The notes below the pieces were generated by a model. It had not been told where the DNA came from, ran no database searches, and was given only the letters and a program-made list of their open reading frames with translations. A DNA stretch of 64,000 nt from positions 3,361,001 through 3,425,000 of the forward strand of contig NZ_CP108093.1 in the NCBI RefSeq assembly GCF_036188265.1, in the 5' to 3' direction. This stretch comes from Streptomyces sp. NBC_00247. Its GTDB lineage: Bacteria; Actinomycetota; Actinomycetes; Streptomycetales; Streptomycetaceae. The position numbers and the translations under genes are program-made. Positions 1 to 64,000 of the stretch are shown piece by piece; position 1 is the first letter of the stretch; each line of letters begins with the position of its first letter.

Positions 1-41
1 CCCGGGCGGGACGACGGGCGGGGCGGACCCGCGACCCCCGC

Positions 42-1388
42 CTACAGGGCCCGCAGCAGGACCGCCGGTTGTTCCACGCAGTCGGCGACGTACCGCAGGA
101 AGCCGCCCGCCGTGCCGCCGTCGCAGACCCGGTGGTCGAAGGTGAGCGAGAGCTGTACCACGTGACGGACCGCCAGTTCGCCCTCGTGGACCCATGGACG
201 GGGCACGATGCGGCCGACGCCGAGCATGGCCGCCTCGGGATGGTTGATGATCGGCGTGGAACCGTCCACCCCGAACACGCCGTAGTTGTTCAGGGTGAAC
301 GTGCCGCCCGTCAGCTCGGCCGGGGTCAGTTTCCCGTCGCGGGACAGCCCGGTGAGCCGGGCGAGCTCGGCCGCCAGGGAGTCCACGGTGCGCGCGTGCG
401 CGTCGCGGACCACCGGCACGACGAGCCCCCGGCCGGTCTGCGCGGCGAACCCGAGGTGGACGGACGGCAGCCGTACGACCTCCCGGGCAGCGGTGTCCAC
501 GGTGGAGTTCAGCTCCGGGTACTTCGCCAGCGCGGCCACGCAGATCCGGGCCAGCAGGGCGAGGACCGACACCTTCGGACCCTCGGCCGCGTTCATCGCC
601 GCGCGGGCCGCCATCAGCTCGGTCGCGTCGGCGTCCACCCAGCAGGTCGCGTCGGGAATCTCGGTCCGGCTGCGGGTCATCTTGTCGGCGACCGCACCCC
701 GTACACCGCGCAACGCGATCCGTTCGCCGGCCGCCGCACCGTCCCGCGGGGGAACCGCGGCACCCTCGATGACGGCGGTGGCGTCCCGGTCGGGCGCCTT
801 CGACGCCCGGCCGATCACCGCCTCGACGTCGCACCGCAGGATCAGCCCGTCCGGCCCCGATCCCGCCAGCTCACGGAGGTCGAGCCCGTGCTGCCGGGCG
901 AGTCTGCGGACGAGCGGCGAGATGACCGCGACCGGAGCACCCGCCACGTCCCGACGAGCCGCGGCGCCCCCGACGACCGGGGCGGCGGGAGGGGCCGGTT
1001 CGCCGGACGGGACCGGGGACGCGGCCGGTACCGGCGCGGGGCGGACCCGCCGCCGGCGCGCCGCCGGGGCGGCCGTGCCGTACCCGACCAGTACGTTCCC
1101 CGAGGCCCCCGCCGACGCGGGCTCGTCCGCCCGCACCGGGGTCGGTGCGACCGCGACCGTCATCAGCGGGGCTCCGACCGGGAGTTCCGCCCCTTCTTCG
1201 CCGAAGCGGGCCGTCACCACACCCGCGTACGGGCACGGCACCTCCACCAGGGCCTTGGCCGTCTCGACCTCGACCACCGGCTGGTCCACGACGACGACCT
1301 CGCCGGCCTCCACCAGCCACCGCACGATCACCGCCTCGGTCAGCCCTTCGCCGAGGTCCGGCAACCTGAATTCGAGCACCGTGGGCAT
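42..1388 (-). CDS. bkdC: 2-oxoacid dehydrogenase E2 (dihydrolipoyl acyltransferase)
   Basis: The 448-residue E2 subunit of a branched-chain 2-oxoacid dehydrogenase complex transfers the acyl group from E1 through lipoate to CoA. One lipoyl domain (residues 1-80) carries the lipoylated lysine K45 in the ETAKA motif. A Pro/Ala-rich linker leads to a peripheral-subunit-binding domain at about 155-190. The catalytic domain ends with the acyltransferase motif DHRVCDGG near the C-terminus. The ATG overlaps the stop of the upstream E1-beta gene by one base, so the three subunits are probably translationally coupled. A pyruvate dehydrogenase E2 is the alternative; the adjacent Lrp-type regulator favours branched-chain substrates. 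Confidence 0.9.
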   Translation of the reverse strand: MPTVLEFRLPDLGEGLTEAVIVRWLVEAGEVVVVDQPVVEVETAKALVEVPCPYAGVVTARFGEEGAELPVGAPLMTVAVAPTPVRADEPASAGASGNVLVGYGTAAPAARRRRVRPAPVPAASPVPSGEPAPPAAPVVGGAAARRDVAGAPVAVISPLVRRLARQHGLDLRELAGSGPDGLILRCDVEAVIGRASKAPDRDATAVIEGAAVPPRDGAAAGERIALRGVRGAVADKMTRSRTEIPDATCWVDADATELMAARAAMNAAEGPKVSVLALLARICVAALAKYPELNSTVDTAAREVVRLPSVHLGFAAQTGRGLVVPVVRDAHARTVDSLAAELARLTGLSRDGKLTPAELTGGTFTLNNYGVFGVDGSTPIINHPEAAMLGVGRIVPRPWVHEGELAVRHVVQLSLTFDHRVCDGGTAGGFLRYVADCVEQPAVLLRAL

Positions 1389-2410
1389 CAGCGCGCCGCC
1401 TCCCACTGGAGCCGGGCGACCGCGTCCAGAACCCGGTCCACCCCCGGCAGATGGTGCCGCTCCAGCATCGGCGGCGGATACGGGATGTCGAAGCCGGTGA
1501 CCCGCAGCACCGGCGCCTCCAGATGGTGGAAGCACCGCTCCGTCACCCGCGCGGCGATCTCGCCCCCCGGCCCGCCGAACCCGGCGGACTCGTGGACGAT
1601 CACCGCGCGCCCGGTACGCCGCACGGACGCGGCGACCGTCCCGTCGTCGAAGGGCACCAGCGACCGCAGATCGACGACCTCCAGGTCCCAGCCCTCCGCC
1701 ACCGCCGCCTCGGCCGCCTCCAGGCACACCGGCAGCGACGGGCCGTAGGTGATCAGCGTCGCGCTCGTCCCCGGCCTGCGGACCACGGCCCGTCCGATGG
1801 GCCCGACCTCGGCCGGAGCCTGGGGCGACCAGTCGGACTTCGACCAGTACAGCCGCTTCGGCTCCAGGAACACCACGGGGTCGTCCGAGGCGATCGAGGC
1901 CCGCAGCAGCCCGTAGGCGTCCTCCACGGTGGCCGGGGTGACGACGTGGAGCCCCGGGGTGGCCATGTAGTACGCCTCCGAGGAGTCGCTGTGGTGCTCG
2001 ACCCCGCCGATTCCGCCGCCGTACGGAATCCGCACGGTCAGGGGCATCGGAAGGGCTCCCCCGGTCCGGTTCCGCATCCGCGCCACGTGGCTGACGAGCT
2101 GCTCGAACGCCGGGTACGCGAACGCGTCGAACTGCATCTCCACCACGGGCCGCAGGCCGTACATCGCCATCCCGACCGCGGCGCCGAGAATCCCCGCCTC
2201 CGCGAGCGGGGTGTCCGTGCACCGGTCCTCGCCGAACTCCGCCGCCAGCCCGTCGGTGACCCGGAAGACTCCCCCGAGCGTGCCCACGTCCTCGCCGAGC
2301 ACGTGCACCGAGGGGTCCTCCGCCATCGCGTCCCGCAGCGCCCGTCCCAGTGCCTGGGCCATCGTGGCCGGCCCCGGGCGGCCCGCCCGCGCACGGACCG
2401 CAGTGGTCAT
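1388..2410 (-). CDS. bkdB: 2-oxoacid dehydrogenase E1 beta subunit
   Basis: This 340-residue protein is the beta half of the thiamine-diphosphate E1 decarboxylase. The family-typical segments GEDVGTLGGVFRVT and DTPLAEAGILGAAVGMA near the N-terminus help build the cofactor site at the alpha/beta interface. A C-terminal transketolase-like domain follows (VIVHES region). Length is normal. Its ATG overlaps the stop of the E1-alpha gene by four bases (ATGA), so it sits second in the operon. Expected role: oxidative decarboxylation of 2-oxoacids from Val, Leu and Ile, which yields branched acyl-CoA starters for membrane lipids and polyketides. Confidence 0.92.
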   Translation of the reverse strand: MTTAVRARAGRPGPATMAQALGRALRDAMAEDPSVHVLGEDVGTLGGVFRVTDGLAAEFGEDRCTDTPLAEAGILGAAVGMAMYGLRPVVEMQFDAFAYPAFEQLVSHVARMRNRTGGALPMPLTVRIPYGGGIGGVEHHSDSSEAYYMATPGLHVVTPATVEDAYGLLRASIASDDPVVFLEPKRLYWSKSDWSPQAPAEVGPIGRAVVRRPGTSATLITYGPSLPVCLEAAEAAVAEGWDLEVVDLRSLVPFDDGTVAASVRRTGRAVIVHESAGFGGPGGEIAARVTERCFHHLEAPVLRVTGFDIPYPPPMLERHHLPGVDRVLDAVARLQWEAAR

Positions 2411-3603
2411 CGCCCGCCCTCCGTTTCCCGCTCGTCCTGCCCGTGGCCGTCCCGCTGCCCCTCGGCTCCCCGCTGCTCGCCCTCGGCCTCCAGCTCGGCG
2501 CGCAACCGCTCCTCCTGCTCCCGCAGCGGTCCGGTCCGCCGCGCGAAGACGTGCGCGAACAGATCCGCCGGGTCGAGCACCGGATCGGCGTTCATCCGCT
2601 CCCGCAGAGCTGCCGCCATCCGCTCCGCCTCCTGGCGCACCGCGCCCACGGCCGCTTCGTCGAGCAGGCCGCGCCCGGTCAGCTCACGCTCCATGAGCAG
2701 CACCGGATCGTGGTCCCGCCAGGAGGCCACCTCGTCCTCGGAGCGGTAGCGGGTCGCGTCGTCGGCGTTGGTGTGGGCGTCCATGCGGTAGGTGACCGCC
2801 TCCACCAGCGTCGGCCCGCCGCCGCCGCGGGCGCGCGCCACCGCCCCGGCCAGCACCTCGTGGACCGCCACGGCGTCGTTGCCGTCCACCAGCCTCCCGG
2901 GCATGCCGTACCCGACCGCCTTGTGGGCGAGCGACGGTGCCGCCGTCTGCTTGGCCAGCGGCACCGAGATGGCGAAGCCGTTGTTCTGCACGAGGAAGAC
3001 GACCGGTGCCCGCCACACGGCGGCGAAGTTCAGCGCCTCGTGGAAGTCGCCCTCGCTGGTCCCGCCGTCCCCGACCATCGCCAGCGCCACCACGTCGTCG
3101 CCCTTGAGCCGCGCCGCGTGCGCCAGGCCGACCGCGTGCGGCAGCTGTGTGGCCAGCGGGGTGCAGAGCGGCGCGATCCGGTGCTCGCGGGGGTCGTAGC
3201 CGGTGTGCCGGTCGCCCCGCAACAGCGTCAGCGCGTCGACGGGGTCGAGCCCCCGGGCCACGGCGGCGAGCGTGTCCCGGTAGCTCGGGAAGAGCCAGTC
3301 CCGCTCCTCCAGCACCAGTGCGGCGGCCACCTGGCAGGCCTCCTGGCCCGTACTGGACGGATAGACGGCGAGGCGCCCCTGCTTGGTGAGCGCCGTGGCC
3401 TGCGCGTTGTACCGGCGTCCCCGCACCAGCTCGGTGTAAAGGCGCGACAGCAGCCGCGGATCGACCCCGGCCACGGCGTCCGTGCCGAGCACCCGGTACG
3501 GCTCCGGGTCCGGGAGCAGCGGCGCGGGATCGGTGAGCGGCTTCCAGGCCGGGGGCGGCACGGGCCGGTAGCCGGCCGCACCGGGCAGCTCTTGGACCGT
3601 CAT
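2407..3603 (-). CDS. bkdA: 2-oxoacid dehydrogenase E1 alpha subunit
   Basis: The 398-residue thiamine-diphosphate-binding alpha subunit of the E1 decarboxylase is the first gene of the operon. The ThDP/Mg motif begins MVGDGGTSEGDFHEALNFA and continues to the NN of QNNGFAIS. Other family segments are YPSSTGQEA and YRMDAHTNADD. I chose the ATG at 3603 because a strong AGGAGG lies eight bases upstream; an in-frame start 14 codons earlier lacks this. A basic, glutamate-rich tail follows the domain. The divergent Lrp/AsnC gene across 288 bp is the likely local regulator. Confidence 0.92.
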   Translation of the reverse strand: MTVQELPGAAGYRPVPPPAWKPLTDPAPLLPDPEPYRVLGTDAVAGVDPRLLSRLYTELVRGRRYNAQATALTKQGRLAVYPSSTGQEACQVAAALVLEERDWLFPSYRDTLAAVARGLDPVDALTLLRGDRHTGYDPREHRIAPLCTPLATQLPHAVGLAHAARLKGDDVVALAMVGDGGTSEGDFHEALNFAAVWRAPVVFLVQNNGFAISVPLAKQTAAPSLAHKAVGYGMPGRLVDGNDAVAVHEVLAGAVARARGGGGPTLVEAVTYRMDAHTNADDATRYRSEDEVASWRDHDPVLLMERELTGRGLLDEAAVGAVRQEAERMAAALRERMNADPVLDPADLFAHVFARRTGPLREQEERLRAELEAEGEQRGAEGQRDGHGQDERETEGGR

Positions 3604-3891
3604 GGGAGGCACCTCCTGGCAACAGGGGCCGGCACACGGGAACACCCGGATACGGAGCCCGAGAAGAACGGAATCCCGCCGGGCCCGGGTCGTGCCCTAC
3701 GTCGGGGTCTACGTGGGAGTGGGAGCGGACGCACGCGGACGTCGCCCGAGGCGGGCCCGGGTGACGTGTCTCACCTACCGATTGTTCGGTCGTGGGCGCA
3801 TTTTGGCTACAGCCACCCTCGCCCTGTGGACAATCGGTCGCGCACGGCCTGGGATGGAGGCAGCTCGTCCACAACAGGGAGGCGCGGGGGC
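3604..3891. promoter_or_regulatory. bkdA / Lrp-regulator divergent promoter region
   Basis: This 288-bp divergent intergenic region must hold the promoters of the bkd operon (leftward) and the Lrp-type regulator (rightward). It contains the operator-like 14-mer at 3777-3790 and a perfect DnaA box, TGTGGACAA, at 3825-3833. A relaxed box, TCGTCCACA, lies near 3865. The regulator gene has a clear GGGAGG ribosome-binding site at 3878-3883. I could not pick -10 and -35 elements with confidence. Confidence 0.6.
3777..3790. promoter_or_regulatory. PaaR-type operator-like site, near-match
   Basis: The minus strand reads ACCGAACAATCGGT. This differs at one base from the 14-mer ACCGAACGATCGGT found upstream of paaN and paaA in this window. 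The arms ACCGA/TCGGT are intact; only one base of the four-base spacer changes. It could be a third target of the nearby TetR regulator, or a chance match. Confidence 0.4.
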
Positions 3892-4404
3892 ATGTCAGCT
3901 GAACGAATGGCCGAGGGGGCCGGGCAGACACCACCGGCCCGCCCGCTGGACGCCGTCGACCGGGACATCCTGCGCATCCTCCGTACCAACGGCCGGGCTT
4001 CGATACGGGCCGTCGCCGAGGAGGTGCACGTGTCGCGCGCCAACGCCTACGCCCGCATCAACCGGCTGGTGGAGGACGGGGTCATCCGGGGGTTCAGCGC
4101 CCGGATCGACCACGAGCGGGCCGGGCAGGGAGCGTCCGCCTACATCACGCTCAAGATCGTGCAGAACTCCTGGCGGACCGTGCGCGAGCAGCTCAGGGCG
4201 CTCCCGGGAGCCAGCCACATCGCGTTGGTCAGCGGCGATTTCGATGTGCTGCTGCTGGTCCACACGCCCGACAACCGCGCCCTGCGCGAGCTCGTCCTCA
4301 CGCGCATTCAAGCCATCGACGAGGTGCTCTCCACCCGCACCCTGCTGGTGTTCGAGGAGACGGAGCTGGGCCACGGTCCGGACCGCCCCACCGACCTCAC
4401 CTGA
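3892..4404 (+). CDS. Lrp/AsnC-family regulator (BkdR-like)
   Basis: This 170-residue transcription factor has an N-terminal winged helix (about 20-75, core SIRAVAEEVHVSRANAYARI) and a C-terminal RAM/AsnC ligand-binding domain (about 80-160) ending near LLVFEETELG. Such proteins usually bind amino acids or their 2-oxo derivatives as octamers. It is divergent from bkdA, the classic arrangement for a regulator of branched-chain 2-oxoacid dehydrogenase. The ATG at 3892 follows GGGAGG by eight bases. Its role over bkd is inferred from position. Confidence 0.88.
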   Translation: MSAERMAEGAGQTPPARPLDAVDRDILRILRTNGRASIRAVAEEVHVSRANAYARINRLVEDGVIRGFSARIDHERAGQGASAYITLKIVQNSWRTVREQLRALPGASHIALVSGDFDVLLLVHTPDNRALRELVLTRIQAIDEVLSTRTLLVFEETELGHGPDRPTDLT

Positions 4405-4439
4405 ACCACCCGTACCGGCTCGGTGAGGCCCGCGTCCCG

Positions 4440-5069
4440 TCACCGGCCGACGGAACGCATCCCTTCGAAGGCCAGCCGCACGACGGTCCCCGGCAGATCG
4501 TCCGCCGCGGGAGCCACCTCCGGGCCGCCACCCGTACCGCCGGCACCCTCTTCGGGCTGCGGGCGGTACCACTCGACCAGCGAGTTCACCATGCCGAACA
4601 GCAGCCGCGTGGCCAGCCGTATGTCCACGTCGGCCCTCAGGTCCCCGTCCGCGACGGCCGCCTTCAGCAGGGCCGACACCCGCTGGTCGAACTCGCGGCG
4701 CCGCTCCAGCGCCCAGCGCTCGGTCTTGGTGTTGCCCCGCACCCGCAGCAGCAGGGTGACGTAGGGCAGCTCGGCCATCAGCACCTCGACCGTGCGGCGC
4801 GTGACGTACTCGACCCGCTCGACCGCGCGCCCCCGGACCGCGCCCGGCTCGTCGAGAATCCGGAAGAGCCCGTCGATCGCCCGGCTCACCGCACGGCGCA
4901 GAAGCTCTTCCTTGCCCGCCACATGGTGGTAGATCGACGACTTCGAGATGCCCGCCGCCCGGGAGAGGTGCTCCATGGACGTGCCGTCGTATCCGCGCTC
5001 GTTGAAGACCCGCACGGCGACGGCCAGCAGAGTCTCCGGGGTGTACGTGTCCCGCTTGGCCGTGGTCAT
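4440..5069 (-). CDS. TetR-family regulator (probable paa repressor, PaaR-like)
   Basis: This 209-residue protein opens with a TetR DNA-binding domain (residues 8-55: LLAVAVRVFNERGYDGTSME, then an AGISKSSIYHH recognition helix). The C-terminal ligand domain resembles the group controlling fatty-acid or phenylacetate genes. The ATG at 5067-5069 has GGAGG nine bases upstream. The gene is divergent from paaN, and the intergenic region holds an ACCGATCGTTCGGT operator-like site. The same site, inverted, lies in front of paaA, which suggests it represses the whole pathway and is released by phenylacetyl-CoA. The effector is inferred from the corynebacterial PaaR precedent. Confidence 0.87.
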   Translation of the reverse strand: MTTAKRDTYTPETLLAVAVRVFNERGYDGTSMEHLSRAAGISKSSIYHHVAGKEELLRRAVSRAIDGLFRILDEPGAVRGRAVERVEYVTRRTVEVLMAELPYVTLLLRVRGNTKTERWALERRREFDQRVSALLKAAVADGDLRADVDIRLATRLLFGMVNSLVEWYRPQPEEGAGGTGGGPEVAPAADDLPGTVVRLAFEGMRSVGR

Positions 5070-5124
5070 GAACGCGATCCTCCCCCATGAGCCGTCCACA
5101 GGTCGTCCGGGCCCCCTTGTACCG

Positions 5125-5138
5125 ACCGATCGTTCGGT
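5125..5138. promoter_or_regulatory. PaaR-type operator, tetR-paaN intergenic
   Basis: ACCGATCGTTCGGT has 5-bp arms ACCGA/TCGGT around a 4-bp centre and is the exact reverse complement of the site at 10138-10151. It fits the core ACCGNNCGNNCGGT that I recall for corynebacterial PaaR. An extra ACCG at 5121-5124 extends the symmetry. It lies in the 123-bp gap between the TetR gene and paaN, where it can control both. Confidence 0.7.
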
Positions 5139-5192
5139 TACTCTGACTCCGTCAGCACGTCCCCGCCCGGCTCGATGAGGAGTTGGTCCGCC

Positions 5193-6902
5193 ATGGCCGC
5201 CGCGCTCTCCCTCCAGAAGCTGTCCGAGACCCACCGGCCCACGCTCGACCAGGCCCTCGACGCCCTCTCGACCCGCGCCTACTGGTCGCCCCACCCGGAG
5301 CACCCCAAGGCCTACGGCGAGAGCGGGGCGCCCGGCAGCCTCGGAGCGGCCGAGGGCAAGGCGGCGTTCGACGCCCTGCTGCACACCCGGTTCGACCTCG
5401 GCCAGCCCGGCACGGACGGCTGGACGGGCGCCGAGGTCTCCCCGTACGGCCCCGAGCTGGGTATCGAGTACCCGCACGCCGACCCCGACGTCCTGCTGCC
5501 GGCGATGCGCGCAGCCACGGCGGCCTGGCGGGACGCGGGGCCCGAGGCGCGGGCACTGGTCTGCCTGGAGATCCTGGCGCGCGTGGGCGCCCGCACGCAC
5601 GAGCTGGCGCAGGCCGTCATGCACACCAGCGGACAGGCCTTCCTGATGGCCTTCCAGGCGGGCGGCCCGCACGCCCAGGACCGTGGTCTGGAAGCGGTGG
5701 CGTACGCGTACCAGGAGCAGCTGCGCACCCCCGCCGCGGCCGACTGGTCCAAGCCGCAGGGCAAGCGCGACCCGCTCCGGCTGCGGAAGTCGTTCACGGC
5801 GGTCGGCCGCGGTGTCTCGCTGCTGATCGGCTGCAACACCTTCCCCACCTGGAACAGCTACCCGGGCCTGTTCGCCTCGCTGGCCACCGGCAACCCCGTC
5901 CTCGTCAAGCCCCATCCGCGCGCCGTGCTGCCGCTCGCGCTCACCGTGAGGATCGCGCGGGAGGTGCTCGCCGAGACCGGGTTCGACCCCAACCTCGTCG
6001 CGCTGACCGCCGAGCGGCCCGGCGAGGGGATCGCCAAGGAGCTGGCGGTGCGCCCGGAGGTCCGGATCATCGACTACACCGGCTCCACCGCCTTCGGCGA
6101 CTGGCTGGAGACCCACGCCCGCCAGGCCCAGGTGTACACGGAGAAGGCCGGGGTCAACACGGTCGTGATCGACTCCACCGACGACTACCCCGGCATGCTC
6201 GCCAACCTCGCGTTCTCGCTCTCCCTCTACAGCGGCCAGATGTGCACGACCCCGCAGAACCTCCTCGTCCCCCGCGACGGCATCAGCACCGAATCCGGCC
6301 CCCGGACGTACGACGAGGTGGTCGCCGACCTCGCGGGGGCGGTCGAAGGGCTCCTCGGCGACGACGCCCGCGCCACCGCCCTCCTCGGCGCACTGGTCAA
6401 CCCGGACGTGCGGGCCCGGATCGAAGCCGCGCCCGGTCTCGGCGAGGTGGCCCTGGCCTCACGCGAGGTGCCGCACCCCGAATTCCCCGACGCGGTGGTC
6501 CGGACGCCGGTCATCGTCAAGGTCCTCGCCAAGGAGCCCGGCCCGGACGGCGGCGAACCCGTCCACCTCTCCGAGTGCTTCGGCCCGGTCTCCTTCGCGG
6601 TCGCCGTGGACACCGTCGACGACGCGGTGGAGCTGCTGCGCCGGACGATCCGGGAGAAGGGCGCGATGACGGTCGGCGCGTACACCATCTCCCCCGAGGT
6701 GGAGAGCGCCATCGAGGAGGTCTGCCTGGAGGAGTCGGCCCAGCTCTCGCTGAACCTCACCGGCGGGGTCTACGTCAACCAGACCGCGGCCTTCTCCGAC
6801 TTCCACGGCTCGGGGGGCAACCCGGCGGCGAACGCGGCCCTGTGCGACGGCGCCTTCGTGTCGGGACGCTTCCGCACCATCGAGGTCCGCCGCCAGGCCT
6901 GA
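5193..6902 (+). CDS. paaN: Phenylacetate degradation protein PaaN (aldehyde dehydrogenase family)
   Basis: This 569-residue ALDH-superfamily enzyme is of the stand-alone PaaN type, without the MaoC-like hydratase domain of PaaZ. The catalytic cysteine is C351 in GQMCTTPQN, and the NAD-binding/glutamate segments lie in the 230-320 region (IDYTGST, YTEKAG). It is expected to oxidise the semialdehyde formed after oxepin-CoA ring opening. The start at 5193 is chosen because GAGGAG lies ten bases upstream; an in-frame ATG six codons earlier contains that SD. It stands alone, divergent from the TetR gene and 3.3 kb from paaABCDE. Confidence 0.88.
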   Translation: MAAALSLQKLSETHRPTLDQALDALSTRAYWSPHPEHPKAYGESGAPGSLGAAEGKAAFDALLHTRFDLGQPGTDGWTGAEVSPYGPELGIEYPHADPDVLLPAMRAATAAWRDAGPEARALVCLEILARVGARTHELAQAVMHTSGQAFLMAFQAGGPHAQDRGLEAVAYAYQEQLRTPAAADWSKPQGKRDPLRLRKSFTAVGRGVSLLIGCNTFPTWNSYPGLFASLATGNPVLVKPHPRAVLPLALTVRIAREVLAETGFDPNLVALTAERPGEGIAKELAVRPEVRIIDYTGSTAFGDWLETHARQAQVYTEKAGVNTVVIDSTDDYPGMLANLAFSLSLYSGQMCTTPQNLLVPRDGISTESGPRTYDEVVADLAGAVEGLLGDDARATALLGALVNPDVRARIEAAPGLGEVALASREVPHPEFPDAVVRTPVIVKVLAKEPGPDGGEPVHLSECFGPVSFAVAVDTVDDAVELLRRTIREKGAMTVGAYTISPEVESAIEEVCLEESAQLSLNLTGGVYVNQTAAFSDFHGSGGNPAANAALCDGAFVSGRFRTIEVRRQA

Positions 6903-6940
6903 GGGCCGGGCCGGGGGGCCGGGCCGGGTCCAACAGGGTC

Positions 6941-7024
6941 CGGCCGTGTCGGGCCGTGTCGGGCCGTGTCGGGCCGTGTCGGGCCGTGTCAGGCCGTGTC
7001 AGGCCGTGTCAGGCCGTGTCAGGC
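6941..7024. repeat. Tandem 10-bp repeat (RGGCCGTGTC), about eight copies
   Basis: Eight adjoining units of [c/g/a]GGCCGTGTC run from 6941 to 7020, followed by a partial aGGCC. The first units begin C or G and the last three begin A, as expected from local duplication. The array fills the gap between the converging paaN and TrmH genes. The TGA of the TrmH-family gene (7019-7021) lies at the edge of the last full unit. Confidence 0.9.
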
Positions 7025-7732
7025 CGGGGGGCCCGACACCTCCGCGTACCGCTGCACCCACGCGTGCATCGCGACGGCGGCGGCCGCACCCGCGTTGATC
7101 GAACGCGTCGAGCCGAACTGCGCGATCGAGCAGACCATCGACGCGTGGGTCCGGGCCTCCTCCGTGAGGCCCGGACCCTCCTGACCGAAGAGCAGCACAC
7201 AGCGCCTGGGCAGCACGGTCCGCTCCAGCGGCACGGCCCCGGGGAGGTTGTCGATCCCGATGATCGGCAGCCCCTCCGCCGCCGCCCAGGCGGTCAGGCC
7301 GGCCGTGTCGGGGTGGTGACGTACGTGCTGATAGCGGTCGGTGACCATCGCGCCGCGCCGGTTCCAGCGACGTCGGCCGACGATGTGGACCTCCTTCGCG
7401 AGGAAGGCGTTCGCCGTGCGGACGACCGAGCCGATGTTGAAGTCGTGGCCCCAGTTCTCCACCGCCACGTGGAAATCGTGGCGCCGCAGATCGAGGTCGG
7501 CGACGATCGCCTCGCGCGTCCAGTAGCGGTACCCGTCCACCACGTTGCGCCGGTCGCCGCCCGCCAGCAGCTCGGGGTCGTACCGCTCCCCCTCCGGCCA
7601 GGGGGACGGGTGCGGTCCGACACCGATCTCGTTCCCGAACCCGTCGTCGTACTGCGCCGGTTCCAGGGCCGGATCGGGCCCCTCGGCCACGAAGGGCACG
7701 AATTCCTCTGTACTGCCGGTCTCACTGCTCAC
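7019..7732 (-). CDS. TrmH/SpoU-family RNA 2'-O-methyltransferase
   Basis: This 237-residue SPOUT methyltransferase carries the three family motifs: motif 1 ENWGHDFNIGSVVRTANAF, motif 2 LFGQEGPGLTEEA and motif 3 STRSINAGAAAAVAMH. These form the trefoil-knot SAM site. The N-terminal 75 residues are acidic and non-catalytic. The target RNA (tRNA or rRNA) cannot be told from sequence. The GTG start at 7730-7732 overlaps the TGA of the HTTM gene (GTGA), which supports both the start and translational coupling. Confidence 0.87.
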   Translation of the reverse strand: MSSETGSTEEFVPFVAEGPDPALEPAQYDDGFGNEIGVGPHPSPWPEGERYDPELLAGGDRRNVVDGYRYWTREAIVADLDLRRHDFHVAVENWGHDFNIGSVVRTANAFLAKEVHIVGRRRWNRRGAMVTDRYQHVRHHPDTAGLTAWAAAEGLPIIGIDNLPGAVPLERTVLPRRCVLLFGQEGPGLTEEARTHASMVCSIAQFGSTRSINAGAAAAVAMHAWVQRYAEVSGPPA

Positions 7733-9024
7733 CCGACGAGCGTATGGCCCCCGTCGCCGGGACGTGGCGGGGCCTCCCCGCCCGGCCCCGCGGCTCCCGC
7801 GCCCACGGGCTCCCGCGGACCCGGTACGCGCACCCCGCCCCCGCGGCCGAACCGGGAGAGCAGCCGGTCCCGGCCGAGGCCGACCCGGCCCCCGAACCAC
7901 ACGAGGAAGACCGTGGGCAGGAAGACGGCGTCCGCCGAGATCATCGCCATGGAGAAGAAGGGCAGCCCCAGCAGGACCGCGATCCCCGCGTGCTCGCCCA
8001 TCATCACGACCAGCAGGACGTTCTTGACCCGCCGGTTGAAGAGCGTGAACGGGAACGCCACCTGCACGATCACCGTCGCGTACGTCACCACCATCACCAT
8101 GAGCGAGCTGGCCGCGATCACGTTCGAGAGCTCGGGCCACGGGGTGAAGTAGTCCAGCTTGAGGGGGTAGTACAGCGCGGTGCCGTCCTGCCAGCGCGAT
8201 CCCTGGATCTTGTACCAGCCGGCGGTGGCGTAGATCAGACAGACCTCGGCCATGATCACCACGAGCGCGGCGTTGTGGACGATGTTGGCCACCACGTCGA
8301 GCAGCACCCGGGTTTCCCCGTCCGGCGCGTGCCGGTCCACGGCCCACCGGGCGGCGGCCCCCAGCCACAGCACCCACAGCAGGGTCGGCAACCACCAGGT
8401 GCCGCCCAGGCCGCCCTGCACATGGGCGACCAGCAGCACCGGCCCGAGCACCGCCCAGAGCGCCGGACCGACGACGTCCCGGGCCGGGCGCAGCCCTTGG
8501 GCCCGGCGCGCCGCGTTCCGTGCGGCCCGCCGCGCGTCGAGGGACCACACCTGGGCGCAGCGGGTCAGAACGAGGTAGACCGCCATCAGATGGACGACGT
8601 TGTCACCGCCGTCGCCCATGAAGACGTTGCGGTTCTGGATCGACAGGACCCCGACCATGAACAGGACGGACATCGTCCGGGTGCGCCACCCGATCATCGT
8701 GCAGAACGCCGCTACGAGGACGAGCGCGTAGACCACCTCGAACCACACGGAACCGTCCGACCACATCAGGACGGTGAAGGCGCCGTTCTCGGATATCAGC
8801 CGGTGCGCCAGGTCCCACGCCCACGGACTGTCCGGCCCGTACAGCTCCTGCCGGTACGGCACTTCCCGCAGCAGGAACAGCAGATACGTGACGGCGAAGC
8901 CGATCCGTATCACCGCGCTCTGGTACGGACCGAGGGCGAAAGCGGTGATCCGCTGGGCGGAACGGCCGATCGGACCCGCGGGCCTGCGGGGGGCGGCGGC
9001 GTCTGCCGTGGGGACGGTGTTCAC
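7729..9024 (-). CDS. HTTM-domain membrane protein (VKG carboxylase-like)
   Basis: This 431-residue polytopic membrane protein resembles the HTTM family, distantly related to vitamin K-dependent gamma-glutamyl carboxylase. It opens with [20 protein letters not shown] and carries [15 protein letters not shown] in a conserved loop. Helices cluster at about 30-50, 95-135, 155-170, 210-250 and 280-400. Biochemical function is unknown for bacterial members. The GTG at 9022-9024 overlaps the upstream DUF5819 gene as GTGA, and the 3' end overlaps the TrmH gene in the same way. Confidence 0.82.
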
Positions 9025-10091
9025 CGGTGGGCCTCCTCGCCGGGCGCGGCGCCGGCCGCCGCCACGCCGCCCTCGGGCAGATCGGTGGTGGACACGGTCC
9101 ACCACGCGAGCAAGCGGTACATCGGCTGCGTGCCGATCTTCTCGGTGCTCCACGAGGGCGCCTGGACCCTGCGTGCGGACGAACGCAGCTGAATGCGGTC
9201 GACGGTCCCGCCGTAGTCGTGCGCGCCCAGACGCAGCATCACGATGCGCCGCAGATAGGCCTCGGCGAGGGCTCCGCGCGACCCGGTCGAACGGTTCTTG
9301 TCGTCATGGCTGTTGACGTAGAAGTCCCAGGCCCGGCGCAGCTCGTTCTGGTGCGCGTGGCTGGGCAGCGGGTTGTGCAGGATCGCCTCGCCGTCCTCCG
9401 CGCTGAGACTCATCCAGCGGGTGGTGCGGCGGTCCCCGTCCGCGTCGACGATCTCGGCCCGGACGTGCACGGAGATGTTCTGCTGGAGCGGATTGGGAGC
9501 GAAAAGCTTCCAATTCTGCTCGAACTCCGGATAGATCCAGTCGTCTATGGTCGCGCCGCCCTCTTTGGACAGGGTGTTCGAGGGAGCGACGTGCAGGAAG
9601 ACCATGGCCAGGTGGACGCAGGTGACCAGGCCGACGACGACCATCACGGCCCCCGCGAGGACCCGGTACGGAGTCGACAGCCCGGCTATCCCGGCCCGCG
9701 CCGGGCCCGGCGCGGCGCCGGACAGCGTCCCGGTCCCGGTACCGGGCCCACCCGGACCGCCGGCCGCCCAGGCACCCGGTTCCTCCGCACGGGGCCCGGC
9801 GGAACCGGCACCGCCGGGCCGCTCCACGGAGCGTTCCTCGGGCCGTTCCCCGGCGGGTCGCTCTTCGGGTCGTTCACCGAGCGGTTCACCGACCGGTTCG
9901 GAGTCGGCGGGTCCACCTGCTCCCACCCCTGCCGCGGAAAGCCCGGCGCGGCCCGGTGCCGCCTCTCCGGACGACACGCCCCCGCGTTCTCCGGCCGACT
10001 CCTCGCTCTCGTCGGCCAACCGGTTCGAGCGCCCCCCGCGATCCGATTCCATCCCGCCCCGATCGTCGTCGATCATCCCTCGGTCATCCAC
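9021..10091 (-). CDS. DUF5819-family membrane protein
   Basis: Up to 356 residues, of unknown function. The first ~125 residues are low-complexity (Gly, Glu, Arg, Pro repeats) and probably disordered. One transmembrane segment follows ([20 protein letters not shown]), then an extracytoplasmic domain containing [19 protein letters not shown], the DUF5819 signature as I recall it. It is translationally coupled to the HTTM protein, so the two probably form a membrane complex. A GTG at 10091 gives the longest product; ATG codons 5 and 13 codons further in are alternatives. Confidence 0.75.
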
Positions 10092-10137
10092 AGGGTTGAC
10101 ACCCTACGGTCCACCGGCCGACCATTGAAGCCGATGA

Positions 10138-10151
10138 ACCGAACGATCGGT
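10138..10151. promoter_or_regulatory. PaaR-type operator upstream of paaA
   Basis: ACCGAACGATCGGT is identical, on the opposite strand, to the site between the TetR gene and paaN. It ends 15 bp before the paaA ATG. A TTGACA at 10096-10101 may be the -35 of paaA, with the operator just downstream of the start of transcription, where bound repressor would block RNA polymerase. No good -10 was found. Confidence 0.7.
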
Positions 10152-10166
10152 CGGGACGGAGTGGTC

Positions 10167-11261
10167 ATGGCGACAGTGGCCGCAGGACGGCAGAGAGCGG
10201 ACGGCGCGGACGCCGCCGCAGCGGGGGAGGACGGCCGCGCGGCATCGTTCGAGGCCACGGTGGCCGCGGACGAGCGGATCGAGCCCCGCGACTGGATGCC
10301 GGACGCGTACCGGGACTCCCTGGTCCGCCAGATGGCCCAGCACGCGCACTCCGAGATCATCGGCATGCAGCCCGAGGCCAACTGGATCACCCGGGCCCCT
10401 TCCCTCCGCCGCAAGGCCATCCTGATGGCCAAGGTGCAGGACGAGGCGGGCCACGGCCTGTACCTCTACAGCGCGGCCGAGACGCTGGGCACCAGCCGGG
10501 CCGCGCTGCTCGACAAGCTCCACGCCGGCCGTCAGCGCTACTCCTCGATCTTCAACTACCCCACCCTGACCTGGGCGGACGTGGGCGCGATCGGCTGGCT
10601 GGTGGACGGCGCCGCCATCACCAACCAGGTGCCGCTGTGCCGCTGCTCGTACGGCCCGTACGCCCGCGCGATGGTCCGTATCTGCAAGGAGGAGTCCTTC
10701 CACCAGCGCCAGGGGTACGAACTCCTGCTGACGCTGAGCCGTGGCACACCGGCCCAGCACGCGATGGCGCAGGACGCGGTGGACCGCTGGTGGTGGCCGT
10801 CGCTGATGATGTTCGGCCCGCCGGACGACGAGTCCGCGCACTCCGCGCAGTCGATGGCCTGGAAGATCAAGCGGCACTCCAACGACGAACTCCGCCAGCG
10901 CTTCGTGGACATCTGCGTCCCGCAGGCCGAGGCTCTCGGCCTCACCCTCCCCGACCCCGGTCTCCGGTGGAACGAAGCCCGGGGCCGGCACGACTTCGGC
11001 GCCATCGACTGGACCGAGTTCCAGGAGGTGCTCCGGGGCAACGGCCCGTGCAACGACGAGCGGCTCACCCAGCGCCGTCACGCCCACGAAGAGGGCGCCT
11101 GGGTCCGTGACGCCGCGGCCGCGTACGCGGCGAAGGAGGAGCGACGCGCGCCCCGGCACCACGCGGGCCCGCACCCCCCGCCCTCCTCGGCCGGAGCGGG
11201 CCCGGCGGCACACGCACCCACCACCCCGGCCCGGAACGCGAACGCGGAGGCGACGGCATGA
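10167..11261 (+). CDS. paaA: 1,2-phenylacetyl-CoA epoxidase subunit A
   Basis: This 364-residue catalytic subunit of the multicomponent epoxidase has a ferritin-like four-helix fold with diiron ligands in EIIG, DEAGHG and EESFHQRQG. It inserts one oxygen atom into the ring of phenylacetyl-CoA. The body up to about residue 310 is strongly conserved; the last ~50 residues are Pro/Ala/His-rich. It is first in paaABCDE, and its TGA overlaps the paaB ATG. The chosen ATG follows GGACGGAG. Confidence 0.95.
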
Positions 11262-11548
11262 GCGGCTCGACCGACTGGCCCCTGTGGGAGGTGTTCGTCC
11301 GCTCCCGCCGAGGGCTCTCCCACACCCACGCGGGCAGCCTGCACGCCCCCGACGCCACCATGGCCCTGCGCAACGCGCGCGACCTCTACACCCGCCGCGC
11401 GGAGGGCGTCTCGATCTGGGTGGTGCCCTCCACCTCGATCACCGCCTCCTCCCCCGACGAGAAGGACTCCTTCTTCGAACCGGCCGCCGACAAGCCCTAC
11501 CGCCACCCCACCTTCTACGAGATCCCGGAAGGAGTGCGGCACCTGTGA
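11258..11548 (+). CDS. paaB: 1,2-phenylacetyl-CoA epoxidase subunit B
   Basis: A 96-residue PaaB, the small bridging subunit of the epoxidase that links PaaA-PaaC heterodimers. The start [20 protein letters not shown] and the segment [16 protein letters not shown] are diagnostic. It is of normal length. The ATG is in a 4-bp overlap with the paaA stop, and its own TGA overlaps the paaC GTG, consistent with stoichiometric co-translation. Confidence 0.95.
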
Positions 11549-12306
11549 CCGCCACCCCGCACGGCGCGACATCCGGCGTCGGCGACGCGGCGCCGCCCCG
11601 GCTCCTGGCCGGCGCCCTCGCACTGGGCGACGACGCGCTCGTGCTGTCGCACCGGCTGGGGGAGTGGGCCGGGCACGCGCCGGTGCTGGAGGAGGAGGTC
11701 GCCCTCGCCAACATCGCGCTGGACCTGCTCGGCCAGGCCCGCGTGCTCCTCTCCCTCGTCGGCGACGAGGACGAACTCGCCTACCTCCGCGAGGAACGCG
11801 CCTTCCGCAACACCCAGTTGGTCGAGCAGGAGAGCGGCGACTTCGCCCGCACCATCGCCCGCCAGCTCTACTTCTCCGTCTACCAACGCCTGCTGTACGA
11901 GCGGCTGGCGGCCGGCCGGAGCGATTTCCAGGCCCTGGCCGCGAAGGCGGTCAAGGAAGTCGCCTACCACCAGGACCACGCCGAGCAGTGGACGCTGCGC
12001 CTCGGCGACGGCACCGAGGAGAGCCACCGGCGGATGGGCGAAGGCCTCGACGGGCTCTGGAAGTTCACCGGCGAACTCCTCCAGCCCGTCGAGGGCGTGG
12101 ACGTCGACTGGCAGGCCCTCGGCGACGACTGGCTCGCCACGGTCACGGACGTGGTGGAGCGGGCCACCCTCGTGCTGCCCAGCGGCCCGAGGAGCGGCGC
12201 GTGGAAGGCGGGAGCCGGCCGCCAGGGACTGCACACCGAACCCTTCGGACGGATGATCGCCGAGATGCAGCACCTCCACCGCAGCCACCCGGGGGCGTCA
12301 TGGTGA
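11545..12306 (+). CDS. paaC: 1,2-phenylacetyl-CoA epoxidase subunit C
   Basis: This 253-residue ferritin-like structural subunit pairs with PaaA and lacks a functional diiron centre in characterised homologues. Recognisable segments are LSHRLGEWAGHAPVLEEEVA, NIALDLLGQAR and EVAYHQDHAEQW. The GTG at 11545 overlaps the paaB stop (GTGA) and has AAGGAG 10 bases upstream. It overlaps paaD by seven bases. Confidence 0.94.
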   Translation: MTATPHGATSGVGDAAPPRLLAGALALGDDALVLSHRLGEWAGHAPVLEEEVALANIALDLLGQARVLLSLVGDEDELAYLREERAFRNTQLVEQESGDFARTIARQLYFSVYQRLLYERLAAGRSDFQALAAKAVKEVAYHQDHAEQWTLRLGDGTEESHRRMGEGLDGLWKFTGELLQPVEGVDVDWQALGDDWLATVTDVVERATLVLPSGPRSGAWKAGAGRQGLHTEPFGRMIAEMQHLHRSHPGASW

Positions 12307-12797
12307 CCACGACCCCGCTGGAGGAAGAACTGCGCCGGATCGCCGGAGCCGTACCGGACCCGGAGCTTCCGGTGGTGACCCTCGAAGAACTCGGCGTCCT
12401 GCGCGACGTGCGGATGGACGGACCCGACCGCGTCACCGTCACCCTCACCCCGACCTACACCGGCTGCCCCGCCGTGGAAACCATGGCCCACGACATCGAA
12501 GAGGCCCTCCGGGACCACGGCATGACCGGGGTATCGGTGATCACCACGCTGGCACCGCCGTGGTCCACGGACGACATCACGGCGCAGGGCCGCCGCAAAC
12601 TCGCCGCGTCCGGCATCGCACCCCCGCGCCCCTCGCGGGCTCCGGACGGGGCGGTGCCGCTCACCCTCGCCGTGCGCTGCCCGCACTGCGGCTCGACCCG
12701 TACCGAACTGCTCAGCCGGTTCTCCTCCACCGCCTGCAAGGCGCTGCGCAGATGCGACGACTGCCGCGAACCCTTCGACCATTTCAAGGAGTTGTAG
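12300..12797 (+). CDS. paaD: PaaD, Fe-S assembly-type protein of the epoxidase
   Basis: This 165-residue protein combines an N-terminal MIP18/SufT-like (DUF59) domain, including DPELPVVTLEELGVLRDV and TPTYTGCPA, with a C-terminal zinc ribbon (CPHCGS ... CDDC). It is thought to help mature the iron-containing partners. The ATG at 12300 lies inside the end of paaC. The stop is directly followed by the paaE ATG. Confidence 0.93.
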   Translation: MVTTTPLEEELRRIAGAVPDPELPVVTLEELGVLRDVRMDGPDRVTVTLTPTYTGCPAVETMAHDIEEALRDHGMTGVSVITTLAPPWSTDDITAQGRRKLAASGIAPPRPSRAPDGAVPLTLAVRCPHCGSTRTELLSRFSSTACKALRRCDDCREPFDHFKEL

Positions 12798-13895
12798 ATG
12801 TTCCATCCGCTCCGGGTCGGCGCCGTCGAACGCATCACGGACGACGCGGTGGCCGTGACGTTCGACGTTCCGGCCGCCCTGCGGGAAACCTTCCGCCACG
12901 TCCCGGGCCAGCACCTCAACGTCCGCTACGAAACAGCGGGCGGCGAGGAGATCCGGCGGTCCTACTCGCTCTGCTCCCCCGCCGCGGTCGCACCGGACCC
13001 GCCGGTGCTCCGGGTCGGCATCCGTCTGGTGGACGGTGGCACCTTCTCGACGTACGCGCTCAAAGAACTCGCGGTCGGCGACCGGGTGGAGGCGATGGCG
13101 CCGTCCGGCCGCTTCACGCTGGAGCCCCGGCCGGGCCTCTTCGCGGCGGTGGTCGGCGGCAGCGGCATCACCCCGGTCCTGTCGATCGCCGCGACCCTGC
13201 TCGCACGCGAACCCCTGGCCCGGTTCTGCCTCGTGCGGGGAGACCGGACGGTGGCGTCGACGATGTTCCTCGACGAGGTGGCGGACCTCAAGGACCGCTA
13301 CCCGGAACGCTTCCACCTCGTCACCGCGCTCTCCCGGGAGGAACAGGCGGCGGGGCTGCCCGCCGGACGGCTCGACCAGGAGCGGCTGACTTCGCTGCTG
13401 CCCGCCCTGCTGCCGGTGACGGACGTGGCCGGGTGGTTCCTCTGCGGGCCGTACGGACTGGTGCGGGGCGCCCGACGGGCCTTGCGTGCGATGGACGTCG
13501 ACCGCGGTCGTATCCACCAGGAGATCTTCCACGTGGCGGACGCCACGCCCCCGGCCACGGAGACGACGTCCCCGGACGCGACCCTCCCCGGGGGCGCCCC
13601 CGGGGTGGAGGTCCCCCCGGAGGCCACGCTGACCGCGACCCTGCACGGCCGCTCGGGCAGCTGGCCGGTCGAGAACGGCGACTCCCTCCTGGAGACGGTG
13701 CTCCGGAGGCGTGCGGACGCTCCGTACGCCTGTAAGGGCGGTGTCTGCGGCACCTGTCGTGCTTTCCTCGTCCGGGGCGAGGTACGGATGGACCGGAACT
13801 ACGCCCTGGAGCCGGAGGAGACCGAGGCGGGGTTCGTCCTGGCCTGCCAGTCGCACCCGCTCACCCCCGAGGTGGCCATCGACTTCGACCGCTGA
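12798..13895 (+). CDS. paaE: PaaE, flavin/ferredoxin reductase of the epoxidase
   Basis: A 365-residue electron-transfer subunit. The N-terminal FAD domain (1-105, RRSYSLCSP) is followed by an NAD(P)H-binding domain (GGSGITPVLSIAATLL, FLCGPYGLV) and a C-terminal plant-type 2Fe-2S ferredoxin with cysteines in CKGGVCGTC and LACQ. It passes electrons from NADPH to the PaaA diiron centre. AAGGAG at 12786-12791 precedes the ATG. It is last in the operon and is followed within five bases by a GC-rich palindrome. Confidence 0.94.
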   Translation: MFHPLRVGAVERITDDAVAVTFDVPAALRETFRHVPGQHLNVRYETAGGEEIRRSYSLCSPAAVAPDPPVLRVGIRLVDGGTFSTYALKELAVGDRVEAMAPSGRFTLEPRPGLFAAVVGGSGITPVLSIAATLLAREPLARFCLVRGDRTVASTMFLDEVADLKDRYPERFHLVTALSREEQAAGLPAGRLDQERLTSLLPALLPVTDVAGWFLCGPYGLVRGARRALRAMDVDRGRIHQEIFHVADATPPATETTSPDATLPGGAPGVEVPPEATLTATLHGRSGSWPVENGDSLLETVLRRRADAPYACKGGVCGTCRAFLVRGEVRMDRNYALEPEETEAGFVLACQSHPLTPEVAIDFDR

Positions 13896-13897
13896 CC

Positions 13898-13917
13898 GGC
13901 GTGGGCCGGCCCACGCC
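13898..13917 (+). terminator. Probable terminator of paaABCDE
   Basis: GGCGTGGGCCGGCCCACGCC is a perfect 20-bp palindrome beginning two bases after the paaE stop. It would fold as an 8-bp GC stem with a CCGG loop. No T-run follows, as is usual in Streptomyces. Confidence 0.6.
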
Positions 13918-14654
13918 GCTTCCAGGCCTCAGGACCGGGTCCTCAGGCTCCGGGCCTCCGGCGGCGTGCCCCGACAGCCGCATGCTCCGACAGCCGCATG
14001 CCTCAGCAGCCGCGCGGACCCGGAGGTCCCTGCGACCGCCCACTGCCGTGGCGTCCCGACGACCTCGTGCTCCCGCAGCCGTACCGCACGTCCGTGGCGG
14101 AGATCCGCGACGGGGCGGCGCAGGTGACCGCCCCACCACGGCCTGCCGCCGCTCGCGCAAGCGCCCCCGGACCGGGACGCGGACCGCCCTGAACGGACAC
14201 CCCGCCAAGCCCATTCCGCTCACGGCGGCAGGGTCGTGGGAGGCAGGGGGCGGCGAAGCGGCGCTGTCGGGACAGGAGTGCGCGGCCCTGCCTGGCGTAC
14301 TTGTAGTGGATTCACGGGCCGGACAGCCGCGTGCGCACACGGCCGCACCCGGTCCGCGCATGTCCGAGAACCGCAGGGAACGGGACCGGCAGGGAACGGG
14401 ACCGGCAGCGGGCGACGTCGCGGCGTGCGCCCCACGGCCTCCGCTCCCCCACCTCCACGGCTCAAGAGCGACCGCTCCGACCTACGGGGGCGGGGCCCGG
14501 AAAACCCCCGGCCCCCGGAAGCCTCCGAAGCACCGGACCCCCCGGACACCCGGGACGCCCCGGACACCCCAAGGACCGCGGAAACCCCGGAGATTCCAGA
14601 GACCCCAGAGACCCCACAGCCGGTCTCAGATCCCCAGGGGCCCCGCAACCACTC
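13918..14654. other. Gene-less region between paaE and the rhodanese gene
   Basis: I find no convincing gene here. A 16-bp unit ending CCGCATGC is duplicated at 13971-13986 and 13987-14002. A 64-codon plus-strand frame (13998-14192) starts inside this repeat, lacks a ribosome-binding site and becomes Pro/Ala-rich. From about 14500 to 14640 the sequence is low-complexity, built from GACCCC/GGACAC-like words. It may be a decayed gene or a buffer between converging operons. Confidence 0.6.
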
Positions 14655-14999
14655 TCAGAGCACGAAGGGCGACGCGCCGCCGTCCGCGACCATCGGACGG
14701 CCCGCGCCGTCCCAGGCGAGCATGCCGCCGTCGATGTTCACCGCGTCGATGCCCCGCTGGACGAGGTACTGGGTCACCTGCGCGGACCGCCCGCCGACGC
14801 GGCACATCACGTGCACGCGACGGCCGTCCTCGGCCGCCTCCGTCAGCTCGCCGAAGCGCCCGACGAAGTCGCTCATCGGGATGTGCAGGGCGCTCTCGAC
14901 ATGACCGGCCGCCCACTCGTCGTTCTCACGGACGTCGAGCACGAAGCCGTCCGACGGCACCGCAGCGACGTCCACCGAGGGCAGCGGGGCGAAGTTCAT
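14655..14999 (-). CDS. Rhodanese-like domain protein
   Basis: This 114-residue single rhodanese domain contains LDVRENDEWAAGHVESALHI and the active-site loop CRVGGRS with the sulfur-accepting cysteine C66. It probably acts as a sulfurtransferase or sulfane-sulfur carrier; the acceptor is unknown. The ATG is preceded by GAAGG. It lies 45 bp downstream of the J-domain-like gene on the same strand and may be co-transcribed with it. Confidence 0.9.
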   Translation of the reverse strand: MNFAPLPSVDVAAVPSDGFVLDVRENDEWAAGHVESALHIPMSDFVGRFGELTEAAEDGRRVHVMCRVGGRSAQVTQYLVQRGIDAVNIDGGMLAWDGAGRPMVADGGASPFVL

Positions 15000-15044
15000 G
15001 GGTCATGCCTTCTCTCGTACATACGGGACACCGTCTGTCGAACG

Positions 15045-16106
15045 CTACTGCACCAGCTCCGCGAGCTCTGCCTCCCGCCGGGACACCTCGCCCAGCAGCT
15101 GGTCGGCGATGTCCACCAGCAGCTGGTCCGGGTCGTCCGGCGCCATCCGCAGCATCGAGCCGATCGCGCTCTGCTCCAGCTCCTGCGCCAGCACCGTCAG
15201 CAGCTCCTTGCGACGGCTGAGCCACTCCAGCCGGGCGTAGAGCTCCTCGCTCTCGCTGAGCAGCACCGGTGGCAGCACCGGGTCCGCCGCCCACTCGGCG
15301 GCGAGTTCCTGGAGCAACGACACGTCGCCGCGTCCGTACGCCGCGTTGACCCGGGCGATGAACTCGTCCCGCCGCTGCCGGTCGGCCTCGTCCCGCGCCA
15401 GATCGGGGTGGGCCTTGCGAGCCAGCTCACGGTAGAGCTTGCGGGCCTCATCACTGGGCCGCACCCGCTTCGGCGGCCGCACCGACTGCTCGGTGAGCAT
15501 GGCGACGGCCTCGGGGTAGAGCCCCTCCGAGTCCATCCAGCCGTGGAACAGCTCGTCCACCCCCGGCATCGGCATGACCGCGGCACGCGCCTCCCGTGCC
15601 TTGCGGGCGTCCTCCGGGTCGCCGCTCCTGGCTGCCGTGGCCTCCGCGATCAGGGCGTCCAACTCGTCCAGACGGGCGTACATCGGGCCGAGCTTCTGGT
15701 GATGCAACCGGGAGAAGTTCTCCACCTCGACCCGGAAGGTCTCCACCGCGATCTCGAACTCGATCAACGCCTGCTCGGCCGCCTGCACGGCCCTGGCGAG
15801 CCGCGCCTCCGGCCGGGCGCCGGCTTCGTCCGCACCGGAGCCCGCGTCCTCGCCCGAGGGGGCCCGGCCCTCCGTTCCCGGCGCTGTCGCGTCCACGGAG
15901 GGCGCGTCCGCGGAGAGATCGTCCGTGGACGTGCCCGTGGGCGCGTCCGCCGAGGGCGTGCCCGTGATGAGCGCGTCCCCCTCCACGGTGGGTTCGGCGT
16001 CCTGCGGCCGGTCCCCGCTCGTACTCTCCAGGTCCTGGACCTGGTCGGGGTTCTGCCGGTCATCGTCGTTCCGGGAGGTGTCCACCCCGGCGGCTTCGTC
16101 GGTCAC
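15045..16106 (-). CDS. J-domain-like protein
   Basis: This 353-residue soluble protein begins with ~95 acidic, Ser/Thr/Asp-rich residues that are probably disordered. A helical segment (100-170) follows, then a J-domain-like stretch around 215-255 with YRELARKAHPDLA. This contains the HPD tripeptide (232-234) needed to stimulate DnaK ATPase. The C-terminal ~100 residues are charged and helical. It could be an accessory Hsp70 co-chaperone. The GTG start gives the longest product. The stop of the upstream DUF2252 gene is 60 bp away on the same strand. Confidence 0.8.
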   Translation of the reverse strand: MTDEAAGVDTSRNDDDRQNPDQVQDLESTSGDRPQDAEPTVEGDALITGTPSADAPTGTSTDDLSADAPSVDATAPGTEGRAPSGEDAGSGADEAGARPEARLARAVQAAEQALIEFEIAVETFRVEVENFSRLHHQKLGPMYARLDELDALIAEATAARSGDPEDARKAREARAAVMPMPGVDELFHGWMDSEGLYPEAVAMLTEQSVRPPKRVRPSDEARKLYRELARKAHPDLARDEADRQRRDEFIARVNAAYGRGDVSLLQELAAEWAADPVLPPVLLSESEELYARLEWLSRRKELLTVLAQELEQSAIGSMLRMAPDDPDQLLVDIADQLLGEVSRREAELAELVQ

Positions 16107-16166
16107 CCGTCCAGCGTATGGCCCCGCCGGGCCCGCCGAAGACCCGGCGGAGGTCGCCGCCCGCGC

Positions 16167-17720
16167 TCAGACCCCCAGCTCCGCGGCTATCCGTCCGGAC
16201 TTGATGGCCTTGAGCAGTTCGGAGTGGTCCGCCTCGGTCCGGTCCGCGTACGTCACCGCGAAATCGGCCACCGCCTCCTCCAACTCGTCGTTCTTCCCGC
16301 AGTACGCGGCGAGGAGACGCGGATCGGCGCTGTGCGCGTGGGCCCGCGCGAGCAGGGCACCGGTCATCCGCGCGTAGTCGTCCACCTCGGCCGGGGCCAG
16401 TGCCGCCGGATCGACGCTGCCCTTGCGGTTCCTGAACTGCCGCACCTGGTAGGGCCGGCCCTCGACCTCGGCCCAGCCGAGCAGATGGTCGCTGACGACC
16501 TGCATCCGCTTCTGCCCGAGCACCACCCGGCGGCCCTCGTGCTCCACCGCGGGCACATCGAATCCGACGGCGGGCAGATGGGGCGTCAGCGCGGACGGCC
16601 GGGCCTCCTTCACCTGGAGCACCAGCGGCTCCCTCCGGTGATCGAGCAGCAGCACCACGTACGAACGGGTCCCGACGCTGCCCGTCCCCACCACCCGGAA
16701 CGCCACGTCGTGGATCGCGTGGCGGGCGAGCAGCGGTACCCGGTCCTCCGGAAGCGTCTCCAGATAGCCGCCCAGCCCCGCCGCGACGGCCGCCGCCTCC
16801 GCGTCCGGCACCCGGCGCAGCACCGGCCGGGCATCCACGAACCGGCGCCCGCCATCCTCCGACTCCTCGGTGGACCGGGCGGCGAACCGGGCGCTCGTGT
16901 TCTTCCGGGCCTTCTCGGAGACCCGCTCCAGCGTCCCCAGGAGATCCCGCGCGTCCGCGTGCGAGACGAGCGCCTCGTCCGCGATGGCGTTCCAGGCGTC
17001 GAGCGTGGAGAGCCGGGCGAGCAACCTCATCGTCCGCCGGTACGCGCCCACCGCGTCGTACGCGCCCTTGCGGCAGGTGTCCTCGTCGGCGCCGGCCACC
17101 CGGCCGACGAGCACGAAGGAGGCCGCCAGCCGCTTGAGGTCCCACTCCCAGGGGCCGAAGACCGTTTCGTCGAAGTCGTTGAGGTCGATGACGAGGTTTC
17201 CCCGGGCGTCCCCGTACAGACCGAAGTTCGCCGCGTGCGCGTCGCCGCAGAGCTGCGCGCCCACACCGGTGACGGGTGTTCCCGTGAGGTCGTGGGCCAT
17301 GAGCCCCGCCGCTCCGCGCAGGAACGCGAAGGGGGTGGCCGCCATCCGCCCCACCCGTATCGGAGTCAGACCCGGCACCCGGCCCTGGTTCGACTCCTCG
17401 ACCGCCCGCACCGCGTCCGGCCGCCCCGCGGGAAGGACCAGCGACGCGTGGGCGGCTCGCGGCACCCGCTCGCGCAAGGCCCGGCCCGCCGCCTTGCGCG
17501 AGGACTCCTCCGTCCGCCGTGCGAACCCCGCCACCACCGGAATGCGCGCCCCGGGCACCGGAACCCCCGGAACCGGGACCCCCGCCGCCCAACCGCCCAC
17601 GGCCGCGGCCACACCGGCCAAGCCGCTCGCGGACACCCGGGCACCCGTCACGCTCGCGTCCGACGGGCCGGCCAGCCCCGACAGGCCCAGCACACCGGTC
17701 CCCGCATCGGTCCCACTCAT
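16167..17720 (-). CDS. DUF2252-family protein
   Basis: This 517-residue DUF2252 protein has a kinase-like-fold signature: GDAHAANFGLYG near residue 160 resembles the catalytic loop of aminoglycoside phosphotransferases, and DLNDFDET may supply the metal-binding aspartate. Other segments are AYCGKNDELEEAVADFA and QVRQFRNRKGS. The first ~70 residues are Gly/Val/Pro-rich. Function is unknown; a small-molecule phosphotransferase is a guess from the motif. The ATG at 17718-17720 has GGGGGAGG upstream. Confidence 0.85.
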   Translation of the reverse strand: MSGTDAGTGVLGLSGLAGPSDASVTGARVSASGLAGVAAAVGGWAAGVPVPGVPVPGARIPVVAGFARRTEESSRKAAGRALRERVPRAAHASLVLPAGRPDAVRAVEESNQGRVPGLTPIRVGRMAATPFAFLRGAAGLMAHDLTGTPVTGVGAQLCGDAHAANFGLYGDARGNLVIDLNDFDETVFGPWEWDLKRLAASFVLVGRVAGADEDTCRKGAYDAVGAYRRTMRLLARLSTLDAWNAIADEALVSHADARDLLGTLERVSEKARKNTSARFAARSTEESEDGGRRFVDARPVLRRVPDAEAAAVAAGLGGYLETLPEDRVPLLARHAIHDVAFRVVGTGSVGTRSYVVLLLDHRREPLVLQVKEARPSALTPHLPAVGFDVPAVEHEGRRVVLGQKRMQVVSDHLLGWAEVEGRPYQVRQFRNRKGSVDPAALAPAEVDDYARMTGALLARAHAHSADPRLLAAYCGKNDELEEAVADFAVTYADRTEADHSELLKAIKSGRIAAELGV

Positions 17721-17808
17721 GGAAAACCGCCTCCCCCGCCCACCAGCGGTCCTGTTCGTCCTCAACGGGCCATGACCGTACCGCCGTTCGTCCGGGGCCG
17801 TCGGCCCC

Positions 17809-17840
17809 TGTGGACAACTACCGCTCCAACCTGTGGACAA
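17809..17840. other. Pair of perfect DnaA boxes outside oriC
   Basis: TGTGGACAA occurs at 17809-17817 and again at 17832-17840 in the same orientation, 23 bp apart centre to centre (about two helical turns). Each is the reverse complement of TTGTCCACA, the preferred Streptomyces DnaA box. Confidence 0.7.
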
Positions 17841-18099
17841 GTCCCTGAGCAGCCCAAAGAGCGAGTAAAGCCGTGACGGAACGAGACGTCCCAGGCGCCG
17901 GGCGGGCGGCGCGGGCACGAGCCCGGCAGAAAGACGTCGAAGCTCAAGGCAGCGCGGGGCACGCGCAGAACGACGGGCTCATGACGGACGGCATCGCGCC
18001 GGACCACATGGCGCAGAACCACATGGCGCAGAACCACACCGCACTGAACGACACCGCACGCATCAATGACCCATCGCCGCCCGCACATCGAGTGACCAT

Positions 18100-18113
18100 G
18101 TTTCACGTGAAAC
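18100..18113. other. parS: parS centromere site 1
   Basis: GTTTCACGTGAAAC is a perfect match to the 14-bp palindromic ParB-binding site of Streptomyces. These sites cluster around oriC and nucleate ParB complexes for chromosome segregation. Confidence 0.95.
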
Positions 18114-18188
18114 AGAGCACAGCACCCGACCCCGACCGGGATCGCTCCGGCCCACCGGCAACCCCGGCCGAAGGCACCGACACAACGA

Positions 18189-18226
18189 AGAACCCCCGTA
18201 CCGGATCTCTCCGGTACGGGGGTTCT
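18189..18226 (-). terminator. Terminator downstream of tRNA-Leu
   Basis: A perfect 16-bp inverted repeat, AGAACCCCCGTACCGG and its complement, is separated by a six-base loop (ATCTCT). It lies 40 bp beyond the 3' end of the minus-strand tRNA-Leu. Confidence 0.85.
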
Positions 18227-18265
18227 GTCGAATCCAACTCAGTAACTGTTTCCAGCTACTCGTTG

Positions 18266-18348
18266 TGCGCGAGGGGGGATTTGAACCCCCACGTCCCTAA
18301 GGACACTGGCACCTGAAGCCAGCGCGTCTGCCGTTCCGCCACTCGCGC
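18266..18348 (-). tRNA. tRNA-Leu (CAG)
   Basis: An 83-nt class II tRNA with a long variable arm. The acceptor 5' GCGCGAG pairs with CTCGCGC. The anticodon stem CTGGC/GCCAG encloses the loop TTCAGGT, giving anticodon CAG (decodes CUG). The T-loop is TTCAAAT. CCA is not encoded. Confidence 0.95.
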
Positions 18349-18662
18349 AAAGTGGTGTCCAGTTCCTCGCACCGTTTCGCGGTGCTTCTCCCTGGCGACA
18401 ACGGAAGATTAGCACGCTGAGCGGGGAGGATTCACATCCGTTGTTTCGAGGACTCCGCAGCGGGAAGCGGGAACGCGGAACCATCTCCCCCACTCCCGCC
18501 GGGAGCACCTCGTGTGCGGGACACTGTCATGTGGCCACCTCTACGATCCGTGTGAGAGGGGACACTCATCCACCGGGCAGACAAGGGGAACCAGCCGTTT
18601 TCCCCGGGCGTGGATACGATCAGTAAGCAGTACAGGGACGATGACACCGGAGGAGGTGCCCC
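18349..18662. promoter_or_regulatory. Region upstream of the fhaA operon
   Basis: This 314-bp region holds no gene. It should contain the tRNA-Leu promoter (leftward) and the promoter of the fhaA-pknB operon (rightward). A TACGAT at about 18614 is a candidate -10, without a convincing -35. GGAGGAGG lies seven bases before the fhaA ATG. Confidence 0.5.
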
Positions 18663-19559
18663 ATGGGAGTCATGAAGCGTTTCGAGCAGCGTCTCGAAGG
18701 TCTGGTCAACGGCACCTTCGCCAAGGTCTTCAAGTCCGAGGTCCAGCCGGTCGAGATCGCGGGTGCGCTCCAGCGCGAGTGCGACAACAACGCGACGATC
18801 TGGAACCGCGAGCGGACAGTCGTCCCGAACGACTTCATCGTCGAACTGAGCGCTCCCGACTACGAGCGGCTCAGCCCGTACTCCGGACAGCTCGGCGACG
18901 AGCTGTCCGGGCTCGTGCGGGACTACGCGAAGCAGCAGCGCTACACCTTCATGGGGTCGATCAAGGTCCACCTGGAGAAGGCGGACGACCTGGACACGGG
19001 CCTCTACCGCGTGCGCAGCCGCACCCTCGCTTCGAGCACCTCGCAGCAGGACCCCGCCGCGCCGCAGGGCAGGCCCGACCAGCCCTACGGCGGCCGTCCC
19101 GACGCCTACGGCGCCCAGCGCCCGGCACCGGGACACCAGCCCCCCGGTGGTTACGGCTACCCCCCCGCCGCCGCTCCTCCGATGCCCGCGGCCCCGCCGC
19201 CGGGCGCCGGACGGACGGCCGGCCCCTCGAACGACCGGCGCCGCCCTCCCGTGCCCTCCGGCCCTCTGCCGGAGACGCAGGTCAGGCGCTGGATCGAGAT
19301 CAACGGCACCCGCCATCAGATCTCCCGCCCGACGCTGGTGCTGGGACGCAGCACCGAAGCCGACGTGCGGATCGACGATCCCGGCGTATCGCGCCGGCAC
19401 TGTGAGATCCGGACCGGAACGCCCTCGACGATCCAGGATCTCGGGTCCACCAACGGCATCGTGGTGGACGGGCAGCACACCACCCGCGCTACGCTCCGCG
19501 ACGGCTCGCGGATCGTCGTGGGCAACACCACCATCGTTTACCGGCAAGCCGAAGGGTGA
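18663..19559 (+). CDS. fhaA: FhaA: DUF3662 and FHA-domain protein
   Basis: This 298-residue cytoplasmic adaptor has an N-terminal DUF3662 domain (1-125, FEQRLEGLVNGTFAKVFKSE), a Pro/Gly/Tyr-rich linker (125-205) and a C-terminal FHA domain (about 215-295). The FHA domain carries the phosphothreonine-binding residues LGRS, SRRH and GSTNG. Its mycobacterial counterpart binds phosphorylated partners of PknB and affects peptidoglycan synthesis. It is first in the fhaA-fhaB-pstP-rodA-pbpA-pknB cluster and has a strong SD. Confidence 0.93.
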   Translation: MGVMKRFEQRLEGLVNGTFAKVFKSEVQPVEIAGALQRECDNNATIWNRERTVVPNDFIVELSAPDYERLSPYSGQLGDELSGLVRDYAKQQRYTFMGSIKVHLEKADDLDTGLYRVRSRTLASSTSQQDPAAPQGRPDQPYGGRPDAYGAQRPAPGHQPPGGYGYPPAAAPPMPAAPPPGAGRTAGPSNDRRRPPVPSGPLPETQVRRWIEINGTRHQISRPTLVLGRSTEADVRIDDPGVSRRHCEIRTGTPSTIQDLGSTNGIVVDGQHTTRATLRDGSRIVVGNTTIVYRQAEG

Positions 19560-19569
19560 AGCGGGGGCA

Positions 19570-20085
19570 ATGTCAGAGCTGACCCTGACGGTCATGCGGC
19601 TAGGTTTCCTGGCCGTTCTGTGGCTGTTCGTGATCGTGGCCGTACAGGTCATCCGCAGCGATCTGTTCGGAACGCGCGTCACCCAGCGCGGCTCACGCCG
19701 TACGGGTGCCGAGACGCGTCCGCAGCAGGCCCGCCAGCAGGCGGCCGCACCGCCGCAACAGCGCCAGCAGCCGGCGCGTCAGCGCCGCGGCGCACCGACC
19801 AAACTGGTCGTCTCCGAAGGCTCCCTCACGGGCACCACGGTCGCGCTCCAGGGCCAGACCATCACGCTGGGCCGGGCCCACGATTCGACGATCGTGCTGG
19901 ACGACGACTACGCGTCCAGTCGGCATGCCAGGATCTACCCCGACCGGGACGGCCAGTGGATCGTCGAGGATCTCGGGTCCACCAACGGCACGTATCTCGA
20001 CCGGACCCGTCTCACCACCCCGACGCCTGTTCCGCTGGGTGCGCCGATCCGTATCGGCAAGACCGTCATCGAGCTGCGGAAGTAG
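19570..20085 (+). CDS. fhaB: FhaB (FipA-like) membrane FHA protein
   Basis: This 171-residue protein has one N-terminal transmembrane segment (about 5-25, GFLAVLWLFVIVAVQVI), a Gln/Arg/Ala-rich linker and a C-terminal FHA domain (85-170) with LGRAHDST, SSRHARI and GSTNGTYLD. In mycobacteria the equivalent recruits phosphorylated FtsZ/FtsQ. Ten bases separate it from fhaA. The start follows a G-rich SD (GCGGGGG). Confidence 0.92.
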   Translation: MSELTLTVMRLGFLAVLWLFVIVAVQVIRSDLFGTRVTQRGSRRTGAETRPQQARQQAAAPPQQRQQPARQRRGAPTKLVVSEGSLTGTTVALQGQTITLGRAHDSTIVLDDDYASSRHARIYPDRDGQWIVEDLGSTNGTYLDRTRLTTPTPVPLGAPIRIGKTVIELRK

Positions 20086-20169
20086 TACGACAATGAGCGA
20101 GCGGAGCGAGCGAGCCGCGGCGGTCCTGACGAAGGACGCGGCCCGGCTCCCGACCGGAGGGTGGGCAGT

Positions 20170-21702
20170 GTGGCTCGACAAGACCGGCTGTACCCCGAAC
20201 CGACGGGCGAGGTGCGCATGAGTCTTTCCTTGCGTTTCGCCGCCGGATCGCACAAGGGCATGATCCGGGAGGGGAACGAGGACTCCGGCTACGCCGGTCC
20301 CCGGCTCCTCGCGATCGCCGACGGCATGGGCGGCCAGGCCGCCGGTGAGGTCGCCAGCTCCGAGGTGATCTCCACACTCGTCCAGCTCGACGACGACGTG
20401 CCCGGCTCCGACATCCTCACCTCGCTCGGCACCGCCGTGCAGCGGGCCAACGACCAGCTTCGCGTCATGGTCGAGGAGGACCCCCAGCTGGAGGGCATGG
20501 GCACCACGCTCACCGCCCTGCTCTGGACGGGCCAGCGCCTCGGCCTGGTGCACGTCGGTGACTCCCGCGCGTACCTGCTGCGCGACGGACTCCTCACCCA
20601 GATCACCCAGGACCACACCTGGGTGCAGCGTCTGGTGGACGAGGGCCGGATCACCGAGGAGGAGGCCACCACCCACCCGCAGCGCTCCCTGCTGATGCGG
20701 GCCCTGGGCAGCGGCGACCACGTCGAACCCGACCTCTCGATCCGCGAGGTCCGGGCCGGCGACCGCTACCTCATCTGCTCCGACGGCCTCTCCGGCGTCG
20801 TCTCGCACCAGACGATGGAAGAGACGCTCGCCAGCTACCAGGGCCCCCAGGAGACCATCCAGGAGCTCATCCAGCTCGCCCTGCGCGGCGGCGGACCGGA
20901 CAACATCACCTGCATCGTCGCCGACGTCCTGGACGCCGACAGCAACGACACCCTGGCCGGTCACCTCAGCGACACCCCGGTGATCGTCGGCGCGGTCGCG
21001 GAGAACCAGGCTCAGCTCAGCGACGGCGGGGCCATGCAGACCCCGGCCGGCCGCGCGGCCGGCCTCGGACGCCCCGTGCCGCCCCCCGCCGGCGGCTTCG
21101 GTCCGCCCGGCAGCGGTTCGGACTCCGGTTACGGCGACGGCCCGCACGGTTCCTTCGACTCGTACACCGAGGACGACTTCGTCAAGCCCGGCGGACGCAG
21201 GTGGCTCAAGCGGTCGCTCTACGTCGTGCTCGCCCTGGCGGTCGTCGGCGGCGGTGTGTACGGCGGCTACCGCTGGACGCAGACGCAGTACTACGTGGGC
21301 GCGAAGAACGACAACGTCGCCCTGTTCCAGGGCATCAGCCAGGACCTCGGCTGGATCTCACTCTCGAAGGTCGAGAAGGACCACCCGGAGATCGAACTCA
21401 AGTACCTGCCGCCGTACCAGCGCAAGCAGGTCGAGGAGACGATCGCCGAGGGCAACCTCGCCGACGCCCGGGAGAAGGTCGACCAGTTGTCGCTCCAGGC
21501 GACCGCCTGCAAGAAGGACGCTCAGCGCCGAGCGGCCGAGAAGCAGGCAGCCGAGGCAGCCGCTTCCGCCGACAAGACCTCCACGACGGCCTCCGACAAG
21601 GAGACCGCCAAGGAGACGAAGCCGACCGCAGCGACCCCCACTCCCGGCCCCAGCCTCTCGGAGGAAGAGCAGAAGCTGGTCCCGCAGTGCGGTAAGCAGT
21701 AA
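20170..21702 (+). CDS. pstP: PP2C-family Ser/Thr phosphatase PstP
   Basis: A 510-residue membrane phosphatase opposing PknB. The cytoplasmic PP2C domain (about 15-255) has the metal-binding motifs GNEDSGY, ADGMGG, VGDSRAYL, SDGLSG and PDNITC. A flexible linker leads to a transmembrane helix near residue 350 (SLYVVLALAVVGGGVYGGY) and an extracellular Lys/Ala/Thr-rich tail. The GTG at 20170 is chosen because GGAGG lies nine bases upstream. An ATG at 20218 is possible and would remove 16 residues without touching the PP2C core. Confidence 0.93.
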   Translation: MARQDRLYPEPTGEVRMSLSLRFAAGSHKGMIREGNEDSGYAGPRLLAIADGMGGQAAGEVASSEVISTLVQLDDDVPGSDILTSLGTAVQRANDQLRVMVEEDPQLEGMGTTLTALLWTGQRLGLVHVGDSRAYLLRDGLLTQITQDHTWVQRLVDEGRITEEEATTHPQRSLLMRALGSGDHVEPDLSIREVRAGDRYLICSDGLSGVVSHQTMEETLASYQGPQETIQELIQLALRGGGPDNITCIVADVLDADSNDTLAGHLSDTPVIVGAVAENQAQLSDGGAMQTPAGRAAGLGRPVPPPAGGFGPPGSGSDSGYGDGPHGSFDSYTEDDFVKPGGRRWLKRSLYVVLALAVVGGGVYGGYRWTQTQYYVGAKNDNVALFQGISQDLGWISLSKVEKDHPEIELKYLPPYQRKQVEETIAEGNLADAREKVDQLSLQATACKKDAQRRAAEKQAAEAAASADKTSTTASDKETAKETKPTAATPTPGPSLSEEEQKLVPQCGKQ

Positions 21703-21725
21703 GGCCGTAGGGGGCCCACAGCACC

Positions 21726-23147
21726 ATGAGCGTTGTCACCAACACGACCACCATCGGCGCGATCGACGCACCGAGCCGCCGCAACACCGAACTGATCATG
21801 ATGGTCTTCGCCATCGCCATCTCGGTGTTCGCGTACGCCAACGTCGGTCTCGCCATCGACGGCAAGCTGCCGTCCGGCATGCTCGGCTACGGCGCCGGGC
21901 TCGTCCTGCTCGGCGGCGTAGCCCACCTCGTGGTGCGCAAGTTCGCGCCGTACGCCGACCCGCTGCTGCTGCCGCTGGCCACCCTGCTCAACGGCCTGGG
22001 GCTGGTGCTGATCTGGCGCCTCGACCAGTCGCAGCGGCTGATCCAGGACGCGGCGCGACGGGGGTACACCTACAGCCCGGACGCACCCAAGCAGCTGCTG
22101 TACTCGGCGATCGGGGTCGCCTTCTTCGTCGCCGTGCTGATGGTGCTCAAGGACCACCGTGTCCTCCAGCGCTACACGTACATCTCCATGGTCGTCGCGC
22201 TGGTCCTGCTGATCACGCCGATCTTCTTCCCCGAGGTCAACGGCGCGAAGATCTGGATCAGCCTGGGTCCGTTCTCGATCCAGCCCGGAGAATTCGCGAA
22301 GATCTTCATCGCGATCTTCTTCTCCGGCTATCTCATGGTGAAGCGCGACGCGCTGGCCTTGGCGAGCCGGCGCTTCATGGGGATGTACCTCCCCCGCGGC
22401 CGTGACCTCGGCCCGATCCTGACGATCTGGGCGCTGTCGATCCTGATCCTGGTCTTCGAGACCGACCTCGGTACCTCACTGCTGTTCTTCGGCCTCTTCA
22501 TCGTCATGCTCTACGTGGCGACCGAGCGGACCAGCTGGATCGTCTTCGGTCTGCTGATGTCCGGGGCGGGCGCGGTCGGTGTCGCGACCTTCGAGCCGCA
22601 CGTCCAGCAGCGCGTGGACGCCTGGGTCGACCCGTTCAAGAATTTCGGCCAGACCGGCGCGAGCGGCGCGAGCGAGCAGATCGCCCAGTCCCTGATGTCG
22701 TTCGGTTCCGGCGGCACCCTCGGCTCCGGCCTCGGCCAGGGCCACTCGGACCTGATCATGTTCGCCGCCAACGCCGACTTCATCCTCTCCACCGTCGGCG
22801 AGGAGCTCGGCCTGGCCGGAATGATGGCGGTCCTGCTGGTCTACGGCCTGATCGTCGAGCGCGGTATCCGTACCGCCCTCGCCGCCCGCGACCCGTTCGG
22901 CAAGCTCCTGGCGGTCGGTCTCTCCGGCGCCTTCGCCATCCAGGTCTTCGTCGTCGCCGGCGGTGTGATGGGCCTCATCCCGCTCAGCGGTATGACGATG
23001 CCGTTCCTGGCGTACGGCGGTTCGTCCGTGCTCGCCAACTGGGCGCTGATCGCGATCCTCATCCGGATCAGCGACACCGCGCGCCGCCCGGCGCCCGCCC
23101 CCGCCCCCTCGCCCGACGCCGAGATGACTCAGGTGGTCCGTCCGTGA
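21726..23147 (+). CDS. rodA: SEDS-family peptidoglycan polymerase (RodA/FtsW)
   Basis: A 473-residue polytopic protein with about ten transmembrane helices, of the SEDS glycosyltransferase family that polymerises lipid II. Conserved segments are NGAKIWISLGPFSIQPGEFA, FETDLGTSLLFFGLF and PLSGMTMPFLAYGGSS. Position in this cluster, next to its cognate transpeptidase, matches rodA of the mycobacterial rodA-pbpA-pknA-pknB locus. FtsW is the alternative name but is usually in the dcw cluster. Its TGA overlaps the pbpA GTG. Confidence 0.9.
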   Translation: MSVVTNTTTIGAIDAPSRRNTELIMMVFAIAISVFAYANVGLAIDGKLPSGMLGYGAGLVLLGGVAHLVVRKFAPYADPLLLPLATLLNGLGLVLIWRLDQSQRLIQDAARRGYTYSPDAPKQLLYSAIGVAFFVAVLMVLKDHRVLQRYTYISMVVALVLLITPIFFPEVNGAKIWISLGPFSIQPGEFAKIFIAIFFSGYLMVKRDALALASRRFMGMYLPRGRDLGPILTIWALSILILVFETDLGTSLLFFGLFIVMLYVATERTSWIVFGLLMSGAGAVGVATFEPHVQQRVDAWVDPFKNFGQTGASGASEQIAQSLMSFGSGGTLGSGLGQGHSDLIMFAANADFILSTVGEELGLAGMMAVLLVYGLIVERGIRTALAARDPFGKLLAVGLSGAFAIQVFVVAGGVMGLIPLSGMTMPFLAYGGSSVLANWALIAILIRISDTARRPAPAPAPSPDAEMTQVVRP

Positions 23148-24598
23148 ACAAGCCCCTGCGCAGGATCGCGATCTTCTGCGGGGTCCTGATCCTGGCCCTG
23201 CTGGTCCGCACGAACTACCTGCAGTACGTCCGCGCCGACGAGCTGAACTCGCGCGAGGAGAACCGTCGCGTCCGGATCGAGCGGTACGCCCACGAGCGCG
23301 GCGACATCATCGTCGACGGCAAGGCCGTCACGGGCTCGGTCGAGACGAACGGCAGCGACTTCAAGTACAAGCGGGTCTGGAAGGACGGGCCCATGTGGGC
23401 CCCCGTCACCGGCTTCTCCTCGCAGGCGTTCGACTCCACCCAGCTGGAGAACCTCGAGGACGGCATCCTCACGGGCAACGACGACCAGCTCTTCTTCAAC
23501 CGCACCCTGTCGATGTTCACCGGGGAGCAGAAGAAGGGCGGCAACGTCGTCACCACCCTCAACGGCGCCGCGCAGAAGGCCGCCTTCGAGGGGCTCGGCA
23601 ACCAGAAGGGCGCGGCCGTCGCCCTCGACCCGCAGACCGGCGCCATCCTGGCCCTGGCCAGCACGCCGTCCTACGACCCCTCGGTCTTCGCCGGCAACTC
23701 CGACAAGGACTCCGAAGCCCGCGCGAAGCTCCTCGCGGACAAGGACCAGCCCATGCTCAACCGGGCCCTGCGCGAGACCTACCCGCCGGGCTCGACGTTC
23801 AAGATCGTCACCGCCGCCGCCGCCCTGGAGAACGGCCTCTACGACTCCATCGACGACCCGACGGACTCCCCGCTCCCCTGGACGCTGCCCCAGACGTCAC
23901 GCCCGCTCAACAACGAGGGCACCATCCCCTGCAAGAACGCCACGCTCCGGGAAGCGCTGCGGTACTCCTGCAACACCGTCTTCGGCAAGATCAGCGCCGA
24001 CCTCGGCAACAAGAAGATGATCGAGGAAGCCAACAAGTTCGGCTTCAACGACGAGATCTTCACCCCGGTCCGCGCCGACAAGAGCGTCTACCCCGAGGAC
24101 AACCCGTCGCAGAACGCCATGGCGGGCATCGGCCAGGCGTCCAACCGCGCCACCCCGCTCCAGATGGCCATGGTGGCCTCGACCATCGCCAACGACGGCA
24201 AGCTCATGCAGCCGTACATGGTCGCCGCGCGGCAGGCACCGAACACGGACACCATCTACACGGCCGAGCCGAAGGAGATGAGCCAGCCTCTCTCCGCCGC
24301 CAACGCCCAGAAGATCCAGCAGATGATGGAGACCGTCGTCGAGCAGGGCACGGGAACCAACGCCCAGATCGACGGCGTCACCGTCGGCGGCAAGACCGGC
24401 ACGGCCGAGAACGGCGTGAACAACAGCAAGAAGCCGTACGCCTGGTTCATCTCGTACGCGAAGACGGACAAGGGCTCCCCGGTCGCCGTCGCGGTCGTGG
24501 TCGCCGACAGCAAGGCCAACCGCGACAACATCTCCGGTGGCGGCCTGGCCGCCCCGATCGCGAGGGCCATCATGAAGGCGGTCATCGACAACAAGTAG
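23144..24598 (+). CDS. pbpA: Class B penicillin-binding protein PbpA
   Basis: A 484-residue transpeptidase that cross-links peptidoglycan with the adjacent SEDS protein. It has an N-terminal membrane anchor (about 5-24), a dimerisation domain and a transpeptidase domain. The catalytic S217-T-F-K220, the SCN motif in RYSCNTVFGK and K417-T-G are all intact. The GTG start overlaps the rodA stop (GTGA). Confidence 0.94.
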   Translation: MNKPLRRIAIFCGVLILALLVRTNYLQYVRADELNSREENRRVRIERYAHERGDIIVDGKAVTGSVETNGSDFKYKRVWKDGPMWAPVTGFSSQAFDSTQLENLEDGILTGNDDQLFFNRTLSMFTGEQKKGGNVVTTLNGAAQKAAFEGLGNQKGAAVALDPQTGAILALASTPSYDPSVFAGNSDKDSEARAKLLADKDQPMLNRALRETYPPGSTFKIVTAAAALENGLYDSIDDPTDSPLPWTLPQTSRPLNNEGTIPCKNATLREALRYSCNTVFGKISADLGNKKMIEEANKFGFNDEIFTPVRADKSVYPEDNPSQNAMAGIGQASNRATPLQMAMVASTIANDGKLMQPYMVAARQAPNTDTIYTAEPKEMSQPLSAANAQKIQQMMETVVEQGTGTNAQIDGVTVGGKTGTAENGVNNSKKPYAWFISYAKTDKGSPVAVAVVVADSKANRDNISGGGLAAPIARAIMKAVIDNK

Positions 24599-24766
24599 CG
24601 GGCCCCGACCCCTGACCGTCATACCGGACATCGGGATACCGGTCGGATATCGGCTGACGGGTGCGGGCCGAACGCGTCGCGCGTGCCCGGTAGCGTATGC
24701 GCGGACAGCGCACCGCCGGACCACACACGGGTGCGGTCGGGACTGACGGAGAGGGCTGGAACAGTG

Positions 24767-26752
<1,986 letters not shown>

Positions 26753-26763
26753 CCCCCGCCACG

Positions 26764-26804
26764 CGCATGGGCCCGGACCACCTGAGGTGGTCCGGGCCCA
26801 TGCG
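26764..26804. terminator. Bidirectional terminator between pknB and a sortase gene
   Basis: A perfect 19-bp stem (CGCATGGGCCCGGACCACC with its complement) has a TGA loop. It sits 11 bp after the pknB stop, between converging genes, and can serve both strands. Confidence 0.9.
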
Positions 26805-26896
26805 TATGTTCTACGGGTGGTACGCCGGAACGGCGATTACCGCGCGGCCCGAGCGATGCGGTGCGTGCGGTACCGGGCCGGGGACGCGGCGGGCGG

Positions 26897-27637
26897 TCAG
26901 CGCAGCTCGGCCGGGGGCGTGCGGTCGCTGTCGACCTTCTCCGTGCGCTCCAGCTCGCCCCAGACGACGTAGCGGTACTTCGAGGTGTAGACGGGCGTGC
27001 AGGTCGTCAGGGTGATGTAGTGGCCGGGCTTGGTCACTCCGGCCTCCTTCGGCACCTGCTGGAGCACGTCCACGTTGTACTTCGTGGTCTCCGGGAGCGT
27101 CTTGAAGACCTTGTAGACGTACCAGGTGTCCTTGGTCTCGAAGACGATCGCGTCACCGTCGTGCAGCTTGTCGATGTTGTGGAACTTCGCGCCGTGACCG
27201 TCCCGGTGCGCGGCGAGCGTGAAGTTCCCCGGCTCGTCCGAGGGGAGCGCGGCCGGGAGGGGATCGGTGTAGTAGCCGGCGACACCGTCGTTGAGCACCG
27301 AGGTCTCGGTGCCCTTCTTGACCAGCACCTCGCCGTTCTTCATGGCAGGCACGTGCAGGAAGCCGATGCCTCCCTCGGTGTTCAGCTCGCCCGGTCCGCC
27401 GTCCGCCGTCCAGCCGTCGCGGACGGCGTGGCTCTGCTTGTCGGCCTCGTGGTCGGCCACCACGTTGGTCCACCACAGGGAGTACGCCACGAAGAGGCCG
27501 AGCACCAGGCCCGCGGTGATGAGGAGTTCACCGAAGACGCTGACGGCCGCCGCGACCGGATGACGCCTGTCCGGCTCCGTCGCGGGAGTGGGCGCGGGTT
27601 CGTCGGCCCGCGCCTCGTACTCGGTCCTCGTCGCCAC
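26897..27637 (-). CDS. srtE: Class E sortase (SrtE2 position)
   Basis: A 246-residue membrane-anchored sortase. A transmembrane helix at about 30-55 precedes the sortase domain. The catalytic His is in LAAHRDGHG, the Cys in TLTTCTPVY and the Arg eight residues on, in KYRYV. Class E enzymes anchor LAXTG proteins such as chaplins to peptidoglycan in high-GC actinobacteria. It is the downstream member of a tandem sortase pair, 64 bp after the longer one. By gene order it matches SrtE2 of S. coelicolor, from memory. Confidence 0.9.
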   Translation of the reverse strand: MATRTEYEARADEPAPTPATEPDRRHPVAAAVSVFGELLITAGLVLGLFVAYSLWWTNVVADHEADKQSHAVRDGWTADGGPGELNTEGGIGFLHVPAMKNGEVLVKKGTETSVLNDGVAGYYTDPLPAALPSDEPGNFTLAAHRDGHGAKFHNIDKLHDGDAIVFETKDTWYVYKVFKTLPETTKYNVDVLQQVPKEAGVTKPGHYITLTTCTPVYTSKYRYVVWGELERTEKVDSDRTPPAELR

Positions 27638-27701
27638 CGCAGCCGTCCCTTGTCGTGGGGTTGTCCGTCGCCGGGACGTTCCGCCCCCGAGCGCACTGCC
27701 G

Positions 27702-29294
27702 TCAGTCCAGGAGGGCGTCGGGCTTGCCCTTGCTCCGAGGCCGCTCGTCGACCATCTTGCCCCAGACGATCAGACGGTAGGTACTGGTGAACTCCGGCGT
27801 ACACGTCGTCAGGGTGATGTACCGGCCGGGCGCCGTGAAACCGGACCCCGCGGGCACCGGGTCGATCACCGACACGTTGGACGGCGAGGTCTGCGCGAGG
27901 GTCTTCGTCATCTCGTACGTGTAGTAGGCGTCCTGGGTCTCGACCACGACCTTGTCGCCCGGCTTCAGCTTGTTGACGTAACGGAACGGCTCACCATGGG
28001 TGTTGCGGTGGCCGGCCAGCGCGAAGTTGCCCTGGGGGTCCGAGGGCATCGCGGTCTTCAGCGCACCCTCGCCGTAGTGGCCGACCATGCCCCGGTCGAG
28101 CACCTTCTCCTTGCTGGTGCCCTCCGCGACGGGCGCGACCACGTCGAGTTTCGGGATGTGGATGATCGCGAAGCCCTGGCCCGGTGCGAAGGTCCCGGGA
28201 TCCCGCTCGCCCGCCGCCCACTGGTCCTGGATCTTGTGGGTCTCCTGCCCCGCGATCCGGTCGGCCCGGACGTTGGTCCACCAGAGCTGGTAGGCGACGA
28301 ACAGCAGCATCAGCACACCGAGCGATATGAAGAGTTCACCGACGACCCGGCTGACGACCACGGCCGGACTGTCCTTGGCCGCGCGGGCCGCCCTGCGGGC
28401 CTCCACCCGCGACATCGGGCGGGCGGCCTCGGTACCCCCCGGTCCCGCACCCGCACCGCTCCCCCGGGAGGGGCCCGGCTGCTGCGGCGCCCTGCGGCGC
28501 CCGCCCGCCTTGGCCGCCCTGCGCCGCTCCGCCCGACCGCCCGCCGCCGGTACGCCCTCCGGAGCCCCGTCCGCACGGGCGGGGCCCACCGTCCGCAGGA
28601 CGACGGTCTCGTCGTGCGGCGGGAGCTGGCCGGGGTCGTCCTCGGGCCCGTCCGGCGCGGGCAGGACGGTGGTCGCCGCCTCGTCCGGAAACGCGCCGGA
28701 GGACGACGGGGTGGAGGGGTGCCGCGTGCCGGGTGCCGCTCCGGCGGTCGGGACGCCCGGAGCGGGCGTGCCACCCGAAGCGGTCGCGGCTCCCGTGCCG
28801 GAGCCGGACGTGGTGGGGCCGGATGGACCGGACCCGGCGCCCGACGTGGTGGGGCCGGAAGCGGCCGGCTGCCGCTCCTGCCCGTACCAGTCGCGGCGGT
28901 AACCCTCGGGGTCGTACCACTCGCCGGGTTCACCGGACGGCCCGAGGCCCTCCTGCGGCCCGTACGCGGCCTGTTGGGGGTTCTCACGCCGATGGGGCCG
29001 GGCGGGCCGCTGCGGCGGCTGTGATCGCCCCGTACGGCCTCGCAGGGAGCTCTCCACCACCACGCCCTCGACCACGCGTCCCCCCGCGGGCGGACGCTCG
29101 GCCGACGGCCCGCCCGGTGCGCTCTCCACCGGCCCGTCCCCGGCGTGGCGGGCCCGGGGCGGGGCGTAGCCGCCCGGCAACGGGTCGTTCAACGGGTCCG
29201 CCAGCCGGCCCACCGCGTCCTCGAACGAACCGTCCCTCCCACGTCCGGGCGGGTACTCCTGCCCGGCGTCGTGCTCGGGACGGAGGGAGGTCAC
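27702..29294 (-). CDS. srtE: Class E sortase with long disordered N-terminus (SrtE1 position)
   Basis: A 530-residue sortase. Roughly the first 300 residues are low-complexity (Pro, Gly, Arg, Ser, Thr) and cytoplasmic. A transmembrane helix at about 310-338 (LFISLGVLMLLFVAYQLWW) precedes the catalytic domain, with His in LAGHRNTHG, Cys in TLTTCTPEF and Arg in TYRLIVWG. The GTG at 29292-29294 overlaps the stop of the PabA-like gene (GTGA), which supports this start over a longer in-frame extension. Expected role: anchoring of chaplins and other LAXTG proteins. Confidence 0.9.
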   Translation of the reverse strand: MTSLRPEHDAGQEYPPGRGRDGSFEDAVGRLADPLNDPLPGGYAPPRARHAGDGPVESAPGGPSAERPPAGGRVVEGVVVESSLRGRTGRSQPPQRPARPHRRENPQQAAYGPQEGLGPSGEPGEWYDPEGYRRDWYGQERQPAASGPTTSGAGSGPSGPTTSGSGTGAATASGGTPAPGVPTAGAAPGTRHPSTPSSSGAFPDEAATTVLPAPDGPEDDPGQLPPHDETVVLRTVGPARADGAPEGVPAAGGRAERRRAAKAGGRRRAPQQPGPSRGSGAGAGPGGTEAARPMSRVEARRAARAAKDSPAVVVSRVVGELFISLGVLMLLFVAYQLWWTNVRADRIAGQETHKIQDQWAAGERDPGTFAPGQGFAIIHIPKLDVVAPVAEGTSKEKVLDRGMVGHYGEGALKTAMPSDPQGNFALAGHRNTHGEPFRYVNKLKPGDKVVVETQDAYYTYEMTKTLAQTSPSNVSVIDPVPAGSGFTAPGRYITLTTCTPEFTSTYRLIVWGKMVDERPRSKGKPDALLD

Positions 29295-29929
29295 GCGACG
29301 GCCTTGCCCACCACCGGCGTGAGCCCCGCCGACCTGTCGACCGCGCCCGCGTCGCCGCACCGGACGAGCCAGTTGGCCAGCATCAGATGACCGTGCTCGG
29401 TGAGCACCGACTCGGGGTGGAACTGCACTCCCTCGACCGGCAGATCGCGGTGGCGCAGCCCCATGACGATGCCGTCGGCCGTACGCGCGGTGACCTCAAG
29501 CTCGGCGGGGAACGCGGAGGGTTCGGCGGCCAGCGAGTGGTAGCGGGTGGCGGTGAAGGGGGACGGCAGCCCCGCGAAGACGCCCTGCCCGTCGTGGATC
29601 ACCGGCGAGGTCTTGCCGTGCAGCAGTTCGGGCGCCCGGTCGACGACCCCGCCGTACGCCACCGTCATCGCCTGCATGCCGAGGCAGACGCCGAAGACGG
29701 GAACGCCCGTCGACGCGCAGTGGCGCACCATGTCGATGCAGACACCGGCCTGTTCGGGAGCGCCGGGGCCGGGCGAGAGCAGGACCCCGTCGAAACCGTC
29801 CTGGGCGTGGGCGGTGGTGACCTCGTCGTTGCGGACCACCTCGCACTCCGCGCCGAGCTGGTAGAGGTACTGCACGAGGTTGAAGACGAAGCTGTCGTAG
29901 TTGTCCACGACCAGAATGCGTGCGCTCAC
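29291..29929 (-). CDS. Class I glutamine amidotransferase (PabA/TrpG type)
   Basis: A 212-residue glutaminase subunit supplying ammonia for aminodeoxychorismate or anthranilate synthesis. It opens with DNYDSFVFNLVQYL. The nucleophile Cys is in GVCLGMQA, and the His-Glu pair in QFHPESVLTEHG. The oxyanion segment LSPGPGAPE is intact. PabA and TrpG cannot be told apart by these motifs, and no synthase component I gene is nearby. Both ends overlap neighbours by GTGA, which ties it to a small membrane protein and a sortase. Confidence 0.9.
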   Translation of the reverse strand: MSARILVVDNYDSFVFNLVQYLYQLGAECEVVRNDEVTTAHAQDGFDGVLLSPGPGAPEQAGVCIDMVRHCASTGVPVFGVCLGMQAMTVAYGGVVDRAPELLHGKTSPVIHDGQGVFAGLPSPFTATRYHSLAAEPSAFPAELEVTARTADGIVMGLRHRDLPVEGVQFHPESVLTEHGHLMLANWLVRCGDAGAVDRSAGLTPVVGKAVA

Positions 29930-30111
29930 TGCCCTGCCTCCGCTCCGGCGCTCTGGCCGTCCACCGTCACGTCACCGAACGGGAGCAGCGGCTCCGCCCA
30001 GGGGAAGACGTACTGGAAGAGTGCGTAGACGACTCCCAGGACGAGCACGAGCGAGATGATTCCCCGCACCAGCGCGTTGCCCGGCAGATGGCGCCAGATC
30101 CAGCCGTACAT
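29926..30111 (-). CDS. Small single-pass membrane protein
   Basis: A 61-residue protein with one hydrophobic helix (about 14-36, ALVRGIISLVLVLGVVYALF) and a short polar tail. Its TGA overlaps the GTG of the PabA-like gene, which supports it as real. It has the same position as a conserved small gene in S. coelicolor, from memory. Function unknown. Confidence 0.75.
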   Translation of the reverse strand: MYGWIWRHLPGNALVRGIISLVLVLGVVYALFQYVFPWAEPLLPFGDVTVDGQSAGAEAGQ

Positions 30112-30229
30112 GCTGCCCCTCCATTCGGTTCGGGACCAGACTAAAGGGCGCCGGCCCGGACGTGGGGCAGCTGTGGAAAGCCACGGGGCGCCGGCGGAAG
30201 GCCGCCCTCCGTCCCGCTCGGGACCGCGG

Positions 30230-30997
30230 CTATCCGGCGGGCTGCGCGTAGTGGAGGTCGATCGGGCCCGAGTACGCCGGCAGGGTCGCGCCGTCGTCCT
30301 CGTCGAGCTTCCAGCCGAGCCCGTACGCCTTCACGTACAGCTGGTAGTTCTGCAGGGCGGTGGAGGCGTCGAGCGCCGCACGGAGCTTGTCGGGATCACC
30401 CACGGCGGTGACCTTGTACGGAGGCGAGTAGACGCGGCCCTGGAGGATCAGGGTGTTGCCCACGCAGCGGACGGCGCTGGTGGAGATGAGCCGCTGGTCC
30501 ATGACCTGGATGCCCTGTGCGCCACCGTCCCAGAGCGCGTTGACCACGGCCTGCAGGTCCTGCTGGTGGATCACCAGGTCGTTGGGCTGGGGCTCCGGGT
30601 AGCCGGGGTTCGCGGTGGCGTCGGGCGGGGCGTCGTCGAGCGTCACGCTGACCGACTTCCCGGCGATCGCCGTGGTCCCGGCCGATTTCTCCAGCGCCTC
30701 GCGCCGGGTGTCCTGGGCCTCGGTGCTGCCGTCGTCGCGCTGAGCGAGCGCGTCGATCTGCGCGCGCACGGCCGCGTTCGAGTCGGTCAGCGACCCGTTC
30801 TTGTCGCTCCGCTCACCGATGAGGTCGGAGAGCTTGAGCAGGGAGGAGTCGCTGCGGATGTTGGTGCCCTTGGCCGTATTGGCACTGGTCACGAAAATGA
30901 GACCGGCGAGCGCGAAGACGGCAGCGGTGAGCACCCGGACCGGCCACTTCGAGGTGCGCCGGGCCGCCCCTTCGGGAGAGTCCGCGAGATTGCTCAA
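30230..30997 (-). CDS. DUF881-family membrane protein
   Basis: A 255-residue DUF881 protein with an N-terminal transmembrane helix (about 20-40), a coiled-coil-like segment (50-105) and an extracytoplasmic domain containing [20 protein letters not shown] and [15 protein letters not shown]881 proteins sit near division genes in Gram-positives. The divergent crgA across 137 bp suggests a related role. The start appears to be TTG (30995-30997) after AAGGG, unusual in this window. Confidence 0.85.
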
Positions 30998-31134
30998 CGT
31001 ACCCTTATCTCATCAGGCGCCATGGAAGCACTACGCTAACGGACGCCCGGGGGAGGCAGCTTCCCCCTAGCGCCCTCGGGCGCCAGCCAAAGATCACTGC
31101 GCGGTCACGCAGCGCATCGACAGGAGCGTTCCTC

Positions 31135-31389
31135 GTGCCGAAGTCACGTATCCGCAAGAAGGCCGGTTTCACGCCGATCGCGGCGAACCAGGCGACCACC
31201 ATCAAGCTGGGCAATCGCGGCTGGATCGCTCCGGTGATGCTGGGGCTCTTCCTCATCGGGCTGGCCTGGATCGTCCTGTTCTACGTGACCGACGGCTCGC
31301 TCCCCATCGAGGCGCTCCACAACTGGAACATCGTGGTCGGCTTCGGACTCATCGGCGGCGGCTTCGCCGTCTCCACACAGTGGAAGTAG
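31135..31389 (+). CDS. crgA: Cell-division protein CrgA
   Basis: An 84-residue actinobacterial division regulator. A basic N-terminus ([12 protein letters not shown]) is followed by two transmembrane helices (about 30-52 and 64-80). CrgA recruits or regulates division-septum enzymes and coordinates septation in aerial hyphae. The GTG start is preceded by CAGGAGCG. Monocistronic and divergent from the DUF881 gene. Confidence 0.95.
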
Positions 31390-31793
31390 TCCGCTGACCC
31401 GGCTCTCCCCCTGCTCCTGCCGCTTCTTCCCCGCGGCATGCGCGACAACTGCCTGACCCCGAAGGACCGCGTCACCCGAGATACCGGCGGAACCCGTGCG
31501 ACAGCGGCGTCCGACCGGCCTTCCGGGTGCCCGCCCCTGCCCGCTTCCAGGTCCCGTCCGGAAGTTACCCACAGGGTTATCCACAGTCGGGGGAAAAGGT
31601 CAGACGATCTGTGGATAACCTACGCCGAAGTTGACGCCGGTGTGACTACAGCCTCCCTCATCGAGGGAGGCTGTACCGCCTTTCCGGGCCAGAAAGACCC
31701 TGTTCAGCGACAGCACGAACGCCAGTACCCACTCTCCGCTTCCTCGCAGTCCCGCTCTGTGGATAACTCTGCCTTGGGAGTGGACAGAATCTG
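31390..31793. other. crgA-rhomboid intergenic region with three DnaA boxes
   Basis: This 404-bp converging intergenic region has no gene signal. Its notable content is three perfect TTATCCACA boxes (31577-31766). A relaxed box-like TTACCCACA lies next to the first. The rest is GC-poorer than the flanks. A short inverted repeat, GCCTCCCTCATCGAGGGAGGC (31650-31670), may be the terminator for crgA. Confidence 0.6.
31577..31766. other. Cluster of three perfect DnaA boxes
   Basis: TTATCCACA is at 31577-31585 on the plus strand. TGTGGATAA, its reverse complement, is at 31610-31618 and 31758-31766. The first two face each other 33 bp apart. All are the 9-mer bound most tightly by DnaA in many bacteria, about 26 kb from oriC. 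Confidence 0.75.
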
Positions 31794-32699
31794 TCAGGTG
31801 AGCGCCGCAGTTCGAGCAAGAACGATCAGGACCGACACCGCCAGCACCAGGGCACAGGCCCCGAACTGCACCAGGTTCCGCCGCGCGCGAGGCGCGTGCA
31901 CCAAGGCGACGGCGATGAGCGTTCCGGCGACCAGGCCACCGAGATGGGCCTGCCACGCGACACCGGGCCGCAGGCTGAAGAGCACGTTCAACGCGAGGAT
32001 GACCAAGGCCGGCCGCAGGTCGTAGTTCATCCTCCGCATGAGCACGACGGTGGCGCCCAGAAGGCCGAAGACGGCCCCGGAGGCTCCCAGGGAACCCTGG
32101 TTCTGGGCGCTCATCCAGTAGGTGACCGCGCTGCCCGCCAGCCCCGACAGCAGATACAGCGCGAGGAAGCGGAGCCGCCCGAGCGCGGCTTCCAGAGGCC
32201 CGCCCAGCCACCACAGCCCGAGCATGTTGAAGGCGATGTGCAGCAGCTCTTCGTGGAGGAAGACCGAGGTGATCAGGCGGTACCACTGCCCCTCGGCGAC
32301 CCCCGTCAGGCTGCCGGGGAAGGGCTGGGAATCCCAGGCGCGCCCCACCAGCAGCAGGTCCTGGAGCAGCCACGACCTGCCGGTCAGCCACACCGCGGCG
32401 AAGACGGCCACATTGATCGCGAGCAGGATCTTCGTGACCAGCCGGGGATCGGACGCCACCGCGCCGCCGGTGAGCGTACGGGGCCGCGCGGCAGCCGGAT
32501 GGTGGCCCGCACCCGCCCCGGTCCGGACGCATTCCGGGCAGTGGAAACCCACGGAGGCGCTGATCATGCACTCGGTGCAGATCGGACGCTCGCACCGGGC
32601 GCAGCGGATTCCGGTACCGCGGTCCGGATGGCGGTAGCAGAACCGCGTCGCCCCGCCCTCTTCGGACGGGTCGCGGTCTGCCGGCGGCTGCTGGTCCAT
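31794..32699 (-). CDS. Rhomboid-family intramembrane serine protease
   Basis: A 301-residue protein with an N-terminal cysteine-rich (B-box-like) zinc-binding domain (about 18-60, CYRHPDRGTGIRCARCERPI) and a rhomboid core with six or seven helices. The catalytic Ser lies in GASGAVFG and the His in the WQAHLGGL helix. HEELLHIAFNMLGLWW is the conserved L1/TM2 region. It cleaves transmembrane substrates; none is known here. Confidence 0.92.
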   Translation of the reverse strand: MDQQPPADRDPSEEGGATRFCYRHPDRGTGIRCARCERPICTECMISASVGFHCPECVRTGAGAGHHPAAARPRTLTGGAVASDPRLVTKILLAINVAVFAAVWLTGRSWLLQDLLLVGRAWDSQPFPGSLTGVAEGQWYRLITSVFLHEELLHIAFNMLGLWWLGGPLEAALGRLRFLALYLLSGLAGSAVTYWMSAQNQGSLGASGAVFGLLGATVVLMRRMNYDLRPALVILALNVLFSLRPGVAWQAHLGGLVAGTLIAVALVHAPRARRNLVQFGACALVLAVSVLIVLARTAALT

Positions 32700-32900
32700 C
32701 GGTACCGACCTCTCGGTCCGTCACTGCCAGTCCTGGTCCGCCATGTAACCGTACGGGCCATCGGTCCGACGGTTCCCCGCGCGGAAACCCACCAGGGGAC
32801 TGACAGGCGATCGGAAGGTCTGCGGTCCCCGGCCGGCGGGCCATCGCTCGGCGGCCCGCGGTCCGGCTGTCCACCGCTCAGCCGCCCGCGGTCCGGCACC

Positions 32901-33428
32901 TCACCGGTGCTCGATCAGGATCGATTCCAGCACGACGTCCTGAATCGGCCGGTTGGTCCGCGGGTTCGCCGGAAGCGACGCGATCGCGTCCACGACCTTG
33001 CGGCCCGCCGCGCCGGGGACCTCACCGAAGATCGTGTGCTTGCCCGTCAGCCACGCCGTGGTGGAGACGGTCACGAAGAACTGCGAACCGTTCGTCCCCG
33101 GTCCGGCATTGGCCATGGCGAGCAGGTAGGGCCGGGTGAACGCGAGATCGGGATGGAACTCGTCCGGGAACTCGTACCCCGGCCCCCCGGTGCCGTTTCC
33201 CAGCGGATCGCCTCCCTGGATCATGAAGTTCTCCAGCACCCGGTGGAAGACCGTCCCGTCGTAGAGCCGGCCGGCGGACCGGGCGCCCGTCGCCGGGTGA
33301 GTCCACTCCCGGGCACCGGTGGCGAGGTCGACGAAGTTCCGGACCGTCCTGGGGGCGTGGTTCGGCAGAAGCCGGATCTCGATGTCGCCCTGGCTCGTCC
33401 TCAGGGTGGCGTACAGCTGCTCGGCCAC
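32901..33428 (-). CDS. Cyclophilin-type peptidyl-prolyl isomerase
   Basis: A 175-residue cytoplasmic cyclophilin without signal peptide. Active-site segments are YDGTVFHRVLENFMIQGGDP, MANAGPGTNGSQFFVT and WLTGKHTIFGEV. It catalyses proline cis-trans isomerisation during folding. The start is GTG. The position between the rhomboid and DUF5324 genes is as I recall for S. coelicolor. Confidence 0.93.
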   Translation of the reverse strand: MAEQLYATLRTSQGDIEIRLLPNHAPRTVRNFVDLATGAREWTHPATGARSAGRLYDGTVFHRVLENFMIQGGDPLGNGTGGPGYEFPDEFHPDLAFTRPYLLAMANAGPGTNGSQFFVTVSTTAWLTGKHTIFGEVPGAAGRKVVDAIASLPANPRTNRPIQDVVLESILIEHR

Positions 33429-33755
33429 GGTCTGCCTTCCATCGATCCTCGGTCCGCGCGGTGAAACTCCCCGATCCTCGCACGGCGGACTCCCCCTGCG
33501 CGGCGGCTGCGGACCGCACTTCTCCCCGTGCCCCGTCCGGGCGCTTCACCAGGACACACCCTGCGGGCAGGCGCCCGTACGGCGCGCCTCCACCCGAACC
33601 GTGGCATCGTCGTCCACGCACTCCATGATTCGGATTGACCGATTTGTCCCATGACCCGGATGCCCGTCCCGCATGCCGCGCAGAACCCCCGCAGGCATGA
33701 TTTCGGCATGGGCGGACAGGCGGAGTACCTACCCGCCACCAAGGAGGAGGATCCC
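33429..33755. other. Intergenic region upstream of the cyclophilin and DUF5324 genes
   Basis: A 327-bp divergent region that must carry promoters in both directions. I see no operator, repeat or small gene in it, apart from the strong AAGGAGG before the DUF5324 start. Confidence 0.5.
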
Positions 33756-34466
33756 GTGACCCGCATCGACAGCGTGCGCGCCGCAACCGACTCGGCGAAG
33801 GAAAGCGCGCAGCACGCCGCGGAAGTGGTGGCGCCTTACGCCGACACAGCCAAGATCCAGGCCGCTCACTACGCCAACGAGGCACGTGTGCGCCTCGCAC
33901 CCAAGGTGTCGGCTGCGGCGCAGCAGGCCCGCGTGCAGTACGTCGCGCATGTCGCGCCGCGCATCGACCAGGCTCTCGCCCACGTACCCCCGAAGGTCGA
34001 CGACGTTGCGCGGGGCGCCGCCGTACGGACCCGCAAGGTGGCCAAGAACGCGGCCGGCTACACGGTGCCCCGCTTCGAGTACGCGGTGGCCGCGGCCACC
34101 CCGGTCGCCGAGGAGGCCCAGGTACGCAGCGCCGCGGCTCTGGCCGCGCTGCGCGGTCAGGTGACCGCCAAGGACATCAACCGGCTCGCGAGGAAGAACG
34201 CGCGTCGGGCGAAGACCGGCCGGTTCGTCAAGGGATTCCTCGTCCTCTCGCTGGTCGCCGGTGGCGCCTGCGCCGCTTGGCGCTGGTGGGACCGGCAGGC
34301 CAACCCCGACTGGCTGGTGGAGCCGTCGGAGCCCACCGCGGTCCGTGACGGCCAGTCGCCCCTGACCTCGGTCGACGGCACCGACCTGGACCCCGAGGTC
34401 AGGGCGAAGCAGGCGGAAGCCGAAGCAGGCGACCCGAACGGGAAGAACCGCGACGACCGCCCCTGA
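33756..34466 (+). CDS. DUF5324-family membrane-anchored protein
   Basis: A 236-residue protein with an Ala-rich, apolipoprotein-like helical N-terminus (1-150), many amphipathic repeats such as AAEVVAPYADTAKIQAAHYA, and one transmembrane segment at about 165-182. An acidic C-terminal tail follows. Function unknown. The GTG at 33756 follows AAGGAGGAGG. Confidence 0.82.
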   Translation: MTRIDSVRAATDSAKESAQHAAEVVAPYADTAKIQAAHYANEARVRLAPKVSAAAQQARVQYVAHVAPRIDQALAHVPPKVDDVARGAAVRTRKVAKNAAGYTVPRFEYAVAAATPVAEEAQVRSAAALAALRGQVTAKDINRLARKNARRAKTGRFVKGFLVLSLVAGGACAAWRWWDRQANPDWLVEPSEPTAVRDGQSPLTSVDGTDLDPEVRAKQAEAEAGDPNGKNRDDRP

Positions 34467-34498
34467 GCCGTCCGGCCGGATCCTCCGTGCCGTCCCAT

Positions 34499-34512
34499 GT
34501 TTCACGTGAAAC
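34499..34512. other. parS: parS centromere site 2
   Basis: A perfect GTTTCACGTGAAAC in the gap between the DUF5324 gene and its terminator. Confidence 0.95.
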
Positions 34513-34558
34513 GGCGCACCTACCTGATCGGCATCGCTCCACCGTTTCCGCCTCGTCG

Positions 34559-34598
34559 AGGGGCGTCGGACGACCACAGAGAGTCGTCCGACGCCCCT
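34559..34598 (+). terminator. Terminator of the DUF5324 gene
   Basis: A 16-bp perfect stem (AGGGGCGTCGGACGAC and its complement) with the 8-base loop CACAGAGA, about 90 bp past the stop codon. Confidence 0.85.
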
Positions 34599-34736
34599 TA
34601 GTCGTATCCGGAATCCGCCCCCGTGATCCGTCCCGGGAACACCTCTCCGCTCCGCCCCGAGTGTGCGGCCGGGACGGCCGACGACCCGCCCGAACGCGCG
34701 GATGCGTGGCGTCGCAGACCGTGATTCGCTGGCCAC

Positions 34737-36095
34737 GTGCCCTCCCGCTCTTCTGCGCACGCCTCCCCGCCGGGGTCCGATCCGGTGCCCGTTCCCCATG
34801 GAAGCGGGCTCTTCCGTCGGCAGCCTCGGCTGGACAGGGCGCTGCTGGTGATCCTCGGCCGGCCCCGCCGCCGACTCGGCTGGCTGCTGCCGCTCACGCT
34901 GCTCGTGGTCGTCTGCTTCGCCGACTGGAACACCTCGGGCGACTTCCGGGTGCTGTCCTGGCTCGTGGTGGTCCCGGTCGTGGCCGCCGCCCTCTGCCCG
35001 GTGGGCACCACCGCACTGTTCGCGGTCGCCGCGGTGGTGGCGTACCGCGGGATCGACCAGGCGTGGGAGCACGAGTACCGCGCGGGACTGCCCGACTTCA
35101 TCCTCGTCACCATGGGCGGGCTGCTCGCCGTCGCGGCCGCGTGGCTGCGCCGCCGGGGGGAACGCCGGGCGCTCTCCGTCCGGAACGTCGCGGACACCAC
35201 ACGGGCAACCGTGATCCGGCCGCTCCCGCCCAGTTGGGGCGGGCTGCTCCATGCGCACATCTACCTGCCCGCCGACGCGGAAGCCAGGCTCGGCGGCGAC
35301 TTCTACGACATCCAGCCGAGCCCTTGGGGAACCCGCGCACTGCTGGGTGACGTACAGGGCAAGGGACTCGGAGCCGTGGCGGTGGCCGCCAACCTGCTGG
35401 GCACCTTCCGCGAGGCGGGCTTCCACCAACCGGATCTGCAGGTGGTGGCCGAGCGCATGGAGATCAGGATGGAGCGCAACCGGCTGTACGAGCGGGCGAT
35501 GGGCTACAAGGACGGCGACCGGTTCGCCACCGCCGTGCTGCTGGACTTCCCGCCGCCAGGTTCGGCCGACAGATACGTCGACGTCATCAACTTCGGGCAC
35601 GATCCGCCCTTCGCGGTCAGCGCGCGGGGGGTACGCCGACTGGACGCGGGCAGTAGCAGGCTTCCGCTCGGCCTCAACGAGCTGGTCCCGTTGCCGGACC
35701 GGCCCTCGGGGCCGCACCGGGTGCGCATCGCGGAGGACGAGACGCTGCTGCTCACCACGGACGGGGTGACCGAGGCCCGTGACCGGGCGGGCGACTTCTT
35801 CCCGCTGGCCGAGGCGCTGGAGGTGGCCGTGGCCCAGGAGCCGCATCTCGCCGACTCGCCGTACCGACTGGTCAGGGCGGTGCGGGACAGGATGCTGCAG
35901 CACGTCTACGGACGGCTCCAGGACGACACCACGATCTTCGCCGTCAGGCTCGCGTCTCCGTCCTCGGAACCGGTCGAGCCGATGCTCTCGTTCACCCGGT
36001 GGACGGAGACGTCCTCGACCACCACCGCCCTGCCCGGCCGGAAGGACTCCGCTGCCCTGCCCCGCCGCGAGGACTCGGTCGAACCGCCCCGCTGA
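34737..36095 (+). CDS. Membrane PP2C phosphatase (SpoIIE type)
   Basis: A 452-residue protein with about four transmembrane helices (45-125), a linker and a SpoIIE-like PP2M phosphatase domain (about 155-400). Metal-binding motifs are GGDFYDI, LLGDVQGKG, INFGHDPP, TTDGVTEARD and QDDTTIFAVR. Such enzymes dephosphorylate anti-sigma-factor antagonists. No anti-sigma factor is nearby, so the target is unknown. The C-terminal ~45 residues are Ser/Arg-rich. The start is GTG. Confidence 0.9.
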   Translation: MPSRSSAHASPPGSDPVPVPHGSGLFRRQPRLDRALLVILGRPRRRLGWLLPLTLLVVVCFADWNTSGDFRVLSWLVVVPVVAAALCPVGTTALFAVAAVVAYRGIDQAWEHEYRAGLPDFILVTMGGLLAVAAAWLRRRGERRALSVRNVADTTRATVIRPLPPSWGGLLHAHIYLPADAEARLGGDFYDIQPSPWGTRALLGDVQGKGLGAVAVAANLLGTFREAGFHQPDLQVVAERMEIRMERNRLYERAMGYKDGDRFATAVLLDFPPPGSADRYVDVINFGHDPPFAVSARGVRRLDAGSSRLPLGLNELVPLPDRPSGPHRVRIAEDETLLLTTDGVTEARDRAGDFFPLAEALEVAVAQEPHLADSPYRLVRAVRDRMLQHVYGRLQDDTTIFAVRLASPSSEPVEPMLSFTRWTETSSTTTALPGRKDSAALPRREDSVEPPR

Positions 36096-36148
36096 CTCGC
36101 CCCGCCGACACGGCCCCCACCGCGGTGCGCGGCACACGCGCTGAAGCC

Positions 36149-36196
36149 CGGTACGAGCAGCTCAATGCGGTACGGGCAGCTCAGTGCGGTACGAGC
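36149..36196. repeat. Short 19-bp direct repeat at the ROK gene 3' end
   Basis: A 19-bp unit (CGGTACGAGCAGCTCAATG) at 36149-36167 recurs at 36168-36186 with two changes, then partly from 36187. The ROK stop codon (36181-36183) lies in the second copy. Confidence 0.7.
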
Positions 36197-37347
36197 GTCG
36201 TGGCGAGCCGGAGTGCTCCCAGCAGCTCGGCGCGGGTGCCGAGCCCGGCGGGGAGGATGACCAACCCCGCCGCTATGGCCGGCTGGGCGTGCTGGCGCAC
36301 CGCGGTGGCGACGCCTGCGACGAACGCCCCGGTGGAGGTGGTACCCAGCTCCCCGCCCACGATCAGGGCGGAGGGGTTGAGGAGGTTGCAGAACGAGGCG
36401 AGGACACCGCCGAGCGTCCGTCCCGCACCGTCCAGAATGCGCTCGGTGACAGGGTCGTCCACCTGAGGGAGGAAGCGCGGACCGGACACCACTCCGGGGT
36501 GGGTGTGGGCGATCTGCGCCGCGAGGGCGGAGACCGACACCACGGTCTCCAGGCAGCCCCGATTGCCGCAGCGGCACATCTCGGTGTGTCCCGGCAGCTG
36601 GGTGTGCCCGATCTCGCCCGCGTACCCCAGCGCCCCCCGGTACGGCAGTCCGCCGACGACGATCCCCGCGCCGATACCGTGCGAGACCTTGACGTAGAGA
36701 AAGTCGGTGTAGCGACGGCCGACTCCGAGGTGCAGTTCGCCGTACGCGCCGAGCAGCGCGTCGTTCTCCGCGTGCACGGGCACGCCGAGGCGTTGTTCGA
36801 GCTCCTTGCGGGGAGCGAGCCCCACCCAGCTCGACAGGATGGTGGGGGAGCGGACGAGCCCCGACGCGGTGTCGAGCGGGCCGGGCACTCCGGCGACGAC
36901 GGCACCGAGCCGGTCGACCCCGAGCGATCCACGCAGGCCGCCGAGCAGACCCACCGCACGGTCGATGGCCTCGACGGCCCGCAGATCGACGTCGAGTTCC
37001 ACCCGTTCCTCGGCGACGGGGCGGCCGAGGGAGTCGCCCAGGGCCACGTTGATGTGGTTGTGGCCGAAGTCGATGGCAGCCACGGGGGCGCCCCCGTCCC
37101 GGGGGACGACCCGGAGCACCGCTGCGGGCCGGCCGCTGCCGGACCCCGGTCCACCGCCCTCCGCCTGTGTCTCGGTGACGCGTTCGTCGGCGAGCAGCCT
37201 GGTCACGGCGTGGTTGACGGTGCTCCGGGAGAGTCCGCTGAGTTCGACGATCCGCGCACGGGTCAGATGGCCCGCCGACTGGATGTGCAGGAAGACGTCC
37301 TCGCGGGTCCGGTCGCGGGGCGAGGAGCCTGCTGGCGTCTGAGGCAT
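36181..37347 (-). CDS. ROK-family (XylR/NagC-type) transcriptional regulator
   Basis: A 388-residue regulator with an N-terminal winged helix (about 15-70, IVELSGLSRSTVNHAVTRLL) and a ROK sugar-kinase-like domain (AIDFGHNHINVALGD, GVPGPLD, GEIGHTQLPG). The zinc-binding CRCGNRGCLE motif is intact. Such proteins repress sugar-utilisation genes until a sugar is bound. The divergent neighbour, a secreted GH3 glycosidase, is the likely target. The inducer is unknown. Confidence 0.9.
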   Translation of the reverse strand: MPQTPAGSSPRDRTREDVFLHIQSAGHLTRARIVELSGLSRSTVNHAVTRLLADERVTETQAEGGGPGSGSGRPAAVLRVVPRDGGAPVAAIDFGHNHINVALGDSLGRPVAEERVELDVDLRAVEAIDRAVGLLGGLRGSLGVDRLGAVVAGVPGPLDTASGLVRSPTILSSWVGLAPRKELEQRLGVPVHAENDALLGAYGELHLGVGRRYTDFLYVKVSHGIGAGIVVGGLPYRGALGYAGEIGHTQLPGHTEMCRCGNRGCLETVVSVSALAAQIAHTHPGVVSGPRFLPQVDDPVTERILDGAGRTLGGVLASFCNLLNPSALIVGGELGTTSTGAFVAGVATAVRQHAQPAIAAGLVILPAGLGTRAELLGALRLATTLVPH

Positions 37348-37857
37348 GCGCAGATCCTATGGTCATGCCGCCCGTCGGCGGCGGGTGTGCGACGACCCCC
37401 GTTCACCCTCAAGTACCGCCGCCCGTAACCCGATAGCCCTCCACGGAAGCCCGCGGAAGTCGTCCGGTGGACCTGTTTCCGCCAACCTGTGAACCGAGTT
37501 CGGGAGCATTGACGGTGCTCGGGGCGCCCGGCGGTCCCGTTCCTCCGGTGCCTCCGGAACCGGTTCCGAGCCCGGTTTACTCTCAACAACCCTCCTGACG
37601 TGCCCTTATAGCAGACGGACCGTCCAGTGTCACGGTGTCCGAACGACGGGAACCCCCATCAACCATTCGACCAATCAAAGGTCGAAAACCTCGCGAAACT
37701 CATCATGTTTTTGCCATTGACCACAGAAAAAGTCGCTCTTAGGGTCAGCTCAGCTCACGCCGAGCGGACGATCCTTCCGCAGACCTCCGGGCAGGAGGTT
37801 TGCCCGTCCGGCGTGAACCTCCTATCTGGACATTGCGGTTGAGAGAGGACTACTGAC
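37348..37857. promoter_or_regulatory. ROK / GH3 divergent promoter region
   Basis: This 510-bp region is AT-richer than its surroundings. It holds a perfect inverted repeat, TTCGACC-7-GGTCGAA, at 37666-37686. A second repeat, AGGAGGTT-15-AACCTCCT, spans 37793-37823, just upstream of the GH3 start. GAGAGGA provides the GH3 ribosome-binding site. No small gene is evident. Confidence 0.6.
37666..37686. promoter_or_regulatory. Candidate ROK operator (inverted repeat)
   Basis: TTCGACC AATCAAA GGTCGAA is a perfect 7-7-7 inverted repeat with an AT-rich spacer. It lies in the GH3 promoter region and is a plausible binding site for the dimeric regulator next door. Confidence 0.45.
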
Positions 37858-40800
37858 ATGCACACCACACGTCTCCCCAGAGGTGCGCGCCGCGGCCGGG
37901 CCATCGCGATCGCCGCCGCCACCGCGGTCGTCGCCGGCATCGTCTTCACCGGAGTTCCCGCGGCCACCGCGGCCACCTCCGACCCCAACCCGGCGGCGCT
38001 GGAGCTGAAGAACGCGGCGCTGTCGCGGGAAGCCGCCACCCAGGGCATGGTCCTCCTCGAAAACCACGACCACGCGCTCCCGATCGCCAAGAAGGGCAAT
38101 GTCGCGCTCTTCGGTGTCGGCGCCTACAAGACCGTCAAGGGCGGTACGGGCTCGGGCAACGTCAACAACCGGTACACGATCTCCGCCCGGCAGGGCCTGA
38201 CCGACGCCGGCTACAAGATCACCACCAGTGACGCCTACTGGTCCGCGATGACCCAGGCGTACGACACCAAGTACCCCGCGAGCGCGACGGGCAGCGTCTT
38301 CGGAGCCAATGTCGACTACTCCTCCGTCGAGCAGCCGCTGACCGCCGCCAACGTGGCGCCCTCGGCCGCCACCGACACCGCGGTCTTCGTCGTGGCGCGG
38401 AACTCCGGCGAAGGCTCCGACCGCACCTCCGGCAAGGGCGACTACCAGCTCACCGACGTCGAGCGCGCCAACCTGAAGCTACTCGGCCAGACGTACAAGC
38501 GCGTCGTCGTGGTGCTCAACACCGGTGGCATCGTCGACACGTCGTTCTTCCAGGAGATCAACAGCGAGGTCGAGAACGCTCCCGGCGGACAGGCGCTCGA
38601 CGCGCTGCTGCTGTTGAGCCAGGCCGGCCAGGAGAGCGGCGCCGCCCTCGCCGAGGTGCTCAACGGCACCGTCACCCCCTCGGGCAAGCTCACCGACACC
38701 TGGGCCTCGCAGTACTCGTACTACCCGGCGTCCGCCACGTTCGGCAAGAACGACAACGACCCGCTGACGGAGCAGTACACCGAGGGCATCTACGTCGGCT
38801 ACCGCTACTTCGACTCGCTCTACAAGAAGCTCAACCCCGCCGACCCGTCGAGCGTCGTCAACTACGAGTTCGGCTACGGCCAGTCGTACACCGACTTCGA
38901 CATCAAGGCGCAGCAGGTCAAGGCCGACGCCAAGACCGTGAAGGTCACCGCCAAGGTCACCAACACCGGCCGCACCTACTCCGGCAAGGAGGTCGTCCAG
39001 GTCTACGTCTCGGCCCCGCAGACCGGGCTCGACAAGGCCTACCAGCAGCTCACCGGCTACGCGAAGACCGACAACCTCGCCCCGGGCCAGTCCCAGACGG
39101 TGACGATCAGCTTCGACACCACCTCGCTCGCCGCCTACGACGAGTCCCGCGCCGCCTACGTCCTGGACGCCGGCGACTACGTGGTGCGCGTCGGCAACTC
39201 CTCCCGGAACACGCACGTCGCGGCGCGCCTCAACCTCGCGAAGTCCGTCGTCACCGAGCAGGACCACACCGAGCTGGCCGACCAGAAGCCCGCCACCGAG
39301 CTCACCAGCTCCACCAAGGACTTCTTCACCTACCCGGGTGAGCAGGCCGAGATCGCGCGAGCCGGCCGGATCAAGCTGAACCCGTCCTCGTTCCGTACGG
39401 AGAAGAAGGCGTCGCCGTACCAGCAGAACGTCCCGGTCGACTCCTCGTCCCCGTACTACGCCCTCGACGGCGACAAGATCTCTTCCACCACGGTCTACCT
39501 CGACCCGAAGCAGAAGAACTGGGAGGGCACCGGCTCGGCGTACGCCCCGAAGACCGGTGAGCAGGTCAAGCACGTGTCCACGAACACGGCGACCACCCTG
39601 TACGACGTCGCCAAGGGCAAGGCGACCATGGAGCAGTTCGTCGCCGGCCTGAGCGTCTCCCAGCTCGCCGACATCGTCGAGGGCTCCAGCGCCGCGGGCA
39701 CCACGCTCACCGCCAAGGGCGCCGCCGGTTACACCACGCCGAACTACGAGAAGCTCGGCATCCCGGGCATGGCGCTCTCGGACGGCCCCGCCGGCCTCCG
39801 CCTCACCCAGCAGATCGGCACCGGCTCCACCGCCACCTACCAGTTCGGCACCGCCTGGCCGGTCGGCACCCTGCTCGCACAGACCTGGGACCGCGACCTG
39901 GTCGCCGAGGTCGGTACGGCCGTCGGTGAGGAGATGCAGGAGTACGGTGTCCAGCTCTGGCTCGCGCCGGGCATGAACATCCACCGCGACCCGCTCAACG
40001 GCCGCAACTTCGAGTACTACTCGGAGGACCCGCTCGTCTCCGGCCTGACCGCCGCGGCCACCACCGAGGGCGTGCAGTCCATCCCCGGCGTCGGTGTGAC
40101 GATCAAGCACTTCGCGGAGAACTCGCAGGAGACCAACCGCACCACCAGCAACTCGGTGATCGGTGAGCGCACGCTGCGCGAGATCGAGCTCAAGGGCTTC
40201 GAGATCGCGGTCAAGGCCGCCCAGCCGATGTCCGTGATGAGCTCGTACAACAAGATCAACGGCACGTGGACCGCGAGCAACTACGACCTGCTCACCGACC
40301 TGCTGCGCGGCGAGTGGGGCTACAAGGGCACGGTCATGTCGGACTGGGGCGGCAGCCACGGCTCGCTGACCTCGATGTACGCCGGCAACGACCTCATCGA
40401 GCCCGGTGGCAACCCGGCCGAGGTCATCAACGCCATCAAGCAGGTGGCGCCGACCACCGACGTCACGGGCCTGCCCGTGTACAACAGGACCGTCACCACC
40501 ACCCGCACCTCCTACACCTGGCAGTTCGGCGGCTTCACCCCGTCGGCCACCGGTGGCACGACCCTGAACACGACCGTCGACAGCAAGACGGACCTGACGA
40601 AGACCCCGCTGTCCGGCGAGACCGTCCGGGACGCGTACAACAACCAGGTGTTCACCCCGAACGCGAAGTTCACCTCGGTCGACGCCGCGTACAAGGCGGT
40701 CGCCGCACTGCTCGACCCGAGCGCCGCCGGCCTGACCGCCGCCCAGAAGGCCGGCATCAGTCTCACCGCCGTCCAGCACGCCACGGCCGGCGACGACACC

Positions 40801-41133
40801 AGCCCCGTGGTCGCCTACACCGTCGCGATCAAGGGCGACTACCCCGCGCAGGGCTACCCGCTGCGCCTCGGCGACCTCCAGCGCAGCGCGATCCGCGTCC
40901 TCACCACCGCCTCGCAGAGCTCGGCGTTCGAGGAGCTCGCCGGCCTGAACGGCGTGAAGGGCATCAAGGTCGGCCCCTACACCTCGCAGTTCAAGAACCT
41001 GGAACCCGCGGTCACCGCGACGCTGAGCAAGGTCTCCAGGGAGTCCGGCAGCGAGCACGGCTCCGACAACAAGGGGCACGATTCGGACAACCACAGCCAC
41101 GGTTCGGACAACAAGGGCCACTCGGGACACTGA
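37858..41133 (+). CDS. Secreted GH3 beta-glycosidase with swapped domain order
   Basis: A 1091-residue extracellular enzyme. The signal peptide is cleaved near AATAATS (about 35-41). The domain order is inverted relative to most GH3 enzymes. The (alpha/beta)6 sandwich domain comes first (about 45-330), with the acid/base glutamate in NSGEGSDRT (E185). A fibronectin-III-like domain follows (about 360-450, GKEVVQVYVSAP). The TIM-barrel domain comes last (about 600-1000), with the nucleophile D829 in VMSDWGGSH. Both catalytic residues are present. The last ~30 residues are rich in His, Asp and Gly with the repeat GSDNKGH. The sugar specificity is unknown; beta-glucosidase is most common. Confidence 0.9.
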   Translation: MHTTRLPRGARRGRAIAIAAATAVVAGIVFTGVPAATAATSDPNPAALELKNAALSREAATQGMVLLENHDHALPIAKKGNVALFGVGAYKTVKGGTGSGNVNNRYTISARQGLTDAGYKITTSDAYWSAMTQAYDTKYPASATGSVFGANVDYSSVEQPLTAANVAPSAATDTAVFVVARNSGEGSDRTSGKGDYQLTDVERANLKLLGQTYKRVVVVLNTGGIVDTSFFQEINSEVENAPGGQALDALLLLSQAGQESGAALAEVLNGTVTPSGKLTDTWASQYSYYPASATFGKNDNDPLTEQYTEGIYVGYRYFDSLYKKLNPADPSSVVNYEFGYGQSYTDFDIKAQQVKADAKTVKVTAKVTNTGRTYSGKEVVQVYVSAPQTGLDKAYQQLTGYAKTDNLAPGQSQTVTISFDTTSLAAYDESRAAYVLDAGDYVVRVGNSSRNTHVAARLNLAKSVVTEQDHTELADQKPATELTSSTKDFFTYPGEQAEIARAGRIKLNPSSFRTEKKASPYQQNVPVDSSSPYYALDGDKISSTTVYLDPKQKNWEGTGSAYAPKTGEQVKHVSTNTATTLYDVAKGKATMEQFVAGLSVSQLADIVEGSSAAGTTLTAKGAAGYTTPNYEKLGIPGMALSDGPAGLRLTQQIGTGSTATYQFGTAWPVGTLLAQTWDRDLVAEVGTAVGEEMQEYGVQLWLAPGMNIHRDPLNGRNFEYYSEDPLVSGLTAAATTEGVQSIPGVGVTIKHFAENSQETNRTTSNSVIGERTLREIELKGFEIAVKAAQPMSVMSSYNKINGTWTASNYDLLTDLLRGEWGYKGTVMSDWGGSHGSLTSMYAGNDLIEPGGNPAEVINAIKQVAPTTDVTGLPVYNRTVTTTRTSYTWQFGGFTPSATGGTTLNTTVDSKTDLTKTPLSGETVRDAYNNQVFTPNAKFTSVDAAYKAVAALLDPSAAGLTAAQKAGISLTAVQHATAGDDTSPVVAYTVAIKGDYPAQGYPLRLGDLQRSAIRVLTTASQSSAFEELAGLNGVKGIKVGPYTSQFKNLEPAVTATLSKVSRESGSEHGSDNKGHDSDNHSHGSDNKGHSGH

Positions 41134-41139
41134 TCCCCC

Positions 41140-41171
41140 GGGAGGCGGCACCCCGTCGGGTGCCGCCTCCC
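41140..41171 (+). terminator. First terminator of the GH3 gene
   Basis: A perfect 14-bp stem, GGGAGGCGGCACCC and its complement, with the loop CGTC, starting seven bases after the stop. Confidence 0.85.
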
Positions 41172-41182
41172 ACCAGGCATCT

Positions 41183-41226
41183 CCGGAGCGCCCCGACCCG
41201 CTTCCCCTCGGGTCGGGGCGCTCCGG
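41183..41226. terminator. Second hairpin downstream of the GH3 gene
   Basis: A 17-bp stem (CCGGAGCGCCCCGACCC and its complement) around a 10-base loop. It may act as a back-up terminator for either strand. Confidence 0.7.
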
Positions 41227-41274
41227 CGTCACAGCACCCGGCACCCGCAGATCGAGCCCCACAGAGACGGAAAA

Positions 41275-41311
41275 GACCCCTCCGCACTGCTTTCCGCAGT
41301 TCGGAGGGGTC
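41275..41311 (-). terminator. Terminator of tRNA-Ala
   Basis: GACCCCTCCG(C)ACTGC pairs with GCAGT(T)CGGAGGGGTC around TTTCC. It lies 16 bp beyond the 3' end of the minus-strand tRNA. Confidence 0.8.
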
Positions 41312-41327
41312 CTGGTGTCTCGATACG

Positions 41328-41400
41328 TGGAGCCTAGGAGATTCGAACTCCTGACATCTGCCTTGCAAAGGCAGCGCTCTACCAACTGAGCTAAGGCCCC
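41328..41400 (-). tRNA. tRNA-Ala (TGC)
   Basis: A 73-nt tRNA. The acceptor GGGGCCT pairs with AGGCTCC (one G-T pair). The anticodon arm CTGCC-TTTGCAA-GGCAG gives anticodon TGC. The D-arm AGCTCAGTTGGTAGAGC and T-loop TTCGAAT are canonical. CCA is not encoded. Confidence 0.96.
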
Positions 41401-41561
41401 GGACAACGAATGCCGCCGTCCACGATCCGTACGTGGGGCGCCCGTCGCAGACCAGAGTACCGGGTCCCGGCGGGTTTCCCGCAAAGAGATGGGGACTCCC
41501 GGGGGACGACCACTCTCCGTAAGATGTCCGACTAGGTTCGCAGCAGCGAAGGGGAGGCGTG

Positions 41562-42110
41562 ATGGACGCAGCGCAGCAAGAGGCAACCGCAAGAGCGAGA
41601 GAACTCCAGCGCAGTTGGTACGGGGAGCCGCTCGGCGCACTCTTCCGCCGCCTGATCGATGATCTTGGCCTGAACCAGGCCCGGCTCGCGGCCGTACTCG
41701 GGCTGTCCGCACCCATGCTCTCCCAGCTGATGAGCGGCCAGCGGGCCAAAATCGGCAACCCCGCGGTGGTCCAGCGCGTCCAGGCGCTCCAGGAACTCGC
41801 GGTCCAGGTCGCGGACGGCAGCGTCAGCGCGGGCGAGGCCACCGACCGGATGGACCAGGTCAAGAAGTCCCAAGGAGGATCGGTTCTGTCCACCACCGGC
41901 CAGACCACGACCACCGGCGGAGCACCCACCGTGCGCCGGGTCGTCCGCGAGATCCAGTCGCTGCTGCGGTCGGTCTCGGCGGCGGGCGACATCATCGACG
42001 CGGCGGACTCCCTCGCCCCGACCCACCCCGAACTGGCAGAGTTCCTCCGGGTGTACGGCGCGGGCCGCACCGCGGACGCCGTCGCGCACTACGAGGGACA
42101 CCAGAACTGA
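41562..42110 (+). CDS. Helix-turn-helix DNA-binding protein
   Basis: A 182-residue protein with an XRE-like helix-turn-helix at about 25-65 (LNQARLAAVLGLSAPMLSQL) followed by a helical region. The second half has a Ser/Thr/Gly-rich linker and a helical C-terminus (IQSLLRSVSAAGDIIDAADS). Target unknown. It stands 200 bp upstream of a protein kinase gene on the same strand, which may be functionally linked. A GTG one codon earlier is possible. Confidence 0.85.
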   Translation: MDAAQQEATARARELQRSWYGEPLGALFRRLIDDLGLNQARLAAVLGLSAPMLSQLMSGQRAKIGNPAVVQRVQALQELAVQVADGSVSAGEATDRMDQVKKSQGGSVLSTTGQTTTTGGAPTVRRVVREIQSLLRSVSAAGDIIDAADSLAPTHPELAEFLRVYGAGRTADAVAHYEGHQN

Positions 42111-42311
42111 GGGTTCGGACCGGGCCGGACCGGGCGGCGTCACGCCGGCCGGGCCGGACGATCCGCGGGCGGGCGGGCAGGTAGCGACACCAGGACCGGC
42201 CGCACGCCGCGCATCGGTGCCGGGGCTCACGCGACACCCTGGCAGCCGGTCGCAACCGGAGTTCAGGCATCCGGCACCATCCGGCACAGGACGGGGAGCG
42301 GACACAGCGCA

Positions 42312-43697
42312 ATGGGTGAGGTATTCGCCGGCCGGTACGAACTGGTCGATCCGATCGGACGCGGCGGCGTGGGCGCCGTCTGGCGCGCGTGGGACCACCG
42401 GCGCCGCAGGTACGTCGCGGCCAAGGTGCTCCAGCAGAGCGACGCGCACACACTCCTGCGTTTCGTGCGCGAGCAGGCACTGCGCATCGAGCATCCCCAT
42501 GTGCTCGCACCCGCCAGCTGGGCGGCCGACGACGACAAGGTCCTCTTCACCATGGACCTGGTCAGCGGCGGCTCCCTGGCCCATGTCATAGGCGATTACG
42601 GCGCGTTGCCGCCGCGCTTCGTCTGCCTTCTGCTCGACCAGTTGCTCTCGGGGCTGTCGACCGTGCACGCCGAAGGCGTGGTGCACCGCGACATCAAACC
42701 GGCCAACATCCTGATGGAGGCGACTGGTTCGGGACGTCCGCACCTTCGGCTGTCGGACTTCGGCATCTCGATGCGCAAGGGTGAACCCCGGCTGACCGAG
42801 ACCAACTACGTGGTGGGCACACCGGGTTACTTCGCTCCGGAACAGATGATGGGCGCCGAGCCCGACTTCCCCGCCGATCTCTTCGCGGTGGGGCTCGTCG
42901 CGCTCTACCTCCTGCACGGCCGCAAGCCGGACTCCCGGGCGATCATCGAGCACTTCGTCGCCCACGGCACCCCCGGCGCCCCTCAGGGGGTGCCGGAGCC
43001 CCTCTGGCAGGTGCTCGCCGGACTGCTCCAACCCGACCCGCAGGCCCGTTTCCGCACCGCGACCGGTGCGCGCAAGGCGCTGGCCGCGGCCGTGGAGATG
43101 CTGCCCGAGTCCCCGGCGGCGGAGGAGCCGGTGGAGGTGTTCGATCAGATCGGGCCACTGCCGGAAGGCTTCGGCCCCGAGGGCCCGCTCAACAGCCCGT
43201 TCGGCGGCTCGCCCGGGGGGATTCCAGGCAACCAGCCCAGCGCCCCGCAGGCGGGGCACCAGGGGCCCGGTGGCGCCGCCCCGGCCCCCGGCGGCGGTCA
43301 ACTCCCGCACCAGGCGGCTCCGGTGTCCCACCAGCCCGGCCCGCCGGCTCCGGCCCCCGCGCCGGCCACCTCGCCCATGCCGTCCATGTCGGAGACCGGC
43401 AGCTTCCATCTGGCCCCGCCGCCCGCCCCGGCGTCGTGGCCCACCGGCCCCGCGCCCTCCTCGGCCACCGCCGCGACGGCCCCGGGGCACCCCGGACCGG
43501 CCCCGACGCGCGGCTACACCGCACCCCAGGGCCACCCGGCCGGCGCGGCACCGGCGGCACCCGCCGCCCAGCCGCTCCCCACCGGCCCACGGGCCCGTTC
43601 GGCACGGCCGGGCCCCTCCCCGCGGGTGGCCGTCCCGGTCCTGCTGGTCGCGCTGGTCTGCTTCGCCGTCGGTATCTGGGCGCTCACCCAGGCCTGA
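42312..43697 (+). CDS. Membrane-anchored Ser/Thr protein kinase
   Basis: A 461-residue kinase. The catalytic domain (about 8-270) has the glycine loop IGRGGVGAV, K38, HRDIKPANI (D127), SDFGIS and a GTPGYFAPEQ activation end. About 160 Pro/Ala/Gly-rich residues follow. A single transmembrane helix lies at the very C-terminus (VAVPVLLVALVCFAVGIWAL), with only a few residues outside. There is no PASTA or other sensor domain, so it probably receives signals from inside or through a partner. Confidence 0.92.
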   Translation: MGEVFAGRYELVDPIGRGGVGAVWRAWDHRRRRYVAAKVLQQSDAHTLLRFVREQALRIEHPHVLAPASWAADDDKVLFTMDLVSGGSLAHVIGDYGALPPRFVCLLLDQLLSGLSTVHAEGVVHRDIKPANILMEATGSGRPHLRLSDFGISMRKGEPRLTETNYVVGTPGYFAPEQMMGAEPDFPADLFAVGLVALYLLHGRKPDSRAIIEHFVAHGTPGAPQGVPEPLWQVLAGLLQPDPQARFRTATGARKALAAAVEMLPESPAAEEPVEVFDQIGPLPEGFGPEGPLNSPFGGSPGGIPGNQPSAPQAGHQGPGGAAPAPGGGQLPHQAAPVSHQPGPPAPAPAPATSPMPSMSETGSFHLAPPPAPASWPTGPAPSSATAATAPGHPGPAPTRGYTAPQGHPAGAAPAAPAAQPLPTGPRARSARPGPSPRVAVPVLLVALVCFAVGIWALTQA

Positions 43698-43805
43698 CCG
43701 CGGCCGGTCCACCACCGGGCGGCCGGTGCCGCACGGCACGGCACCGCACGGCACCGCACGGCAGCGGCGAGGCACCGGCGCGGAGGTCGCCGGACCGGCG
43801 GGCCG

Positions 43806-45164
43806 CTACCAGGCCTGCGGCGGCCCTCCGTACGGCGAGGGCCGCCCGGTCGTCCCGTCGGCGGCCACCGGCGCTCCCGCCCCCTGCCGGCGGCGGGCCA
43901 GCAGCGTCCAGACGCCGAGCCCCAGCACCAGCACCGTCCCCGCGCCGATCCCGGCCACACCGACCAGCCGCATGGTCGCGCTCTTCGCGGCCTGCGGCCC
44001 GCTCTGGCCGCTGCGTGCCATGTCCCGGTCGCCGTCGCTGACACCGAAGATCCCGGCGTCACCCGCGTACGGAGACGCCTGCGCCTCGTTCTTCACCTGG
44101 ACCGTGAGGGTCAGCTTGATCGGACCGGCGCCGTACTCCTTCGCCACCTTGGGGCTCAGGCCCACCGACACGTAGTACCAGCCGGCGAAACGCATGCCGG
44201 AGACGCCGGTCGCCGAGGCGTAGCGATTGCTCCAGCCGACCGGGGGAAGCGGGTCGAGGGAGACGGAAGCGGGCCTTCCGGAGTACGAGAGGACTTCCCC
44301 TTCCACGTGTCCGCGCGCGGGGTTCGCCAGCGCGAGCGAGAGCGCGTTGCCGAGGAAGGTGGTCGAGGCGTTGTCGTTGCTCAGCTCGGCGGTGACGTAG
44401 AGCTGCTGCCCCCAGTCCACCGGAACCCGGTAGAAGCGGGTCTGGCCGGGCGAGACGGTGTCCTTCCACTCGCCCGGCTCCAGACCGGTCGCGTCGTTGA
44501 AACCGGTGCCGCCGGCCCGGTCGGCGCGGGGGGCCGAAGTGGGCAGCGGTGCGGGCGGTGCCGAGGCGAACTCCGAAGGCGCAGTGGTCGGTTGGGAGCC
44601 GGCCGCCTTCAGCGCGGGCTCGACGTCGTGGCGGATCTCCAGGTCCCACTCCTCGGGGGAGGAGGTCTGCTTGCTCTTCCGCTCGATCAGGACGTCGTAC
44701 GCCCCCGCCTCCTGGCAGTACGAACTCCCCTCCTTGACGGTGCGGACCGCGTACGCGGAGATCGGGCGCGCGAACTCCGCCGAACCGACGAGGGCGTCCC
44801 CCGAACCGCACTGCGAGTCGTTGCGATCACGGATGGACACGGTGATCCCGTCGCCGTAGGCGACCTCGGCCTCCGGAGACCTGGGCACCACGACCGCCGA
44901 GACGTACGCGTCCGAGGCGGCGTCCAGGTTCACCCGGTAATAGAGCTTCTCCCCGGGCTTGATCGAACTGCGGTAGACCGAACCGGCGTCCAGCACCGAG
45001 GCGTCGGCGTTGGCCACCTTCCCGGTCACCCGCTCCGCGCCCGGATCGAAGGCGTACGGAGCCGGGTCGGCCGCGTACGCGGGCCCGGTCAGGGCCAGTA
45101 CCGCACACATCGCGGCGACGGCCCCCGACGCCGCCCGGACGCCCCTGCCGATCTGCCTCTTCAC
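43806..45164 (-). CDS. Secreted/type I membrane protein of unknown function
   Basis: A 452-residue protein with an N-terminal signal peptide (AAMCAVLALTGPAYA, cleavage near AYA-AD) and a large extracellular beta-rich region. This contains two similar modules, each with a PG(E/Q)x(L/R)(Y/F)YR(V) motif. A C-terminal transmembrane helix ([20 protein letters not shown]) and a short cytoplasmic tail follow. The family is conserved in Streptomyces, but I cannot name a function. The GTG at 45164 has GAGGGGGAG upstream. Confidence 0.78.
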   Translation of the reverse strand: MKRQIGRGVRAASGAVAAMCAVLALTGPAYAADPAPYAFDPGAERVTGKVANADASVLDAGSVYRSSIKPGEKLYYRVNLDAASDAYVSAVVVPRSPEAEVAYGDGITVSIRDRNDSQCGSGDALVGSAEFARPISAYAVRTVKEGSSYCQEAGAYDVLIERKSKQTSSPEEWDLEIRHDVEPALKAAGSQPTTAPSEFASAPPAPLPTSAPRADRAGGTGFNDATGLEPGEWKDTVSPGQTRFYRVPVDWGQQLYVTAELSNDNASTTFLGNALSLALANPARGHVEGEVLSYSGRPASVSLDPLPPVGWSNRYASATGVSGMRFAGWYYVSVGLSPKVAKEYGAGPIKLTLTVQVKNEAQASPYAGDAGIFGVSDGDRDMARSGQSGPQAAKSATMRLVGVAGIGAGTVLVLGLGVWTLLARRRQGAGAPVAADGTTGRPSPYGGPPQAW

Positions 45165-45405
45165 GCGCTCCCCCTCGTCGTCCCGGCGACCGCCCGGCGC
45201 CCCGGCCGTCCCCCGCACGCATCCCGCGGCGACGCCACCGGAGCGCTCGCCACTGCGGCGGCCTCGATGCGCGTCCATCCTGCCCCGGGGGCCCCTCCGC
45301 TGTCTGCGACCACGGCGGATCAGTGCCGTTTCCGGACGGCGGGCCGATGGGCCGACGGGCCGGGAGACCTGCGAGGAAGCGCCGGGAACGGGCCCCGGAC
45401 AGCAC

Positions 45406-45436
45406 GAAGCCCCGGCCGCTCGGCGGCCGGGGCTTC
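45406..45436 (-). terminator. Terminator of the DLW-39 gene
   Basis: A 14-bp perfect stem (GAAGCCCCGGCCGC and its complement) with a TCG loop, 17 bp past the stop of the small minus-strand gene. Confidence 0.85.
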
Positions 45437-45453
45437 TCACGGACTGCGTCGTC

Positions 45454-45588
45454 TCACACGCCCGGACCTGCGGGCACGGAGTCGGTCGCCTCCGTCCACA
45501 GATCCTGCTCGGCGCGATCCGCCTGGATCTGGCGGTACACGAGGAGCCCGCCGATGGCGGCCAGTGCGACCAGGAGAAGCTTCTTCAC
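45454..45588 (-). CDS. DLW-39 family small protein
   Basis: A 44-residue protein that starts GTG AAG AAG and has a hydrophobic N-terminal helix (LLLVALAAIGGLLVYRQI) followed by ADRAEQDLW. This contains the invariant DLW that names the family. It is known only from actinomycetes and has no assigned function. It ends at its own strong terminator. It lies between a membrane-protein gene and the tRNA-Ile/gyrA region, as in other streptomycetes. Confidence 0.9.
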   Translation of the reverse strand: MKKLLLVALAAIGGLLVYRQIQADRAEQDLWTEATDSVPAGPGV

Positions 45589-45916
45589 CGCGCGACCTCG
45601 TCTTTCCTAGGTTTTAAGGGACTTCTGCCGCCCGACTATACACACCGGCCGATACCGATCGGTGACCTGCCCGAGCCCTCGCCGAGGGCCCCGCCCCGGG
45701 CGATTTCCGAGGCCGGCGGAACCCTCGGGCCGCCCTCGGAGAAACCCTCCGGCGGCCCCACTGACAGGTCCTGGGGCGCTTCACCAGCCCGGTTGCACCA
45801 TACGAGTGGTGTTCATCAGAAGATCGGCGCACCGGTGGCGTCGCTCCCAGAAATGCGCTTCGACATCCACATCATCAGAAAGGTAAGCAAACCGGACCAC
45901 CTGAAAGTGAGGGGCC
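45589..45916. other. Intergenic region upstream of DLW-39 and a small secreted protein
   Basis: A 328-bp divergent gap. It contains the small inverted repeat CACCA-TACGAG-TGGTG at 45796-45811, about 105 bp before the plus-strand start, which may be an operator. I see no gene. Confidence 0.45.
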
Positions 45917-46294
45917 ATGAGCGCCTTCAAGGTCAAGAACCTCTGGACAGCCTTCATCACCGCCTTCTTCGCCCTCCTCGCCTCGCTCGGCCTCGCCGCG
46001 TCGAACGCCTCGGCGTCGAACGCCTCGGCCACGGAGCAGCAGCCGACGCACACGACGACCCAGGAGCACACGGGTGCGACCGCGGCAACCGCGACCACCC
46101 CGTCGGTCCGATGGACCCTTCCGCGCGACAGGGCGCTCCCACCGACGATGAAGCAGCGCATCCGCGCCGAGGCGCACGGCTCCTCACCCGCCACCAGGCA
46201 TCTGCCCGCCGACACCGCGAGCACCCCCGGCACCGAAGCCGCCCGCACCAACTACGAGGCCACGGAAGGCGAGTCCCCGCTCCCCCCTCCCTGA
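45917..46294 (+). CDS. Small secreted protein (DUF6344-like)
   Basis: A 125-residue protein. The N-terminus KVKNLWTAFITAFFALLASLG forms a signal peptide or anchor and resembles, from memory, the DUF6344 family of Streptomyces. The rest is Thr/Ala/Pro-rich and probably unstructured outside the cell. The ATG is preceded by GAGGGG, and a strong terminator follows 24 bp after the stop. Function unknown. Confidence 0.72.
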   Translation: MSAFKVKNLWTAFITAFFALLASLGLAASNASASNASATEQQPTHTTTQEHTGATAATATTPSVRWTLPRDRALPPTMKQRIRAEAHGSSPATRHLPADTASTPGTEAARTNYEATEGESPLPPP

Positions 46295-46317
46295 TGGCCC
46301 GCACCACCAAGGACTTC

Positions 46318-46352
46318 AGGCCCCCGGCCCGGTACCCACCGGCCGGGGGCCT
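46318..46352 (+). terminator. Terminator of the small secreted-protein gene
   Basis: AGGCCCCCGGCC pairs with GGCCGGGGGCCT around an 11-base loop, 24 bp after the stop codon. Confidence 0.8.
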
Positions 46353-46483
46353 TCCCGTGTGCCGGTACCCCCCGCACACGACGCGACCCGAGCTGAGTAG
46401 CCGTGCTCATGCGCGCCGTCGGGCGCCCGAGCACGCTGGAACGCGTACAGCGGGCAGGTGCGGCAGGCGAAGGGGTGGTTGCC

Positions 46484-46795
46484 GTGGAACAGGGTCGTCC
46501 GTCGACCGGCCGACAGGCCGGCATCAGTGTGGTCCTCCTCGTCGTCGACCTGACCGTCATCGGCTGGTTGGTGTTCCGCTACGGAATGACCGGGTGGGCC
46601 GACTCCTACGACGACAGCAACCCGCCCGAAGCCCCCCACGAGGCCGTGCGCGCGACCTGGCTCCTGTTCGGCGCCGCGATCGTCACGGGTGGCGGCTTCC
46701 ATCTCCTGCGCCGGCGTACGTGCGGCACCGTGCAGCTGCTCGTCCTGGGCTCCGGAGCGGCCCTGCTCGCCAGCCTGGCCGCCGGCGGCGGGTGA
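46484..46795 (+). CDS. Small two-helix membrane protein (DUF6234-like)
   Basis: A 103-residue protein with transmembrane segments at about 13-32 (ISVVLLVVDLTVIGWLVF) and 55-75, and a third hydrophobic stretch at the C-terminus. The loop contains YGMTGWADSY. It resembles, from memory, the DUF6234 family. The GTG at 46484 has AAGGGG eight bases upstream. In-frame starts further upstream lack an SD. Confidence 0.7.
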   Translation: MEQGRPSTGRQAGISVVLLVVDLTVIGWLVFRYGMTGWADSYDDSNPPEAPHEAVRATWLLFGAAIVTGGGFHLLRRRTCGTVQLLVLGSGAALLASLAAGGG

Positions 46796-46867
46796 CTCGC
46801 CGGGCGCCCAGCAGGCCCGAGGCGGAAGCGCGGGAGAGGGCGGCGACGCCCGCCCGTCCACGAACGC

Positions 46868-46903
46868 CGAAGGCCCCCCACCGTTTCCGGTGGGGGGCCT
46901 TCG
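46868..46903 (-). terminator. Terminator of tRNA-Ile
   Basis: A perfect 15-bp stem (CGAAGGCCCCCCACC and its complement) with the loop GTTTCC, four bases past the encoded CCA end of tRNA-Ile. Confidence 0.88.
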
Positions 46904-46906
46904 TAC

Positions 46907-46983
46907 TGGTGGGGCTAACAGGATTTGAACCTGTGGCCTCATCCTTATCAGGGATGCGCTCTAACCAACTGAGCTATAGCCCC
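46907..46983 (-). tRNA. tRNA-Ile (GAT)
   Basis: A 77-nt tRNA including an encoded CCA end. The acceptor GGGGCTA pairs with TAGCCCC. The anticodon arm CATCC-CTGATAA-GGATG gives anticodon GAT. The D-arm AGCTCAGTTGGTTAGAGC and T-loop TTCAAAT are canonical. Confidence 0.97.
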
Positions 46984-47054
46984 GCCGCGCTGCTGCGCTG
47001 ACTTCTGAAGATTAGCGCACGTCGGGGCCAGTCCCAAAATCGATAGCCCGCGGG

Positions 47055-47711
47055 CTACTCGTCCTCGGCCAGCGTGAGCTCCACGCCGCCCACGAATCCC
47101 GCCGACAGGTTGTAGATGAAGGCGCCCAGAGTCGCCAGCGCGGTGGCCAGCACCACGTCGATCACCGCGATGATCGACGTGAAGATGAGGACGCGCGGCA
47201 GCGAGAGGAACGACTGCAGGTCGAAGCCGTTGCTCTCGTTGGAACCCGTCGCCTCGCTGATCGTGCCGCCCACGGTGGAGAAGACGCCCATGGCGTCCAT
47301 CACCATCCACAGGACCGCGGCCGCGACCACGGTGCAGATGCCGAGCGCGATGGAGAGCAGGAAGCTCACCTTCATCACCGACCACGGGTCGGCCTTCGAC
47401 ACCCGCAGTCGTGCCTTGCGGGTACGCGGAGTGGTCCGCGCCCCCGTCCGCGGCAGGCGCACTCCCTGCCCGCCGGTGGCCCCTCGGCCACCCGCCGGCG
47501 ACTCGTACGCCTGCGGCGGGTGGTAGGGCCCCGCCGTCCCTTGCGCGGGCTCCCGCTCACCGGGCAGTGGCCCGTTCGCGTAGCCCTCGAATTGGGGCTG
47601 CGGGCCCCGAGTGTCCGTCACAGTGCCCCCTTGGGAGTCCGTGGCAGGGCCACGGGCACCGTTCGCTCCGTCTCCAGAAGCGGCCGAATCGGCGCCCGTG
47701 GCTCCACTCAC
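47055..47711 (-). CDS. DUF3566-family membrane protein
   Basis: A 218-residue protein with a disordered N-terminus (1-95) and a DUF3566 domain (about 100-215). The domain has SKADPWSVMKVSFLLSIALG at its start and two transmembrane helices (about 113-138 and 175-200). Function unknown, although the gene follows gyrA in many actinobacteria. Its GTG is three bases from the gyrA stop, so it is the last gene of the gyrB-gyrA transcript. Confidence 0.88.
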   Translation of the reverse strand: MSGATGADSAASGDGANGARGPATDSQGGTVTDTRGPQPQFEGYANGPLPGEREPAQGTAGPYHPPQAYESPAGGRGATGGQGVRLPRTGARTTPRTRKARLRVSKADPWSVMKVSFLLSIALGICTVVAAAVLWMVMDAMGVFSTVGGTISEATGSNESNGFDLQSFLSLPRVLIFTSIIAVIDVVLATALATLGAFIYNLSAGFVGGVELTLAEDE

Positions 47712-47714
47712 GCT

Positions 47715-50342
47715 CTACTCCTCGTGCTCCCCGGTCGAGGGCTCCGTGCCCTCGACAGTGCCCTCGGCCTGAATTTCGGCCGATGCCTCGTCCGTACCGT
47801 CCTCGGCCTCGGAGGTCCCGTCGACCTCTTCCGCCTCACGGCCGGCCTCGGCGTTGCGCGCGATGCCGACGACGGCATCCCGCTTGCCAAGATTGATCAG
47901 TTGGACGCCCATGGTGTCACGGCCCGTCTCCCTGACTTCATTGACTCGCGTGCGAATCACACCACCGCCGAGGGTGATGGCGAGGATCTCGTCCGTCTCC
48001 TCCACCACCAGGGCCCCCACGAGCGACCCGCGGTCCTCCACGATCTTGGCGGCCTTGATGCCGAGGCCACCACGGCCCTGGACGCGGTACTCGTCGACGG
48101 GGGTGCGCTTGGCGTACCCACCGTCGGTCGCGGTGAAGACGAACGTACCGGGCCGGACCACGTTCATCGAGAGCAGCTCGTCGCCCTCGCGGAAGCTCAT
48201 CCCCTTGACGCCCGAGGTGGCGCGGCCCATCGGGCGCAGCGCGTCGTCCGTCGCGGTGAACCTGATCGACTGGGCCTTCCTGCTGATGAGCAGCAGGTCG
48301 TCCTCGGCCGACACCAGCTCGGCTCCGATCAGCTCGTCGTCGCTGCCGTCCCCGGTCTCCCGCAGGTTGATCGCGATGACACCGCCGGAGCGGGGCGAGT
48401 CGTAGTCCTTGAGCGCCGTCTTCTTCACCAGGCCGCCCTTGGTGGCCAGGATCAGGTAGGGCGCGGCCTCGTAGTCGCGGATCGCGAGGATCTGGGCGAT
48501 CCGCTCGTCCGGCTGGAAGGCCAGCAGGTTCGCCACGTGCTGACCGCGCGCGTCCCTGCCCGCGTCCGGGAGCTCGTACGCCTTCGCGCGGTAGACCCGG
48601 CCCTTGTTCGTGAAGAACAGCAGCCAGTGGTGGGTCGTCGACACGAAGAAGTGGTCGACGATGTCGTCTTCCTTGAGCTTCGTGCCGCGCACGCCCTTGC
48701 CGCCGCGCTTCTGCGAGCGGTAGTCGTCCGTCTTGGTGCGCTTCACGTAGCCGCCACGCGAGATCGTGACGACGATGTCCTCTTCCTGGATCAGGTCCTC
48801 GATGGACATGTCCCCGTCGAAGGGCACCAGCTTGGAACGCCGGTCGTCGCCGAACTTCTCGACGATCGCGGCCAGTTCCTCGCTGACGATCTGGCGCTGC
48901 CGCTCGGGCGAGGCCAGGATCGCGTTGTACTCGTTGATCTTCGCCTGGAGCTCGTCGTGCTCGGCGGTGATCTTCTGGTGCTCCAGCGCGGCCAGCCGGC
49001 GCAGCTGCATCTCCAGGATCGCGTTCGCCTGGAGCTCGTCGATCTCCAGGAGGCCCATCAGGCCCTCGCGCGCGACCTCGACGGTCTGGCTGCGCCGGAT
49101 GAGGGCGATGACCTCGTCGATGGCGTCCAGGGCCTTCAGGAGGCCACGCAGGATGTGCGCCCGCTCCTCCGCCTTGCGCAGCCGGAACTTCGTCCGCCGG
49201 ACGATGACCTCGATCTGGTGCGTCACCCAGTGGCGGATGAACGCGTCGATCGAGAGGGTGCGCGGCACCCCGTCGACGAGCGCCAGCATGTTGGCGCCGA
49301 AGTTCGTCTGGAGGTCGGTGTGCTTGTAGAGGTTGTTCAGCACGACCTTGGCGACCGCGTCGCGCTTGAGCACGACGACCAGGCGCTGACCGGTGCGCGA
49401 GGAGGTCTCGTCGCGGACGTCCGCGATCCCGCCGATCTTGCCGTCCTTCACCAGGTCGGCGATCTTCTGCGCGAGGTTGTCCGGGTTGGTCTGGTACGGA
49501 AGCTCCGTGACGACCAGGCACTGCCGGTTCTGGATCTCCTCGACCGCGACGACCGCGCGCATCGTGATGGAGCCACGACCGGTGCGGTACGCCTCCTCGA
49601 TGCCCTTGCGGCCCACGACCAGGGCGCCCGTGGGGAAGTCCGGGCCCTTGATGCGTTCGAGCAGCGCGTCCAGCAGCTCCTCGTGCGAGGCCTCCGGGTG
49701 CTCCAGGTACCACTGGGCGCCGGCCGCGACCTCGCGGAGGTTGTGCGGCGGGATGTTGGTGGCCATACCGACCGCGATACCGGCCGAGCCGTTGATCAGC
49801 AGGTTCGGGAAGCGCGCCGGCAGTACCACCGGCTCCTGGTTGCGGCCGTCGTAGTTGTCCTTGAAATCGACGGTCTCCTCGTCGATGTCCCGGACCATCT
49901 CCATGGACAGCGGCATCATCTTGCACTCGGTGTACCGCATGGCCGCGGCCGGGTCGTTGCCCGGGGACCCGAAGTTGCCGTTGGAGTCCACCAGCGGCAT
50001 GCGCATCGACCAGTGCTGCGCGAGGCGCACCAGTGCGTCGTAGATCGAGGAGTCGCCGTGCGGGTGGTACGTACCCATGACGTCACCGACGACGCGGGCG
50101 CACTTGTAGAAGCCCTTCTCGGGGCGGTACCCGCCGTCGTACATCGCGTACAGCACCCGGCGGTGGACGGGCTTGAGGCCGTCCCGCACGTCGGGGAGCG
50201 CACGCGAGACGATGACGGACATCGCGTAGTCGAGGTAGGAGCGCTGCATCTCCGTCTCGAGCCCCACGGGCTCGACACGCATGCCGACACCGGCCACGAC
50301 GGGCTGTTCTTCCGGTGTCACAGGGGTGTTCTCGTCGGCCAT
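47715..50342 (-). CDS. gyrA: DNA gyrase subunit A
   Basis: An 875-residue type IIA topoisomerase subunit that cuts and reseals DNA to introduce negative supercoils. The catalytic tyrosine is Y137 in AMRYTE. The quinolone-determining region [17 protein letters not shown] retains S98 and D102 (E. coli S83 and D87 equivalents), the usual sensitive form. The GyrA box QKRGGKG is present in the C-terminal beta-pinwheel. It ends in an acidic tail. It lies 46 bp downstream of gyrB. Confidence 0.98.
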
Positions 50343-50388
50343 TGCTGGTCAAAGTCCTTTCGAGCGGCGGCTTGCTTGTACGGCCGAC

Positions 50389-52919
<2,531 letters not shown>

Positions 52920-53519
52920 TCAGCCGTACGTGTCGCCGGGACCGGTCGAACCGGGCGCGCGAAGCCGCCCGTAGGTGCGCTGTGGGCCGCCGGGCCCCAG
53001 CACCTTGATCATGCGGACCGTTCCCTGCCCGAGATCGGCGTTGAGCCGTGCCACCAGCTGGGGCGCGAGCAGCCGCAGCTGCGTCGCCCAGGCGGTCGAA
53101 CTGCACTGGACGGTCAGCACCCGGGCTTCGGGCGCCTCGTCGTACTTCAGGGGCACGCAGTGTTTGGCCAGATCCTCGCCCACGATCTGCGGCCACCGGC
53201 CCATCACCCCGCCCACCGCGGCAGGCGTCTCCCAGCCGCGTTCGGTGATCAGCCGGTTGATCGCGGAGCCGAGCGCCAGCGGGTCCCGGCCGTCCGACCG
53301 GGCGCCGGAGCGCAGGCCGCCTCCGCGTCTGGCCTGTTTCCGCTGCTGGGCGGCGGCGCCCCGCGCCGCGGCCTGCTCCTTCGCGGCCCGCAGCGCCACC
53401 CGGGCCAGGTCCACCCCGGACGGCTCGGGCGCCTTGCCCCCGGAGCCCGCACCGCCGGCCGCCCCACCCGGTGCACCGCCGTCGGGGGCACCCTTCGGAC
53501 GGTCCGCGGACGCGCTCAC
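52920..53519 (-). CDS. dciA: DciA-family protein (DUF721), replicative helicase loader/operator
   Basis: A 199-residue protein. The N-terminal ~80 residues are Gly/Ala-rich and basic. The C-terminal DUF721 domain (about 85-185) contains [20 protein letters not shown] and [20 protein letters not shown]. DciA is the ancestral partner that helps load DnaB-type helicase where DnaC is absent. The GTG overlaps the recF stop (GTGA), so it is co-translated with recF. Confidence 0.88.
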
Positions 53520-54640
53520 AGCCGGGTCACCTCGCCGCCGGCGACCTCGTACCGGGCGCCGGTGAGCACCCCCGGCACGTCGTCGTCGACCGCGGCCGTC
53601 ACCAGCACCTGCTCGGCCGGGGCCACCAGCTCCGCCAGGCGCTCGCGGCGCCGCGCGTCCAGCTCGGCGAAGACGTCGTCGAGCACCAGCACGGGTTCGT
53701 TGCCCTCGGCCCGCAGCAGCTCGTACGAGGCCAGCCGCAGCGCGAGCGCGTACGACCAGGATTCCCCGTGGCTCGCGTACCCCTTCGCGGGCATCTGGCG
53801 AAGACCCAGCAGCAGATCGTCCCGGTGCGGCCCGACCAGGGTCACGCCCCGCTCGATCTCCTGCTTCCGCACGTCGGCGAGCGCGGCCAGCAGCTGCCCG
53901 TACAGCTCCTCACGGGTCCGCGCGGGCTCCTCGGCCACCGAACCGCGGTACTCCAGACCCACCGGACCGCCGCCCGGGGCGACGTCGCCGTACGCCTTGT
54001 CGGTGAGTGGCTGGAGCACCGCGATCAGGTCCAGCCGGTGGGCCAGCAGCTCGGCGCCGACCTGGGCCAGGTGCTGGTCCCAGACGTCGAGCGTGGACAT
54101 GTCCATCGAACGCCCGCCGTGGCGGCGGGCCATCGCGGCGGACTTGAGCAGGGTGTTGCGCTGCTTCAGCACCCGGTCGTAGTCGGAACGGACCCCCGCC
54201 ATCCGGGGGGAGCGGGCGGTGACCAGCTCGTCCAGGAAGCGGCGCCGCTCGCCGGGGTCGCCCTTGACCAGGGCGAGATCCTCCGGGGCGAACAGCACGG
54301 TCCGCAGGATGCCCACCACGTCCCGCGGTCTGACCTGCGAGGACCGGTTGATCCGGGCACGGTTGGCCCGTCCTGGGTTGAGCTCGAGCTCGATCAGCTG
54401 GGAGCGCTCGCCCTGGGTCACCGAGGCCCGCACGACGGCCCGCTCCGCGCCCATCCGTACCAGCGGGGCGTCCGAGGAGACCCGGTGGCTGCCGAGGGTG
54501 GCGAGATAGCCGACCGCCTCGACAAGATTGGTCTTGCCCTGGCCGTTGGCCCCCACGAACGCGGTGACGCCCGGGTCGAGTGGTACCTCGACCCGGGCGT
54601 ACGAGCGGAAGTCGGCCAGCGAGAGATGCGTGACGTGCAT
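53516..54640 (-). CDS. recF: DNA replication and repair protein RecF
   Basis: A 374-residue SMC-like ATPase that loads RecA at single-strand gaps through RecFOR. The Walker A is GANGQGKT (30-37), the signature region [16 protein letters not shown] and the Walker [13 protein letters not shown]. The ATG at 54640 gives the standard start [14 protein letters not shown]. It lies between gnd and dciA in the dnaN operon direction. Confidence 0.97.
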
Positions 54641-54678
54641 GGTCGCGGGCCTTCCGTCCGTCCTGCTGTATGTGCGTA

Positions 54679-55557
54679 CTACTTCTTGTTCTCCACCGCG
54701 TGGCCACCGAACTGGTTGCGCAGCGCGGCGATCATCTTCATCTGCGGCGAGTCGTCCTGGCGCGAGGCGAAGCGCGCGAAGAGCGACGCGGTGATCGCGG
54801 GCAGCGGCACAGAGTTGTCGATCGCGGCCTCCACCGTCCAGCGGCCCTCGCCGGAGTCGGCGGCGTAGCCGCGGAGGCTGTCGAGGTGCTCGTCGTCGTC
54901 CAGGGCGTTGACCGCGAGGTCGAGCAGCCAGGAGCGGATGACGGTGCCTTCCTGCCAGGAGCGGAAGACCTCGCGCACGTCGGTGACGGAGTCGACCTTC
55001 TCCAGGAGCTCCCAGCCCTCGGCGTAGGCCTGCATCATGGCGTACTCGATGCCGTTGTGGACCATCTTCGCGAAGTGGCCGGCACCGACCTTGCCCGCGT
55101 GGACGGAACCGAACTCGCCCTCCGGCTTGAGCGCGTCGAAGATGGGCTGGACCTTCTCGACGTCCTCGGGCTTGCCGCCGTACATCAGGGCGTAGCCGTT
55201 CTCCAGGCCCCAGACACCGCCGGAGACACCGCAGTCGACGAAGCCGATGCCCTTGATGCCCAGCTCGACGGCGTGCTTCTCGTCGTCGGTCCAACGGCTG
55301 TTGCCACCGTCGACGACGATGTCGCCGGGCTGGAGCAGCTCCGCCAGCTCGTCGATGGTGGACTGCGTGGCGGCGCCGGCCGGGACCATGACCCAGACGA
55401 CACGCGGGCCCTTCAGCTTGCCCACAAGCTCTTCGAGGCTGTGGACATCGGCGACGTCCGGGTTCCGGTCGTAACCGATGACGGTGTGGCCTGCGCGGCG
55501 GATGCGCTCGCGCATGTTGCCGCCCATCTTGCCGAGGCCGACGAGACCGAGCTCCAT
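54679..55557 (-). CDS. gnd: 6-phosphogluconate dehydrogenase, short (NAD-type)
   Basis: A 292-residue decarboxylating 6-phosphogluconate dehydrogenase of the short GndA/YqeC-like class. It has an N-terminal Rossmann fold ([16 protein letters not shown]) and the substrate motif [20 protein letters not shown]. The catalytic lysine segment is [15 protein letters not shown]. It makes ribulose-5-phosphate and reduced cofactor. Its position between dnaN and recF is conserved in actinomycetes and has no obvious replication role. Confidence 0.94.
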
Positions 55558-55696
55558 CAGAGATTCCTTAAGCGTTGTGCCGATACGTTCCCAGCTCCGA
55601 GCCTACGCCCGGCGCCGGAACACGGAGCGGCGGGCAAGCTCAGCGCCGAGCCTGCCCGCCGGATCCCTTGTCGTGGGTACGGATACCGAGCAGCGG

Positions 55697-56827
55697 TCAG
55701 CCGGAGAGGCGGACCGGCATGATCAGGTACTTGTACGCGTCGTTCGCCTCGGCGTCGACGGCCGGACGGCCGCTGAGCAGGGCGGGCTTCGTGGAGGTGG
55801 TGAAGGAGAGCTGGGCCACCGGGGAGTCGATGGCGCTCAGCCCGTCCAGCAGGAAGGTCGGGTTGAAGGCGATCGAGATGTCGTCGCCCTCCAGCACCGC
55901 GTCGACGCGCTCCACAGCCTGTGCGTCGTCCGAGGAACCGGCTTCCAGGATGAGCACGCCCTGCTCGAAGCTGAGCCGCACCGGGGTGTTCCGCTCGGCG
56001 ACGAGGGCCACACGCTTGACGGCCTCGACGAACGGCGCGGTCTCGATGACGGCGACGGACATGAACTCGGTCGGGAAGAGCGTGCGGTACTTCGGCAGGT
56101 CGCCTTCGAGCAAACGGGTGGTCGTACGGCGGCCGGCCCCTTCGAAACCGATCAGCCCTTCACCCGCACCGGCGCCGGAGAGCGCCAGAGTGACCGTGTC
56201 GCCGCTGGTGAGCGCCTTGGCGGTGTCCAGCAGCGTCTTGGCGGGCACCAGGGCCACGGCGGAGGCGTCAGGGTTCTCCGGCTTCCACTGGAATTCGCGT
56301 ACGGCGAAGCGGTAGCGGTCGGTCGAGGCCAGCGTGACCGTCTCGCCCTCGATCTCGATGCGCACACCCGTGAGCACCGGGAGGGTGTCGTCGCGGCCGG
56401 CGGCGATGGCGACCTGCGCGGCGGCCGAGGCGAAGATCTCGCCGGGCACCGTGCCGGTCGCGACCGGCATCTGGGGCAGCGCCGGGTACTCCTCCACAGG
56501 CAGTGTGTGGAGGGTGAAGCGCGACGAGCCGCAGACCACGGTGGCGCGCACACCGTCGGTGGAGATCTCCACCGGGCGGTTGGGCAGCGCGCGGCAGATG
56601 TCGGCGAGCAGCCGGCCGGAGACCAGGACCGTGCCGTCTTCCTCGATCTCGGCGTCGACGGAGACCTTCGCGGAGACCTCGTAGTCGAAGCTGGAGAAGC
56701 TGAGGGCACCGTCCTCGGCCTTCAGCAGAAGGCCCGCGAGGACGGGCGCCGGCGGACGGGCCGGGAGGCTGCGGGCCACCCAGGCCACCGCCTCCGCGAG
56801 TACATCGCGCTCCACCCGGATCTTCAC
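55697..56827 (-). CDS. dnaN: DNA polymerase III beta sliding clamp
   Basis: A 376-residue processivity clamp with three repeated clamp domains (about 1-120, 130-250 and 255-376). It begins MKIRVERDVLAEAVAWVARS and ends with the family-typical YLIMPVRLSG. It lies on the oriC side of the recF-gyrB group, with the origin region directly upstream. Confidence 0.98.
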   Translation of the reverse strand: MKIRVERDVLAEAVAWVARSLPARPPAPVLAGLLLKAEDGALSFSSFDYEVSAKVSVDAEIEEDGTVLVSGRLLADICRALPNRPVEISTDGVRATVVCGSSRFTLHTLPVEEYPALPQMPVATGTVPGEIFASAAAQVAIAAGRDDTLPVLTGVRIEIEGETVTLASTDRYRFAVREFQWKPENPDASAVALVPAKTLLDTAKALTSGDTVTLALSGAGAGEGLIGFEGAGRRTTTRLLEGDLPKYRTLFPTEFMSVAVIETAPFVEAVKRVALVAERNTPVRLSFEQGVLILEAGSSDDAQAVERVDAVLEGDDISIAFNPTFLLDGLSAIDSPVAQLSFTTSTKPALLSGRPAVDAEANDAYKYLIMPVRLSG

Positions 56828-57048
56828 CGGAACCGCCTCCTGCTGTTGCTAGCTCGCCCTGCTGGCCTCGTCGTCGATTCGGGTCCGTCGGCCGAGGGGC
56901 CGGGGAGGACGCCGGGGTCCAGTCTGACGTACGGCACCGACACTCGTCGCTGCTCGGGGTCAAGTCGCCCGAAGCGGTCCGAGAGCTCGGCGGGCCAAGT
57001 TGTGCACAGCCCCCACTTCGAAGCTGATTCCTGGCTAACTCTGAGGGG

Positions 57049-57060
57049 TAGTAGTAGTAG
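57049..57060 (+). other. Candidate DnaA-trio element in oriC
   Basis: Four TAG triplets are followed by GCCC and then the box-like TGTGGAAAC (57065) and CGTGGATAA (57074). Read 3'-5' this is GAT x4 next to a GC-rich clamp and DnaA boxes. That is the order described for the basal unwinding system of Bacillus subtilis. Confidence 0.5.
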
Positions 57061-57833
57061 GCCCTGTGGAAACCGTGGATAACGTCGTTTTCGCAGGTCA
57101 GGGCCAGTTTTTTGTCCACCGCCCCTGTGGGTGCGATCCGTGGATAACCAGCCTCTTCTGTGGACACACGAAAGTTCTGCACACCCGATGCACAGGGCCG
57201 GGGTACTTCTCCCCAGGGCGGTCCCCAGCTTTACCCGGGTTCCCCACAGCCCAATCGACCCCCTCGGTGTGACGCCTTTCACTCTCGGCAGTGAGGCCGG
57301 GTGTCGTGTTGCCGAACAGTGGACAGAGGTGTGGAGAAGAGGGTTCCTCCTGGGGACAAGAGAGCCGATCCTGTGAGTTGGTGGTGGACAACCCGGAGAG
57401 CGGTCTGTGGACAGATTTTTTATCCACAGGCTGTGGATCAAGGTTGACCACAAATCCCCAGGCGGTTGACCTGGCCTGATGGAGTATCGACAGCGAGCCC
57501 TGTGGACGCAATCTGGACAACTTCCCGGTCCCCAGGCTGTGGAGAGAAGATTTCCGGCACATCTGTGGAGAAGCACCGTGTCGGCGCTTCTGTGACCTTC
57601 TGTTCGAACAGCGACAAGCCCCGCAGCCGCCCGGAATGAAGGTTCCGTGCGCTCCCCAAGCCCCGAAAACGCCTCCGTCGGAGTTCCTCCGGACGGGCGG
57701 AGAGGAGCGCCGGCAGCAGCCCGCGGCTCGTCCTGGACGCTCTGGAAGCCACGGGGAGAAGCGGTCCGGGATCTCCGGGACAGGACCGCGGCGGCATCCG
57801 CGGCGCCGGTGGCCAGTTGCGCGAGAACAGGAA

Positions 57834-57876
57834 GAGGCGCCCCGCCGGACCGTGAAGGGGTCTGGCGGGGCGCCTC
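57834..57876 (-). terminator. Terminator of dnaA
   Basis: GAGGCGCCCCGCC pairs with GGCGGGGCGCCTC across a 17-base loop, about 100 bp downstream of the dnaA stop. Confidence 0.8.
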
Positions 57877-57974
57877 GTTGTCCACCGGCTGTGGGCGGAG
57901 TACGCCGGGGGCGGTGCCCGTACGGGAACTACCGGGGTGACCGGCTGGGCGGCTGCCCCCGGCTGCGCGGGTGG

Positions 57975-59759
57975 TCAGCCGTTCTTGATGCGGTTGGTGA
58001 GTTCGGTGACCTGGTTGTAGATGGAGCGCCGCTCCGCCATCAGCGCGCGGATCTTGCGGTCCGCGTGCATGACCGTGGTGTGGTCACGGCCGCCGAACTG
58101 CGCGCCGATCTTCGGCAGCGAGAGATCCGTGAGTTCACGGCAGAGGTACATGGCGATCTGCCGGGCCGTCACCAGTACGCGGCTCCGCGACGAACCGCAG
58201 AGATCCTCCACCGTCAGCCCGAAGTAGTCGGCCGTCGCCGCCATGATCGCCGGAGCGGTGATCTCCGGAGCGGAGTCCTCCCCACCGGGGATGAGGTCCT
58301 TCAGCACGATCTCGGTCAGGCCGAGGTCCACCGGCTGCCGGTTGAGGCTGGCGAACGCCGTCACCCGGATCAGCGCGCCCTCCAGCTCACGGATGTTCCG
58401 CGAGATCCGGGACGCGATGAACTCCAGCACCTCCGGCGGGGCGTTCAGCTGCTCCTGCACCGCCTTCTTGCGCAGGATCGCGATCCGGGTCTCCAGCTCG
58501 GGCGGCTGCACGTCGGTGGTGAGCCCCCACTCGAACCGGTTGCGCAGCCGGTCCTCCAGCGTCACCAGCTGCTTGGGCGGCCGGTCCGAGGAGAGCACGA
58601 TCTGCTTGTTCGCGTTGTGCAGCGTATTGAAGGTGTGGAAGAACTCCTCCTGCGTCGACTCCTTGCTCGCCAGGAACTGGATGTCGTCCACGAGCAGGAT
58701 GTCCACGTCGCGGTACCGCTTGCGGAAGGTGTCGCCCTTGCCGTCGCGGATCGAGTTGATGAACTCGTTGGTGAACTCCTCGGAGCTCACGTACCGCACC
58801 CGGGTCCCCGGGTAGAGGCTCCGCGCGTAGTGCCCGATGGCGTGCAGCAGATGGGTTTTGCCGAGCCCGGATTCCCCGTAGATGAAGAGCGGGTTGTACG
58901 CCTTGGCGGGCGCCTCGGCCACCGCCACCGCCGCCGCGTGCGCGAACCGGTTGGAGGCGCCGATGACGAAGGTGTCGAAGAGGTACTTGGGATTCAGCCG
59001 GGCATGCGGCTCACCCGGTCCGGGCGCGGGGGCCTGCTGCGAGCCGGGCCCCGGCATCCCGCCGCCGTTCCGCCCGGGACGGTGCTGCTGGTCCTGGAGG
59101 TCGTGCCGCTCGGTCCGCTGGGACTCGTACCCCTGACGCTCCGGAGGCTGCGGGCGGTAGTCGTGCGAGGGCTGCTGCGGGCGTCCGGTGCCGTAGGGCT
59201 CGCGCCACTGGTCGGCCGGCTGCTCGCGGTCCTGGTAGCCGCCGTGCCGCGGCTGCTGCCAGGAGAGGTCCTCCTGGGTGCGCGGCCAGGCGCCCGGCTC
59301 GGGCCGCTGCTGGTACTCCGGGTAGGCGGGGCGGGCCGTCGGCATCCCGTCGTCCGTCGGGCGGTGACCGTACGTGTCGTACGGGTCGACGTGGTTCTGC
59401 TCGTCGTGCGAGGGGTTCGGGTACCGGTGGTTCTGCCGGCCCTGCTGGCTCTGGTGCAGCGGCGGCGCCGGAGGGGTCGGCTCGCCGACCGAGTCGTCGA
59501 CGGTGATCGCGATCCGGATCGGCCGGCCGCACTCGCGCGTCAGCGTTTCACTGATGAGCGGCGCGAGCCGTCCCTCCAGCACCCGCTTGCCCCACTCGTT
59601 GGGTACGGCGAGCAGCGCGGTGTCGGCGACCAGCGCGAGTGGCTGGCAGCGCTCGATCCACTGCTTGTCCTTCGGCTCGATGCCCTGCTGGCCCTCACCG
59701 AGGAGATGTTCCAGCACGCGTGGCCACACTGCGGCAAGATCGGCAGGTACGTCAGCCAC
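57975..59759 (-). CDS. dnaA: Chromosomal replication initiator DnaA
   Basis: A 594-residue initiator. Domain I is at 1-85. A long Gln/Pro/Arg/Gly-rich domain II (about 95-260) is typical of Streptomyces and much longer than in E. coli. The AAA+ domain III has Walker [10 protein letters not shown] near residue 296, Walker [11 protein letters not shown] and sensor segments. Domain IV carries the DnaA signature [15 protein letters not shown], which reads DnaA boxes. The GTG at 59757-59759 gives [12 protein letters not shown]; further in-frame sequence upstream lacks an SD. Confidence 0.97.
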
Positions 59760-60139
59760 AAGGCACGCTCTCTCGCATGTCCCACGAATATGTGGTTCCC
59801 GGGACGGAATGGGTCGGGTGGGGTCGGGCCCGGCATGGGGAACGAAAAGAAACCGGAGTTCAGCCACGGTAGCTACGCCGACCCGCCCGGTTCAAGTCGT
59901 TGTCCACAGCCTGTGCATAGTGGGGGGTCGGACGCGGCGAGTTTGACCGGATGGCGTAGCCGCGCGTACCGTGACCAGGTCGAGTTGTCGATGGCTGCTG
60001 CCGCCTGCCTCCGATGGGCAAAGATCACGATCTGTGATTGTGAAGCGGTGCACTAAGGCGTTTACGCGAGTTCCTCGTGGGCGCACGGTGACAGCCAGGC
60101 GATGTCCCGCCATCACCCGATTTATTCTGGAGCCCCCGA
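59760..60139. promoter_or_regulatory. dnaA / rpmH divergent promoter region
   Basis: A 380-bp region with no gene. Leftward, a candidate dnaA promoter has -35 TTGAAC (59890-59895, minus) and -10 TACCGT (59866-59871) with an 18-bp spacer. A perfect DnaA box directly upstream of the -35 suggests autoregulation. Rightward, a candidate rpmH promoter is TTGACC (59943-59948), 18 bp, TACCGT (59967-59972). About 170 bp of rpmH leader follow. Confidence 0.65.
59900..59908 (+). promoter_or_regulatory. DnaA box in the dnaA promoter
   Basis: A perfect TTGTCCACA lies four bases upstream of the putative dnaA -35 element. Bound DnaA would contact or block RNA polymerase there. Confidence 0.8.
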
Positions 60140-60277
60140 GTGAGCAAGCGCACCTTCCAGCCGAACAACCGTCGTCGCGCCAAGACCCACGGCTTCCGCC
60201 TTCGCATGCGTACCCGTGCCGGCCGCGCGATTCTCGCGAACCGCCGTGGCAAGGGTCGCAGCGCCCTGTCGGCCTGA
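60140..60277 (+). CDS. rpmH: Ribosomal protein L34
   Basis: A 45-residue, highly basic large-subunit protein with the universal L34 start [19 protein letters not shown] and the motif [17 protein letters not shown]. The start is GTG. It heads the rpmH-rnpA-yidD-yidC-jag series, divergent from dnaA, the near-universal arrangement at bacterial origins. Confidence 0.98.
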
Positions 60278-60295
60278 TCGCCAACAGGTCATGAC

Positions 60296-60667
60296 GTGCT
60301 GCCTACCGAGAATCGGCTGAGGCGGCGCGAGGACTTCGCGACCGCGGTACGACGAGGACGCAGGGCCGGTCGCCCTCTGCTCGTCGTTCATCTACGCAGC
60401 GGTACTACGGACCCGCACGTGTCGGGGGAGAACCCTCCCCCACCGCGTGCGGGTTTCGTCGTCAGCAAAGCCGTGGGTGGTGCGGTCGTACGCACCGCTG
60501 TGAAGCGCCGGCTCCGCCACCTGGTCCGGGACCGGCTGGCTCAGCTGCCCCCCGGTAGCCTGGTTGTGGTGCGAGCGTTGCCCGGTTCGGGCGATGCCGA
60601 CCACGCTCAGCTGACCCGAGACCTGGACGCCGCCTTCGAGCGGCTGCTGGGAGGGGGCGCGCGATGA
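60296..60667 (+). CDS. rnpA: Ribonuclease P protein component
   Basis: A 123-residue protein cofactor of RNase P, which removes 5' leaders from tRNA precursors. The conserved basic helix motif [13 protein letters not shown] and [13 protein letters not shown] are present. The first residues [20 protein letters not shown] are typical. It starts with GTG, 18 bp after rpmH, and overlaps yidD by ATGA. Confidence 0.96.
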
Positions 60668-61041
60668 AGTACCCGCTGCTGGCTCTCATCAAGCTGTACC
60701 AGTGGACGATCAGCCCACTGCTGGGCCCTGTCTGCCGCTACTACCCGTCGTGTTCGCACTACGGGTTCACGGCGATAGACCGGCATGGGGCAATCAAGGG
60801 AACAGCGCTGACCGCCTGGCGCATTCTGCGATGCAATCCGTGGTCGCCGGGCGGTGTGGACCATGTCCCGCCGCGTAAGCGTCCGCGCTGGCACGAACTG
60901 CTGCGCAACGCGCTGCGCGGTGACAAGGGCGGGGACTCCGCCACTGATGTGCCTCCCGGGAGCACGGCAGCCGCCGCGACGGCGCCGGCCGTGCTGCCGG
61001 GCCCGGCCACAGAGACCTCGCCCAAAGCTCAAGGAGCCTGA
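60664..61041 (+). CDS. yidD: Membrane protein insertion efficiency factor YidD
   Basis: A 125-residue YidD. The core (1-75) has [20 protein letters not shown], then PSCSHYG and [14 protein letters not shown] with conserved cysteines. It is an amphipathic inner-face protein that assists YidC. The C-terminal ~45 residues are an Ala/Pro/Thr-rich extension absent from short homologues. It overlaps rnpA by four bases. Confidence 0.95.
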
Positions 61042-61044
61042 TTA

Positions 61045-62298
61045 GTGGACACGATTGCCAGTCTGTTCCAATTCATCACCACACCCGTCTCCTGGGTGAT
61101 CGTCCAGTTCCACAAGGTGTACGGGGCGATCTTCGGTGACGACACGGGCTGGGCCTGGGGCCTGTCCATCGTGTCCCTCGTGGTTCTGATCCGTATCTGC
61201 CTGGTCCCGCTCTTCGTGAAGCAGATCAAGTCGACGCGGAACATGCAGGTGCTCCAGCCGAAGATGAAGGCGATCCAGGAGCGCTACAAGAACGACAAGC
61301 AGCGTCAGTCCGAAGAGATGATGAAGCTGTACAAGGAGACGGGTACCAACCCGCTCTCCTCGTGCCTTCCGATCCTGGCGCAGTCCCCGTTCTTCTTCGC
61401 CCTGTACCACGTGCTCGCGGCCATCGCCAACGGCAAGACGATCGGTGTCATCGACCAGCCGCTGCTCGACAGCGCGCGGCAGGCCCACATCTTCGGTGCC
61501 CCGCTCGCGGCGAAGTTCATGAACAGCTCGGCCGAGGTATCGGCGCTCGGCGCTTCCCTCACGGACGTCCGGGTCGTCACCGCGGTCATGATCGTCATGA
61601 TGTCGGCCTCGCAGTTCTTCACCCAGCGCCAGCTGATGACGAAGAACGTCGATCTCACGGTGAAGACCCCGTACATGCAGCAGCAGAAGATGCTGATGTA
61701 CGTCTTCCCGCTGATCTTCGCCGTGATGGGCATCAACTTCCCCGTCGGTGTCCTCGTCTACTGGCTGACCACCAACGTCTGGACCATGGGTCAGCAGATG
61801 TACGTGATCAACCAGAACCCGACGCCGGGCAGCAAGGCCCAGGACCAGTACCTCGGACGACTGCTGAAGAGCGTCACCCAGCACGGCGAGGTCCGCGGTC
61901 GGACGCGTCGCAACACCGTCAAGCGCATCTACGCCAAGGGCGCGGAGCGCAACGACATCGAGCGCAAGTTCATCAACGGACTCTCCAAGCTGGGCCTCGC
62001 CGCCCAGGAGGACGGGAACGTGGCGAAGAGCGAGTCGGCAGTGGCCGAGGCTGAGGGCACCGCACAGCGGCGGCACCAGCCCAAGCGGCAGAGCAAGGCG
62101 CAGAGGACTGCCGCCGCCGGTCAGGCCGAGACGGCCAAGGAGCCGGCCTCCGACGACACCGCTGAGCCCAAGACCTCGCTCCAGAAGCAGGACGACAAGT
62201 CGAAGCCGGCGGGCAAGCCCGCGTCGGGCTCCTCACGCCAGGCAAAGTCCGGACCGCGCAAGGGCCCGCAGCGGCCCAAGCACCCGTCCAAGAAGTAA
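61045..62298 (+). CDS. yidC: Membrane protein insertase YidC
   Basis: A 417-residue YidC/Oxa1 insertase. About five transmembrane helices lie between residues 10 and 265, with the core segments [19 protein letters not shown] and [20 protein letters not shown]. The cytoplasmic C-terminus (about 270-417) is long, Lys/Ala/Gln-rich and positively charged, as suits ribosome contact. The GTG start is preceded by AAGGAG. Confidence 0.96.
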
Positions 62299-62309
62299 GG
62301 AGTCCATCC

Positions 62310-62819
62310 GTGTCGGAAGGCACCATCTCCACGGCCGCTGAGGGCAGCGACACCCTGACCCGCCTTGAGCAGGAGGGCGAGATCGCGGCCGACTACCTCG
62401 AGGGTCTTCTCGACATCGCCGATCTCGACGGCGACATCGACATGGACGTCGAGGCGGACCGGGCCGCGGTCTCGATCATCAGTGAGTCGGCGCGTGAACT
62501 GCAGAAGCTGGTGGGCCGCGACGGTGAGGTGCTGGAGGCGCTCCAGGAGTTGACCCGGCTCGCGGTGCACCGGGAGACCGGTGACCGCAGCCGTCTGATG
62601 CTGGACATCGCCGGCTTCCGGGCCAAGAAGCGCGAGGTCCTGGCGGCGCTCGGCGCGAAGGCGGCCGACGAGGTCAAGAGCTCCGGTGAGCCGGTGCGAC
62701 TGGAGCCGATGACGCCGTTCGAGCGCAAGGTCGTGCACGACGCGATCGCGGCGGCCGGTCTGCGGAGCGAGTCCGAGGGCGAGGAGCCGCAGCGCTTCGT
62801 CGTCGTCCTTCCGGCCTGA
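62310..62819 (+). CDS. jag: Jag/KhpB RNA-binding protein
   Basis: A 169-residue protein with a KH domain (about 50-110, LQKLVGRDGEVLEALQELTR) and an R3H domain (about 110-165, MTPFERKVVHDAIAAAG). It lacks an obvious Jag-N domain and instead has a short acidic N-terminus. Homologues bind RNA and influence growth and cell division. GTG start, 11 bp after yidC. Confidence 0.94.
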   Translation: MSEGTISTAAEGSDTLTRLEQEGEIAADYLEGLLDIADLDGDIDMDVEADRAAVSIISESARELQKLVGRDGEVLEALQELTRLAVHRETGDRSRLMLDIAGFRAKKREVLAALGAKAADEVKSSGEPVRLEPMTPFERKVVHDAIAAAGLRSESEGEEPQRFVVVLPA

Positions 62820-62834
62820 CCGGAACGTGTTCTG

Positions 62835-62864
62835 TCGGCCCCGTCTGTTCGCAGGCGGGGCCGA
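62835..62864 (+). terminator. Terminator between jag and rsmG
   Basis: A 13-bp stem (TCGGCCCCGTCTG with its complement, one G-T pair) has the stable tetraloop TTCG and is followed by TCTTTG. It separates the rpmH-jag transcript from rsmG. Confidence 0.85.
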
Positions 62865-62927
62865 TCTTTGTCAGCCTGTTAGTCAGCCATCCACAGTGCG
62901 TTAGTGCGGTAGGGAAGGACGGTCCCC

Positions 62928-63644
62928 GTGACGGAGGAAGCAGCGCTCCCTCAGGCACCTGAGGCGGCCCAGGCGGTTTTCGGCGAGTTCTTCCCGGAAG
63001 CCGTCCGGTACGCGGAGCTGCTCGCGGACGCGGGCGTCAAGCGTGGGCTGATCGGTCCGCGTGAGGTCCCACGTCTGTGGGAGCGGCACCTGCTGAACTG
63101 CGCCGTTCTCTCCGAGGTGGTCCCCCGGGATGTGACGGTCTGCGACGTGGGGTCCGGAGCAGGACTGCCGGGAATCCCGCTGGCGTTGGTTCGGCCCGAC
63201 CTGAAGATCACCCTGCTGGAACCGCTGCTCCGGAGGACGAACTTCCTCCAGGAGGTCGTGGAACTGCTCGGGCTCGACCACGTGACGGTCGTCAGGGGCC
63301 GGGCCGAGGAAGTGCTGGGGAAACTCCAGCCGGTCCACGTGGTGACGGCACGGGCGGTCGCACCGCTGGATCGCCTGGCCGGCTGGGGGGTGCCTCTGCT
63401 GCGGCCGTACGGCGAGATGCTGGCGCTCAAGGGCGATACCGCCGAGGAGGAGATCAACGGCGCGCGCGCCGCGCTGAGCAAGCTGGGCGTGGTCGAGACC
63501 GAAGTGCTGCACGCCGGAGCCGGTGTGGTGGACCCCACCACGACGGTGGTCCGCGTGGTCGTCGGTGAGAGCCCGGGCGGTGTGAGGTTCGCCGCAAAGC
63601 GGGCCAAGGCGGCCAGGGTGAGCCGGACGCGCCGACGCCGCTGA
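62928..63644 (+). CDS. rsmG: 16S rRNA (guanine-N7)-methyltransferase RsmG
   Basis: A 238-residue SAM-dependent methyltransferase that modifies G527 (E. coli numbering) of 16S rRNA. The SAM site is CDVGSGAGLPGIPLALVRPD. Other segments are LEPLLRRTNFLQEVVELLGL and ALKGDTAEEEI. Loss of RsmG gives low-level streptomycin resistance in Streptomyces; this copy is intact. GTG start, normal length. Confidence 0.96.
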   Translation: MTEEAALPQAPEAAQAVFGEFFPEAVRYAELLADAGVKRGLIGPREVPRLWERHLLNCAVLSEVVPRDVTVCDVGSGAGLPGIPLALVRPDLKITLLEPLLRRTNFLQEVVELLGLDHVTVVRGRAEEVLGKLQPVHVVTARAVAPLDRLAGWGVPLLRPYGEMLALKGDTAEEEINGARAALSKLGVVETEVLHAGAGVVDPTTTVVRVVVGESPGGVRFAAKRAKAARVSRTRRRR

Positions 63645-63956
63645 TCCGGGTTTCACGGCCGGGGCGGGGGCCCGGGCGTGGAAGAAGTACCAGCTGGGCT
63701 CGGTCTGTCGGCTTGTGGAGCGATGCTCCACAGAAGTAGCCCTGACCCCTCCACGCGGAGTGTCGGTGCTGGGTAGTTGTTCCGCAGAGGCATCGTGTTT
63801 CACGTGAAACGTCGCTCTCTGTTGCAGGGAATCATCGGCCGTGGCCGTGCGGCTGCCACGCCGCGGGACCGCAACCCCGAACGAGCTACCAAGTTGTCCA
63901 CATCGGTGGAGCCATCCACAGAACAGCGGGCCTCGCTGGTTCACAACCCCGAAAGC
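63645..63956. promoter_or_regulatory. rsmG-parA intergenic region
   Basis: A 312-bp region with no gene. It carries a parS at 63797-63810, a perfect DnaA box at 63894-63902 and a relaxed box, CCATCCACA, at about 63912. It probably holds parAB promoters; I could not pick their elements. Confidence 0.6.
63797..63810. other. parS: parS centromere site 3
   Basis: A perfect GTTTCACGTGAAAC about 150 bp upstream of the parA start, about 6 kb from oriC. Confidence 0.95.
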
Positions 63957-64000
63957 ATGGCAGGCTCTGCCTATTGCGAGCCTGAAGTCGAGGAGAGTGA
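63957..64000 (+). CDS. parA: Chromosome partitioning ATPase ParA, 5' end only
   Basis: The window ends 14 codons into this frame. It begins MAGSAYCEPEVEES, which resembles the N-terminal extension of Streptomyces ParA as I recall it. The position after rsmG, next to a parS, agrees. No catalytic motif is visible because of the truncation by the window edge. Confidence 0.7.
   Translation, partial: MAGSAYCEPEVEES

Follow-up and report, generated by a model that had tools for sequence, protein, structure and literature searches.

DnaA boxes between crgA and the rhomboid gene

In Streptomyces sp. NBC_00247, the gene for the cell division protein CrgA and the convergent gene for a rhomboid-family protease are separated by a gap of 404 bp (31390-31793; coordinates without further label refer to the window, the whole stretch of 64,000 nucleotides that was analysed). 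The gap contains four DnaA boxes, together with a conserved 17-bp element and a perfect inverted repeat (Table 1). Three of the boxes are exact copies of TTATCCACA lying within 190 bp, and boxes 1 and 2 face each other at a start-to-start distance of 33 bp, just as the initial annotation had described. The fourth is a near-consensus box, whose slot is occupied by a TTRTCCACA box in some relatives; beyond these four, no further site with up to two mismatches was found in 31390-31793. The window as a whole holds four exact copies of TTATCCACA, and the fourth of them (57420, + strand) is inside oriC, 25.8 kb away. The annotation was thus also right in placing the boxes in a converging intergenic region about 26 kb from oriC, in calling this region denser in perfect boxes than any comparable stretch of the window outside oriC, and in assigning a single exact TTATCCACA to oriC itself. 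Shuffled windows gave a mean of 0.06 exact copies, and none of the 100 shuffles reached four.

Table 1. Position and strand of the features in and next to the crgA-rhomboid gap, in window coordinates
Feature	Position	Strand	Remarks
crgA (cell division protein CrgA)	31135..31389	+	ORF; Pfam PF06781, E 3.6e-26
Near-consensus DnaA box TTACCCACA	31565..31573	+	One mismatch; 12 bp ahead of box 1
Box 1, exact DnaA box TTATCCACA	31577..31585	+	
Partly conserved spacer separating the facing boxes, GGGGAAAA ... GACGATC	31590..31609		Anchored consensus, 153 loci
Box 2, exact DnaA box TTATCCACA	31610..31618	-	Faces box 1; layout anchor
17-bp conserved element GTTGACGCCGGTGTGAC	31630..31646	+	
Perfect inverted repeat	31647..31675		Arms 13 bp, loop 3 bases; read by eye from the sequence
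Box 3, exact DnaA box TTATCCACA	31758..31766	-	148 bp from box 2
Rhomboid-family protease gene	31794..32699	-	Convergent with crgA; Pfam PF01694, E 3.2e-36

The inverted repeat probably serves as a terminator, for crgA, the rhomboid gene or both, and among nine relatives compared by eye it is not kept in every one. A search of Rfam with 31300-31900 returned no match up to E 0.1. The tandem boxes about 12 bp apart, which are said to resemble the arrays of oriC, could be taken to indicate a cryptic or back-up replication origin. However, the gap contains no AT-rich unwinding stretch, with the lowest GC content of any 40-mer being 47.5% as against 40% in oriC, and a cryptic origin was rejected on account of this missing unwinding-prone stretch. 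We regard such an origin, or the alternative that the boxes are a chance or neutral remnant, as extremely improbable.

Across the genome of 7,336,920 bp, we counted 18 exact boxes, three of which are those in the crgA-rhomboid gap. The list of 18 contains no second 190-bp stretch with three exact boxes, and the number of such triples expected genome-wide is about 2e-6. Furthermore, half of the exact boxes (nine of 18) are found no further than 90 kb from oriC, where 0.44 would be expected.

Several other groupings of boxes were observed. A TTNTCCACA cluster of three DnaA-like boxes, two on the + strand and one facing them on the - strand, lies upstream of dnaB, which encodes the replicative helicase, at about 35 kb from oriC (genome 3453738-3453826; L081:5739-5827), and another TTNTCCACA cluster, of four DnaA-like boxes, lies between pheA and serS, 81 kb from oriC (genome 3499273-3499598; L082:15274-15599). 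A facing TTRTCCACA pair (genome 3488944-3488977; L082:4945-4978) and a tandem TTRTCCACA pair (genome 3491480-3491502; L082:7481-7503) are situated 70-73 kb from oriC, and an exact TTATCCACA pair placed back to back (- then +, 12 bp apart) is found 2 Mb from oriC (genome 1365362-1365382; L083:3363-3383). On the - strand, a pair of TTGTCCACA boxes spaced by 23 bp (17809-17840) falls inside a long minus-strand open frame (L084). At least four other single-contig genomes of the genus (G001, G048, G026 and G055) have exact + and then - boxes 260-273 bp apart, at 80-134 kb from dnaA, and a genome of another family (G465, C1:160967-161182) carries three exact boxes as a direct repeat, 103-104 bp apart and 1.26 Mb from dnaA.

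Conservation of the boxes and their linkage to crgA

We searched the GTDB genomes for crgA and took the best 80 of 143 loci, which belong to Streptomyces, Actinacidiphila and one actinomycete MAG. In each of these 80 best loci, crgA is followed by three or more TTRTCCACA boxes, arranged in the order + ... - ... - or + + -, with ten further TTRTCCACA boxes elsewhere in the 80 loci. One locus (L021) has no rhomboid match, yet its boxes stand at a comparable distance from crgA. The facing pair, written as TTATCCACA-N18..48-TGTGGATAA, was detected in 381 of 392 Streptomyces genomes, mostly once per genome, and its reversed-pattern control gave 0 in every genome row. The exact pair is absent in 11 of the 392 genomes, and one of these (G031, identical to L103) preserves the arrangement, its forward slots being filled by TTGTCCACA and TTTTCCACA. 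Conservation of the three boxes in other species, which the initial annotation had named as one check of its proposal, was thus borne out in the 80 loci as well as in the search for the facing pair.

An enlarged set of 162 loci, including the window, was reduced to 154 distinct gaps. At a reach of 650 bp, at least three TTRTCCACA boxes were counted in 142 of them, two in 11 and none in a single gap, that of L161. When the reach was set to 900 bp, the facing pair was present in 153 of the 154 gaps, and a third TTRTCCACA box in 134 of the 153 facing-pair loci, being absent in 19, among them L161. In this gap, a distance of 671-734 bp separates crgA from the + boxes and the facing box, and the first 900 bp contain no third box; at L153, the forward boxes are absent and two reverse boxes are left. 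These box counts vary with the pattern used (TTRTCCACA or TTNTCCACA) and weaker sites fall outside the scoring, while the p-values assume independent loci, except in the nearest-neighbour test described below, where kinship is lessened, not removed. An origin of the boxes by chance or base composition is excluded by the shuffles, the reversed-pattern controls and the 6-mer ranking given below, which also disposes of the chance remnant mentioned above. As judged from sequence comparison, a functional DnaA-box locus outside oriC is a well-supported reading of the gap.

Outside the family, 13 of 14 genomes of the same order have TTNTCCACA no more than 250 bp 3' of crgA. Among 70 genomes sampled across 29 other families of the class, 50 have it there, representing 21 of these families, and the other 20 lack it. 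The reversed pattern matched once in the same 70 genomes, and neighbouring 250-bp windows held 0-3 boxes each, summed over 69-70 genomes. The DnaA-box core TCCACA is the commonest 6-mer 3' of crgA in these other families, being present in 63 of 70 genomes and 27 of 29 families, as against 4 to 18 of 69-70 genomes in the neighbouring windows, and the reversed and permuted 6-mers, used as controls in the same window, were found in 13/70 and 6/70 genomes. The full three-box layout is not general, and most of the 50 genomes carry one or two boxes. Family f3, of the same order (L116-L128), has tandem box pairs 20-21 bp apart at 10-140 bp past crgA, or alternatively a roughly symmetrical group of four to six boxes. 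The distance between crgA and dnaA could be computed for 29 of 31 genomes, with contigs treated as circular where needed, and is 12-132 kb in all 29. Origin-near DnaA sites beside crgA therefore look like an old feature of the class, and, judged by position, the boxes may be kept either for crgA or for the origin.

The same position would suit a DnaA-dependent transcriptional device, in which DnaA bound 3' of crgA acts as a roadblock or terminator and couples the output of crgA, hence septation, to the level of DnaA, possibly together with that of the convergent neighbour. In line with this idea, boxes follow crgA in 50 of the 70 genomes of other families, the boxes of L067 are still within 260 bp of crgA at a locus where the rhomboid match is 3.7 kb off, and a hairpin lies between boxes 2 and 3. 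However, the promoter side is nearly free of boxes, with four TTNTCCACA over 246 loci in the 500 bp ahead of the crgA stop, and at L161 the + boxes and the facing box are separated from crgA by 671-734 bp. Moreover, the linkage to crgA may merely mirror the conserved gene order near oriC. We consider such a device unlikely, and a further point against it arises from the spacing of the boxes.

Box spacing and the 17-bp companion element

The distances from a + box to the facing - box are mostly 29-33, 41-47 or 52-57 bp, and a period of about 12 bp describes them more closely than one of 10.5 bp. We read them as the slots of a putative tandem array that repeats roughly every 11-12 bp, and not as proof of phasing. 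Of 134 loci, 57 have box 3 at 149 bp from box 2 and 13 have it at 148 bp, and many of the remaining spacings gather near 127, 138, 159, 169, 179 and 190 bp. To allow for kinship, we paired every locus with the one closest to it in crgA sequence, which gave 99 pairs; this nearest-neighbour test, with its control, was applied to the box 2-box 3 spacing alone. The spacing was identical in 51 of the 99 pairs, changed by 1-4 bp in 26 and by at least 5 bp in 22. The 22 larger changes were 6, 7, 8, 9, 9, 10 (six times), 11 (three times), 12, 21, 21, 31, 31, 40, 45 and 67 bp; 16 of them are 9-12, 21 or 31 bp, and six (6, 7, 8, 40, 45 and 67 bp) are off or doubtful in phase. At a period of 10.5 bp, the mean cosine was 0.57 (p < 1e-4, against jitter of up to 5 bp). 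The control spacing, from the crgA stop to box 2 in the same pairs, had no such phasing (68 changes of at least 5 bp, mean cosine 0.01, p 0.45).

Since the 10.5-bp phase of the changes is non-random and that of the control is not phased, sizeable indels in the stretch separating box 2 from box 3 are tolerated mostly if the same helix face is kept. Such a pattern suggests that proteins bound at the two boxes touch each other across a loop. The dimer of DnaA domain I, which is reported to be conserved across Actinomycetes in the accessible text of PMC13270200, could supply the contact. A transcriptional roadblock, in contrast, requires no phasing with a box 149 bp off.

Beyond the facing box, relatives share an element of the form GTTGACGCCGG-T[GA][TC]GAC. 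A match of at least 11/17, starting 19 or 20 bp past the start of box 2, was found in 117 of 153 distinct loci, and one of at least 14/17 in 112, whereas shuffled stretches matched at most 11/17, in 2 of 153. In the genome, GTTGACGCCGGTGTGAC is present exactly once (31630-31646), with one other place at up to two mismatches, 2.6 Mb away, and the reversed control of the element likewise gave one genome match with up to two mismatches. Outside the Streptomycetaceae, in the order and in the class, matches to the 17-bp element were at or near chance level.

When part of the element (31631-31646) is set against the MtrA consensus of S. coelicolor, 10 of the 11 specified positions match; the accessible part of PMC5650626 gives this consensus as direct repeats, [GT]T[GA]ACC-N5-GT[GT]AC. 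Four other places in the 64-kb window score equally, and a 10/11 score was reached in the gap at 57 of 154 loci, versus 13 of 154 in a control stretch 500-800 bp further on. The 5-base spacer, which is free in the MtrA consensus, is highly conserved in the element, and the right half-site varies at two positions. MtrA-like sites adjoining crgA outside the Streptomycetaceae were not enriched, and MtrA as a class-wide partner of the boxes was rejected for this reason.

These data bear on the possibility of a composite checkpoint, where a second regulator, for which a response regulator of the OmpR family such as MtrA is one guess, would sit side by side with DnaA, and a growth or stress signal would set how much DnaA is held. 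The fixed offset from box 2 (19-20 bp, at 117 of 153 loci), the single exact occurrence in the genome and the 10/11 match all argue for such a site, as do the binding of MtrA to oriC, dnaA and dnaN in S. venezuelae and the interaction of M. tuberculosis MtrA with the DnaA protein, both according to the part of PMC5487470 available. Against it stand the looseness of the MtrA consensus, with its equal scores in the window and in 13 of 154 control loci, the conserved spacer with a variable right half-site, and the lack of enrichment of MtrA-like sites outside the Streptomycetaceae; in the MtrA ChIP accounts examined, crgA is not named. We gave less weight to this explanation, and to any reading that invokes a second regulator, because 10/11 matches to the MtrA consensus are not rare. 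The composite checkpoint seems quite unlikely to us as a separate explanation, and it is compatible with a role of the boxes in restraining initiation.

A proposed role in replication initiation and its relation to known systems

We propose that the crgA-rhomboid gap is an origin-proximal DnaA-box cluster, which probably restrains replication initiation by means of a looped complex. In the mechanism we envisage, DnaA would bind cooperatively to the tandem forward boxes and to the facing box 2, and would reach DnaA at box 3 through a loop of about 149 bp, a step suggested by the spacing; such a contact would require both sites to lie on the same helix face. Because the locus is 26 kb from oriC, it would be copied soon after each initiation, upon which its sites double. 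The doubled sites would then hold or inactivate DnaA, leaving less of it free for re-initiation, and the predicted outcome would be restraint, through titration or a datA-like inactivation. Since pure titration does not need a strict geometry, passive titration alone explains the data poorly, and the geometry speaks for a locus that may be more than a passive sink. Some of the counts weigh against the proposal, namely the spacing changes of 1-4 bp and the six larger ones off or doubtful in phase, the loci lacking a third box, the class genomes lacking TTNTCCACA beside crgA and the Streptomyces genomes lacking the exact facing pair. A broader reading, which we offer tentatively as possible though rather improbable, is that of an old actinomycete replication-control element beside crgA, where the Streptomycetaceae would have a phased loop of DnaA on a tandem array, the facing box and the far box, and a second regulator on the 17-bp site adjoining the facing box, with MtrA as one candidate, tying the availability of DnaA to a cell-division, envelope or growth signal.

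To our knowledge, it is poorly known how bacteria other than E. coli and B. subtilis prevent double firing of the origin by DnaA. A small non-coding site that persists beside crgA across many families of the class, with a spacing tied to the helix turn in the Streptomycetaceae, offers a precise target for experiments. If the companion element binds a signalling regulator, control of replication would be linked to the state of growth or of the envelope.

The initial annotation had suggested a locus analogous to datA or DARS. The first half of this suggestion fared better, a datA-like restraint being the likeliest role, while a DARS-like reactivation gained no specific support. In E. coli, oriC lies near 84 min. 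DARS1 and DARS2 are located at 17.5 and 64 min (PMC5295017, in the text available), and are thus not adjacent to the origin. A DARS-like site, which would reactivate ADP-DnaA and promote initiation, draws some plausibility from the three boxes found here, which, compared by count alone, equal the number in the DARS core (PMC4585315, as far as accessible), and from the strict geometry, which suggests an active nucleoprotein complex over a sink. However, a site that is copied right after oriC fits restraint better, and the sole Streptomyces precedent cited in the accounts examined is one of repression. DARS1 and DARS2 regenerate ATP-DnaA and raise initiation, according to the same portion of PMC5295017, and in this they differ from the crgA-rhomboid locus as we read it. 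We therefore judge such a site to be very unlikely, and we return to restraint as the preferred reading in the comparisons below.

The E. coli datA locus resembles the gap in being a non-coding multi-box locus outside oriC that lowers initiation, and the spacing between its boxes and its IHF site matters, as stated in the accessible part of PMC4585315. It differs in having five boxes and an IHF site, according to the same text, whereas the gap combines one near-box and three exact boxes with a 17-bp element of an unrelated kind; in total, four sites with up to two mismatches were counted in the gap against the five boxes of datA. The oriC-proximal DnaA-box clusters (DBCs) of B. subtilis (Okumura et al. 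2012) are similar in lying outside oriC, and their joint removal leads to early initiation, as summarised in the part of PMC5295017 available. A conserved phased layout goes unmentioned for them in the accounts examined, and one review, in its accessible part, doubts that they have a significant role.

The closest precedent comes from the genus itself. Smulczyk-Krawczyszyn et al. 2006 (J Bacteriol 188:6184) reportedly described three clusters around the S. coelicolor origin, named after the cosmids H69, H24 and D78, among which D78 is said to be the strongest DnaA binder and to differ from the crgA-side cluster. Like such origin-proximal clusters, the gap concentrates several consensus boxes in a small piece of non-coding DNA outside oriC (404 bp, with three exact boxes and a near-box), and it lies near oriC (25.8 kb). 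H69 is reportedly the cosmid that carries crgA, so that the crgA-rhomboid cluster may well be the orthologue of H69, and the dnaB-upstream and pheA-serS clusters would presumably fit H24 and D78, in that order. The initial annotation had considered a locus of this type undescribed in Streptomyces; the kind is in fact already known, as the 2006 study is cited for datA-like clusters in S. coelicolor (PMC5742627, PMC10950094, in the passages accessible). According to these citing accounts, the S. coelicolor clusters repress untimely initiation, and like the gap they are DnaA-box clusters outside oriC; none of the accounts examined mentions the companion 17-bp element, a phased third box or a link to crgA across the class. 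Within the literature searched, which consisted mostly of papers open without subscription, the presence of three or more boxes in all 80 best loci and of the facing pair in 381 of 392 Streptomyces genomes, the anchoring of the boxes at crgA throughout the class, the 17-bp element and the phased spacing of box 3 are, as far as this search reached, new additions to the origin-proximal DnaA-box clusters of Streptomyces.
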